From: Lobosporangium transversale
Lineage: Eukaryota; Mortierellomycota; Mortierellomycetes; Mortierellales; Mortierellaceae
Direction: 5' to 3'
NCBI RefSeq assembly: GCF_002105155.1
Contig: NW_019029050.1
Location: forward strand, 89,437-153,436
Length of the DNA stretch: 64,000 bases
The notes under the pieces were generated by a model, which saw only the letters and a program-made list of their open reading frames with translations, was not told where the DNA came from and did no database searches. Both the position numbers and the translations under genes were made by a program. This document shows positions 1-64,000 of this stretch, one piece after another (position 1 is the stretch's first letter; every line of letters starts with the position of its first letter).

Positions 1-66
1 GCGCTGGAGGAGCAGGACACATATCTGACTATGAAGACGGTGGATCTGGAAGAGTGTCAGTATTAG
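1..66 (+). CDS. 3' end of an unidentified protein gene (truncated by window edge)
   Basis: The first 66 bases read open in frame 1 for 21 codons and end with TAG at 64-66. The visible residues are acidic (ALEEQDTYLTMKTVDLEECQY). The gene continues left of the window, so its family cannot be named. It converges on the MRE11 gene, whose stop lies about 165 bases away across an AT-rich gap. Short length is the main reason for low confidence. Confidence 0.4.
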   Translation, partial: ALEEQDTYLTMKTVDLEECQY

Positions 67-232
67 TGGGCGACCAACGCACCCGCCGGAGATGATGATG
101 AAATAATGAAATGACGAAATGATAAACACCTCTACAATTAATGACAACCCGATAAACTTGTCCTAAATAAAAAAAAAATATATATTTAATTGCATGTATA
201 TAGACGGAAGTTTATTGAAAATACAACTTCTG

Positions 233-2372
233 CTAGATCAGTGGTTTTTTCTTGCGGCTACCGATCGATACGACGAGCCGTGATGGTGCTTGGCTAGCAC
301 TCTGGCTTGCTTGGCCTTTGGGCCGCGTTGGGGTCGCTGCTGGCTTACTACTTGAAGTTGCTCCTCCGCTGCTGCCAGAACTGGTTGTAGAAGCTGTCGC
401 AGTCTTTGTAACCGCACTAGCTCTCGCCTTTGATGCAGGCTTTTCTTTTGCAGGGCTAATTGAAATACATATAGAGGTGATCGGACTGTCAATGGCAATA
501 GTATAGGCTTTTAAAAAGAGACAAAAGCTATGCTCAATCGGTACTTTGTTCACAAAATATATGGTACCTCTTTGCGCGGGCTTTGCCCTTAGCCTTTGCT
601 CCACGTTTCGGCAATAGGAATTCGTCCTCGTCTTCTTCATCCTCTTCATGATCAACGTCAATAGCTTTCTGAGGTGGTCCTTTGTCTTCATCATCAGTAT
701 CTAAAATCACATGAGCCTCATTTGCATGGGGAGCACTATTGAAGGCATGTGATTTTCCATAGTCATCATCATCTATGTTTCCTTCGCCTTCATCTTCGTC
801 TTGGGAGTCCAGTGCAAGCACTTTGGCTCCAGATTTTCGGGCTTTCGCTGTAGTAGAAGATACTGCAGTCTTGGTCCCAGCTCCTGGAGTACGTCCTCTA
901 GATGAAGCGGTTTTATTGATCTCTTCGTTGTCCTGTTCCTCGCTGCCAGAGTTCAGATCGACATCCATGCTCGTATTCGAATTAAGGGTAGAAGCTCTAG
1001 CTGCTGCCTTCCCTCTACCACGGCCCCGGCTAAGTTGTGTGGCGGTGGACTTTGTTGTCCCACGCCCCTTTGATGGCTTTGTAGGGTTCTTTTCAAGGAT
1101 GGCATCGTTGTCTAAATTCTCATCATCTCCGTTTTGATCCAGGATTTTACCGCCAGATGTTGATTTCTAAGTGTAAAAGGCAGCAGGACTGGTCGCATGA
1201 GCGATAAAAAAAAAAAAGCATCGCTCTGCGCGGATGAAATTCATACATAGTAGATATAAAGTGGGGAACTTACATGGTCAAGAATTCCATTTGGGTGCTC
1301 GCGTGCATATGTTTCGGCCTGTATATCCTTTTCCCTGTTAATCTTTGAGCACAATAATATAATTACATGCCAGTAAATTCAGGGAACTGGTGCAATAGCA
1401 GTAAACTGAAACAATTGCATTACAAACCACGATGTCTTTCGTATTTACCTCTTTTAAGAGAGCCTCTTCGAGCTCGATATTCTGCTTTGTCCGTATAGCT
1501 TTTTGCATTCGGTCAAGCGATGTCAGTACGAAGCTGCCAAAGTATATAAAAGAAGCAAAGGATATCAATATGTGATCAAATGCCACATGCAACCATGCGG
1601 ATATTGTTGCCAATGAAGGCTTGATCTCATAAAACATGCATCATACTCTTTTACAGCATCCTTCTCGTCCTTTTCAACATAGATGCGAACTGCATCTGCA
1701 AGCTGTATCTCTGGCAAGATGCTAAGATTCTGTGCTGAAAGATACTTCTGTACCAAATTTTCTACACGCATGGTGTCTAATTTTTCTGGCGCGGCTACAT
1801 CATCCATTTCAGGCTTTGTCTTTGTGTCTAATTATTGAAAGGAAAGAACTGTAAGCTGTATGTCCCTCAAGATGACAGTAAACAAAGGGGAGATTGCAAG
1901 CCTGAATCCCATACTACTTTTGTTTACGGTCGTTTTGCGGCGGTAAAAATGTACAACATCGCGGGGGTTGGCAACCATGTCAACAAACTCTTGACCAAAT
2001 CGCTGAGGGTTGAAAATTTCATAGCCTCCACTATACTCGACCTATTTCAGGTAAATAGCAAAATATTTAAATATCCAAATGGATAGCCAGTCCCCTACAT
2101 CCATTCACAGCTTCTGCTATGAACCATCCCTTATACCATATCCCCTTTACCCTTAGTCTGATTAGCGGTTTCGGGACCTCTGGTTCCTGTGTTTGAACAG
2201 TTTCTTGTGCAGGCTCTTCTTCATCGCTGTTATCTTCATTATACATCCGCCGTTTGCGGCTTACATGGCCGTTTTTTTCGGTCCATTCTTCCTTTGCCTT
2301 CTGCACAAGCTCTCTGACCTACGTTGAAATAGGGAAGCTCTCCACTGTGAGGGCCAATAGCACGTAAAAGAG

Positions 2373-2407
<35 letters not shown>

Positions 2408-3881
2408 GTGTTACAAGATCAAATGGGGGCTTTACCTTTTCAGAGATGAATCTGTTAACTTTCTGTTGGTTTGTTGGGTCAAGGTCATGATCCGCTAGTA
2501 CCACGTCGCTCATAATGAATGGACGCACAGACTGCAATCGTATTTTTTGGATATTGAACCTCCCTTTACATATTTTGAGGATGGCAACGTGTTTTTCCTT
2601 GGACTCCCCTTCCGACAGACTGGTTGCAACAGAGGAACCCGGCTGACTCACATGGAAGCCTTGTTGAGGATTATAGGTGGGGTCGATAAGACATTCATGT
2701 TCATGCCCCCAGATGACTAGGTTGATAAAGTCGTCTAAAAATGCTTCAGGAATGTAGCTTTTGGGGCCATGCATAACTCTGTGCCATTGGGTCAAGAAAA
2801 ATTGGCTGTTAGAGTATTCGTAAGTTGATTCATCTGTTTATCAATCCCACTAGAAGTCATTGTTTTAGATAACATACCGATTTTGATGTAGAACGAGCAA
2901 GTTGTACCAAGGTTCTTCGTCTTCTTCTTCTACAGGCCGCATCATTTTGACATTACGCCGCAAGAAGGTTTGGTGCAGTCTTTCGTCGCGAATGTTGCCA
3001 ATACCATAAAGAGCTAAACGGCTGGCGCCTTTCTGCAATAAAATAGGCTTTACAATGACATTATCGATCTCCTGCGAACGACCGAAGTAATTGACAAGAC
3101 CCGTCATTGCTAACTGGTCCAGAGCACATAGGTTACCATCACCAGAAGGATCATCATGATTTCCATGGATTGAAAACACAGGGATCGCCACGTTTAAATT
3201 CTCGTCCATATAATTAACATTCTTGATACTAATTTGCAGTGAAGAAAATGAAGATGGCAACTGAGTATAATTTTTACCGCCTCTTTCTTCTTCCTCTAGA
3301 AAAAAAGGAAAAAAAGCAGCCTCTTACCCTTCTGGGAAGTTGTCTGTAGGATCACTCAAAAACTCAAGACTAACGGGCTTGTCGCCAAGACAATATTTGC
3401 GCAAGAGCTTAGTTGTGATATACATTGTTTTGCGCGACGGCTTGTTCTCATGAAATAGATCTCCTCCAAGCAAGATCATGTCTACCTTTTTTTTTGAATT
3501 ATATCGAATTAGTAGTCGGATTTGCAACCATCCAGCGTTTTTTTTTTATTTTTTTTTATTTTAAAAGACCCTATTTTTTATTCATACCTCAGATTCTGCA
3601 GCCAGCGCAAGGATTTCCTCAAAAGCTGCAAAAGAGTCATCTCCCCGGATAGGATCTTTCTCCAGATAGCCTAGATGATTATCTGTTGCCACCAAGATCG
3701 AAAATGTATCCTTTTCCTCTATTTCTGTATCTCCTTCACTCCATTGCGAGTTAGGGTGGTGTTGCTGTCTAACAAATTAGATCATGTTCACATATATATA
3801 CCAGCTGGTGAGTTGCTATTAGTCATATATACTATTGGAGCAGCAACTTCTATTTTTTCTTTTTTGGTGTAGACTGGCATT

Positions 3882-3912
<31 letters not shown>

Positions 3913-3947
3913 ATCGTCGATTACGAGTACGAAGGATTGTTTTCCAT
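233..3947 (-). CDS. MRE11: MRE11 double-strand-break repair nuclease
   Basis: Mre11 is the Mn-dependent nuclease of the Mre11-Rad50-Xrs2/Nbs1 complex, which processes DNA ends in the nucleus. The phosphoesterase motifs appear in order across the exons: DNHLGY (near 3685), [11 protein letters not shown] (near 3450), [10 protein letters not shown] (near 3145) and WGHEHE (near 2700). The capping domain and an exon reading [25 protein letters not shown] (split here only by my reading) follow at 1900-2060. The C-terminus is acidic and then SRGR/S/T-rich, ending RKKKPLI and TAG at 233-235. I place the start at ATG 3945-3947: a short first exon (MENNPSYS) splices at a GT following TACTC, over a poly-T intron, to an AG before ACAGCAACACC, and the frame is kept. 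About eight exons; exact internal junctions are inferred. It lies downstream of, and in the same direction as, the channel gene. Confidence 0.93.
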
Positions 3948-4181
3948 GAGTGCAAGCGACTGAGCCAAACGCTTGTATTCCTTGTCAATTGTTATTGTTG
4001 CGAATGAGGAAGATGTAAAAATACGAAGATTGTCAGAGAATTGCTTTTTGGTGGCGATTGTTTAAAAGCCCAAACGCGTCTCAACTGGTCACATTAATAA
4101 CTGCGGGTAGTGCATACATGTTTTTTTATTTTTTATTAGAAAAATTATAAAAGTTTGGACAACTATGTCCCGGGATGGAAT

Positions 4182-6928
4182 TTAAGGCTCATTTTCTTGA
4201 TTACCTTCCTCTTCCTCAGGCACCTCCTGTTCAGGATCTGCCTGTTCCTCTGTGTTTCCCAAGTCTATATCATCCGATGTAAGTTTAGTAGCCTGAGAGA
4301 TGGCTTTGGCCTGCTTGTCGTTATCAATATAAGTTTGAAGTGTAGCCTCCAAGGCTTTCTGTCTGTTCTCCATCCTTGCTAAGCTAGCCAACAATGACTG
4401 AACCAGTGTATCAGTCAGTTGTCCTTGCGAATGGTCAATTTCCCCAGGCGCTAAAGAGGAAGGACGTCTAGGACGGCCTCCATCCACGGAGGACGACGCC
4501 TGCTCCGCATTGGGCAAGGCGATAGTGCCAGAAATGGGTTTTCCAATTAGATCCTTCAAATGCTTGTCTCCGCTCTTCTTTGATTCTCTCTCGTGAATGC
4601 GACGCTCCCTGAAATCCTCGAAAGATTCTAGCGGAGAACGCGATGACGTCCAAAGATCATCTGTGCCTGCAGCAATTACACCCTCCTCTGCTCGAAGAAT
4701 ACTATTTGCCCTTGACCCGCCATTTCCTGCTTCACTTTCATTCCCCCCAAGTTCCTGGGTCGCCAACAAAAACAAGTCATCCACGTCCTCTGCATTAGCG
4801 TCGTCCTCAGTCAAATGACGATAAACACGTCGTCCGCCCTGAATCTTGTTTTCTTCATTGGTATTACTGAGATAAAGATAACGTCTTCGCTCAGCAAGGG
4901 CGATTATCAAGATAGGAATACAGAAGAGAGGACCCATGACACCTCGGTTTAACTTTCTGTAACTGGTCTTGGAGAGGACGTAACTAAGGGGAATGACGAA
5001 AAACACCTCGAGCAAATTGAAGGGAGCAGCGTATGGGAACTCATCTGGAGATTTGAGATATGAGAAAACTTTGAATGTAAATAGAGCCAAATACTCTTTC
5101 TCAGCAGAATCTGTAATGTTCGTATATGACGAGTTGAAGAGAGCAATCAACAGATTGAGGAGAATAATTGAGGTCAAGAAAAGGTAAAGTCCAAAGAGGA
5201 AGTTGCCATATCGTTCATCAATAGCCTCTGCGGTTTCCCAATCAGGATCCTGGAGGAAGCCTTTGACCAGGAGCATAGTCGATTTTCTGAAGTTTTTCTC
5301 CTCGTCTCTTTCGAGTGCATAGAAACTCTGAAAGAATCCAATGTAAACCCACGCCAAGAACCAGAAGAACATGATACCATCCTTGAGCATCCTTTGTAAC
5401 ACCATGATCATGGTTCCTAGTTTATAATAAAATAACAAAAACAAAAATGACATAAGATTGGTTGGACCACAAACAACGATATATATGCTATTGAGTACGC
5501 CGAACAGACATCGTTATAGTTATGATGACATCAACTCCTACCGAAATATTGAAGGCCATCAAGGAGAGATAGCGTCTTGATCCACAAAAAGATTGCAAGA
5601 CAAGCCAGCAAGTCGTACGCAATGTCATTATACTTGTCAAAATTGTCGGAGTCAGGCATCAAATAGCATGCTGTGAATCGGAAAGCAAACGAGACTAAGA
5701 ACATGGAATACGAAATAATATTGATCCAATGCCAGAGACTCCCAAGGAAGAAGGCCGTTCCACCTTCAAAAATCTAGGCACAAAGAAAATGTACATGCCA
5801 ATTGAAGAGCATGCTCTGGTTAGAAATATAGGACAAATGATAACATTGGATAATTTCTGTATACTTTATAACTTTACAGGAGGCCATCGTGATGTCAAGC
5901 ATCCTCCTTACCAGTCGAGCTTCCTCAAAGACGAAGCCACAAACGAAGATATACACTCCCCATTCAATGAACGATGGGTACTTTGTGCGGTCATTCACGA
6001 CAATTGTATACATAATAAGGAAAATAATAAATATGGCAATTTTAATGTTATTCTGGTACCTATTTAGGGCAAGGAAAAAAATGCGATTAGAGCCATGACT
6101 CAATAGTTATGACAACAAAACGGAAAATATAAATAAAAATAAATATAAAAAATAAAATAAAAATAAAAATGACGCTTACTTTGGTACGTTCAATCGGCCA
6201 ATATCGATCCATTCCCACAAAAGATGACGAGATCGTCGTACTCCGCTGTATTCGACAAAGCGCACACGACAATGGTCATCTTCTGTTTGTAAAATGAGAC
6301 CATTCCACAATGCCTGGACACAGCGTTGAATCTCAACGTCGGCTAAAAAGTCAGTAGCATGTACACGAATAGCAATTTCGATGGCATTCTCGGCCGTATT
6401 AGGCTCTTCACCCACTGCAAAGAAAGGTCGAGTAAGAACGTGGCAGTATGTGGCCATCATGTCTTTGTCCACAAAAACCTTGGTAATGGCCACGGCAGCA
6501 ACTTGAGCGATTTGTGCACGACGCTCCAGCAGTTTCTTACGGCCTACATCGCGCTCCCCTTCTCGCATGTAAGTCTCAACACAACGGAGAAGACAATACA
6601 CAACTTCCTTTCCAAATCCGGCCATGAACTCAACGACATCATCTGTGACAATATCGTCCTCCACATTGACTGAATCAACCAGCGAATTGAGTAGGCCAAA
6701 GAGCCGAGGCAGAAGCGCGTGGATTTTTTTCGGAGACGACGGCGGCGTGGTATGATGACCATTTGGGATCTGATTCTCGATTACATCCCGAACATTGCTA
6801 ATGACTTCGTGTGCACGAGTGTGAAAAGAATCATTGCCCTCTGGATTTTGTTCAGTTTGGCCCAGCCCCTGTTCGCCTTCTTGATCTTCCAGCAGAGGAG
6901 TTTGCTCGTGCGAGTCGTCGTCCGCCAT
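4182..6928 (-). CDS. YVC1: TRPY/Yvc1-type vacuolar cation channel
   Basis: This resembles the fungal TRP channel Yvc1/TRPY1, which releases Ca2+ from the vacuole. Exon 1 (6176-6928, start MADDDSHEQTPLLED) is the soluble N-terminal domain. It splices (CCAAA|gt) to an exon near 5913-6101 with a hydrophobic helix (IAIFIIFLIMYTIVV). An exon near 5543-5770 follows (GGTAFFLGSLWHWINIISY, then LLACLAIFLWIKTLSLLDGL). The last exon, to 4182, carries MFFWFLAWVYIGFFQSF, a loop, and LFGLYLFLTSIILLNLLIALF, consistent with S5-pore-S6. The cytosolic tail is acidic, with a predicted coiled segment and Glu-rich end. The N-terminal di-leucine-like TPLLEDQ would suit vacuolar sorting (inference). Total is roughly 800 residues, somewhat longer than yeast Yvc1. 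Confidence 0.88.
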
Positions 6929-7254
6929 AAATGTACGTTAGAATAAAAAAATAAAAAAGCAAATGTGTAATCTCAGTCTGTCCAGATGACCGTCGCGAAA
7001 ATGCAAATATGCAAGAGGCAAGGTGGAAAGTTTGTGGAGGAGTACAGGGGTAATAGACAAGAAGAAGAGGAGCCTTTTATCTCTCGTCTGTGCAGTTACG
7101 CGGGTGGAGTGGAGCAAAAAACCAAAGATTTGTGGAAATGGTCTGGACCAGATAGCTCTGAATGGACTGGTCCTCGCAAAATCATGTAAGCACTACGATC
7201 ATATTGGCTCTCACATTCCAAATCAGAAATAAACATCATAAACAACTGTCATCT

Positions 7255-8839
7255 TTATTTAATCCTACTCTCGCATAGTTGCTTCAGAACTTCTTGTCCT
7301 CCTCCTAATTTGCCCACACGACTTTCCCAACCCCGGACCGCATCCTGTTCCAGCGGTCGCTCTCGTCCATCCACGCAGACACGAAGGGAACTCTTGTTGG
7401 CAAGAGTTCGGCCACCATGGCCATTACATGTTACACTGCGAATAAATTGGCCTGCTCGCTCCAAAGCGTCGGCAGCAGAAGGTAGAAAATTGAACATGGG
7501 GAACACATGTGGCATATCGTCGTACACAAGCAGATGAAGTATCGGAGAAGCATTTGCATTTTTTGCTGCAAATACAATTGCCTCATCGCGCAACAATTCT
7601 CCATCTCCTGCGATCTATAAATTGAATGTAATACTGAGGGTTATAAACAAATGTTCTTATGGCTGCCAATGCATGGGCGTAAAAAAAAAAAGCAATGTTA
7701 CCACCAGCATGGGGCAAGTGCCCTCTAGATTGTCTGCTACAAGAGGACTGACATAAGGGCAAGCTAGTAATGCATTCGTTGCATAGTATTGAATTTCTGG
7801 CAATTCTGGGTGGTTCAATAAGTTATCTTCCGTATCAAGGGTAGCAGCCAACGCTGCGATCTTCCCAAGCGATCCCTGCCCTCCTTGAGTAAAGCCCTCC
7901 TCAGGAAGGTAGTCCGAATTGTTGTTAGTGAGTAGCGAAGGCATAGAATGCAGAAGATCCAGCCATGGACTCAAACCAACCACACCACCAGGCAAAGGAA
8001 GCCCTGCATCTCGCAGAGCAAGCATAGTACCGAATGTCAGGCCTACAGATGAGAAAATAAAAAATCAGTTACTTGCTCAGTACAATAATATGAATTTTAA
8101 AGTTATGAAGGATGCATCTAGTGCGATTGCTCCCAATAGACGCACCTCCACCAGCAGAGTCTCCCATAATAACAACATTCTTTGGATCTATGGCAGTAAC
8201 ACCTGAGCCCGCAGGAGGGTATAGAAGATACAAATAGGCTGCGATGGCATCCACCAGAGCGGCTGGAAAGGGTGATTCAGGCGCCAACCTGTAATCAATC
8301 GATAAGACTTTGGCTCCACCAAGACGAGCTATTTCAGAGGTAATACACCGGTGCGTCAAGATTGAACAAAGAATGTAACCTCCACCGTGGAGGTATAAGA
8401 CTGTACGACCGTCCATATGCTTCTCGTCGTCTTTTAATTTCATTTCTGTCCACTCCGCTTGCAGGAGTTCCCCAGCTTTGGGATCATTGCTCCAGTCCCA
8501 GCCTAGTTTGGCTGAGTCAATTTGCTGCAGATCCATCAATCGTTGAATATGCTTCGAAGCTTTGTCTCTATATGATTTTGGTATCGTGATTTGTGAAGCG
8601 ATCGCTCTAGGATCGACAGGTGCTTCTTCTTCTGTCATTCTAAAGTTGGCTTGAGTCTGAATGATAGGTACATGATTCACTTGTTCCATGAATGATCGCA
8701 TCAGCGCTACGGTGAGTGACAAGCGATAGGACCATGAAGGCTTGCATGGGCCATAAACGTAGTGGTTAAGTGTAGTGGCAGCGATTAGAGGTACTCTGGG
8801 TACCATCGCCCGAAGAAAGCCTAACAGCTTTTGAGCCAT
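7255..8839 (-). CDS. alpha/beta-hydrolase, hormone-sensitive-lipase-like esterase
   Basis: Exon 1 starts at 8839 ([13 protein letters not shown]) and carries the oxyanion-hole motif LHGGGYI and the nucleophile elbow GDSAGGG. Together these are diagnostic of the HSL/family-IV esterases (alpha/beta-hydrolase fold 3). A second exon (about 7700-8040) has [14 protein letters not shown], and a third (7255-7616) has the acid/base region [15 protein letters not shown] and the likely catalytic His in [11 protein letters not shown]. Introns lie near 8045-8140 and 7617-7705, the latter with an A-tract. The hydrophobic N-terminus could be a membrane anchor. Substrate cannot be told from sequence: an acyl ester or steryl acetate is plausible for the family. 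The stop is TAA at 7255-7257. Confidence 0.88.
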
Positions 8840-9141
8840 CTTAAAAGTAATTACGTTGATGCCAAATGGAGTGAAATGGAATGAAAAGAGAGCAACAGTC
8901 GGTCAGGTTCAAGTGACTAAGCATGAAGTCTACATGTACACTGGTGTACATATACGTGGACAGGGGTAACCAATGTGCACGGACATAAACAGAAACCGGT
9001 TTATGAAAGAATGTTTAGAATGTTTCGTTGCGGGAGAAGATCAGCCGGTCCACATGTTTTTATTGTTATTTATTGAATCTAAATAGACACGGAAAACTTT
9101 CTGAGAAAGTTAGACTATCGTAGGCTCGGCCCAACCTAAGA

Positions 9142-10410
9142 CTACCGCAGGCATGGTGAGGATGAATGTGAGCTTGACACAGACATACGTGTGGATGGCA
9201 TCTCTACATCACCAAACAGATCGTGCTTACACAGTGGGCATTGTGTTGACTTGCTTGTCAGCCAAATATCTATTATTATTTACCCATGGTTATTGCGCAT
9301 CATCTTTCTCAGTCTCATTAGGCCAACTTCGCTTCATCTCTCCTATTTTTCCTACCTATGCATTCTGCATGATATTCGTGGTTGCAAGAGAGGGTACGGA
9401 CCCGATCATCTGCCATGTAATCACACAAACAAATGGAACAAGAAACTTCTATTGGCGAGGTCCGTGCATTATAGGATTCAATTGAATGAATATCTAGTGA
9501 AAGCGAAACTGTTGTCGCCATGGGTGGATTCAAACAAATATTATTATTACTGCTGCCGCTGTTGCCAACGCTACGATCACAATTGCTGCTGCTGCTCTGA
9601 TTGCGGTTATAAAACCACAGTTTTTTATATAGTGACCACTGTCCAAATCGCTGTTCTTTGAAGGCATTATGATCTTCTACGCCTATCCTGCCTATTGTAG
9701 AGTCGAGCTTTAATTCTTTAGATAATTCAGAAACCGCTATCATGCGGTTTTTGCTGTCAATAATAAAGCGTTGCTCTGACGGCCAGATGCGAACGGGAAA
9801 GAACTGGTTGATGGCTTCCTGATCAAGAACATGTGCTTTTTCGCCTTCTACTCTTTGCACTCTGGGATTTCGGTGACCTCGGTTGAAACGCAATAAGAGT
9901 ATACAAGCACAACCTAAAATGAAAGAGGGTTAGGAATTGAAAGCAGCTTGCAATGCTTATAATCATTACTGAGCATATTGACTTACAAAGCCCCAGCAGC
10001 AAGAGGGAGACACCACTAAACGTCATAATCCGTCCAGCGAGATATGCCGCAGCCTAAAAATACACTCTCATCGTTCTATTGTTCTGATCAGTTGTGTAGG
10101 ATGAGCAAGAAAGAGAGTCATGAATATTCAAAGCTGTTAACACACCTGATTATAGCTGCTGGTATTTGTACCATTCATATTTCCAGCTACAATAAAAATG
10201 GGGATAGTTGTGGGGCTCTGCGATAAGCATGGAGATTGAGTCATAGGTGCCATTAGCGTCGATTTTTCTTTTTTCTTGACAGAGAGAAGGGAAATAAAGA
10301 AATAAAGTCATGAGCGTTGCGAGAAGACAGAATGTAAGTGGAGATAAACCGATTTTCCTGGGAGTATCCGAACGAGACCTGTACACACCACACACAATAC
10401 TACTGCCCAT
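9142..10410 (-). CDS. Single-pass membrane RING-H2 ubiquitin ligase
   Basis: The C-terminal RING-H2 is split by an intron: CSICLCDYMADDRVRTLSCNHEYHAECI on one exon and WLTSKSTQCPLCKHDL on the last exon. They rejoin in phase (G|AT gives ECIDIWL). This gives the C2-C-H-H-C-C2 zinc ligands of an E3 that recruits E2-ubiquitin. Upstream, a transmembrane helix is split across two exons (MTFSGVSLLLLGL / CACILLLRFNRGH), followed by a conserved-looking juxtamembrane stretch (AINQFFPVRIWPSEQ). A preceding exon (near 10143-10225) encodes IPIFIVAGNMNGTNTSSYNQ with N-glycosylation sequons, suggesting a lumenal side. The N-terminus is uncertain: ATG at 10410 begins a hydrophobic signal-like stretch, but I could not find a clean in-frame junction from it to the next exon. 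Stop TAG is at 9142-9144. Confidence 0.75.
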
Positions 10411-10736
10411 GTTTTAAAAAAAAATAAAAAAATAAAAAAATAAAACTTTTCTTTACTATTACATGCAGCTGGCACCGGCAACAGTGAGTCTTCCTGGTGA
10501 CTCTCAAGACATCTGTTCCAAAATTATTTCACAGTTGATTTTGGGGCCATTTGGTGGCTTGCCTGGTAAAGCTGTAAACCATTTTCGCACGGAGTCATAT
10601 CAGATTACTGCGGTAGGTGATACAGTACTTGAGAAAAGGCGCTTCACTCACTTGAATCAATAGGTAACGCTCATTCGCTTGAAACCGTAGGTAGCGCTCA
10701 TTTGCTCGAAACAGAGAGTGATGCTTGATGTGCACT

Positions 10737-11038
10737 TCAGTATTGTGTCCAAATCTATTGGTCATGCCTTCATTCTCACGTTATTTTTTACTCACTATAT
10801 TGCAAAAATGATCTAAACTATTAGCTTTGCGGACAGCCTTGCGAACAGAAGCTTCTTCTATGTCTGGACAACGAACGTATAATATCGGCCCCAAACAAAT
10901 CCCATCTTTCCATATAACATTAGGGTCTTTCGGGAATTCAAGGGTGTCAATAGACTTTCTATGAACGGAAGCTCCTAAAACGAACATCTTACATTTGCAC
11001 CTTTCAGCAACCCACCCCCCAGGTCCCGGGCCGAACAC
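10737..11038 (-). CDS. Possible small gene or gene fragment, unrecognised
   Basis: An open frame from ATG 11038 (MFGPGPGGWVAERCKCKMF) runs about 80 codons to a GTGAGT donor near 10793. A TAG acceptor about 45 bases further on gives a spliced end DHFCNIIWTQY and TGA at 10737-10739. The residues have a protein-like composition (PNVIWKDGICLGPILYVRC), but I recognise no family. Just downstream are two imperfect copies of a 25-base repeat (about 10660-10710). It could equally be a degraded fragment. Confidence 0.22.
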
Positions 11039-11259
11039 ATGTTATGAAGATAGTTATCCGCTCGTGATCTTCCGAATGGGCCTTTCAAGTGTAGGTTGGA
11101 CCATTAGGATCTCAAGTTTGAAGGGTATAGACCGGTTTTTAAGAGATGTAGTAAGGAGCCTATTTCTGTTATTAGACGTAAAGTTCGAGAGTGTAGAGCT
11201 GATATCTCATCGCTTCAGAAATGCTTCAACGCTTGAGAACTTTTCATTTATCCATTGAG

Positions 11260-12375
11260 ATCACAAAGTTAAATAGCTATAGCAGTATTCAAGGATTTCA
11301 GGGTGACTGATATGGTTGTGCAGAACACGTGCAACCGCTTGGCGATTAGAATAAACTCGGCTGAGTGGCGGTTATGGGAAGAAGGGGAAGAGCAATGATG
11401 GTAGGTAGGTTAAACTGACGTGACCCTTCACTGTTCCGTTGAGCCAAACTTACAGACAAAGTCCTTTTCAGGAGCAAGTGACTTGAGATTAGTCGAGGAC
11501 AACTATCGACGTTTTATCGATCCGGCAGAAGCTTGAAAAAAAACAGTAGAGCATGGAGGTGATCATAGTCCTTTTTTTATTCTCTCTTTGAACCAAGTTA
11601 CACTAGTAACGCCAACCCATTTGTGCAAGACAAAATCTCGCTGTCGACAATCATGGAGAGTGCCACTATGAGCTAGACTGGCTGGCTGGCTAGTTATCTT
11701 GTACAGACTGATCCCTTATTTTTTTCCAGCCAATCAGGAAAATTCGACAGAGATTGGGCGGTTTGTTTTTTTTGATAAACTGGGGTCTCAAATAATCATT
11801 AGTGTTGATTCCTTGCTTTCCATTGTTTCCATTTTAATTGACATTGGACTCACTCCTGAACACCAACACCACTCCATCCCAAGCGTTTACTTTTAGAATC
11901 GCATAGCAATAACACTTTTTTACTTCCTTTCTTGTATTCAATCATTTTAGTTTTTATCATTAGCCTTAAGTTCAGTCCTAGAATTGCATTGTTAATTTTT
12001 TTATTTTTTATTTTTTGTTCCTCCTCCTCTTCTCTCTTGCTTTTGGGAATTTGTCATCGACCTCAATCCATTGCTTCATTAAACATTAACAGAGGTCAAA
12101 AGGAACCAGTAATTAGTGGGAAACAACATTCAACAACGAGGAAATTCAAGGAACCATAGGCCAGCAGACACTGGCGAGGATAAGACACAACAACTAGTAG
12201 CTGGGAAGTTTTGAACAGTGTCAGAGTCTGGCGAGCGTGAGTGTGCCTATCTTCTTCCCATATGGCCACTCATTGCCACTGACATTTCTGCTTTATTCTT
12301 AATCCAACAATAACAATCAATTATTCATCACTCAATAAGAAGCAAAAGCAGCTCATCTGAGGCCATTTGTCAACC
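11260..12375. other. Intergenic region, probable upstream region of the MFS gene
   Basis: About 1.1 kb with no open frame I would call a gene. It has pyrimidine-rich stretches (11,900-12,050) and CAA-rich sequence just before the MFS start, in keeping with a fungal promoter and 5' UTR. I see no RNA gene or repeat family here. Confidence 0.4.
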
Positions 12376-14667
12376 ATGGCTGTCTCGAGAGCCATGCGTC
12401 AGATCATTCTGATGGGCATCATCTGCTTTGGTACCATCGGCATGTTTAATGCTATGTCCTCCATTGGAAATGCTGGGAAGCACTCGCCCACTGCTCAAAA
12501 TCTTGCCATCACCTCATCCTCCATCGCTTATATCGTCGGATTTCTATTGGCTGGAGGCACTCATAATATGATCGGACCTAGGCTATGTGTTGTCTTTGGT
12601 GGCCTCAGTTTTGTGCTCTATGCAGGATCTATGTTACTTGCAAAGGACGACGATCGCTCGATATACCCACCATTAGCAGGAATTTTACTTGGGCTCGGTG
12701 CTGGTCTAATCTGGGTCACACACGGCGCAATGATGATGTCTTACCCGACTGAGGATAATAAGGGTAAATATATTGCGGTCTTCTGGGCTATCTTCAATCT
12801 TGGTGCCGTCATTGGATCTATCTTGCCACTCGTAATGAATAGTGCTCCTGGCATGGACCCCGACGACGTCTCACCAACAACATACATCGTTTACATGGTC
12901 GTCATGGGCCTTGCTACACTGCTAGCCTTCTTCTTGGCCCGACCATCGACGATCGTGCGGGATAATGGTGAAGCTGTGAGCGTCGCAAAGTTCTCAGGTC
13001 TCCGTGCGGAATGTGTTGCTATCCTTGCAGTCTTTTGCGATTGGCGCATGTTGCTCTTGATCCCAGCATTCTTCTTCTCCAACTTTTCATACACATATCA
13101 ATTCAATGACTTCAATGGCTTCAACTTCAATATCAGGACACGATCGCTCAACTCGATGTTGTTTTGGATTGCCCAGATCATTGGTGCCGTCGTACTGGGG
13201 TATCTACTTGATCGGATACCTGTCAAGCGCTCTAGAAGGGCTGTTCTAGGATTAATCTTGGTAGGGGTGCTATTTATGGCAACCTGGGTTGCAGCCTTGA
13301 TGGTCCAACTTCGCCACAACTGGGAACGGAAGCAATTGCAGAGCAATGACTTAATAGATTATGAACACGGAAGTACGTATACAGGACTTCTAGCTATCTA
13401 CGCTATGTTCGGCTTCTGTGACGCAGCATTTGCTGTGTACTGCTATTGGCTCATGGGCGCTCTCTCCAACAAGCACGACGAATTATCTCGATATGCCGGA
13501 TTCTTCAAGTCAATCCAATCTCTTGGCGGTGCAGTGGCAGCCCCTCTAGATTTGGCTCAAACACCTCTTAAAGAATATCTAATTACCAACTGGATCTTGT
13601 GTGCACTCTCCATTGCTGCCATGTTCCTCGTTTGCAGGACAGTCACCGACACAACGATTGACGATTATGACGAGCAAGGAGATCAGAGTCAGGAATATGG
13701 CGAAAATGAGGATGAACCATGCTGCAATGCTTCCATAAACGAGGCGGGTGAGGCAGCAGCGCAAATGCAGTCCTCAAGAGACCGCTCCAGCCTCGAAGCG
13801 GATGTAACCACAATATGTGCCACAAATGAGGCAGGCAAAATGGGCCCGAGTATGTCTTCGAGACAGAATCCCTCTATATCACGCTACATGAACAGCAGGG
13901 TGTCGGGTGTTCAGGAGGATAATATCGAAGAGGAAAACCCCACACAAACAGCGCCGCATGAAAGCATGCTGAACTCAGTCGGTAATGTCTCTTTCAACCA
14001 TGACATCGCCTCGTATGGCTCGATGAATGCCCCGCTACAAATATACCAAAATCACCTACAGGATTCATACCATCAACCGCTAGATCGCAATCCGTATTTT
14101 GTTGGTTCTATGCCTCCAATGGCGGAGATTCAGCATCATTCTTCTATCAGATTAAGACCAACATACTCGACAAATTACGTGCAATCAGAAGCAGAATCTT
14201 CAGGGGCATTTCAACAAATCTCACATCAGACATCAACGCTGCAGCCACCAAGCACATATAGTTACTCAAGCCAGTCATCGCCAATTCCAAACAATTTCCA
14301 GGCTGTGTCTGCACCAACGCTTATGATTTCAGACGACTCTACGCCCCCAATGCCTCTTTATTCTCCATATCTTCATATGCAGCCGCCCGCCGAGTCTCCA
14401 ACGCCTGCGGTATCAAATGAAGCAGGAGAAGGAGATGCTAATATCGTACCGACTATTGCCAACCCCTCAGCAGTTGGACATCTTCAGCCTTATGGGCTTT
14501 TCGAGCAAGTAGTGGGTCCTGTAAGCAGTGGGAGCTCTACACGATATGATGACGAACAGGACATGGATTCTATTGACAGCCATTCTATCTCCTCCATGTT
14601 GTCGGATCACGACTCTATACCAGAAATGACAGAAATGTCAGAGACCACAAGAGAACCACATCTATGA
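12376..14667 (+). CDS. UNC-93-like major facilitator superfamily protein
   Basis: A single uninterrupted exon of 763 codons, in contrast to its intron-rich neighbours. I take ATG 12376 in a strong context (ACCATGG) as the start. The first about 430 residues hold roughly 11-12 hydrophobic helices typical of fungal DUF895/UNC-93-like MFS members: MFNAMSSIGNAGK, LLGLGAGLIWVTHGAMM and AVFWAIFNLGAVIGSILPL are characteristic. The substrate is not known for this fungal group. The remaining about 330 residues are a hydrophilic tail rich in S, Q, P and M, ending in acidic DSIDSHSISSMLSDHDS, so it is much longer than the transporter core needs. It is probably cytosolic and regulatory (inference). Neighbouring gene AFG2 converges on it from the right. 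Confidence 0.85.
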   Translation: MAVSRAMRQIILMGIICFGTIGMFNAMSSIGNAGKHSPTAQNLAITSSSIAYIVGFLLAGGTHNMIGPRLCVVFGGLSFVLYAGSMLLAKDDDRSIYPPLAGILLGLGAGLIWVTHGAMMMSYPTEDNKGKYIAVFWAIFNLGAVIGSILPLVMNSAPGMDPDDVSPTTYIVYMVVMGLATLLAFFLARPSTIVRDNGEAVSVAKFSGLRAECVAILAVFCDWRMLLLIPAFFFSNFSYTYQFNDFNGFNFNIRTRSLNSMLFWIAQIIGAVVLGYLLDRIPVKRSRRAVLGLILVGVLFMATWVAALMVQLRHNWERKQLQSNDLIDYEHGSTYTGLLAIYAMFGFCDAAFAVYCYWLMGALSNKHDELSRYAGFFKSIQSLGGAVAAPLDLAQTPLKEYLITNWILCALSIAAMFLVCRTVTDTTIDDYDEQGDQSQEYGENEDEPCCNASINEAGEAAAQMQSSRDRSSLEADVTTICATNEAGKMGPSMSSRQNPSISRYMNSRVSGVQEDNIEEENPTQTAPHESMLNSVGNVSFNHDIASYGSMNAPLQIYQNHLQDSYHQPLDRNPYFVGSMPPMAEIQHHSSIRLRPTYSTNYVQSEAESSGAFQQISHQTSTLQPPSTYSYSSQSSPIPNNFQAVSAPTLMISDDSTPPMPLYSPYLHMQPPAESPTPAVSNEAGEGDANIVPTIANPSAVGHLQPYGLFEQVVGPVSSGSSTRYDDEQDMDSIDSHSISSMLSDHDSIPEMTEMSETTREPHL

Positions 14668-14797
14668 ACCAGTGACTTTGGACGGTGCAAAAAAAAAAAA
14701 ACTATTCCTTAACCCTTGTAACATATATAATAATATCTACAAATAAAATCAATGAGACTCAGACATAATAATCAGGATTCATTCAGAAGTTAATTAA

Positions 14798-18276
<3,479 letters not shown>

Positions 18277-18487
18277 AGCCTTTGTTTTTAGAAAGTTGTG
18301 TGACTGTGGAGGCCAGGATAATTAAAGATATCCTGTTCCTTTATTTTTTATCTCCCCCTTGTCCGCCTCACATTCATTCATTCAGTCATTCACTTATTCA
18401 TTCATTCACTTATTCATTCATTCAATCGCATTAACCTTCTTTTATTCGACTTTCTTCTCTATCAGCTCTCTATTTCATACCATCTTC
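18277..18487. promoter_or_regulatory. Shared divergent promoter AFG2 / UBE2O with ATTC-type microsatellite
   Basis: The 211-base gap between two start codons on opposite strands must serve both genes. From about 18,371 to 18,430 it contains many tandem ATTC units with TTATTC and CAGTC interruptions, a simple repeat. No TATA box is obvious. The promoter role is inferred from position. Confidence 0.5.
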
Positions 18488-19878
18488 ATGACCAAACAGA
18501 CGCTCATCACAGCGAAGGTCAGTAACCTCACTACACGTCGTCTCACTTTCTTCTCTGCGGACATACCATGCAATTCTGCGACCCACCTCTCACATGTTTA
18601 TTATTATTATTTTCTCCTTTCTGCTCCACCAAAATAGGTCTTTTTGGAAGATGCAGTGCGCTTAAAAGATCAGCCTGAGCAACTAGGACTAGTTGTAAAG
18701 ACCTGGCACGACTTTGACTCAGGCGATAGCGATGAAGAGGACGAAGACTCGATTGGACCTGTAAATTTTTTTGATGCAAAGTAATTTTTACTTTAGTTGC
18801 AATCTAGAACCATATCTGGACAACCAAAATGGCTAATTAAGCTTCTATTCAACATCGATCTTCTTTTCTTACTTGGATTTAGCTAAATCTCCAGCATGTG
18901 GTTGTCCATTGGGCTGATGGATCTGCGCCGCAGATCGTTCACGAAGATGACCTTATTGTAGAGGATCGCTCATTGAGTCATGGAGATGTTGTCAAACGCT
19001 CCCCGAATGATATTATTTCCGGCACGGTTATTGACGTCAAAGTTGAGCTGGAACTGGAAAAGGTCTGCCCGCCCATGACCCGATTCACTGGAATCGATGC
19101 CAAGCACGTTGATTTTGTTCAGCAATTTGTTGTCAATAATCATGTCATTTATGATGGCTGGTTGGGAGTTATCGAAGAGGTAAAAAAAAGGTGGATTCGA
19201 GAGCCCTGTTCCTGCTCCTGATCCGGTCACTCTCTCTGTACCAGAATAGAATTTTACATACATGATCTTGCAGATCCAAAAAAACAAGAGATTGTAACGC
19301 TCACAAGCTCACTCTTTTCTTCTTTCATTCATCTATAGGTTAATGATGAGGTAACAGTGCTACTGGATGACACCAGTGTATGCGTGGTTAAGGATTCAGA
19401 TGATTTAGACCTTCGCGATAAGATTCACGATCAGTCATGCTTCTTTCCGGATTCCCTTGCGCCTGGCCATGTAAGCCATCGCTCTTATACACAGTGAAAT
19501 AGCTCTAGCGGGTGAAATCAGCTTGTATTTTAATCTTTCACTTGTGTCTGCGTTTTGTTCATTAGAGGGTCTATGGATCATCAAAGGTGTTCAGGAATGC
19601 CGAATACTTGGTTGGGTCCTATTCCAATGAAAGGCAGGGATATGTATTACGGACTGAGGTTGTCTCCATCACTGTAAATTGGTTGTCATTTAATCCATTG
19701 GCACTAGATCAAACCCCTGGTGTCGCTCCACCACCGCGAGTATTAGATGACTTTGAGAACATCATTGTGTACAAGAGTGCCGAGCAACACTGTACCTATG
19801 AGCTGGAAGACCGCGTCAAGGTTGTTGATCAAGATGCATTGAAGGGTAATTTTACTTACAATGCCTTTCTTTTATTAT

Positions 19879-19933
<55 letters not shown>

Positions 19934-22731
19934 ATTATGACAAGCTTATAACGAAAACCGTTACCTGCCATTGCTAGCTTTACGCATTAGTGAATATTGC
20001 CCATATCTTACCAGTAAACCAATGCGGCTGCGCTGCCCTAATCCTGCACACAACCATGCTACCAAATTTGCGACGGAAGAAATGGTAAAGCTCGAGCTTT
20101 AGGAGTTATTCTTGAATATACATGATTGAAATTGGATACTCACACACTGCTATCCTATTGCTCTTTTTTTTTTTTTTTTTTTTTTTGTTGATACAGAAAG
20201 TTGTTGGAACAAAGACACGTGTGACGGTGCAGTGGCAGGATCTTACGGTATCTGAGGATGTGATATCGACTTCCTTAGTGCCGTATCTGAATATGGATGA
20301 TCAAGATGTTTGGCCATCAGATTACGTTTTGCTCAAGCCCGGCGAGGTGCTTATGGATCAGCCAGGAGGCGTCAATTTTGACAAGAAAAAGTCAGATATG
20401 CTCGGTATTGTTCAATCCGTCAATGCCAAGGAACGCACAACTCTTGTAAAATGGTTCAGTGAGGAGCGCGATCAAGGACTGGAACAAGAGGCGGAGGAGT
20501 ATTCATTGTACGAGATCATGTCACACCCAGACCTTAAATTCAGTATGGGAGACTTAGTTGTCATCAGTCGTGAACGGGAACAATCACAGTCATCCGATAT
20601 CGCCCCTCGGGCGCCTAGCGTCGACAATGTCGTCCAACTTGTGCGTCGTGGTCACGAAATCTACCTTGAGCTTCTGGATGAACAACGTCGGCGTTTCAAA
20701 TCAAAGACATCTACTGGAGAAGCGGATCCCAAGAACATCGAACGGAATGGGAAGAACCTTCTTGGTCGCTACGGAGTTGAAGGAGTGGAGGCCTTGGACA
20801 GATATTTGTCAGAAACTAACAAGATGGCACATAGAACTGCTTACTGGCTCGTCAATCGAGGAGATCATTTGAAACCTCCCATTCCTGAGGACGTCTTGGC
20901 AACCCTCTCAGACCAGGAGAGGGATTTAGAGACCATTCGTACTCGGTTGAACTGGGTAGGACAGATTTGGAAGGTGTACCAGGATCGTCCCTCTGCACTT
21001 GTTCGTTTCATGGATGGAACCTCTGAAGAAATTCCTGTCGGAAGAATTATGGTCGTCGAGGACGAAGATGATGAAGACGCCGATGACGATGATGAAGTGT
21101 TTGAAGAATACGATTTTGATCGTGGTATTGAGGATACCTCTTCTGTAGATAGCTGGGAAACAGATTCCGAGCTGGATGATGATGCAACGAGTGAAAATGA
21201 AGCAAATGAAGAGACCGGTGAATCAGATCAAAAGGAAGATAATCTTGCACATCCTGAATCAGAAGCTGTGCCAGATACAGGTGACAATTTAATTGCGCTA
21301 GATAAGTCTGAGGGCTCTGCACCATCAGTTCAGGAGACAGATGAACGAGACCCGTTGCTAGAGCCTGAAGATATTGGTACAAGCGAAGCTGCTGCTACAT
21401 CATCGGAGCTTTCACGTCCAGAGCACCAAGACTGGAAGAGCTTCATGATTGTAGAACATACCCCGGCTGACCATCATTTCTTGAGCGCTCAGCAGGATAT
21501 TCCTCATGGCGACAGAGCCTGGATCAAAAGGATAGCGAAGGAACATGCAATCCTATCCTCGTCTCTTCCTGATGGAATTCGTGTCCGAGCATTTGAGGAC
21601 CGGATGGATTTATTGAGGGTGTTAATCCAGGGACCTGACCACACACCTTATCGGAATGCCTTGTTCCTTTTTGACTTTAAGCTTACAAGCCAATTCCCAA
21701 GCCAGGTATGCTTACAATTAATAGTACCCCTTGGTGTCAAATCTCGCTTATGTATTAATATCTAATTATCAACCATTACATAGCCTCCCATTGCATTCTT
21801 TCATTCGTGGACTGGTGGCGTAGGAAGGATTAACCCCAACTTGTATGAGGGTAAGTACCATCACGTTATATAATATTTACAAGACATTTTTCCTTTGATA
21901 AATATAAGCACTCTAACATTGTCTCCTTGTTCATAGATGGAAATGTCTGTCTAAGTCTTTTGAACACATGGCATGGCAAAGACCAAACGGAAACATGGAC
22001 TCCAAGCTCAAGTATTCTTCAGGTACAATTATAAACTGGAGCTGGTCGAATTTCATATTAATCTTTGAAACCACGGATTGACAGATTTCCCTCCTTTCTT
22101 TTAAAAGTTACTTATATCCTTGCAAGGACTTGTTCTTGTGTCTGAGCCCTACTATAATGAAGCCGGGTAAGCCGCTATTTTGAAAAATATCTATTGCACC
22201 CGGTCGTATTTTTCGTGATGGGACTCTAATATCGAATCATCAAATCTGGCTCTTTATGTATATAGGTTTGAGAAGTTTCTCGGGACGGAGGAAGCAGCAA
22301 GGAACTCAGAACTGTACAATGAAAAAGTTTATCTCTTATCACTCAAGGTATTCTTACTTGAACTGATGATCTGCTCTGGTATCCCACAACGCATGGATCC
22401 ACTATAACACCTATATATTTTTATCTTTTCTATTATTGTTTCTATTTTTTCGAAGACTATCCAAACCATCTTGAACAACCCTCCAGCACCTTTCCAAAGA
22501 GAGATTCGACGCTTTTATTTTACAAGAGGCAAGCTGGAGGAGACGGTGATTGAAGGCCTAGAGTTAATCGCTCGATCGGAAGCCGCAACAGAAACAGAGG
22601 CCGAACGTGATGATGCCAATGACTCCGATAGCCCATCCAAGCCTGGTCCCGTTCTCAAGCATATCAGCAAAGGAGCACTAAAGATGCTCAAAAAGCATAT
22701 TGACACTCTGAGCTTATCTTTGGAAGAATAA
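18488..22731 (+). CDS. UBE2O: UBE2O-type E2/E3 hybrid ubiquitin-conjugating enzyme
   Basis: UBE2O is a large E2 that also selects its own substrates, for example orphan ribosomal proteins in animals. ATG 18488 begins MTKQTLITAK. The N-terminal half (18.6-20.9 kb) has repeated beta-rich modules, each with a V-x-W-x-D-G/T-type signature (VHWADGSAPQIV, VRFMDGTSEEIPVGRIMVV), as in the CR1/CR2 regions. An acidic linker (21,055-21,420) follows. The UBC domain spans the last exons: WIKRIAKEHAILSSSLPDGI, INPNLYEDGNVCLSLLNTW with the catalytic Cys, then LLISLQGLVLVSEPYYNEAG. The usual HPN is NPN here, as I recall for UBE2O. The stop is TAA 22729-22731. About ten exons; one intron has a 24-T tract before its acceptor and another an ATT repeat running into an A-tract. 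Confidence 0.9.
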
Positions 22732-22938
22732 AAAAATATACGTGCACGTGCCTGGAATAGGAACAAGGTGAAAACTTTGGACTAAACCGTGGGATAATTA
22801 AGGAAGAACAGAGGTTTTTCAATGAGAATCTGACTACTTTTTAGAGCACAATTGAATTGAGTGGTATAAGCAAATATTTCTTCACTTTTTCACCTGGATG
22901 GAGAAATAAAGTTTGTCATTCATGAAGGTCTTTGAGAG

Positions 22939-23240
22939 CTATGCGACAATAAATGTCTGGACTACACCATCAAAAGAATAGTCAAGCAGGAGAGGGCAGA
23001 ACTGAATGATATTTGGCTCCATCGTATAATTCTCAATCGCACTATAGCTGTCATCAGTGTCGATTAATGACGCACTGGAAAGGACACTCTTACGTTCCTG
23101 GATTTCAGCCTATGTAAACAATGTATGCAAACTAGATTTAGTAGAATATTGGTAACATGTACAGACATTTAACATTTGAAATATTGTTGCCTTCTTTACA
23201 CAACCATACCTCAATATATGATAATGTGGTCGATCCAAAG
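22939..23240 (-). pseudogene. C-terminal exons of an unrecognised gene (fragment)
   Basis: On the minus strand an exon ending RSSFGSTTLSYIE (donor GTATGG at 23,204-23,209) splices in phase to AEIQERKSVLSSASLIDTDD at 23,109. It then runs 59 codons through NIIQFCPLLLDYSFDGVV to TAG at 22939-22941. Phase agreement and residue composition argue for real coding sequence. I cannot follow it upstream past about 23,250, and the next gene start (+) is only 300 bases further. It looks like the remnant 3' end of a gene rather than an intact one. No family recognised. Confidence 0.4.
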
Positions 23241-23551
23241 CTGCTCCTAAGTACGCAATTAGCTCAGGTCTCCATAAGACCGACAATATCTGAGGTAAGG
23301 CCTACAACTTCTCCTTGACTCTGTAGCGGAATCTTTTTTTGTCTCTGTAGCCTATTTCAGAAGTAATTGTCCTTACAAAAAAAAAAAAAAAAAAAAGGCC
23401 GTGGCACATAATTCGCTTCATCGGTATGGTTAAGCTGGATTAAATGAAAGCATAAAAGCAGCATCTTTTCAGTTTTTACTTCTTTTGCCCTTAACCACAA
23501 CCATTCCGATCCCCTTTTCATACTACCCTTCATTGCGATTCAACTGCAACC

Positions 23552-23875
23552 ATGGTCAAAGTTCTTTGCAATATTAATGGAGAAAACCAGATCTTCTCAG
23601 CTGTCGTCCCAGAAGACAGCACTGTCAACCATCTTCAAAGGCAATCACTAACGCAAAGAGGAACCAGTAAGTGCGAGATTAAAGAAGCAAGACAAAAGTA
23701 ATAAGGGTAGTAAAAGTAGGACTCCTTTCAGCATCAGGAATGATGGTTCTGCCAGTGTTGCTATTGGAGATAATTCAGACTTTTAACTTCAAAATCGTTC
23801 TGCTCTGATTTTCAGCCTAGTTCACTAAAACTGACACTCGACCTCAAGCCCCACCCTCATTAAAGTGGTAAGAGA
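23552..23875 (+). pseudogene. Crinkler-like N-terminal start, apparently truncated
   Basis: After a possible TATA (ATAAAAGCAG near 23,452) and a pyrimidine-rich leader, ATG in CAACCATGG context opens MVKVLCNINGENQIFSAVVP. This resembles the ubiquitin-like start of Crinkler (CRN) proteins (M-V/T-K-x-x-C-x-x-x-G-E), a family expanded in oomycetes and in Glomeromycotina and Mortierella-like fungi. After about 43 codons a GTAAGT donor occurs, and the next acceptor (TTTCAG near 23,815) leads straight into a stop in the joined frame. The rest of a CRN protein is missing. Family assignment rests on a short stretch only. Confidence 0.35.
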
Positions 23876-24583
23876 TCCTCATTGCTAGTTTTTTAATAGT
23901 ATATGTTTTACATTGATCGATCGATCTGAGAGACAACTTAAAGCAACTTCTAATTTATAAAAAAAAAAAAAGAAAGAGCGAGAGGAAACAAGCACTGGGT
24001 TGTTCCGACAGAATAATGGATGCGTGGGAGCGATCGGACCTTTTTGTGGTCAGTACGAGCATAGCATAGCTCCCATTAAAGAAAAGATGCAAAACAAATC
24101 TTTTTTTGCACAGCTGCTTCGCCCATTCGTCCAATAATTGATCATGTGTGCTTGCACGTGATTTTAATTTTTTATTTTGATAAAAATAGTCCTGGTTCAC
24201 ATCTTTTCTGCATTGTTCCTTTCTTTCCTTTCCATCTTGAAGCTGGTTCTCATTGCGCGGCATTCGACGTGCGGATTTCGTCTTTTGAAATTTCTTTTAT
24301 TTTTAATTGTGTTTCCGTTTGTCATTCTGACTAATTGTTGGTTGTTTTGCATACTCAACTGATTCATTGAAAAAGAAATATTAATTTAAAAAGACGACTT
24401 TTATTACGATAACAGCGAAAGAGGAAAAAAAGAAATCCATCCTTCTCCACCCACCTTTCTCTCTTTTACTTAATCTTGGGTTTTACAAATACTACACTGA
24501 ACCGCCCTTCATCGCATCAACTGTGCACATTATTACTCTACTCTATCCTCCTTACTATTCTTTTATTCAATCAGCGTTTTCCT
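23876..24583. other. Intergenic region upstream of TFIIB
   Basis: About 700 AT-rich bases with no supported open frame. The last 150 bases are pyrimidine-rich, as expected for the TFIIB promoter and 5' UTR. Confidence 0.35.
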
Positions 24584-26074
<1,491 letters not shown>

Positions 26075-26176
26075 AAGGAAAAACTTCTGCTCTCAAGAGC
26101 TTCAGGGCGTAAACTAGACAGTGTAGCAGCATGCTTTTTTCTTTTTCTTTCTTTTTTTTTTTTCTTTTCTTTTCTT

Positions 26177-26215
<39 letters not shown>

Positions 26216-26367
26216 ATTTTTTTTTTTTTTAAAATAATATATATCCTATGCCCATTGATTCAGCCACAGAGACCTGCAACAGAGGCTTGAGAGATTTGTC
26301 ATGAATAATGAATAAAATTCAAACCTGCATGTAGTGTTTTTCTTTAAACATTTTTCTTCATTTCATT
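26075..26367 (+). other. TFIIB 3' region with pyrimidine tract; AKR upstream region
   Basis: From about 26,140 to 26,232 the sequence is almost pure T with scattered C, then AAAATAATATATA. A possible AATAAA-like signal (AATAAAATTC) lies at about 26,310. No open frame. Confidence 0.4.
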
Positions 26368-27640
26368 ATGAGCGGCACAGAGGATCGCATGAGAGTCATT
26401 CTTGGGTACGCGTGTAACGAGTCATGTTTTTTTTTTTTTTTTCTCTTCAACGAGATTGCTAACGCTCTTTTTTTTTTTTAAGCTGCATGACCTTTGGTCG
26501 TGAAGGGGGTGGTGCCCGTGTGAGAACGAACGAAGAGGCAAGCGAGATTATTTCGACATTCCGTCAGTATGGCCATAATGCATTAGATACGGCCAGGATC
26601 TATGCTGATGGACATACAGAGGAGATGATGGGTCAGCTTGATCTATCAGGTCTGACGGTGGATACCAAATGCTTTCCGTTGCAACTAGGAGGTCTGGAGC
26701 CACAACGGGTCAAGAAATCACTTTATGAATCACTGGAAGCGCTTCGGGCCGACAAAGTCCATGTATTTTATTTACATGCCCCCGACTATGCAACACCGAT
26801 TGAGGATACATTGAAAGCTGTGAATGAGCTGTATCTAGAGGGCAAGTTTGAGATCTTTGGATTATCAAACTATCCAGCTTGGGTTGTGACTCAGATTTAT
26901 TATATTTGTAAGAATGAAGGCTATGTGTTACCGAGAGTATATCAGGGCATGTACAATGCTCTGACTCGAAGCATTGAACCAGAGTTATTTGCCTGTCTTG
27001 ATGAGCTGAACATCAAGTTTCATGCTTATAACCCATTATGTGGAGGTGTTCTTGCAGGTCTGTACACATATGACCAGAACGAGGTAGAAAAGGGATCGAG
27101 ATTCGACCCCGACGCGAAGCAAGGTATTCGGTAAGTTAATGCATGAAGTTGTAACAAAAAAGAATATTAAAAAAAGAAAGAAAAAAGCATAAACATTTTT
27201 CTTTCATTCATTCTTATCCAATTTCACTTTTAGTTATCGTGAGCGATATTGGAAGAAAGAATACTTTGAAGCGATTGAGGTTCTTAAGCGTGTCTGCGAA
27301 CCTCATGGACTTAGCCTGATCCAGGTTGCCTTTGACTGGTTGCAATTCAATTCTAAAATGCGTGTTCCACGCGGCGATGGTATGAAATTTTTTAAAGAAA
27401 AAGACATCTGAAATATACCGTAGTAATAATGAGCTTTTATTTATTTAATTGCCATAACAATTAGGCATCATCATCGGTGCATCCTCTTTGAAACACACAG
27501 TACAGAATTTGGATGCTCTGAAATACGGCAAACCCCTGCCCCAGGACGTGTTGGAGGCTGTAGATCATTGCTGGGACATCACCCGTGAAAGTTCCCCACC
27601 TTACTTTAGAACAAAAGACCAGATGATGGGTCCACGATAA
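26368..27640 (+). CDS. Aldo-keto reductase, AKR7 (aflatoxin-aldehyde reductase) type
   Basis: An NADPH-dependent aldehyde reductase. Exons are 26368-26405, 26483-27130, 27234-27379 and 27465-27640, and all junctions keep frame (LG|CMTFG, GIR|YRERYW, RGDG|IIIGASS). The AKR tetrad is present: Asp and Tyr in ALDTARIYADG, Lys in VDTKCFP and His in VFYLHAPD. FGLSNYPAWVV and HAYNPLCGGVLAGLY match the AKR7 subfamily pattern, and the C-terminus has the cofactor-binding IIIGASSLKHTVQNLDAL. Length is about 335 residues, normal for the family. The physiological substrate is unknown; dialdehydes and succinic semialdehyde are typical for AKR7. Confidence 0.93.
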
Positions 27641-27728
27641 AAGATATGTTTTTTAAAGACATGTGCTTAGAAAATAAATGCTTCATCTAGTCACCATCTA
27701 TTCTTTTTTATCATTACTATTTATTTAT

Positions 27729-30300
27729 TTAAATTTCCCATTTATCAAGCAAGTTATCATAGAAACGTAGACCATTCACAGACTCATCACGGCAAATTAG
27801 ACCGCGTGCCTCCGTCATCTATGAAAGTAAATAAAAATAAAGAAGTATTAGGAGAGTTACTAGTCAAAATCATATATAAATATATAAAGTAAAAAAATAA
27901 AATAATATATATAAGAGCTCCACTTACCAAAAGCTGTTCTTGCGCAAGAACTACACTGATTTGGACAGCGCTCGCAAGCTCGATTGCATCAAGGCTAGAA
28001 CCGGGAGGTAAGTTCTTGATACGACTTAAAATCGACTCTGAAACCTCATCATTGCTATATCGAGATAATGTCTGAAGAACCAGTAATCCGCTATCAAATT
28101 TCCTCAATCGTAAAGGCAAATTTAGTTCTGGGAACAACTGGCATGCTGTATGAAGATCCTTAGGTGAAATGAGCTCTGAAATAAAGAAAATAATATATAA
28201 AATAAAAAATTAGTGAAACTGAAAGGCTTTCTTTCCCTTTCTTATCATTAAAATTTAAAATATCTCATGTCCATTACCAACGCCTCGAGCACGATTGAAG
28301 ACACAATAGACATCCATAAGACTCATGGTCCCTCCTTCACGCTCAACTACAGGCAGAATAAACTCAAAGAGTTCGCGTGCAAGCTCCTTATGGAAAACAA
28401 CACCAGCAGTATCCCTGAAAGAAAGAAGGGAAAAAATGAGTAAGAAAAGGCTCTGGATGAATTTGATCCGCCACAGAGAAAAAAGAAAAAAAAACAATAG
28501 GTAGTAATAACAGGAAATGCCCTACTTAGTGACAGGCGCTGCAATACCCATACTAAGCAAATAAGCTTTAAATGTTGCAGTCTCCTCATTATTCATTGTA
28601 TTAGATTTTGCAAGTCCCTTCGATATGTTTTCTGCCAAAGTCACCATTTCTGCAGCTTTGTCTATCAACGCCTCAAGATCCTGAAATGCCTGCGAAAGCG
28701 TTTCATCTGTCGCTTTTTGGTTCGTCTCTACAGAACGCATGATCCCGCCTAGAAATGAATGAAAATGATAAGATTAAGATCAGGGCTCAAAAGTCCTAAA
28801 AATTTCTCCTTTGTGCGCTATCATAATTATCAAACGTAATGAACTTACTGATACCGCCAACTTTAATGACGGGAGTTGGCGCTGCATTTGAATTCAAGGC
28901 CAAAGCCATAGTCCTGTCTTCTGGCTGCTGTTTCGGTATTGACTTTTGAAGAAATGAAGTGGATTGTCGTTAAAAAAAGCAGTTTACTGTCCTGAAACCG
29001 CTCATGATATATATATATATACTTTTTTTTTTAAAAAAAAAAAGGTTATTGTGTAATGTGTCATACCTCCCAAGCTTTTGCTGACATGGCTGCTTTTAGA
29101 AGAGTATGAAAGGCACCACTCCCGCCTCCCCTAAAGGACAGCTTAACGCTATTGGCGTCCTCTGATGACTTCGTTACACTTCCTGAATAGAGACTGGTCA
29201 CAGATGTAAGGAATTTCCCGGCCCCTAATCCTTTTCCAGTACTCACGTCTGATGCTGGAAGATTACTAGCAGAACCATTCATGGCGGATGGGATGGAGGA
29301 CGATGAAGAAGATCCAACGTCAATTGTCGAGGGGAGCTGTCGAATCGATCGCTGGTGCTGCTCCTGACGATCCAACATAAAAGCAATCGATTGTGGGTCC
29401 TGAAGCTCCGTCTGGCATATTTCACATTGGATCATGAAGGGATCATTGTGGAATGTGCACGCTGGACAAGCGATCCCCGGCGCTGCATCATCGCCACCGC
29501 CTGCTTTGTTATGAGGATGGCTGCTTAGGTCCTTGGGTGCATTCAGCAGAAATGAATCCGATACTGGGGCCTTTACAACATGAGTGTTTTCGTCTCTCGC
29601 TGGCTTTTTGACGCCACACACGGCGCACTTAATAAGACTCCCTTCATTGCTGTGGTAGCATATTTTGCATACCCATGAGGGCTGAGATTTCAGGGATAGA
29701 GCGCCAAGCGTTTTATCCAGTCCAGATACCCCGGAAATTGCATCCTGATTAGATAACGCATGCAAATCTACATTGGAAGGTCGCGGGTAGAGCTCCAATG
29801 TAATTTTAGGCGATGATGACATGAACCCGCCCTATTAACGATGCAACATGGATAAACCATGGCTGTTAAAATAAAGGAGTTCGTACAAAACGTCGAATAA
29901 ATGAAATTGCTAGAACACCTATGCAGGCTGAATTTATCCTACATAATGATGTATACCATGAATGAAGCGTAATGGCAGTCCAATTGATTTCCTGACAGGG
30001 TCTTTGCTATCAATATATAGAATGCGATGGTTGGTTAAGTAGACAGTGCCGTTAGGATAATCCTCTGCTTTGATACGACTATCATTTTAGAAAAAAAAAA
30101 AGAATAGAAATCTCAAGATGAAATTAGTAAAGCTTTGTACTCTTTCAGGCTATCTCAGCCGTGTCAAAAAACTATCGTAGTATCATAGAGACTTGCCCAT
30201 CATAAAGTCCAACTTGATCTTGCGTGGCTTGAATTATCTCCTGCGGTCCGGGAACAGGGCGATGAGAAGGAGTGAGTTGGATGGGATCCCAGCGGTCCAT
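27729..30300 (-). CDS. VPS36: ESCRT-II subunit VPS36
   Basis: VPS36 binds ubiquitinated cargo and PI3P on endosomes as part of ESCRT-II. The start is at 30300 (MDRWDPIQLTPSHRPVPGPQ), the beginning of the GLUE domain, which continues over introns to 29,061-29,822. That exon holds two Npl4-type zinc fingers inserted in GLUE, as in yeast: WVCKICYHSN-x6-CAVCG and IACPACTFHND-x6-CEICQ. The winged-helix (EAP45) part follows in five short exons: DLEALIDKAAEMVTLAENI, FELILPVVEREGGTMSLMDV, LCVFNRARGVG (approximate order) and PELNLPLRLRKFDSGLLVLQ. It ends ESVNGLRFYDNLLDKWEI, TAA 27729-27731. It is divergent from DPH6 (start at 30584), with 283 bases between. Confidence 0.92.
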
Positions 30301-30583
30301 GAGCTAGTCAAGTTGTATGCCTACTGTCTGGCGGTGTAACAATACAGAAAACGTCTTTTGGTTTGGTCGCTGTTCTTAGTCGAGTCTTTGGTTTCGTCTT
30401 ATTGATGGTGGGAATTTGAGGTCTAGGTAAATGTGTCTGACAAGAAATGTATGCATGAATGTCAAGTGTGACACCAAAAGGAAGCTGGTTGGTGTGACTG
30501 TTGCAGCGAGAAATAAGCTTCCATGCCCGTTCCTGTGGTTATCGTTTCCTGGATCCTTTCCATTCATCCTTTTGCATTGCAAT
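30301..30583. promoter_or_regulatory. Divergent promoter region VPS36 / DPH6
   Basis: The 283 bases between opposite start codons contain no other gene I can support. Position alone indicates a shared upstream region. No specific operator is visible. Confidence 0.45.
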
Positions 30584-31421
30584 ATGGACTCTAGAAAGAG
30601 GGCTGCCGTCTCATTTACTGGTGGAAAGGATTGCACTTTGGCCTTGTCTATGACTAGGTCTACGCATGATGTTGTTTTACTTGTCACCTTCGGCCCTAAG
30701 AACTTCACATCTTTCAAAGCCCACTCACTCGAGTTTATTCAACTTCAGGCGAAGGCATTGGACATTCCACATATCCTAATTGAGGTTGGGGAAGAAGGAA
30801 AGACACATCTCCAATGCTACCGTGAACAGATCGAACGAATCAAACAAGAATATAATCTTAATCTTTTAGTTACAGGTAATTCTTTTTTTTTATAGAAATG
30901 ATCAAGGTATAGTTTATCGCCGTACATAATTGATTGGATCCACAATCCTTACAAATAATCAATTATGACAGTTATGGACATGAAACTAATATCTTATGTC
31001 CTCCGTTGTAGGCGATATTCTCAATGTCTGTGATAACTTCATGGCCAGGGCAACAGAGGGTATTATTGAGTTATCCTGTCCGATCTGGGCCATTGATCGC
31101 CATAGACTTTTGGACACACTCTTTGAACGTCAATTCCAACTGCTCATAACCTGTGCTTCAATTAAAAAACTGGGTAATGATGAGGATTTGGCTAGGAAAT
31201 TCGTTGGGTCACGACTGACACCGGAGTTTGTGACAAGTATACTTGAGCCCAGGGAAAATGAGGTCGATATGGGAGGCGAGCTAGGTGAATTTCATACAAT
31301 GGTCCTTACTGTCCCTGAACTGTACAATGGATACCATATAGAATTTGATGGCCATCAGGTTGTTGAAGGCGAGTTTATGTATATGGCCTTTGACAATATC
31401 AGGCTAGTCCGGGATACGTAA
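30584..31421 (+). CDS. DPH6: Diphthine-ammonia ligase DPH6
   Basis: Dph6 uses ATP and ammonia to amidate diphthine on translation elongation factor 2, the last step of diphthamide synthesis. MDSRKRAAVSFTGGKDCTLAL carries the PP-loop of N-type ATP pyrophosphatases (TGGKDC for the usual SGGKDS). The first exon ends at a GT following LLVT (about 30,874); the second begins GDILNVCDNFMARATEG (about 31,012). Later signature-like segments are CASIKKLGNDEDLARKF, LGEFHTMVLTVPELYN and MYMAFDNIRLVRDT. Total is about 235 residues. It lacks the C-terminal YjgF-like domains of the yeast protein, as in animal DPH6. The stop is TAA 31419-31421. Confidence 0.9.
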
Positions 31422-31737
31422 AGTTGACAGGAGATCAAGCAATCAACTGTCGATTAGACGCCACCAAAATGCTTTAGACAAACACTCCATCTCAAACCGG
31501 CAGGCACACTCATGCTTACCTCTATAGACTACATGATACAAAAAATTATACTTTTTTTTTTTTTTTTTTTTTTCTAAGCTACGCCCCTTGGGAATGCTTT
31601 CCCGAATCCAATAGATAAATTTTTTGTCCTCCCACTGTGTCTGCTTTTTTTTTTTCTTCTCTTGAAAGGTGTGCCAGTCCTGTTCCTTGTACACCTTCAC
31701 ACCATCTCAGCCTTCGCACTTTGCTTCTTATTTCCCA

Positions 31738-34648
31738 ATGTCGCAGGAGAGTATTTACTCCCAAGGAAGGTATCGCGGTGGAGCCAGTAGCAGATCAGAG
31801 ACGAATAGAAGTAGAAGTAGCACCATCAGCACCATCAGCAAACATGAAAACTACAACACATCCCTAATTTCTTCCCCCTCACAAGACCATGACTCCACAC
31901 ATCCTAAAGCTGAATTGCCTTCAGCTGAATCAACTTCGCTCCTTGGTTCTGTATGGAACTTAGTTCGGGATGCAAAAGAACTGGCTGCAAGAGAAGTGGA
32001 CAAGCTGCTAGAGTCGTTTCCTTACAGGAGCATCTCTAAAGCCAGTACCGCTTCCCAGGTAGACACTCTTCAGGCAGCATACATATAGATAAAAAATGAT
32101 TTTACTGGAGTTGAATGTTCTTACACTCGTTTTTTTATCACCTTCATACCGCTATACCATTATGCTTTACCAGTCAGGGATTCATGATAAAATCAAAACA
32201 CGGGAGTCTTCATTAGCTGTTAAAAAACCTCGGGTTGGCTCAAGCTCTGAACCACCAAAATCGCTTTTAGGACGAGGACCCCCTGTCAAGGTACGAGGAC
32301 AGCACTCATCTCACATCAAAAAAAACCATGCTCTCTCAAGGAAACTACTCAGTTCAGGTTTGTAGCTCACTACATAGCGTGATAGTTGCAATTGAAAAAA
32401 TGTTTTCATTCTAATTTCTCTTTCTATCTTTTTTTTTTTTTTTCTTTATTTTTATTCGATTGTAGATGTCAAAGATCATGTTAACGATGTCTCGCCATCA
32501 GTCCATTTACGCACACCATTGCCCATGTCAAAGCGCGTATCTGGGATCAGTAGTAGCATTGAGCCAATCAAACGAATGCGCCATTCTTCTGAATTTGAAT
32601 TCGAGCTAGAGTCGAGCCCAGAACGATCACCACCCATGCAATATAGAAGAACGCCTTCTTTAAAGCGAGACCTATCAGAGTCTTCCCTGTCTTCTATCCA
32701 GGCTGGGCAAGGCACAATCCATGATTCTGACTGGACATCTTCGGAAGAAAGGCGACGGCAAGAACATATAGATCATAGTGAGTACACCGCAAAGAAACAC
32801 GATCGAGATACGGAGTCTAGTCCTAGACCAAATTCTAGTCCAACGCCATCCATAACATCTATGGCTAGATCACTGTCCATTGTTAGCCATTCTCATGCGC
32901 ACACAGACTTGCCTCATCGGCCACATAGTCGGCAACGGCTTCACGCACCACACAGACGACGGCCTCACTATGTCCATCATCAGCGTCACAACTCAAACAC
33001 TTCGCCTGTGAGGAATTCACTTTTAGGAGGTCCACTAGAAGCAACTAGTAGCCATGATGACTTTATAGAGCCAGTACCAGCACCAGTAGCAATATACCCA
33101 TCCTCACCATCTATTAGTCGCGAAGGATCTGCCATAGAGGGCAAAATTGATTCGATGCCAATGCTTTCATCTACATCCACAACTGTAGGCTCTATGAATA
33201 ACCCATTCGTTGTGACTAAAGGGCTATCACCATTACCACCATCACTCCTTGCTGACACCACGCCTGAGAGAACTAGCGGGTCGCCTAAAATATCGTCCAC
33301 TCCCGATAATGACAAGCTTCAAGAGTTACAACATGAGCTAGCTTTAATCAAAGAACAGGTATATGGCGGCTGAACTCTTTCTGATATTGCAAACTATCAG
33401 AAGACGTCATGGTACTAACGTTTATGACGTCTACAATTGAATGGTTTCCTAGCTGGCATCATTAGTATCCGCTCGGAATGGTGAAATAGGACGGACGCAG
33501 TCATCACCGGCTTACCTCAATTCCTCAAATCCTCCGCCACCGCCACCCCCACCGCCATTACAATCCAATCAAATCAATCCAAAAAAATGGTCGCCTCCAA
33601 ACAATCAAGCAAGCCTCTCAATGATGCAAGTTCTGAAAGAGTTGAGCTCTTCAAAAGTTCAGTTGAGGAAAACTGGCAGCCCATTTGTGAGGTAAGGGGC
33701 TGTCTCAAACGCCATACATGAAGAAGCATTCATATAGCTATAGAGATGTACACTCAATAACGGTCGACCATAGAGTAAAGAGGAACACTTTTGTAAAAGT
33801 AACATTAAATTTTTACTGTTTATATTAGTCAAATTTCAGCGGCCGTGGATGGCGCATCTTCATCTGGATACACTAGTCTTGCTATACGCTCAAAAGACGA
33901 ATTGGTGGCAGGACCAAATAAGTCTAGCAGCCCTACTACGCCTATACCATCGACTTCTATAAATTCAATATCAAAATCCTTTCCATCGAAAATGAATCCT
34001 AATACTAACCCAGCAACGTCTATCGAGAGCAAAGAAGATGACTATATTCACACTACAATTGTCAAGGACCCTCAATGGCCCAGTTCAGTAACATTACGAA
34101 AGGCTAACTCTCGGTTGGATCAAGCTGGCAGGGAACTACTGGTTGGAAACAAACTTGGCAGAGAGCAGACGATAGATTTGTTTTCACCATATCCAAGAAC
34201 ATACAATGGCAAGTACACGGATGACCCCGAATCTTTTGATCCGTCACCTTCCTCTTCCAGAGGCTCAAATAGGACGCAGAATATAGCTAATAACGACAGC
34301 TCACCAAACATACCAAGTGGAAGTTTCAAAAAAAATTCAACCACACCCACCAACACAACAGCAATAATAGATTCTAATGGCCGCACACGGGCAAGACCCC
34401 CCTTGACCATAAATAAGAACGCTAGACCTGCACATCCACGAACTCGTAAGATTCAGCGTTCCATGACAGATCCAATGCAATTGACCCAACATTTGCAGCC
34501 TTTGAATGCTAAAGAGCCTAACGGGTCAAGGAAACATGTCTCATTTGAATCCGCGGAGGAAGGCGAGGATGAGACTGACGATTTTAACAAAGATAACCAT
34601 AGATGGTTTCGGGGACCAGACATTGATAGTTGGCGTGTTGGCAGTTGA
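31738..34648 (+). CDS. Largely disordered protein with MTFR1-like segments
   Basis: Five exons join in frame: 31738-32058, 32174-32357, 32466-33357, 33453-33691 and 33829-34648, about 820 residues. Most is S/T/P/R-rich and probably disordered. Three ordered segments occur in the same order as in animal mitochondrial fission regulators (MTFR1/FAM54): a short coiled coil (LQELQHELALIKEQLASLV), a run of nine prolines, then SMMQVLKELSSSKVQLRKTG, which resembles the MTFR/WH2-like motif. An N-terminal segment SLLGSVWNLVRDAKELAARE is amphipathic. The C-terminus has an acidic stretch and ends FRGPDIDSWRVGS. The MTFR1 link is an inference from motif order; an actin-binding WH2/formin-like role is the alternative. 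Confidence 0.6.
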
Positions 34649-34869
34649 AAGTATTTGTATAATATAAGTTCTTTTCTTTTCCAATGTAAGATCAGACGAT
34701 GTTATATTGTGAGTTATGAAGCCGCCTCAATAGTGCGCGAGCCATTGGATAGCTAATACTAGTTTGAAGGTTTATTGTATTTTTGGCTGTATTCGAGGGT
34801 GTTGACTATTCAGGGTGCTTGTTTATGTCCCCTGTTTCTATCCATGCATAGGAGGAGTGCTGGCTTCCA

Positions 34870-34922
34870 TGGATCGAATGTCTTTTTTCTTTTTCTTTTT
34901 CTTTTTCTTTTTCTTTTTTTTT
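34870..34922. repeat. TTTTTC tandem tract at ARPC3 3' end
   Basis: Tandem CTTTTT units followed by a T-run up to the ARPC3 stop. On the ARPC3 transcript strand it is an A/G-rich 3' UTR. Confidence 0.8.
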
Positions 34923-35101
34923 TTACAATGATTTGTTCATGAACTTTCTCTTTTGGAAGCACATCCACCACTTTCCTGGCTTGTCGTTCTCGTAAATGCG
35001 GTTAGGAAGACGTACAGCCATCTCTTGACGCAGCTGAGACAAATACTGACGCAAAAGATCTATAACGGATATGAAAGGATTTGTGTCGGTATTGTTTAGG
35101 G

Positions 35102-35139
<38 letters not shown>

Positions 35140-35862
35140 CCTATTCCGATGATCCGAGTCGAAAACTTACCGGCATCTGTTTTGTTTGTAGGAGCTGGGT
35201 AGAGAGCATTCAAAGGAAAAGTAGCATCGCCAGGAATAGCAAAGTTACCCAAAGCCAAAGTACCAAGAATCTTTTCAGCTTCTCTTAAGCTGGGGTTCCT
35301 TGTAAGCTTACCGAGACACTCTGTGATGTAGAGAATGAGGTAGATCAAGAGACGGTCTGCGTCGCCTTTGATCTCAAAGTTCCTGAACAAAACATTGGCG
35401 CGGAACAAGTTCAAAGCTTCGTCAATGATGTCTTCAGCATTCGCATCGGCTAAGTAAAATATAATAGTAAAAAAAAAGAAAGAGAGAATAATCAATAAAA
35501 AAGAGGCTTTATCATCATTTATAATAGATAATATTGCCGAGAGCAATTGTTTAGTCAACTTTTGAGTAAACGTACCAATAGGAGCAGGACCACGAACGCG
35601 AGTTTTGATGGGTAAGAAGGCTATGCCTCCGATGGAGCGAAGGTCTGTTACTTCATTAAAAGAGGAGTGATATGCCTATTTTATTGTTCAAAGTCATGCT
35701 TTATTGGTTATTCATTCTTCGTTCTTTTTTATTTTACTGACTGGCTTGCAGTCACTGCAAATTCAGCCTCCATCCTTGACGCGCTCATAGGTTTTAAAGC
35801 CTCATTTCTTTTTTTTTTTACAAAAGGATGGAGAATGAGCATGCTGTATCGCTTACAGGCAT
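34923..35862 (-). CDS. ARC18: Arp2/3 complex subunit ARPC3 (p21-Arc)
   Basis: ARPC3 is the 21-kDa subunit of the Arp2/3 actin-nucleating complex. Exons on the minus strand are 35862-35857 (only six bases, ATGCCT), 35675-35576, 35449-35171 and 35059-34923. They join to give MPAYHSSFNEVTDLRS, GGIAFLPIKTRVRGPAP, EDIIDEALNLFRANVLFRNF, DRLLIYLILYITECLGKL and DKPGKWWMCFQKRKFMNKSL, all matching the family along its full length (about 175 residues). The two-codon first exon is supported by a good GTAAGC donor and by the conserved start MPAYHS. The intron near 35,110 has a long T-tract on the coding strand. Confidence 0.94.
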
Positions 35863-36420
35863 GATGTATCAAAGCGAGGAAGGACGCTGTAGATGGAATT
35901 AAAATTGGTTTTTTTTTAAAACAGCGTCCTAGCAAATGCGAAGGGGTGGGTGATGAAGAATTGATGGGAAGTGGGAAAGAGGAACAGGCTTTGCAAACGG
36001 TGTCCCAGACGGGCGTTTTTTATTGGGAGAAATACGTCACAAGTGAGTTTGGTTCAGGGATCGATTCCCAAGGTAAGCAAAAAAGAAAAAATTAACAATT
36101 GCCAACTAAACGATAAACACTGCGGTAAAAAAGGGAGCCTTTACAATCTGTTTTTTTTTTTTTTTTTTTTTTTTTTTTCCCTATTAACATCTAATTCTCT
36201 TTCCTTTTTTTTTTTTTTTTTTTTTTTTTTCTTCTCTCTCTCTCTCTCTCTCGTTTCTTTTTTTCTCTTTCCCCTCCAATACATTTCAGTCAGTCTTTCA
36301 GCGTTATAGACATTGTAAGTCCTACTAAGCTGATGATCTGAAAGCTTATATGTCCCTCGCACTAACCTACAAAAAGAAAAACGTGGAAAAAAAAATAACC
36401 TTTGAATTGCCCCTGCCTGC

Positions 36421-36455
<35 letters not shown>

Positions 36456-36600
36456 CATGTGTTCTCTGTATAACAAACCTCCATCAGCAATCTTTTACTT
36501 TTTTTGTTATAACACTGGTAATAACAAAGAACACTTGAATTAGCCATTTAGGAGCCATCAACAACAACAACAACAAAAATAGTGGAAACAATTTAAGCTA

Positions 36601-38521
36601 ATGATCGCTGAAGATCCTAATGCTCAAGAGGATGTCAACTCCTCAGCCTCGTTTGCACGTTCACTTGCGTCTGCTCCGTTGGACACTGCAAATACAATCC
36701 ATAATATCAGTGTAGCACTAGGTAGTAATCAGGTGCAGGGCAAGGACACAGATGTACTCATGATGGATCCCAATTTTGGTAACCAACAGCCCGAGTCCCA
36801 TATGGCTGTAGCAGAGCTATTGGTCTCTCTCTCGCACAGCTCAAATGTGTAAAGCATCAGAGTAAAAAAAAGAAAAGAAAAAGAAAAAGAAAAAGAAACA
36901 AAGGCTACGTATTTGATTGTATAATATTAACATGCATCGTTTGTGAGACGAATACTGAAATCGAGGTTTCTACCCACTACCCTTTATCGTTGTTGCTGTT
37001 ACTTTTCTTTTTATTCTAATAGTCAACCTGAGTCTGGCTCCGATCCCGCTCCTTCTTCGATTACTACAACTCAATTGGAAAATACAGGAGAATCTTCTCA
37101 ACCTTCGCCGGTGTACAGGAACGCCGTTGACTACTTGGAAGCAGTTAAAAGGGCGTATATCACCAGGGATCAAAAAGTTTATGCGCAATTTTTAGATTCT
37201 CTGGCGCAATATCATAGTGGAATGTAAGTCAGGCACTAGCTGAAAAACTTTCAAGTGGCAAAGAAATATAGTATAAGCCAGGAACATCTCATAGCTGATC
37301 TGATTATACTCTTATTTATTACGTTCCTTAGCATTCCATTGGGTCAACTTGTCCAAACTGTAATGGGTTTGTTCCAAGATCAGCCAGAGCTGCTCATGGG
37401 CTTCAAAGACTTCCTTCCAGAAGCACAAAGTTTAATGAATAATTTAGTTCCGGTAATTATCCCGCGTCTTATCCTAAATGCTCTGGTCCTATTACATGAA
37501 ATTTCATATTGACATTTACTCGTATGTTTTCTTCAATCTCGGCCCGTTATAAAAAAATCGCCCCAATAGCCCATGATGTACTCAGAATATGGGAATCGGA
37601 TAACACCAGCACATTCGGATATGCCACCAAATATTTCGATATCTGGTATGATCCACAATCGTTTTCAGATAGTTCGCACGTCTCATCTTTGATTGTATCA
37701 TAATCAGCATGGACTCTAATTTTAAAATATATATCTTGGATCACATTAGGCTTCAAACGTGCACGGGAATTAAATGAATTCTGGAGCGGGGATGCAGCAA
37801 CAGTTTTTTTGAGCCAAGTCAAGGAGCGATCACAACTGGAGCCAGATATGTACCAGCACATGATTACTTTGCTCCGCAAATTCCAAAAGGACCATTCATA
37901 TTCATCAGTATGTTGGATGGATTGACTCCAATGATAAAAATAAACGCCCTTTTATATATATGAGAAGGTAATCAATGGGCTAATCCCTTTTTCTGGTTTC
38001 TTTCTTTAGCTCTACTTCTATATGTCGATCATCCTACGGTACCACCCACATCTTCTTCAACGCTTTCAGAAATTCTTACCCGCCGTACCCAATGACACAG
38101 AAGTAACTGAGCCCAAAGTCATTTCAAAAGCGCCACCAGAAGAGCTTGTTATCTCCACAGACTTTATCGAGGCCAAAAATTTTGTACAAACTGTCAAGGT
38201 ATGTATCAAATAGTCAGAGGCCAAGTTTACAGACTGCTTATATGTCGATATGATCATTTGAATTCACATCCTAATAATTACCATTTATATCGTTAACCAC
38301 AAAAAAAAAAGCTTGAAGCCAAAAATGAAATGTCAATGTATGATCGCTTTATTGCAGCGCTACAAAAATATCAAAAAACAGGCTGGACCATTGATCAGGT
38401 TTACTCTGAAGTATCTCTAATCTTCTGGAATAATCCTGAGTTGCTCCAAGGATTCAAGAAGTTTATCTCCAGCGTTTCTCAAAATGATACTTCTTCGTTA
38501 AATAGACGATATGTTAAATAG
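36601..38521 (+). CDS. Sin3-like protein made of PAH (paired amphipathic helix) repeats
   Basis: Exon 1 (MIAEDPNAQEDVNSSAS) ends at AATGT|gtaaag and joins QPESGSDPAPSS at about 37,021. Three PAH repeats follow, each a helix-loop-helix bearing the typical F-x-D/P-Q-P-E-L-L-x-G-F-x-x-F-L-P core. PAH1 is VDYLEAVKRAY...DQPELLMGFKDFLPEA, PAH2 is FWSGDAATVFLSQVK...HPHLLQRFQKFLPAV, and PAH3 is MYDRFIAALQKYQ...NNPELLQGFKKFISSV. PAH domains in Sin3 bind repressors and scaffold histone deacetylase complexes. This protein ends soon after PAH3 (RRYVK, TAG 38519-38521), so it lacks the Sin3 HDAC-interaction domain: it may be a decoy or adaptor. The 5' UTR has a CAACAACAA stretch. Roughly six exons; the junctions between 37,460 and 37,750 are uncertain. 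Confidence 0.75.
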
Positions 38522-38733
38522 CTGAATGGTCGTGCACACAAATAATAAATGTTTGCATAGACAGTCACAAAGGCTAGAGTCCCAGGTGACGTGGCTAATG
38601 TATACGAAGGACGCGAAAGGACGCGCAAGAATATCTCTGTGACATTACATTCTCTTCTTAACCTTTTCAAATACATCCATCGTCTTCAAACTTGCCCCCA
38701 TTTACCTCTTTTTTTATTTTCCTCAGCAGATAA

Positions 38734-40070
<1,337 letters not shown>

Positions 40071-40141
40071 AGAAACAATTACAATCGAACATAAACATAT
40101 ATCCGATTCACGAATAAAGTGGCATATATTTGTCTCCAAAG

Positions 40142-40196
40142 GTTTTTTTTTTTTTTTTTTTTAATTAGCTAGCGCTGCCTATAAACTAGTTAGAGC

Positions 40197-40247
<51 letters not shown>
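40142..40247. repeat. Long T-tract / T-A homopolymer palindrome between convergent genes
   Basis: A run of about 20 T (from 40,142), then about 29 T directly followed by about 19 A (40,200-40,247). The T-A junction is a perfect homopolymeric inverted repeat. It lies in the gap between the 3' ends of PUP2 (+) and the ECM15-family gene (-). Confidence 0.85.
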
Positions 40248-40249
<2 letters not shown>

Positions 40250-40334
40250 CTACAAGATCACATTTTGGTGCCCGCTTTTTATATACATATATACAGCTTT
40301 GCTTGTCTCCTAAAATCGATCTTGCTCGTGTAAC

Positions 40335-40639
40335 TTAGGCAGCTCGGTCCTTGGCCAGAATTTCTTGAACCACTTTGACCTTGTCTTCCATGTTCTGTTC
40401 AGCTTTGTCAGTCCTTGTTCCAATACGAATGCTAAAATATTAACGGGGAGTTTAATTTATGAGTCAAAAGAAAAAAAAAAATACGCCCAAGTTTACAAGA
40501 TTTTTTTTTATTACGCAATTTGTTGAAGTTTTAATGTACCTGGTGGAGACTCTTGGGCATCCCATAGCATGAACAGCTTCGTGGCATTCTTTCATAACTC
40601 GACAAACAGCATCCCAGTCACCCTCAATATTCTTTTATT

Positions 40640-40674
<35 letters not shown>

Positions 40675-41191
40675 TAGTAATAGTAATAGTAATAGTAAAA
40701 TTTAACATGGCTTGTTAGCCCTTCTTCCTCCTTCTTCCTCCTTCCCCTTCTTCTAGACTATGAAAGCCGTAATGATTGTTGTTTTTTTACTCGAATTATT
40801 ATACAGTGTACTTACAGTGCCGTAGGAGTGCATGCTAAACTTTAAGCCTAATGAACGATTATCAAAAAAAAAAAAAAAAAAAAAAAAGTAGACTCTCCCT
40901 GAAAATTAGTTTTTACAAAGTTTTCAGGAGTCTAAGAGGAGGAAGAGGAGAGGAAGAGGAGAGGAAAAGGAGAGGAAGAGGGAAGGGGCGTCGAACTTGG
41001 TGTAAATAAAAGAGGAAAAAAAAAAAAAAAAAAAAAAAAAAACGGCTATCGCCGTTATTGAGAACAAAGGGCTTCAAATAAACATAGACGTTACCGCTCT
41101 TTTCAATAACCCGTTGACACTCTGCAATATATTCACTGACTGAGGCAGTGACGCCCATGGGAATAACGCAAAAATCAGCGATTGTGTGCAT
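40335..41191 (-). CDS. ECM15: MTH1187/ECM15 (UPF0045) family thiamine-binding-type protein
   Basis: A small ferredoxin-fold protein; family members bind thiamine-like ligands, and yeast ECM15 has no firmly set role. Exons on the minus strand give MHTIADFCVIPMGVTASVSE with YIAECQRVIEKSG, then LKFSMHSYGT, then NIEGDWDAVCRVMKECHEAV with HAMGCPRVST, and last SIRIGTRTDKAEQNMEDKVK. The end is AKDRAA, TAA 40335-40337. The core matches the family over about 105 residues. All three introns contain T-tracts of 20 or more bases on the coding strand, so most of the gene length is intron. The promoter side (41,256-41,296) holds GAATT/GAATC pentamer repeats. Confidence 0.9.
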
Positions 41192-42284
41192 GGCTGCTTT
41201 CTTTTTTTGAATGAATGGATAAGACTGAAGAATTAGTGAAGAGTGAAAGAAGGAAAGAATTGAATCGAATCGAATTGAATCGAATTGAATTGAATGACCA
41301 AATGGGCTAGTTATTCATTTCCCACAGTCGTGAATATAGTTTGATCAGAGATCACGTTACCCTCCCAATCTCACGAAAACCAAAAAAACGCGTTTTCATA
41401 AATTTAATTTCGATATTTCCTTACAAGTCTAAAATATACCAAATGTTCGGAAACAACAGATCTGGCCAGTCAAAGGAAAATAACTTTTCCTCTGTCTCTC
41501 TCTCATCTCTTATTGGGGAAGATTCCAGAGGATTCTTACCTTCAATGACAACACTTGCTTTGTGATATGCGATTCATTTATTTGTTTGTTTATTTATTTC
41601 CAATGTGTTTCTTTTGAATACCTCGGTAGAGACGGAATCGAATCATATCTCTTTTAAGGATAAAGAAAAAGAAACCGGGTCAATCACATTTAAAGTCAAT
41701 TCGTCAGTCAAATTGTAAATCCTCGAGAATCCCTTTATGCCCAAAATGTCATTAGTCATTCGATATAGTTTCTTTTATTTTATTAGTCGCTCTATGACTG
41801 ATCTGGGTTGTTGTTACAAAAGTGATGGGATTTTTTTTTGTTTGTTTTTTTTTTTTTTTCTAAAAAACAAGCCCTTTAAAAGAAGTGGCAAGAGAATTTG
41901 TATAATTACAGAAAGTTTGTTACAAGAAAAGAGGGAAAAAAAGGAAAAGAAAGAAAGGAATGTATATATATAGGATGATGATGACAATGATGATGGTACA
42001 AATAACTGCTATAAACGCGTCCTCATCTTGTGAAGATTAAAAAAAAAAAATGGTGTGACATAAAAATTACGAGAATTTGTCACAAGAAAGTGTAGAAAAA
42101 AAAAAAAAAAAAAAAAAAAAAGCAGATTCAATGTACAAGAGCAAAACCGCGGAATGGCCTTTGAGCAAGAAGGCAAGAAAAAGAAAAAGGTTGATTACGT
42201 TAGATGAGGAAATCTCTCATCCTCTGTACCCTTCCCCCTTTCTCCTTCTCTCGTGATCCCTATTATTATTATTATTATTTGTGC
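41192..42284. other. Intergenic region with simple repeats
   Basis: About 1.1 kb between the ECM15-family start and the 3' end of the next minus gene. It contains GAATT/GAATC pentamers (41,256-41,296), purine-rich stretches and A-tracts near 42,042 and 42,094-42,121. I see no gene I would support. Confidence 0.4.
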
Positions 42285-42773
42285 TCAGGCAAAACATGGC
42301 ATGTTTTCTTTGGACTGATGGAGATGGCTGTGGCGATGCATCATGACACTGCCATTCTTTTTAACGCTAAAGGTTGGACCATCTTGATCGTATTCATCCT
42401 CGCTGCCAGGACTACTGTTACTATAGCCGGCATTGCTGCTGCTACCGCCAATAGCCACACCAGAAAGACCTGAAGACCTTGAGCTTCGGGACACAGGAAG
42501 TCGTTCGTCTGAAGAGTAACCATCATCTGAATCCTGCAGCTGTTGTTGCTGTTGTTGTAACTGTTGCTCAATACGCCTGTTCATCTCCTGCTTCCAGTCG
42601 ATGCGAAGTTGCATCAACTCTGTAGCTTCAGAGAAGGTCAGCTTTGCAGGCTCAAGAGCAGTACGGTCGTATTCGTCACCAGGATATGTGAATGAGATTT
42701 TAATGAACCTTGAGAACTGAACTGATTTGTTGTGAGCTCCGTTACTGCAAGCGTTGATATTTTCTTGTGACAT
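42285..42773 (-). CDS. Small fungal protein with a possible PP1-docking motif
   Basis: A single exon of 162 codons, MSQENINACSNGAHNKSVQF..., ending KENMPCFA, TGA 42285-42287. I do not recognise a named family. Residues 17-60 look ordered and charged (FSRFIKISFTYPGDEYDRTA, LTFSEATELMQLRIDWKQEM), then come a Q-run, an acidic DSDDGYSSDE and a long S/G-rich tail. NKSVQF fits the K/R-x-V-x-F consensus for docking to protein phosphatase 1, so a PP1 regulator is possible (inference). The upstream side has a hexamer repeat and a long gene-free stretch, consistent with a long or complex 5' region. Confidence 0.7.
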   Translation of the reverse strand: MSQENINACSNGAHNKSVQFSRFIKISFTYPGDEYDRTALEPAKLTFSEATELMQLRIDWKQEMNRRIEQQLQQQQQQLQDSDDGYSSDERLPVSRSSRSSGLSGVAIGGSSSNAGYSNSSPGSEDEYDQDGPTFSVKKNGSVMMHRHSHLHQSKENMPCFA

Positions 42774-42835
42774 TTTTTTTTCTTTTCTTTTTTGAGGGGG
42801 CGGGAGAGGATGTTACTGTTGGTTGTTGCTGTTGT

Positions 42836-42903
42836 TGTTATAGTTGTAGTTGTAGTTGTAGTTGTAGTTGTAGTTGTAGTTGTAGTTGTAGTTGTAGTTG
42901 TAG
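42836..42903 (+). repeat. (GTTGTA)n hexanucleotide tandem repeat, about 11 copies
   Basis: Near-perfect tandem GTTGTA units immediately upstream (on the minus-strand transcript, CTACAA/TACAAC units) of the 162-codon gene. Likely in its 5' UTR or promoter. Confidence 0.95.
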
Positions 42904-45900
42904 TGTAATGCTTTTTAAATATTGAGATCAGATATAATGATTAAGGGAAAGGATATTACTGATTTGTTTGAAATAAGAATGAAGAGAGAAAGAAAGAAAG
43001 AGGGAAATAATATATAAATATAAATGTATAAAAAATAAAAATAAAAAAAGTGTTTGAAAGAAGGTGTTTAATTCGGACTGATGAATTTTGCTGTGGTCCT
43101 TTTATAAGCTGCCGATTGATAGGATGATTTTGGCTGACTGGACAATTTCTGGATTGCTTATTTTGGGATTGACTCTTTGCTGTTATCCAACCTTAGTGCT
43201 GTTTGCGATGCCGTATGACGAACGTATCCGTGGGCTCGTGTACAGCTCAATCGGGAACGTACAATGACAGAAAAAAAAAAAAGAAAAGAAAAGAAAAAGA
43301 AAAAGAAAAAAAGGGCGCCAAGGGTCTTGTTGCAGATGGTTACAAGACAAGAGAAAGAGAGTGATACGATACGGAGCAGTAATATGAGAAGGAAAAATAA
43401 AAAAGATAAAGAAATAACAAAGTGGTTGGGCGAGAGTGGATTCAAAAAAAGGGATGTTAACAGGGGGGCTGACAAGAGTGCACCAGTCTAAGGAGCTTCT
43501 TGAAAGAACAAGAAAAAAGGGGAAGAGAGTAATAGAAATAGGATTTGAAGGTCCTCGTGCAAGTCGACTGACTGGAAGCGTGGGTGGAGGTGTGATAGGT
43601 TGCCAAAATGGGATTGCCTCTATCCTTTTGGTGTTTGAGTATGGGCTTTTGCGTTATGGGTGAAAGCTGAAAGTGGTAAAGTACTTTGGGCAATGCTAAT
43701 GAAAGGATACAGAAAGAGAAAAAGAGTGAGTTGTAGAAAGAGATAAAAAAGAGAGAAGAGGGGAAAAAAAAGAAAAGAAAAGAAAAAAATCGGGGGTTAC
43801 AGAGCCAAGTGGAGGGGGTTTAAGTAGGTTTTTCTTGTACATGTAGTATTGTACGCGAATGCATTTGATGGATGACAACCTGCAAAAGAGCTCTTCCAGT
43901 CAAAAGCGAGAATATTCCCCTTTGTTTGTTTGTATTCACCAGCAGGGTTGTAAATAAGAGAGAGAGAAAAGAAAAATAGAGAGCACAACTTACTCCAGCT
44001 CCAGATTGTGTCTGTTAGTCATATCAATCTGTTCACCCAATTCACAAGAAGAGAGGGGAGCATGCTTTGCATATTCGTTGGCTTGTGCGACCATGCGAGG
44101 AGAGGGGAAATGGCATCAAACTACAACAACAAGTAGCAAGACAGCTTATACAAACACCCAAAAACGGACACAAACAACCATGCTTATGATACACAGTGAG
44201 CTCTCCCCTTTCCCTCCTGGGTCTCGTCCTTGTCTCTTTTTTACACCCTTCGGTGCTCTGTGCATGTCCATGATGTGAAAAGAAAAACGTTGCTCATAAT
44301 AAAAAAAAAGAAATCTAATCCAACAGCCTCCGCATTGGCTACATGAACTATAAACATACCAGTTTTGCTTACTCGCCTCTGTTTTTCAGTTCACAATGTG
44401 GGACAAAAATAAAATAAAACAATGGTCGCCAGGTTAACAAGCCTTTTTGCAAAAAATATACTAGCATGTATTTGAATAATTGATCCAAGGAAAGAAAAAC
44501 ACCGACCATCCTTAACATAAAGAGATACAGTATATACATTTATACAAATGCATGATACACATATATACATTCATCTATATAGTCTATACGATATCAATCT
44601 GAACAAGGTCACCAACACGATTGAATTGTGGTGATTGATGGGGCGAGGAATAAGTTCATAACACCTAAATGCCTGTACATCCTTTCATTCTTTCTCTCCT
44701 TCTCCTTCTCCTTCTCCCCTCTCTCCCCCTTCTTTCCCTCTTCTCTCTCCTTCTCTCTTTCTCTCTTTCTCTCTTTCTCTTTTATCTTGTACGAGGATGG
44801 AACACGGAACAACGTTGATAGTCTAAACCCTTATAGTAAGTATTAAAAAGATCACCAACTACACTAGCTAATGACTTCCTAAAGACAATCGAGCCCAAGA
44901 CCTTATTCAATGAAGAGTCTGATCCCAGAACCCAACAGTCTAGTGAAATCTCATATCTGAAACCATATGATTTAAACAAGGACGTGTTGATAATGAACGT
45001 CATAAAGTGGCGGGAAGAAGAAAAAGGAAAAAAGATACTGTGCTACAGTACAATACTGAAAACGCAATGAGTGGTAACATCTTGCACCACTCTCTGATTC
45101 TGTTTACTGGAAATAAAAGGAAAGCCTGATTCCCGTCCACCATTTCAACTTTTTTTTGATAAGGTTTTTCTTTTCTTCTTTCTTTTTTTTTTTTTTTCTG
45201 CATCTTCACGCACGCAACAATGTATATACATTTGTATATAAAAATATTCATATACTCTGCTTGCAGAAAAAAAAAATCATATTAGGTTATAGCTAAAGAG
45301 TCCTATCAGTCCACAACTTACTATAGATGTAGATTGGAATGGGAAGCACAGCACTGAAAAAAAAAAAAAAAAAAAAAAAAGGATATAATGAATCGGTATA
45401 AAGTCGCAAAAAAGAATGTGAAAGTGGAAAGGGCAAATAGGGGAATGATAAGGTTGTTTGCGTTGGAGTAAAAACGCACATGTAAAAAGAGGCGCAAACT
45501 ACTACTGCTGCTGCTGTTGTTGTTGTTGTTGTTGTTGTTGGAAGAAAGGAAGGAAAGGAAGAAATAGGGGAAGCAGGAACAACCGAGCATGATGATGAAG
45601 GTTCGGGCCACGGACAATGCACATTTCAAAATATTCCTGACTATGTCAGGCACAAAAGAACAAAAAGATTGACTATTTGGAGTCATTGCATGACATAAAT
45701 AGCACTGTTCCTCTCCTCGTCCCTCTCCCCTGGCCATTGTGCTCAGGTCGATCATTTCGAGGAGTATTACGAGTATTTCGAGTATTACGGAATACAGCAG
45801 ACAGAACGATGACTGTGCGCTCAATCAAGCTCTAAATGATTATGCTTAGGAGCCATGGCTTTATTTTTGTTTATTGCCTCATTCATTAATTCATAAAAAA

Positions 45901-47400
45901 AAAAGAAAAAAAGTGTAGATCCTAGAGAGCCTTTTATTTTGATATGAATGGATACAAAACAAAATGAGTATTAGGAACAAAACTAGGAGCAGAGGACTAA
46001 GGTCGTGACCAGTCTCGATTGTGTTCTTTTTGTCCATTATGTCGTTTGATACTGTTATCTCTACCTATTTGCCTACACCTTTCTACGCTCTATCAATGGG
46101 TGCATGCATGAGTGCATGTATATTTTTTTTTCCCCCTCCTATCTGCACTCTCTACCAAGAGCAAAAAAAAAAAATTATACGTTTATACATTTGTGAACCA
46201 GCTAATCTCATCCTTGCATCCTTGCTTTCATGCGACATAAACAGCGCTACGCTCTCCCTTCTACCTAGAGCACTTGTTCTAGCTTGTCTCTAGGCCCATA
46301 GGCATCTCCTCGCTCGATTATTCCTTGATTGCAGATTCACAATTGAAAAAAATGAGATTATCAAGTGTTCCTTCCCTTGTACCTGTTGAAAAAGCATGGG
46401 GGTAAACTTTTTCCTTTAAAGAACTTTGTGAGTTTATGAGTTTGTGTCGTTGTTATAGTACATACACGGCTCGGTGCGTCGTTTCCAAGTGACTGATTCA
46501 TGCAACATGCATATATCGTTTATGCACAAAAAAAAAAGATGGGGCCACGTTGTGCAACTAAACTATTGATGTATACATCCATTCAATTATATATATATAT
46601 ATATTATCTGTACAACCTTTATTTTATTCAAAGCCTTTTTTTTTTCTGACAAATATTTGTTTGTGCATTATGTTTATTCATGCCATGGTTGCACAAGCGT
46701 ATCAAGAAAAAAAAAAATTCCTATCCAAACTGCCCATCGAGCTCTTTTTTCCTCTCAGCTCGTCGACTCTTTTTTTTATTTTCATAGATGCAAGAGAACT
46801 TTGGGAACGCGTTTTTCTCTTCTTTTTTTTTTTTTTTTTTTTTTTTTTTGTTGTAGCTTCATACAAGACCATAGAAGAAACATATACCATACACTGGCCA
46901 TAATTATACTAGAAACTCCTTGTAATGAGGATAGATATCGCATATTCAAACGGCTTCTAGTGTCCCTTCAATGCGTATGTTTTTATGAATATTCAAGTTC
47001 CCGTTGCATTGGGTTTGTATAGTTACAAGTATAAAAAAAAAAAGAGAGCTTATAAATATACCAATCGTGGATGTATTTCATGAATATGCCACTATTCAGG
47101 GGAAAGAGAAAGGGGAGAGAAAGGAGAGAGGACAATGGGATGGTTGATTGTTGATGTTTAAATATTACCAAATAAAAGTAAACAGCAAGTGTGCTGTTCC
47201 TTGGCAGCAGTTTTTTCCCACAGTGCCTCTTTCATTCACATCTAAAATCTGACCGATCTCACATGCTTTCCTTGGTTCCCGCTGTCATTCCAGCCCATGC
47301 AATTATAGAATATATAGGTTACTTTCTGCCGTCTTCCTTCAATTGCAAAACGCTTTGATGCCCTTCAATTCATACAGTTCCAAGAAATTCTTTTTATTTT
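42904..47400. other. About 4.5 kb without a supportable protein gene
   Basis: No open frame here shows a recognisable domain, and most contain low-complexity runs (F, K, S, N). Visible structure: purine/pyrimidine tracts near 43,265-43,310 and 43,740-43,790; a strong CT-rich tract at 44,690-44,782; a GTT/CTG triplet tract at 45,500-45,540; A/T homopolymers at 45,357-45,380 and 46,820-46,850; and an AT dinucleotide run at 46,590-46,605. It could be the long regulatory or leader region of the 42.3-kb gene, or noncoding transcription. I cannot decide from sequence. Confidence 0.4.
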
Positions 47401-47403
47401 TAT

Positions 47404-47480
47404 TTTTTTTTGATAACGAGAACCTACAGGGTCATGCAAGATCCGCTGTCAGTGTTGATTAATTATTAAATGGATTATGT
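47404..47480 (-). mobile_element. Old 3'-tail copy of the LINE family
   Basis: A T-rich run followed by GATAACGAGAACCTACAGGG and TCATG, clearly related to the LINE 3' end at 48,240 (GATAACAAGGACCCACGAGG, TCATG). Poly-T on the + strand means the element points to the minus strand. I could not find a convincing target duplication, so the right end is approximate. Confidence 0.6.
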
Positions 47481-47548
47481 ATACCATGCCAATTTCTAAA
47501 TAACTTTACATATACTTCCTTCTTTTTTATATTTGAGAACAAGCACTC

Positions 47549-47631
47549 TTAAATCTATTTTTTTTTTTTCCTCCTGGATAGCAAGCACCCACAAGGTCAT
47601 TTAGATGTTAGTTCTATAAATTTAAATCTAT
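47549..47631 (-). mobile_element. Mini LINE 3'-tail insertion with 10-bp TSD
   Basis: TTAAATCTAT at 47549-47558 and again at 47622-47631 flank a 63-base insert. The insert is a T-run, then GGATAGCAAGCACCCACAAG, GTCATTTAGATGTTAG and CTATAAAT, matching the LINE tail at 48,240-48,300. Poly(A), family tail and target duplication together indicate a severely 5'-truncated retroposed copy. Confidence 0.75.
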
Positions 47632-47666
47632 ACAGTAGCTTGCAGTTGAGGAAAATCGCAAATAAA

Positions 47667-47804
47667 AGAAGACGCGACAGCTTTTTTTTTTTTTTTATTT
47701 TTTTAATTTTTTTTTTTGGCAACTGGGACCCACCCGGTCGTGAGGATTTATAAGAAATAGCCTCTATAAATCAGTAAATGGGTTGCCTTAGAAGACATGA
47801 CAAC
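47667..47804 (-). mobile_element. Mini LINE 3'-tail insertion with diverged 15-bp TSD
   Basis: A 108-base insert (T-run, then GGCAACTGGGACCCACCCGG, TCGTGAGGATTTATAAG, CTCTATAAATC and GGGTTGCC) lies between AGAAGACGCGACAGC (47667) and AGAAGACATGACAAC (47790). The three differences between the flanks are all C/G-to-T/A transitions, as in an aged duplication. The body shares GGATTTAT, CTCTATAAAT and GGGTTGCC with the LINE tail at 48,270-48,303. Confidence 0.65.
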
Positions 47805-48203
47805 TCTTTTTACCACAAGTAAAGCAGTTGTTGTAAATAGTAGGTGTATCTTTGCTTAAGGGACAAAAAGATAGACACAAAATCAGGAAAGGATAGTACA
47901 AAGAGTGTCAACAAGAATAACAAGAGAAAATAGAGGCAAATAACCTTGACGACAAACAGCGCCATAGGATGCCAAAAGAGAAGATGGGAGCTTTATAGAT
48001 GAGCTCACAAACTGAGTTACCGGAAGACGGGAAAAGATAAATGGCAAGGGTAAAACTAAAGCTTATGGGTACTAAAGGCCTGTGGGTAAAACTGAAGACT
48101 TTATTGAGGAAGAAGTTTGGCTTTTATAACTTACCCTACAGGCCTGACTGTGGTGCTTTCTAGGTGAGGTGGACTCACCTATAGCTTAAGGCTTTGCACA
48201 AAG

Positions 48204-48240
<37 letters not shown>

Positions 48241-48484
48241 ATAACAAGGACCCACGAGGTCATGTAGGATTTATTTAGATGTTAGCTCTATAAATGGGTT
48301 GCCCCATTACTGGGGTCGCAAATAAAGCGGTATCCAATAATCGACCGAAGCCGCATCGTCATACTGCCACAGTACTACATCCTGTTCATAAACCACATCA
48401 GCATTGAGTAGACTTCCTTGGTCCCAGAGGACCTGTGGCACGGCTCTACTCCCTACTTGGCCTGTTGTGCGCGAAGGTCATCCT

Positions 48485-51093
48485 TTAGCCGCTGTCCTCA
48501 ATTATCAAAAATTTACAGCTTTCCAGGCGCTCCATAATCGCCAATTCCACCTGCTGCCGGTAGCTTGCCGCCACTCGCCGGTCTGCCTCAGTCCTGATCG
48601 CCTTCACATCTGCTGTTCGTCGTTGTCCCTGGTGAGAGCCAAAGAATTCACCTCTGCTACGTCTGTGCCTCCCAACACAGTTGCGTCCCCTGGCGCGTTT
48701 GCTCACAGAGGTGATACCATTGTCTCTTTCCCAGTTGACGGTGACTTTGCAGCGTCTGTTCCAGATTTCAGTCCTGCCGAGTTCCTCGATTGACTTGACA
48801 AAGCGGCAAACAATGTACCTTGAGATCGATGCTGTGGTTCTGAAGATCGTCTTCCATTTTTGTATCAGTTCCTTCGGCACCAAACCGTGGTACAAGTCTT
48901 GGACAGTCCAGTGGGCATGCTCACCCTCGTTCCTCCGTCCCATATCCACATCTTCCTCACCAAACAGAGTGCTCGCATGTCGAATCTCTCTGACGCCCTT
49001 GAACATCGCTTCCAAAGAGCCCCAAATCACGTTGTCGGCTACAGGTGTAAACGAGGGGCCTCCTTTATTCAGGTTTGGCTCCTGTGTTTTCCCTTGTTTG
49101 TCTTCCCAGAGCTTCTTCTCCTTCACTAATGCTCTTTTGCCATCCTTCGTGATGAGTTCTATGGCCTGCTTCCAACCTTTCAATTGCTCGTCCAGTGTCA
49201 TGGGACATCGCCAGAGGTGTTCTATGTCCTCCTGCTCCTGTTCACACATCCTGCAGATGTCAGTCTCATACAGGTCCGGTCGCCACTGCCTCATATAAGT
49301 GAGTGTAGGAAGCATACCATGGACCTTCTTTATTCTGTGCGCTCTCTTGTGACAATCTGCTGGGCTGGTGAAGAGGCCTCTAGGCGTGTTGCCATCGTGA
49401 AGAATATGCAGGCTTGCTTTCCATTCTACTTCTCGCCAGTCTGCAATATAATTCCTGACTCTGTTCTGAGACGCCCACAAGTAATGTGTTCTCACTGCTG
49501 ATTGGAGTTTTAGCAGGTGTCTAAGATCATCCTCCACCACCTCGTTCTCGAAAATAGCGTGACAGCGCAGATCGTTGTGTTCCAGTCCTTTGATTGTCCA
49601 CATTTCGCTAAAATGAGCATCTTTGGCGGCTTGGTCTGCCCTTATATTGCCTCTATTCCCAGCATGGCCCTTGACCCATTTCACAGTTACCTTCCCGCCC
49701 TGCTTAAAGAGCGCTCTCGAAATGGCTGCCTACCACACTGCGTACTTGGATCGCAATCGCTGCCGTTCAGTGCTTGCTTCTCGCTTTTGAGCAAGGTCCT
49801 TGAACTGAACCACTACCGCCATGTTGTCTATGTAGACAGTCGTTGGAACGTTACGGGGACTGACTAGAATGGCTGCGTACAGTCCTACTAGCTCTGCCTT
49901 GGTGGATGAAGCATACCCATCGACTCTACCTGAAACTACATTTGAGAAGCTTTCTGGGCCTATCTGAGCCACCACCCCGAAAGCCATCCGCGCCGCCCTT
50001 CTTCCTGCCTCTTCAAGGGACCCATCGGAGTAAAGTGTTAGCTGACTCATCGTTGATAGTTTCTCTCTTTGACGCAGTATATTGTCCATGTCAACCTGTG
50101 GGATCTCTACACCTAGGCACTCAGAGGAGCCAAACCACCGATGATGACCCTCTGGGATTTTATTATTCCTTGTTCTTGAGGAGTCCATCTCTTCTTGCGC
50201 TTTCGTCCTGAGCCTCCTATCGAGAGCTTGTTCGTCGAGTTCATGGCGTCCACGTATCTTGTTTCGCTCTTGTGCTCTACGTCTTGCTCGGTTGAAAGCC
50301 GCTCGTCGTCGCTGTTCTCTTCTTCCTTGTTCATCGAGCCTTTGAAACCTAGCCTGTAACCGTAGGCGTTCTTGACGGCGAGCTCTTTCGATAGCCTTCG
50401 AGTGTGCGGCTTCTTGCTTGGCTTGCACCCACTGTTCACGTCGCCACACTCTCCTTCTCTCCGCCTCTTCTTTTTTCCTCTCTTGCTCTATTTTTCTTAG
50501 CAACCATTGCTCCCTCTTCCCTCTTTCCAAACGGTCGCGAAATTGTAACATTTTCCTTCCTTGAGGATCTTTCCACAGCCTATGCCTCTCGTTAGCTTCG
50601 CGCTCTTTTTCTCTCAAACGCTCTCTTTTTTCAAAATTTTCTCGCAAGTATTCTTTTTGGAGTTCGCGATCAGACTCAGTGTATCCTTCATACTCCTGCA
50701 TACCCTCTTGTATGTAACACTGTGCTCTTCTTTCTCTTTCCTCCCGCTGTTCTACACTTAGGGGATCAAGTGGCTCTCTGGGGTCTTCTTCCACGTCACT
50801 GAGGTAACTTATATATCCAACTTCATCATCCTCATCATCCTCAGTGGGCTGCTCCTCCAACATATTGTCTTCTGTGAGTAGTTCATCTGCTCTCTCATTG
50901 TTTTCAGCCTCATTTAGCTGTTGGAGCTCCCTTAAATCTCTCTCTTCCTCTTCGTCTAGTCTCTGAAGAATGTTCTTTTTGTCTCTACACCATACTTCGG
51001 TAAAGTTGTGTGTGTAAAGGGACTCATGAAGGGCATTTTGAACATTGTGGAACCATGCTGGAGATGCCTTTGGGTCTCTCCGAGTGTGGAAGG

Positions 51094-51094
<1 letters not shown>
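48485..51094 (-). pseudogene. LINE ORF2 C-terminal half: Arg/Glu-rich domain, RNase H, zinc finger
   Basis: One frame stays open for over 860 codons except for a single TAG at 49730-49732. From the N-terminal side it shows SPAWFHNVQNALHESLYTHN, then about 260 residues of E/R-rich probable coiled coil (51,000-50,130). RNase H follows, with catalytic acidic residues in LYSDGSLEEAG, SSTKAELVGLYAA and VYIDNMAVV, and WVKGHAGNRGNIRADQAAKD after the stop. A C-x2-C-x8-H-x3-C finger (CRMCEQEQEDIEHLWRC), common after RNase H in such elements, is next. The amber interrupts RNase H between YAVW and AAISRAL. CAG-to-TAG is the simplest cause, so this copy is probably dead. Upstream of 51,095 the frame is broken by the nested insertion. 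Confidence 0.85.
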
Positions 51095-51125
<31 letters not shown>

Positions 51126-51169
51126 ATAGCAAGGACCCTCAGGGTCATGGGCCGCTGAGTGCGGAAGGC
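51082..51169 (-). mobile_element. Mini LINE-tail insertion nested inside the LINE, 13-bp TSD
   Basis: GAGTGTGGAAGGC (51082-51094) and GAGTGCGGAAGGC (51157-51169) flank a 62-base insert: 30 T, then GATAGCAAGGACCCTCAGGG, TCATGGGCCGCT. The insert is another family tail with poly(A), pointing the same way as its host. It interrupts the LINE frame, which resumes as TRRDPKASPAWFHNV. The insertion is therefore younger than the LINE copy. Confidence 0.8.
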
Positions 51170-51408
51170 CTCATCTGGTCCACTTCACCGGTCCGCATCT
51201 CTACTCCTTAATCTGTCACTCGATGTTGATGTCTTCCGTATTAAATAGTTTAGATCCAGTTCGATTTTGTCGTAGAGCATCTACTAGTGATCTCTGGAAA
51301 CTAGTAGGTAATGATGAAAAATGAAGAATTGGGCAAGAGCCTCGTGGTTTTGGGATACGATAGTGATCCTAAGTAATGCTTTGAATGATTTTGAGGATGC
51401 TGCAAAAG

Positions 51409-51482
51409 GGCATCGATAATAAGAAGATTTTTTTTTTTTTTTTTTGATAACAAGGACCCACGAGGCATCGATAATAAGAAGA
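51409..51482 (-). mobile_element. Ultra-short retroposed tail: 18 nt + poly(A), 19-bp perfect TSD
   Basis: GGCATCGATAATAAGAAGA occurs at 51409-51427 and 51464-51482. Between them are 18 T (51428-51445) and GATAACAAGGACCCACGA (51446-51463), identical to the start of the LINE tail at 48,240. A second, uninterrupted copy of the flanking sequence at 51,547-51,578 (TGCAAAAGGGCATCG...AAGAAGAGAGAT) represents the empty site. Confidence 0.85.
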
Positions 51483-51585
51483 GAGATCTTTAATAACTGC
51501 TAATTTTCTGAGAATTCATAATGAGAATAATGAAGATAAACTCACCTGCAAAAGGGCATCGATAATAAGAAGAGAGATGCCGTTT

Positions 51586-52324
51586 TTGCAGTGAAGGAAA
51601 AAGCTTTTTTTTCTTTTTTTTTTTTTTTTTTTTTTCCTGTTAACAAGAACCCACAGAGGTGAGGAATTTTATTTCATAATCTCGCTCTAAAGTAATGATA
51701 TCGCCCTCAACTATGAAACAAGCGAAACTCTCAAAGTTCGCACGGGATGGCTGTGAAGAGCCAATTCGTATCCATGTTTTTCTCTACCAATGTACACCGT
51801 GATCGGTACTCGAAGTCCATCCTTCCGATGTGGCCTGTTGCGCCCGTGAAAAGCCGCGGAGGCTGGCGTGCCGACTCTAGCTAAGGACGACTTTTAATTT
51901 TTTCTATTCGATCAAATCCACTGGCATGTGGACCCAAATCTTGCGGAATTGGTCTGAAATTTCTACTTTGGACTCCGTCAAACTTTGTGATCATCGCTGT
52001 CCTAGTCAAGTGGGTGGATGGGGGGATGTGCTGCCAGATGTACCGCTGGTTCGGCTGGGGGGTGGAATATAAACCTAAGACATGTGGCCAGCCAGGCGAC
52101 TTAGGGTAGTGCACCCACGATCTTAGCCTTAGCGGAGAACACTAGGCTGTCTCGGAGAGAAAGTATAAAAACTCAAGCAAATCCCTGACCTGGCACATGT
52201 TTGCTTCACTTTATGTGCCTTAACCAGGACTCGAACCCGGCCCCTGGGCTAGACAGGGGGGTGCCCTGACGAGTATACTACTCAGCCATTGGGCTTGTTT
52301 GCTCTTGCAGTGAAGGAAAAAGCT
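51586..52324 (-). mobile_element. tRNA-derived SINE (about 0.7 kb) with 20-bp TSD
   Basis: TTGCAGTGAAGGAAAAAGCT at 51586-51605 and 52305-52324 is a perfect target duplication around a 699-base insert. On the minus strand the insert begins with a tRNA-like head: an A-box-like TGGCTGAGTAGTA (52,277-52,287) and a B box GGTTCGAGTCC (52,227-52,237) matching the RNA polymerase III consensus. CCGGG/CCTGG forms the T-arm stem. A unique body of about 550 bases follows. The 3' end (CTCTGTGGGTTCTTGTTAAC AGG plus poly(A)) resembles the LINE tail, suggesting it is mobilised by that LINE. No protein is expected; the 77-codon frame inside is not convincing. Confidence 0.82.
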
Positions 52325-52434
52325 ACTTAAATACTATTTAAAAATGGTAGAAAATAGGATGATAGGAAATAAATAAATTGAAAGGAAATACATATTTAGG
52401 TAAATGAATAGGCGTCATTTACGACAATTTTCAG

Positions 52435-52508
52435 GCTCTTGTGGCGCAATTGGTTAGCGCGTCTGACTGTTAATCAGGAGGTTGGTGGTTCAAGCCCACC
52501 CAGGAGCG
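52435..52508 (+). tRNA. tRNA-Asn (GTT)
   Basis: A complete cloverleaf without intron: acceptor GCTCTTG pairs with CAGGAGC, the D-arm has GCGC stems around AATTGGTTA, anticodon stem TCTGA/TCAGG closes loop CTGTTAA (anticodon GTT), and T-arm GGTGG-TTCAAGC-CCACC is perfect. The discriminator is G at 52508. The A and B boxes are intact. It sits about 110 bases from the SINE. Confidence 0.97.
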
Positions 52509-52545
52509 TACATTTTGCTGGTAGCATTTTATTCGGGGTGATGAT

Positions 52546-52738
52546 ATTTGCACGGCCCCGTACAAATAGTAATTTTTACCATTATTTGGCAGCCTATTTT
52601 TTGCGGCAGCAGCTGGGCTGCCAAATAATAAAGCTGTTTGCACGGGGGTTATTATCCCAGTTTTTTAATTAAAACCCGCCTTTAATTGGTGGGCTTCCTC
52701 TAAATAAAAATGTCAATAGACAGGAAGCATTAGGATCG
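52546..52738. repeat. Cluster of four adjacent hairpins next to tRNA-Asn
   Basis: Inverted repeats follow one another: ATTTGCACGG/CCGTACAAAT (52,546-52,567, one mismatch); ATTATTTGGCAGCC (52581-52594) with GGCTGCCAAATAAT (52616-52629), perfect over 14; AAACCCGCC with GGTGGGCTT (about 52,672-52,695, two mismatches); and GCTTCCT with AGGAAGC (about 52,692-52,738). Related TGCCAAA/TTTGGCA motifs recur at 52,868, 52,905, 52,934 and 52,948. This looks like DNA-transposon or MITE termini, but no transposase is present. Confidence 0.7.
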
Positions 52739-54049
52739 CATAAATATGTTGATGTGCCTCACTGGATTGTAGCTGAATATCACGATCAAAAACAGGATTG
52801 TCCTCAGTAAACGAGATACGAGAGTTTTTACAGATATAATAAGAAATAGGCTAAATAACGCTAGGTAGGTTGCCAAATCATGAGGGTGTTCCTTGACAGC
52901 TGGGCTGCCAAAAAAAGTCTTCAAAGTTGACTATATTTGGCACTTGGATTGCCAATTAGATTAATCCAATATCTTTTTCCATGAAGGTTATTTGCACAGG
53001 AGACGGAAGTAGTGTAAATCAGTGTGTACGTTGGTCGTGCGGATAATTTTTTTAGATTATTACATGGGGGGGGGAGGGGGCATGCGAGTAAGGTGTGTAA
53101 GGACCATGCAGATGTCTTTTCTTCAAAGAATGAATTTACAAGAGACACGTTTTTCCACGATACAAAGCGCATTGTGGTGACATGAAGTAGATGAATCAAG
53201 AGAAAAAGAGCTCCAGAGAATGGGCACATACATAAACATACTCCTCAACTTCCTTCAGCTTCTCTCTTGTTCCCAACTTCTATCACTTACTTTCATTACT
53301 CCTTCCACTCGTGCTCCTTAATTGTATTCTTCCTTTAACATTTATTCTTTCACAAGAACGCTGTATCTCTAGTCATTCGTTCCTTCACTGCAAGATTGGT
53401 GGGGAGATGATCTTTACACATAGGAATGGCTAACCTATAGGAAATAGGATGTCCGAATAACAGATGGTATCAAGAAGGCGACGACACATCTCAAGCCAAT
53501 CGAACCGAATCCTTCTACTCGAAAGGATGTGGATTTTGAAGCGGTATGGGTAGTACTTGAATCTTGGGGATCTATACTTTATCCTCTTCCCAAAGGACTC
53601 TGACACGTACAAAGTCCTATCATGGATGCATGGACGTAGAATGCTCCAGTTCTTTAAAATCCTAATAGAGCGATGGTTGCATAGGTTTTCTACTACATTC
53701 ACTTGCTTCTTGTTCCTTTATGGGGACAAATATAGCGCATTTGCTTCGGACGATGAGTATTATGGGTCCGGCAACTATGATAGTGATGAACATCGATATC
53801 GATCAAGACTACACAGCATGCAGCTCGTAGGACTGCGGCATGTGTGGCAAATACGGTTACTAGTTTAAGTGATCCCGAGTAAAGGATGGCCACTAGTCGC
53901 TCTGCCCTTGAAATGTATGAATAAACTTCAACTGATCTTTTTATTTTAAAATCGGATACACGCGTGTATTTTCGCTAGTTTAATGTCCGTGCCGTGCCGC
54001 GGTTTGATGCTTTATTGCATTCTATCTGAAAGAAAAACGAGTGAAAAAA
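52739..54049. other. Gene-poor stretch after the tRNA
   Basis: About 1.3 kb with no open frame I can support. It holds further TGCCAAA motifs up to about 52,960, a G9-A-G5 run near 53,066-53,080 and a pyrimidine-rich block (53,230-53,390) that would suit an old promoter. An open frame at 53,557-53,868 (+) has no recognisable domain. Confidence 0.4.
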
Positions 54050-56798
54050 TTATTCTTCGTCACCAAGGATGCAATGGCTCGATGGCTGGTTGAGTAGATA
54101 GCGGTTAGCCACCTCCTTGACATCATCGCTTGTAACTTTGAGAAGCTGTTCACGACGGCTGTTGTAAGAGAAAGAAAGAGAGAGTATCATTAGTCAAGTG
54201 TTCAGGAGGCATTTCCTTGTTATCTCGAGGGCCTTTTGTTTCATTCTTCTAAAACTTACTTTTGACGCATTTCATCTGTGATACCCTCCGAAAATATAAT
54301 CATTCCTTCTTCAGCTGCACTGACAGGGGTATCCATGCGTTGGAAGATTGATAGCTTTGCTTCTGCCATCTCTTGATCAGAAAAGTCCTTACGATCCAGC
54401 ACCCAACGAACAGAGTCTTCGTAAGTGCTTAGCGTCTTCTTGGGGCTAGGATCACGATAAGAATAGAATGAGAATAGACCGCCTGTAGAAGAGTAGCCGG
54501 CCCCACCACCATAGGCACCATTCTTTTCACGAATCTCACGATGCAGGAACAAGTTCGACATGAGTGAAGCAAGGATCTGAAGCTTTGCCCCATCCTCATG
54601 TGTGTAATGTACACCGCGCAGGCATTTTGCAGTGAAGTTGATACCATATGGTAATCCAAAGAAGGAATTTTCATACGATGGCGAGAATTCAAGCTAATAA
54701 TTGACAATAAAATGGTGTTGATATTTTTTTTTTTTTTTTTTTTTTTTAAACACTTTAAATTAATCCATCTTACCTGGGAAAAAGATTTTACAGGGCTAGC
54801 ATCAAGACGTGAAATAAATTGTCCGATAACTTTCTCATTGCTCGACATTTGATCATCTCCACAGGTAACGGCAAGTCTTAGGCTGGAACGCTTGATTGCC
54901 ACGTTAGCAATCTCCTTTAAACGTTGCGATACTTCAGTGAGGTCATCCATTTGCGCAAGCGAATTCATGAATTGAACCTGAGTCATACCACCATAAATCT
55001 CAGAAGCATACTAGATAATAAAAACAACAGTATGCATTAGCTTCACATGTAAATATTTAACGCTCATACTATTATTTGTTTATATCCAAAATGACTTACG
55101 CCAGCAGGTGTCAAGCGCGAACCAGCATTGGTTCTAGCAAATGCATGTCCAGAGTCTGCAACGGAATTGGAGAGAGCCGAAGCATTCTACAAAAACAATT
55201 GAGGTCGATCGAATTAAATTCAGTGCAAAGCTTGAACAGATTTCTCTTTGATACACGCTCACGTACCCCTTTAATCAAAGTTCTGAGCTTGTCGGTATTG
55301 TCAAAGTTTGTTTCGCTAATGAGCGCGCCCATAAGATCGTACATACGATCTTGATTCCTGTCCAAGCAATAAGAGCTGAAGGACAGGCCCTCTTCAGTCC
55401 TGTCAATTGCTATATAGTTCATGATCATAGAAGGGAAATAAGTAAGGCAAAATGGCTTTAATAATCATGTACAATACCGCATCAGCTAGAATACAATCAA
55501 GCCAAGCAGAAGTATAACTTACTAGAATGATTCGTGGAAAGGAAAGGCGCAACACGGACTCCACCTGTGTGTAGCCTGATCTCGTCATCAATCTCACTCA
55601 TTGCACGCTTATGCGTACCGAGAGATGTTAGAGAATCAGCGAAAAGCGGTAGATATTTCTTTAGGTCAGGGGTAAGTTCTGAGATGACACTGATCCCTCG
55701 GAAATAAGTGATACCGTTGGTTGAGGTGGGTCTCCATTGCACGGGGACGCTGTTTACGGCGCTATGTTCCAATGAAAAGATCTTTGTCTTCTTCGAAATA
55801 TCATCTACTTTTAAAGTCGGAAGACATGAAACATCCTCAATCTTTTCTTGGTTCTTGAGCAATGCCTGGCCTTGCTCATAGATAGCCTCCTTGTCTGCCT
55901 TGGTTAGAACACTAGTCTTGCCCATAAGGCGCGTCATCTCGTTAGCTGCGACTTCTGCTCCATAGTCAGTGCTGGGAACCATAGTGAATACGAGTTTGTG
56001 TGGGTTATTCAACAAGTACTTGTTTATCAAGTTTTGGAAGAATGGACCAGATGAAATCTCGGATTTTAAACGATCAATGTTCTAGGGTACAAAAGGCTGC
56101 GTGTCAGTCTAGGCAGCGACTCTGAAAACAATACGCATTATATTTGTTATGTTTGCTAACCTTATTAAGCTCTAAAAGATCCAATGGATTACAGCCATTG
56201 AACCAGCCAGACGAAAGTCCTTGCATAAGACCCATTCCAAAAAAGGATGTTTTCTGTTAAAGAAGATAAAATTAATTGGTGTACTTTCCGAGTGGAAAAG
56301 AGCGTAAACAGCATTGACTCTATTTGAACCGATTTCATACATGTTTCTGTCCAAGCTCCATCTGGTGAACAATGGCTTCGACACGCTTGGGGTCGACGCC
56401 TTCTTCTCTGACTTTTTCAAGGACTGCGATGATGGTCTGTTCTACCTTGGGCACATTTTCTACTTTCATCCCTTGAACGCCAAATGACAGTGAGCTCATC
56501 ATGGTTGACCCATCGTATCCAGTGTTCGAAGAGTATTCTGACCCCAAATCAGACTCGATTAGAGCTTTGTACATTGGTGAGGCATGGCCATCTGTAAGTA
56601 AATCTGAAAGGATTCTGAGGCCAAACCCTTCAAAAGTATCCTAAACCCAATAAACAAAAGTGTTCGTCAATTTTCCCCGTATATCTCACGGATGTTCTTC
56701 ATTAGTATCGCATCGAGGAGATTTAAACGCGTACAGTAGCCTTATTTGCAAGAAAAGAAACTGACATCTTGGCTTGCTTTTCAGGGGGCGTCACTGAG

Positions 56799-56830
<32 letters not shown>

Positions 56831-58254
56831 AGTCAGATCAATATTCGAAAGGTTATGCAACACTCTATCCCATATACTTCTTCGGAATATTTGCGTACTA
56901 GGATCGACAGGGCAGGTTAGATTGATTCGCCGAGGGCTCTCGAAAGGCTTGACGACTTTATCGACGACTGGAGGCGTGATTGGAGAAAATTCATGTAGCT
57001 TTGAATTGATAGCCTCAAGCGTATCCTCCAAACGAAAATTGCCATAACTGTAGAATTTAGCGTTACTTGGATGATAGTGAGTTTTGTGGAATCGAACAAG
57101 TTCTTCGTGTGTCAGATCCGTGATATAAGCAGGGTCCCCTCCACTGTTATTAGCATAAGTCGTTCCAGGGAACATGAACTGCTGCATCTTTGACCAAAAT
57201 AAATATCCTGAATCTGCCATCTGTCCCTTCATCTCATTATACACGATCCCTTTGAAAACAATCGGGGAACTCTTGTCTAGAATCAACCAGCCCATTGAGA
57301 CAAATTTTACGGTTATTATCCAAAGTCAACTTTTGACACCGACAATATCCAATCTTTAAATAATAGACAAAACAAAAGTACCATTGGGGTCTTCATGTTC
57401 TAGCCTCCATCCTTCTTGCTTGAAATCCAGCTCCCTGAGATGCGGAAAGAATGCAGCGTCCATGTAAACGTCCCTCAAGTTCTTATAGTCAATGGGATTA
57501 GTTGTTGAAAACGGATACAAAGTGTAATCACTTGCTAGTCAATCGATATTTGAATATATTGTGCGTAAGCACGTCGATTCAAGCCCAATCAATATTAATG
57601 ACAATCATTGAAATGAACTACAAACAAACCTGTGAAAGCATTCATAAACGTAGCCATGCTACGATTCAACATCTTGAAGAACGGGTCTCTCACTGGAAAA
57701 GATCGACTGCCACAGAGTGTCGTATGTTCGAGAATATGGGGAACACCCGTGCTATTTTCTGGAGGCGTGGCAAATCCGATGCCAAAGACGTTGTTGGAAT
57801 CATCTCGGGAGATATGAAGATGCTCTGCTCCTGTTTTCTCATGCCTTAGCCGAATAGCGTCGAGTTCCAGCTCCTTAATGTGTCGAGTCTATCTCCGATT
57901 AACAAAATAGGTCAAATTTCCAGTATTTCTGTATAATGCGCATATTGATGGGATGGCATGATACAGCATCGGGTTTAATTAGACATGTCAACCATACCTC
58001 GAGCACTTTATATCCACACAGTGTTTTTCCAGGCTTCCATGTCTCTATAGTGCACAAATAAGCAACATCTCACAAGCGTCAGTTATTAGCTCTATAAGCT
58101 GCGTAGCCATATGTATCCATGCCTTCCTCGACGCTCACACTTCCATACCACTTGTGGAAAGAGTAGCAAGACCAGCTCTGTACGATTTTAAGGATGAGAC
58201 TGGCGTGCGCGCAGTTATTTTCCGGATGGCTGCAACCTTTGCAGCAGCAAGCAT
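54050..58254 (-). CDS. CYM1: Mitochondrial presequence protease CYM1/PreP (M16C)
   Basis: Cym1/PreP is a zinc metallopeptidase of the mitochondrial matrix that degrades cleaved presequences and other short peptides. The start at 58254 gives [20 protein letters not shown], a positively charged amphipathic targeting sequence. After introns come [16 protein letters not shown] and [20 protein letters not shown]. The inverted zinc motif HILEH is in [20 protein letters not shown], followed by [20 protein letters not shown]. Family-specific [20 protein letters not shown] and [20 protein letters not shown] are near 57,100-57,270. The C-terminal half includes [20 protein letters not shown] (54,500), and it ends [15 protein letters not shown] 54050-54052. 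About 15 exons; two introns have 20-30-base A/T tracts. Confidence 0.95.
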
Positions 58255-58413
58255 GATTTAGTGCGTTTTGGTGAATGAAGTTGCGTCGCCGGACAAATAT
58301 TAAAGAGTTTATGTCGAAAATTAAACAAACAGCATGAACAAGCGAGTCACATCACCATTCTAAAGTTTGCCTTTCCAGTGTGATGGTCCACAAACAAAAG
58401 GCAACTCATTGAA

Positions 58414-59153
58414 ATGAACATCTTGCCACACAAGAGGTAACAAGGAGTAAATCAAGGCAATAAGTGCAATATGCTTTATGAAGCGCAGCATACCAGGGAA
58501 AATATTGATATATTTATATTTCTATATATTTTTTTAATAATCTGTATCGCTTCAGTTGGCACGTTTATAACCAAAAAAATCGTGACCGTGTCCGAAAGGA
58601 TGAAGCAGAAGCAGAAGCGAAGAACAAGAGGAAGGCCGAAGAGACATTAGCTGCAGTAAGACTTACTTCCACTGCCCATTAGCTATTTTCGTGAATGGAG
58701 CTATTTCAAGCCCGGAGCTGTATGATCTAACCCTTCGCGATCAAAAATCACCATAAGGATAGAGAATATAAGCTAAAGGTGCTAAGGGATCGAGCGAAGC
58801 GCCGGGTGCTCTCTAGCAATGACACTGAAATCCTTGACGAAGGGCAACCTAACTTGCTAGAAAAAAGAGACTCGAAGTCCATATCTAAGGATTCAAGAGC
58901 TCAACATGTCAACTTCTGGGCCGATTTAGAAGGGCGAGTAAGTGTATTACACAGTAATTATGTATAAAACATAGTTTTCTTTTCTTTTCTTTTCTTTTTT
59001 TTTGCTATTAAGCACCTCTTTGATTTTATCCATAATTCATTTAGGAGGCGGGCTATAATAACAAAGGAAATGAAGAGTATGAAGCAGAGAAAAAAGCAAA
59101 ACTAAATAAGTTTGAACGAAAGTCGGGCATGTTTCTTGATAATGTCAAAGGTA

Positions 59154-59187
<34 letters not shown>

Positions 59188-59998
59188 AATGCGTAGATAA
59201 AGATGCCGCTTTTAAGATACCAATTTGCCATATAAATACATAAATAGGAAAAGAACCATGGTTGCTTCCTACGTATTCTCAAGGGGACATCAGCAAAAAG
59301 TAAAGATCGAAAGTTTATTTCTCTGATATGGTGCCTGATCATTACCATAAAACTGATTCATAACACTAATATGGATGTATTTTACGATGTTATTTTTTTT
59401 TAAAGAGATCGAGACCATAATTTCAGCAAAGTTCGAGAGGATCCTATGAGTGCAATGAAATCAATGCTGGGAAAGCGAGACGAGCAACGTCTGAAGAAGT
59501 ACAAGTCATCATCGTCACCGCATAAGTCAGAAACGAAGCGTTTACAGAAAGGAGACGAGCCATTGCAGCCAGTAAATACCCATCGTTTTGTTATATCCTT
59601 ATCGAGGCTATCTCTTGGTCCTCTCATTCATTAGATTGTATTCTTCTCTTAACCATTAGGTCCACAAAGAGAAAGAGCTGAGCACGATCGAGAAACTGAG
59701 GAAGGAGCGTTTGGAAAGAGAACAAGCAGAGCAAACAAAAGTTCACAAACTATTGAATCCAGACTATGTAGACCCACAAAAAAGCCATGGATCTGTCGGT
59801 GCATATAGCCAACAGTTTAATCCAGAGGCAACCAACCTTGCACACTCATCCTCTGTTTCCATTAAACGGCAAGAGCGCAATCATGATCACTATCATGGTC
59901 GAGCGTATAGTAATAACGGAAGCGGTGGAGGCCTGAGGCATGACGAATATCCTCCAAGGGATATCCGCGATCGCTATTCACGCCCACGTCGGTATTAG
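58414..59998 (+). CDS. LENG1-like protein with CIR_N domain
   Basis: Seven exons join cleanly: 58414-58436, 58556-58655, 58758-58935, 59045-59150, 59248-59299, 59406-59571 and 59660-59998. They start MNILPHKSWHVYNQKNRDRV and continue RKDEAEAEAKNKRKAEETLA. This is the CIR N-terminal domain (CBF1-interacting corepressor type) at the very N-terminus, as in leukocyte receptor cluster member 1 (LENG1). Later GNEEYEAEKKAKLNKFERKS and KEPWLLPTYSQGD follow the LENG1 pattern. The rest is charged, with a Lys/Glu coiled coil and an Arg/Gly/Tyr-rich end. LENG1-type proteins are nuclear and associated with splicing, from what I recall; the exact role is not settled. AATAAATATATAAA follows the stop. Confidence 0.85.
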
Positions 59999-60080
59999 AG
60001 TTATGTTGTAGCATAGTTGCGCCCTTCTAGCAGGACCTTTTGTAAAATATAGTCGTTTATTAATAAATATATAAAAATGC

Positions 60081-60796
60081 CTACCACTCCAAGTCAGAGA
60101 CAGGACAGGCATTTAGAGTTTCGTCAGGGTGCGCGATACACTGTCCGTTCTTGACTAGATCGAAACCCCAGTAGTGCACACCACATCGAAGTGTCATGTC
60201 TGCACGTAAAACTCCCTAGAAGAAACACATGGTTACATTTAGTTGAGCAAAAAATGTATCAAAGTTAAAATGCAAAAAAAAAAAAAAAAAAAAAAAAAGA
60301 AACATACCCACTTGAGGAGATCTGCGTTAGCATGCGGGCAGTATCGATCAAGATCGAATGTTTTTGACTTCGTTTGGATACGGAGTCGACGGGGCGAATT
60401 AATATGAACGTAAAAACCTGGGCGATGTGTGCTCTTGAGACCCTTGGCCCTCAGCGAAGCTTCCTCAGGGCTTAGATCTTCCTCTATCTTCACGGACTGA
60501 GAGGCATTCTTTGTGTGCTCAACCTCATTTGTATTACTTTTATCGATTGTGTTCGATTCTGATAATTCAGACGCTGGATTGACCGAGAGAGTTGCAAAGG
60601 ATTCTGAAACATTATCAATGGGTTCGGGTGTCGAGGATGGCGGTACTCCTACTTCTGTTCTTTCTTCTGTGTTCTCTTCTCCTTTTGTTATTGAATGATA
60701 GCTGCTGTTTGGAGATGTAGATGTTACTGTTGTTACCGCCAGACCTGAATTGACTTGCTGTGCTTGAGAGGATTGGCCTTCATTTGATGATATCAT
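60081..60796 (-). CDS. Soluble Rieske [2Fe-2S] domain protein
   Basis: Exons are 60796-60308 and 60215-60081. The N-terminal 110 residues (MISSNEGQSSQAQQVNSG...) are S/T/N/E-rich and probably disordered. The C-terminal part carries both Rieske ligand boxes: C-x-H in DRYCPHANADLLKW and C-x2-H in TLRCGVHYWGFDLVKNGQC, the pairs that hold the 2Fe-2S cluster by two Cys and two His. There is no transmembrane helix, so it is not the complex III subunit. It resembles the small soluble Rieske-type ferredoxins (RFESD-like), with unknown electron partner. The end is NACPVSDLEW, TAG 60081-60083. The single intron has a 23-base T-tract on the coding strand. Confidence 0.85.
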
Positions 60797-62062
60797 TTTT
60801 TTTTCCTTTTTTTTTATTCACTGGGAGTGGGGGTTGGAGGAACGAATTGGTGCAAGAAAAAGGAAAACAGAAGGCAACAAGAATTAATCGAGGCTCTGAG
60901 AGTGTGAATACGTAGATAAATTGCACAAGAGGAAGAGAGAGAAAAAAGAATAAAGACACAGTTCAGAGGAAAGTTTTTGTTTTTAAAATACTGGAACATC
61001 ATGTGTAGCTAATATCCCACGCTCCCATTCAGATATAATCTAAATTTAAATTAAAATTTTGGTGTGCTCGGTCCTGACATTCCTTCAGAAAAATAGAGTG
61101 AGCGGTCAGGGATATCCATCTAATCCTTATTGTCTAGTTGCTTTCGAGGAAGGAGTATAAGCTTATGAAATACAGCTTGGTGAGAAGAGATATAAAAGCT
61201 GGAGACCCATCCAATGTGCATCAGTAGCCTCTGTAGAGGTCTAACTCTATGATTTCCCATCAATATTGCCGATTTCATTCTTTTGTACCATCTCTGCTCT
61301 CTATCCAACAGCCACTCCCTTCCTTGCCTTTTAAATCTAGCTGGTCAATGTTACCCTCAGTTTGTTATTACTGCTCACAGCAGGAATGTCCACTAAAAAA
61401 AAAAAAAAAAGAGCTTTATGCAACAATTCTGGCACGCAGCTAACACCTACTGCCGAGAATTTTTGTAGACGGATGTGCTGGCCAAGTGCATAATATACTG
61501 TCCTATACTCAATGTCGTTGCGTGACCCGTACATTTCCAAACCTCACCAACTCTGTCAGGATTTCATCCCACGCGTACTTGACATCGTTCCCGCTCCACT
61601 GGCTTGACTTCTGTATGGGTTCGATCACTCTCTGAAATTGTCACTCCTGGTTTGAGGCGATTATCTTTTCCAAATATTCAGATTTTGAACTCGCTCAGGG
61701 TTGAGGATACAAAAATAAATAATTCGAATAGTTCTATCCTGGAGTTCCTCACCCAAAATACTAGACATGGATACCAGCAACAAACTAACGGGCGGATCAG
61801 AAGCTCAACTGTGTTCTTCCGCCGTGAATATCAGTCTGGCTTTGGCAAGACGGCCCTCGAGGCATTGGCCTATCACTACTTTAGTTTATGAGCGTATTGT
61901 TTCTTGTGTAGAATCCAGATGGCATTATCTGTTGATCTGTACGGTTTTTAAAGTTAGTCCAGAAATTCAGGGGCAAAAGATTAGAGAGGATGGATACAGG
62001 AGACGAAAATAAGCAGAACTTACAAATTTTTTGTGGGTGTGCCGGCACCCAAATACTTGTGT
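60797..62062. other. Region between the Rieske gene and the Fanzor remnant
   Basis: No intact gene is visible. Minus-strand frames in 61,130-61,560 (for example AWDEILTELVRFGNVRVTQR near 61,540) and 61,800-61,990 are short and broken and may be remnants of an unrecognised gene. The part next to 62,063 is where a Fanzor element would be expected to carry its guide (omega) RNA, judging by family knowledge; I see no diagnostic structure by eye. Confidence 0.35.
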
Positions 62063-64000
62063 CTAGCGTCGTGCGCGCTTTGCAGCCGGAGCAGGCGACT
62101 CTTCCGTGGGCTTGTACTTTGCAGGCCTCTCTTGTCTCTCAATTTGAGCAAGACCGATTCTTGCGATGTTTTCCACCCCTACTGCGTCACGGTCGAAGAA
62201 TACCTTACATGCCCGGCAATATTTAGAGCGAGGGTACACCGTCTCTAAAAAGCTATCACAGAGGGGTCGGGGACAGCGGGCGTTGGTGTAAAATTCGTGC
62301 GCTCCTACAGTGAAGTGTCCTCGCGCTTTGACCTAAGTGTTTCAAATGGCAGTCGTTTATTAGCAAGGGTTCTATGGCTTTCCAGCTTTTCTTACTTTTT
62401 TAAAAAAAAAGCCATACCTGTGTGACAAGATGTCTCGTTATAGCAGTGTGCTTGCTGGGAACTCCTTTACTACTTTCAAAGGACCCTAGGCCGACGACAA
62501 GCACTCCTTTATCCCCAAGCATCTTCAACACTCGCTGTACCGCGTAGTCGAACGTAGCTCGTTGAGCCTTTCGTAGGTCCCATTTTTTTTTCAGATGCCA
62601 TCTGGATTCGTAGAACTCTTGAAGCACATCCAAATTCGTTGATCCTGTCTGTGTCTGAGACTCCCCGTTCATCCATTGAAAGTACTCATTATACGTATCC
62701 CTTCCAAACACAGGGATGGCGCTCTCAACCTCAATCATTGCTTTTTCACGCTTCCTTTTGTTCTACAGGTAATTGAAGCGGAGGACAGGGAGGTACAAGA
62801 ACCTGCTTCTCACCTTTACCGTTTGCCGCAAGTTAGGGTTGTGAGGGTCCAGCGAGGAAAACGTAAGGGCATTAACAATACCAGGATCACATCCGACGAT
62901 AGTTGTGGTGTTTGCGGATGGGCATCGCCCTGGTTTGTTGAATGTGAGCTCAACGTTTTCAAGCAGCTTGGAGCTCCTCTTCCAGTTTATGTTTGCGTAG
63001 TCTTCATCTGTTAGGTCTTCACCGGCCGCCTTTGAGCACGTCGTGTTGAGAAATCCCTGAGAAAGCTCCAGTTTTTGGCTGGGGCCTTCTTCATCTACGT
63101 CAGACTGCTGCTGTCTCTTCGTCTGGGTTGTGTCATAGGCAAGTAGATTCAGAACTAGACCGTTGGTAGAAATCGTTCCTTTGAGTTTGAACCGAGTTAG
63201 ATCTTTGTCCTGTGACTGCAGGGATACTTTGTCTTGATATCCACGAACCATGCGATCACCTCCAATGTCACAAAAGAGAGCCTGTATCAAAACCCCTTTT
63301 GTTCCCTGTACACACTCATACATTGCAGTCTTGGAAGATTATTGAGAGGCAGAATACGCTCCAGCAGCTGCTTGGTATCTTCGTTCGCCCAGAGGATGTC
63401 AACTAGGGCGTGTTCAGACAGATACACATACCCGGGTGACCAGGGGGCGTAGGAAAGTCTGAGTATTTTTTCACTTTTTTGTTCTCCCGCAAAAAAAACT
63501 CAATGTCGCTCATATCTTCGTTTGTTTTCTCGACATCAAACTAAGAAAAAAAAAAAAAAAAAAAAAAAAGGTGTGAATAAAGAGCATTTGATTGCAGAAT
63601 ATGCATGAAAATACCCTACACAAGCTATACCATTGCGTTCCTGTAGTGCTGCCTTAATGATGTCTGTACTTGGCCCATTAGTAAGTCTGACGCTCTTGGA
63701 AATGTGATCTTTTTGGGATCAAAGCCTTGGACGTCCCCCAATGTGATGTCTATTCCTTTATTGGGGAAAGTTCAGTGGTGGCCTTGAAATGTTCATAAGC
63801 GAGGTGATGTGGGCGTTTCTACCGCCTTTCCTTGTTTTTTTGCCCTCGCGTAAGCTGAATTGGGGCCACCTTGACCACTCAAAAGAAGGGTGGCGAGACG
63901 GAAGGAATAATCATTGCTATCCAAGACCTCGTCCAGTGCCTTTTTCCTCGACTTTGCTGCCCCTGGTAACCGCATGATCCTCTCAATGTCCAAGGCAATC
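62063..64000 (-). pseudogene. Fanzor (eukaryotic TnpB-like RNA-guided nuclease), decayed copy
   Basis: Fanzors are eukaryotic relatives of transposon TnpB that cut DNA guided by an omega RNA. RuvC-I is TTTIVGCDPGIVNALTFSSL, with Asp at 62886-62888. The helical segment before RuvC-II (LRKAQRATFDYAVQRVLKML) leads to VLVVGLGSFESSKG, where the usual Glu is replaced. After an intron (62333-62417) comes GAHEFYTNARCPRPLC, whose Glu is the candidate substitute, then the zinc-ribbon second half KYCRACKVFFDRDAVGVENI with the RuvC-III Asp. It ends AAKRARR, TAG 62063-62065. Upstream pieces include SYAPWSPGYVYLSEHALVDI, RLTNGPSTDIIKAALQERNG and, to the window edge, MRLPGAAKSRKKALDEVLDS. Breaks: amber at 62763-62765, frame shifts near 63,330, at the A8 run 63491-63498, at 63710-63714 and near 63,760-63,800. 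Probably a pseudogene. Confidence 0.85.

Follow-up and report, generated by a model that had tools for sequence, protein, structure and literature searches.

The window, a 64,000-nucleotide stretch of DNA from Lobosporangium transversale, a member of the Mortierellaceae, ends within the right (3') part of a mobile Fanzor element of the type we call family A (61926..64000, minus strand). Comparison with the sister copy on contig C66 resolves the minus strand between 64000 and 62063 into three exons, which together encode a C-terminal portion of a Fanzor. The first of these, the 3' part of exon 2 (63631..64000, delimited by the C66 alignment), carries the Fanzor N-terminal part and is followed by intron 2 (63541..63630), which is T-rich and was located by its GT..AG boundaries and by comparison with families A and B. 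Exon 3 (62418..63540) contains part of the WED domain with a TNG motif, the RuvC-I motif GCDPGIVN (62871..62894) and the RuvC-II strand motif VVGLGSFESS (62498-62469), which has no Glu at the canonical place. Intron 3 (62333..62417) also has GT..AG boundaries, and the family B gene model P0004 is spliced at the corresponding place. Exon 4 (62063..62332) encodes the sequence HEFYTNARCP (62299-62270), whose Glu (codon 62294..62296) is the moved catalytic residue and lies six residues ahead of the zinc ribbon, followed by the zinc-ribbon cysteines CPRPLC...YCRAC, the RuvC-III motif FDRDAVGVENI (62197-62165) and the stop codon. A sequence-only reading had named these motifs and placed the coding region at 62063-64000; all of them were recovered on the minus strand in the order it gave, and its boundaries are correct, the stop codon ending at 62063 and the reading running to 64000. 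The remaining non-coding stretch (61926..62062, minus strand) extends to the right end of the element, a sharp end common to the copies, which are alike up to base 61926 and have unrelated flanks beyond it, duplicated places excepted. On position only, this stretch is the expected place for a putative guide RNA scaffold; the 3' ends of family A and family B elements, folded as RNA, did no better than shuffled sequences (z 0.48).

The 5' half of the window copy is missing because the window ends where contig C98 ends, so that the FEN1-type exon and the 5' half of exon 2 fall off the contig. Relative to C66, the copy has four small indels that break the frame, two in exon 2 and two in exon 3, and one in-frame stop in exon 3; a fifth exon indel between the two copies is apparently C66's own break. 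Judged by these lesions, the window copy is a dead pseudogene as well as a truncated one, and here the sequence-only reading, correct as to the Fanzor motifs, had missed both the truncation by the contig end and the pseudogene state. The right flank of the copy recurs on contigs C50 and C48, both of which also carry family A pieces, and the same insertion is therefore apparently present in three places. C48 and C50 have several places in common, in opposite order and with coordinates that sum to about 537.9 kb, the total length of C48. The matches among C48, C50 and the end of C98 read as those of duplicated or haplotype contigs. Elsewhere in the window, two adjacent open frames on the minus strand (48485-51184) appear by eye to be RNase H and retroelement remnants, a tRNA-Asn gene (52435-52508) lies approximately 1.3 kb from them, and GTTGTA is repeated about 12 times in tandem at 42831-42904.

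The identification of the protein as a Fanzor, first proposed from the sequence alone, is upheld by the combination of DPG and moved Glu, and by scores for PF07282, the TNB zinc ribbon, above the cut-off in sister families and several fungal homologues. Fanzors are defined by DPG together with a Glu six residues ahead of the zinc ribbon (PMC10711439), and the catalytic Glu of Fanzor has been placed on the loop preceding the TNB domain (PMC11423790). The moved Glu, to which the sequence-only reading drew attention, is no special feature of this protein; by the published fingerprint (PMC10711439) it is general to Fanzors, ordinary and already known. Both the Glu and the DPG motif are invariant (6/6 each) in our aligned sequences, the family A row of the six-sequence profile having been assembled from C66 and window exons. 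DLG replaces DPG in family C and in the protein P0010, while the WED motif is TDG in family C and P0013 and TNG in families A, B and several others. The canonical TnpB arrangement, in which the RuvC-II Glu lies about 50 residues before the zinc ribbon, is not present, the corresponding GLGSF having no Glu.

A profile of the RuvC and zinc-ribbon region matched two relatives of known structure, SpuFz1 (8gkh; E 0.016, or 0.16 for a single stretch alone) and TnpB-like L79 (9b0l; E 0.0058), both weakly, and aligned the moved Glu with a Glu that in each precedes the first zinc-ribbon Cys by six residues. A profile built from four complete fusion proteins alone gave E 0.12 for FEN1 and 0.47 for SpuFz1, broader profiles performing better, and a phmmer search with P0004 alone returned matches mainly to the low-complexity tail of that protein. 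An AlphaFold2 model of the Fanzor core (P0004 with eight relatives) had a pLDDT of 44.6, too poor to judge the position of the Glu relative to the Asp pair. Searching the whole genome with PF07282 gave 69 matches, 66 of them over the cut-off; the zinc-ribbon exon of the window scores 21.4 bits against a cut-off of 26.3 and is absent from the 69. Among the fungal proteins, P0004, P0006, P0011, P0012 and P0014 exceed this cut-off and P0007 and P0016 fall below it. Matches to the NCBIfam guided_TnpB model were weak (22-25 bits against a cut-off of 100). A 186-residue piece translated from the window has 153 matches in the same genome, far above chance, and 28 of these, its own included, span at least 180 residues at 84-100% identity.

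Sister elements carry a further domain in front of the Fanzor part. The sequence-only reading was right about the Fanzor half of the protein, and this domain lay outside what it could see. In the family B element L066, rather than in the window, structural matches identify residues 2-311 of the domain as a FEN fold, with Z scores of 22-23 to EXO1 and FEN1 and 16-21 to XPG/Rad2 proteins at sequence identities of 10-18%. Six of the seven active-site acids are invariant in all seven aligned sequences and the seventh is kept in 6/7, family A having Asn in place of one metal-binding Asp (QDSN). A Lys and an Arg are also invariant in the aligned domains; the roles of these two residues and of the acids are presumably those familiar from FEN1. 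HMM pairing with EXO1 covers all of the active-site acids except the first, the EAD motif is as in EXO1, and the domain starts with MG(I/L/T/Q). The domain falls below every Pfam and NCBIfam cut-off against which it was tested, its best Pfam scores being 13.6 bits for XPG_I (cut-off 24.9) and 18.3 bits for XPG_I_2 (cut-off 24.2), which may be the reason that these proteins are catalogued as hypothetical. The domain is a distant relative of FEN1, EXO1 and XPG, and in most families it is probably a working 5' nuclease.

Several observations bear on whether the two nucleases form one protein. In family A (C66) and in family B (C13, C1 and C37) alike, the FEN exon runs up to a GTAAG, and the next exon begins after an AG 84-100 bases downstream with the frame kept. 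Past this join lies a common stretch, FYI...N(Q/R)(F/Y)RP(I/V)F, followed by a strongly basic segment and the Fanzor N-terminal part. Database searches, in which each protein search scored about 8000 best-word candidates, yielded 17 proteins, all from Mortierellaceae among these candidates. Four are complete single genes with both halves: P0006 from Podila verticillata (1260 aa) and, from Mortierella alpina, P0011 (1186 aa), P0012 (1502 aa, with extra residues in front) and P0014 (1121 aa). Parts of both halves are present in P0005, P0007 and P0013 (Benniella), P0008 (M. antarctica, partial), P0010 (Linnemannia gamsii) and P0015 (M. alpina), with part of the FEN domain absent from P0013 and P0015. 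The models P0003 and P0017 begin within the FEN part, P0009 shows a rearrangement, and P0001, P0002, P0004 and P0016 contain the Fanzor only. Separate trees of the FEN and Fanzor halves of ten sequences do not conflict at any supported branch, the FEN tree being weak (2/7 inner branches starred).

The fusion architecture rests on gene models and sequence, and gene callers can merge neighbours. The FEN-type and Fanzor genes might adjoin in one element and be expressed apart, as two separate proteins, and the intron between the two parts in L. transversale and the Fanzor-only models of this species (P0001, P0002 and P0004) would suit such an arrangement. Against it stand the four single-gene fusion models across two species, the in-frame join in two diverged families, which is precisely the join in P0003, an annotated L. 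transversale model, and the linker exon, which in family A goes more than 100 residues without a Met and whose linker is conserved across species. We consider two separate proteins improbable, and a single polypeptide comprising FEN domain, linker and Fanzor very likely. With similar assurance, the intact element can be described as encoding one spliced protein in which a conserved linker, part of it basic, joins an N-terminal nuclease of the FEN1/EXO1/XPG family to a C-terminal, putatively RNA-guided nuclease of the Fanzor1 type.

The association of the two domains recurs in this genome, in which the elements have multiplied to dozens of copies. A FEN match lies upstream on the same strand within 6 kb of 38 of the 69 Fanzor zinc-ribbon matches, compared with two cases of a FEN match on the other strand and one downstream; the count drew on all 121 FEN entries, and a shorter list gave the same result. 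The other 31 have no FEN match nearby. The one inspected of these FEN-less loci, on C33 (L028 and L118), is a deletion derivative of family B: FEN, exon 2 and the beginning of exon 3 are gone, and the right part of the family is retained. Spacing is shorter (1.9-2.8 kb vs 3.4 kb) at C36, C53, C24, C59, C85, C87 and C102, which suggests an amplified short type. The very diverged family C (L117) also has a FEN-type domain upstream on the same strand, with EAD, DSD and NDY motifs. In family B, exon 2 was read in 11 copies and is open throughout in three of them (C1, C37 and C51); the rest, among them C13, carry breaks or alterations, and most copies have therefore decayed. In one family B copy, that on C51, all exons are open, from FEN through exons 2 and 3 to the zinc ribbon. 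The left part of family B (L066:1363-1870, and at least 25 further places) contains an antisense remnant of a family A-like Fanzor at 49-61% identity; its shared stop codons mark it, by sequence, as a Fanzor element fossilised within another and amplified along with it.

The ends of family B elements are the inverted sequence TAGYCCGTYCCATT with TA outside (18/20 distinct left ends and 11/15 distinct right ends). Family A has TA at 24/25 distinct right ends, and no clear TIR was found; TA at its left ends (14/14) was built into the search pattern and so proves nothing. Helitron or Crypton ends were dropped as an explanation because TA is present at both ends. No strong preference is seen in the right flanks outside the TA, the best single-position p values among those computed being 0.035 for family A and 0.013 for family B, uncorrected. 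The left flanks are more distinctive, with A at -2 in 13/14 (p 1e-6) and C at -1 in 12/14 (p 4e-7) for the main type of family A, T at -1 in 8/8 (p 6e-5) for a second type of family A, and G at -1 in 19/20 (p 2e-12) for family B. In SpuFz1 elements CA lies upstream of the left end (PMC10432273), and we read the left-flank bases as family-specific putative TAMs. That they are the element's own bases is less likely because, at L012, one family A copy is inserted in the right end of a family B element, whose own GGAC supplies them. A second apparent case of family A next to family B, at L013, was dropped, as the short element there has only the first end bases of family A in common. This element, of about 430 bp, starts at about position 2142 of L013, to the right of a family B end; its first bases are like the family A left end and return in inverted form at its far side, and it is perhaps a MITE related to family A. 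A search for an empty site with two right flanks found only copies bearing the insertion or partial repeats.

Each half of the protein resembles a known system. With Fanzor1 (SpuFz1, GtFz1 and PpFz1) the elements share DPG, the moved Glu, RuvC-III, T(N/D)G in the WED domain, location in a mobile element and conserved bases outside the left end, which in SpuFz1 elements are CA (PMC10432273). They differ in the N-terminal FEN1-type domain and basic linker, and in size, the fusions having approximately 1120-1500 residues whereas most Fanzor1s are given as 600-700 (PMC11423790), the notable exception in that source being the FRI, an insertion inside the RuvC of PpFz1. The first domain has the fold, catalytic acids and MG(I/L/T/Q) start of FEN1, EXO1 and XPG (Rad2), but differs from them in its low identity, its sub-cut-off profile scores and its fusion to a Fanzor in a mobile element. 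TnpB of IS200/IS605 and IS607 likewise has a RuvC split by a zinc ribbon, but the canonical RuvC-II Glu is absent here. Prime editors engineered with FEN1 or EXO1 also combine an RNA-guided effector with such a nuclease, but are man-made (PMC12386499). Literature searches pairing Fanzor with XPG, FEN1 or Mortierellaceae, and TnpB with flap endonuclease, returned nothing on point as judged by title, among mostly non-subscription papers that leave priority uncertain. As far as the searchable literature shows, the fusion of a FEN1-type domain with a Fanzor appears new.

What the sequences show directly is the two domains, the order and strand in which they lie, a matching join in gene models of several species, and the element ends; the mechanism that we infer goes beyond this. 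A guide RNA from the element's right end and flanking DNA would direct the Fanzor, which would cut an empty or homologous site adjoining a TAM. The tethered FEN/EXO1-type domain would then strip 5' ends or flaps at the cut, and repair would thereby be steered towards copying from the element-bearing chromosome; excision and insertion would probably be handled by a TA-specific transposase in trans. On balance we favour this account, a fused FEN-Fanzor with copy-in repair steering, as the overall best explanation. A resection or copy-in role for the FEN domain, taken by itself, is put forward more tentatively, as somewhat short of an even prospect; it fits the direction of a 5' nuclease, and prime editors have been paired with FEN1 and EXO1 to improve editing (PMC12386499).

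Other roles for the FEN-type domain were weighed against this one. It may cut the displaced strand or the R-loop junction, in the manner of XPG bubble cutting, and aid the target cut itself and not its repair. The fold does match XPG/Rad2 proteins, which cut single-strand/double-strand junctions, at lower Z than EXO1 and FEN1, and the EXO1-like EAD motif would also be compatible, but characterised Fanzors are described as cutting both strands by RuvC alone (PMC10432273, PMC11423790), and we regard this role as unlikely. Less likely again is an action in transposition, in excision or insertion, that would make the element self-sufficient. The amplification to dozens of copies would suit such an element, as would the finding that two elements read through contain no other open stretch of more than 180 codons. 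The TA flanks and TIRs of family B point instead to a Tc1/mariner-like DDE transposase, and the FEN-less deletion derivative keeps the family's right part, as it should if elements are mobilised in trans.

The reading of the FEN-type domain as a captured DNA-binding module that is catalytically idle draws on family A, with its Asp to Asn change and weaker constraint. Among family A copies, the FEN exon has a pN/pS of 0.57 (all pairs of 14 copies; 0.88 on few changes for three copies), exon 2 one of 0.71 (14 copies) and the Fanzor exon 3 one of 0.26 (29 copies, each against C66), rough figures drawn from related copies with designs and copy sets that differ between exons. They suggest that in family A the FEN part, like exon 2, is under less constraint than exon 3, in line with the lost Asp of the FEN domain, and weaken the case for an active FEN there; they do not bear on the families that keep all of the acids. 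With all seven acids retained in the other six aligned sequences, together with the invariant Lys and Arg, an idle module is decidedly improbable as the general explanation. The window copy taken alone would fit a decayed fungal Fanzor1 of the ordinary kind, its moved Glu being the usual one, and nothing new; given the extra nuclease carried by sister copies and homologues, we find this the hardest of the alternatives to credit.

Why mobile elements carry Fanzors is still argued, and Fanzors are studied as eukaryotic RNA-guided editors. The elements described here may represent a natural two-nuclease RNA-guided system in one fungal family, in which a guided cut is combined with 5'-end processing and repair is biased to copying of the element, a proposal we offer with considerable caution. 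Its proteins come already fused and exceed most known Fanzor1s in length by several hundred residues. The joining of FEN and Fanzor suggests that the steering of repair belongs to the natural job of a Fanzor and, if true, these fungal elements would be evolution's own counterpart of the fusions of editors with FEN1 and EXO1.
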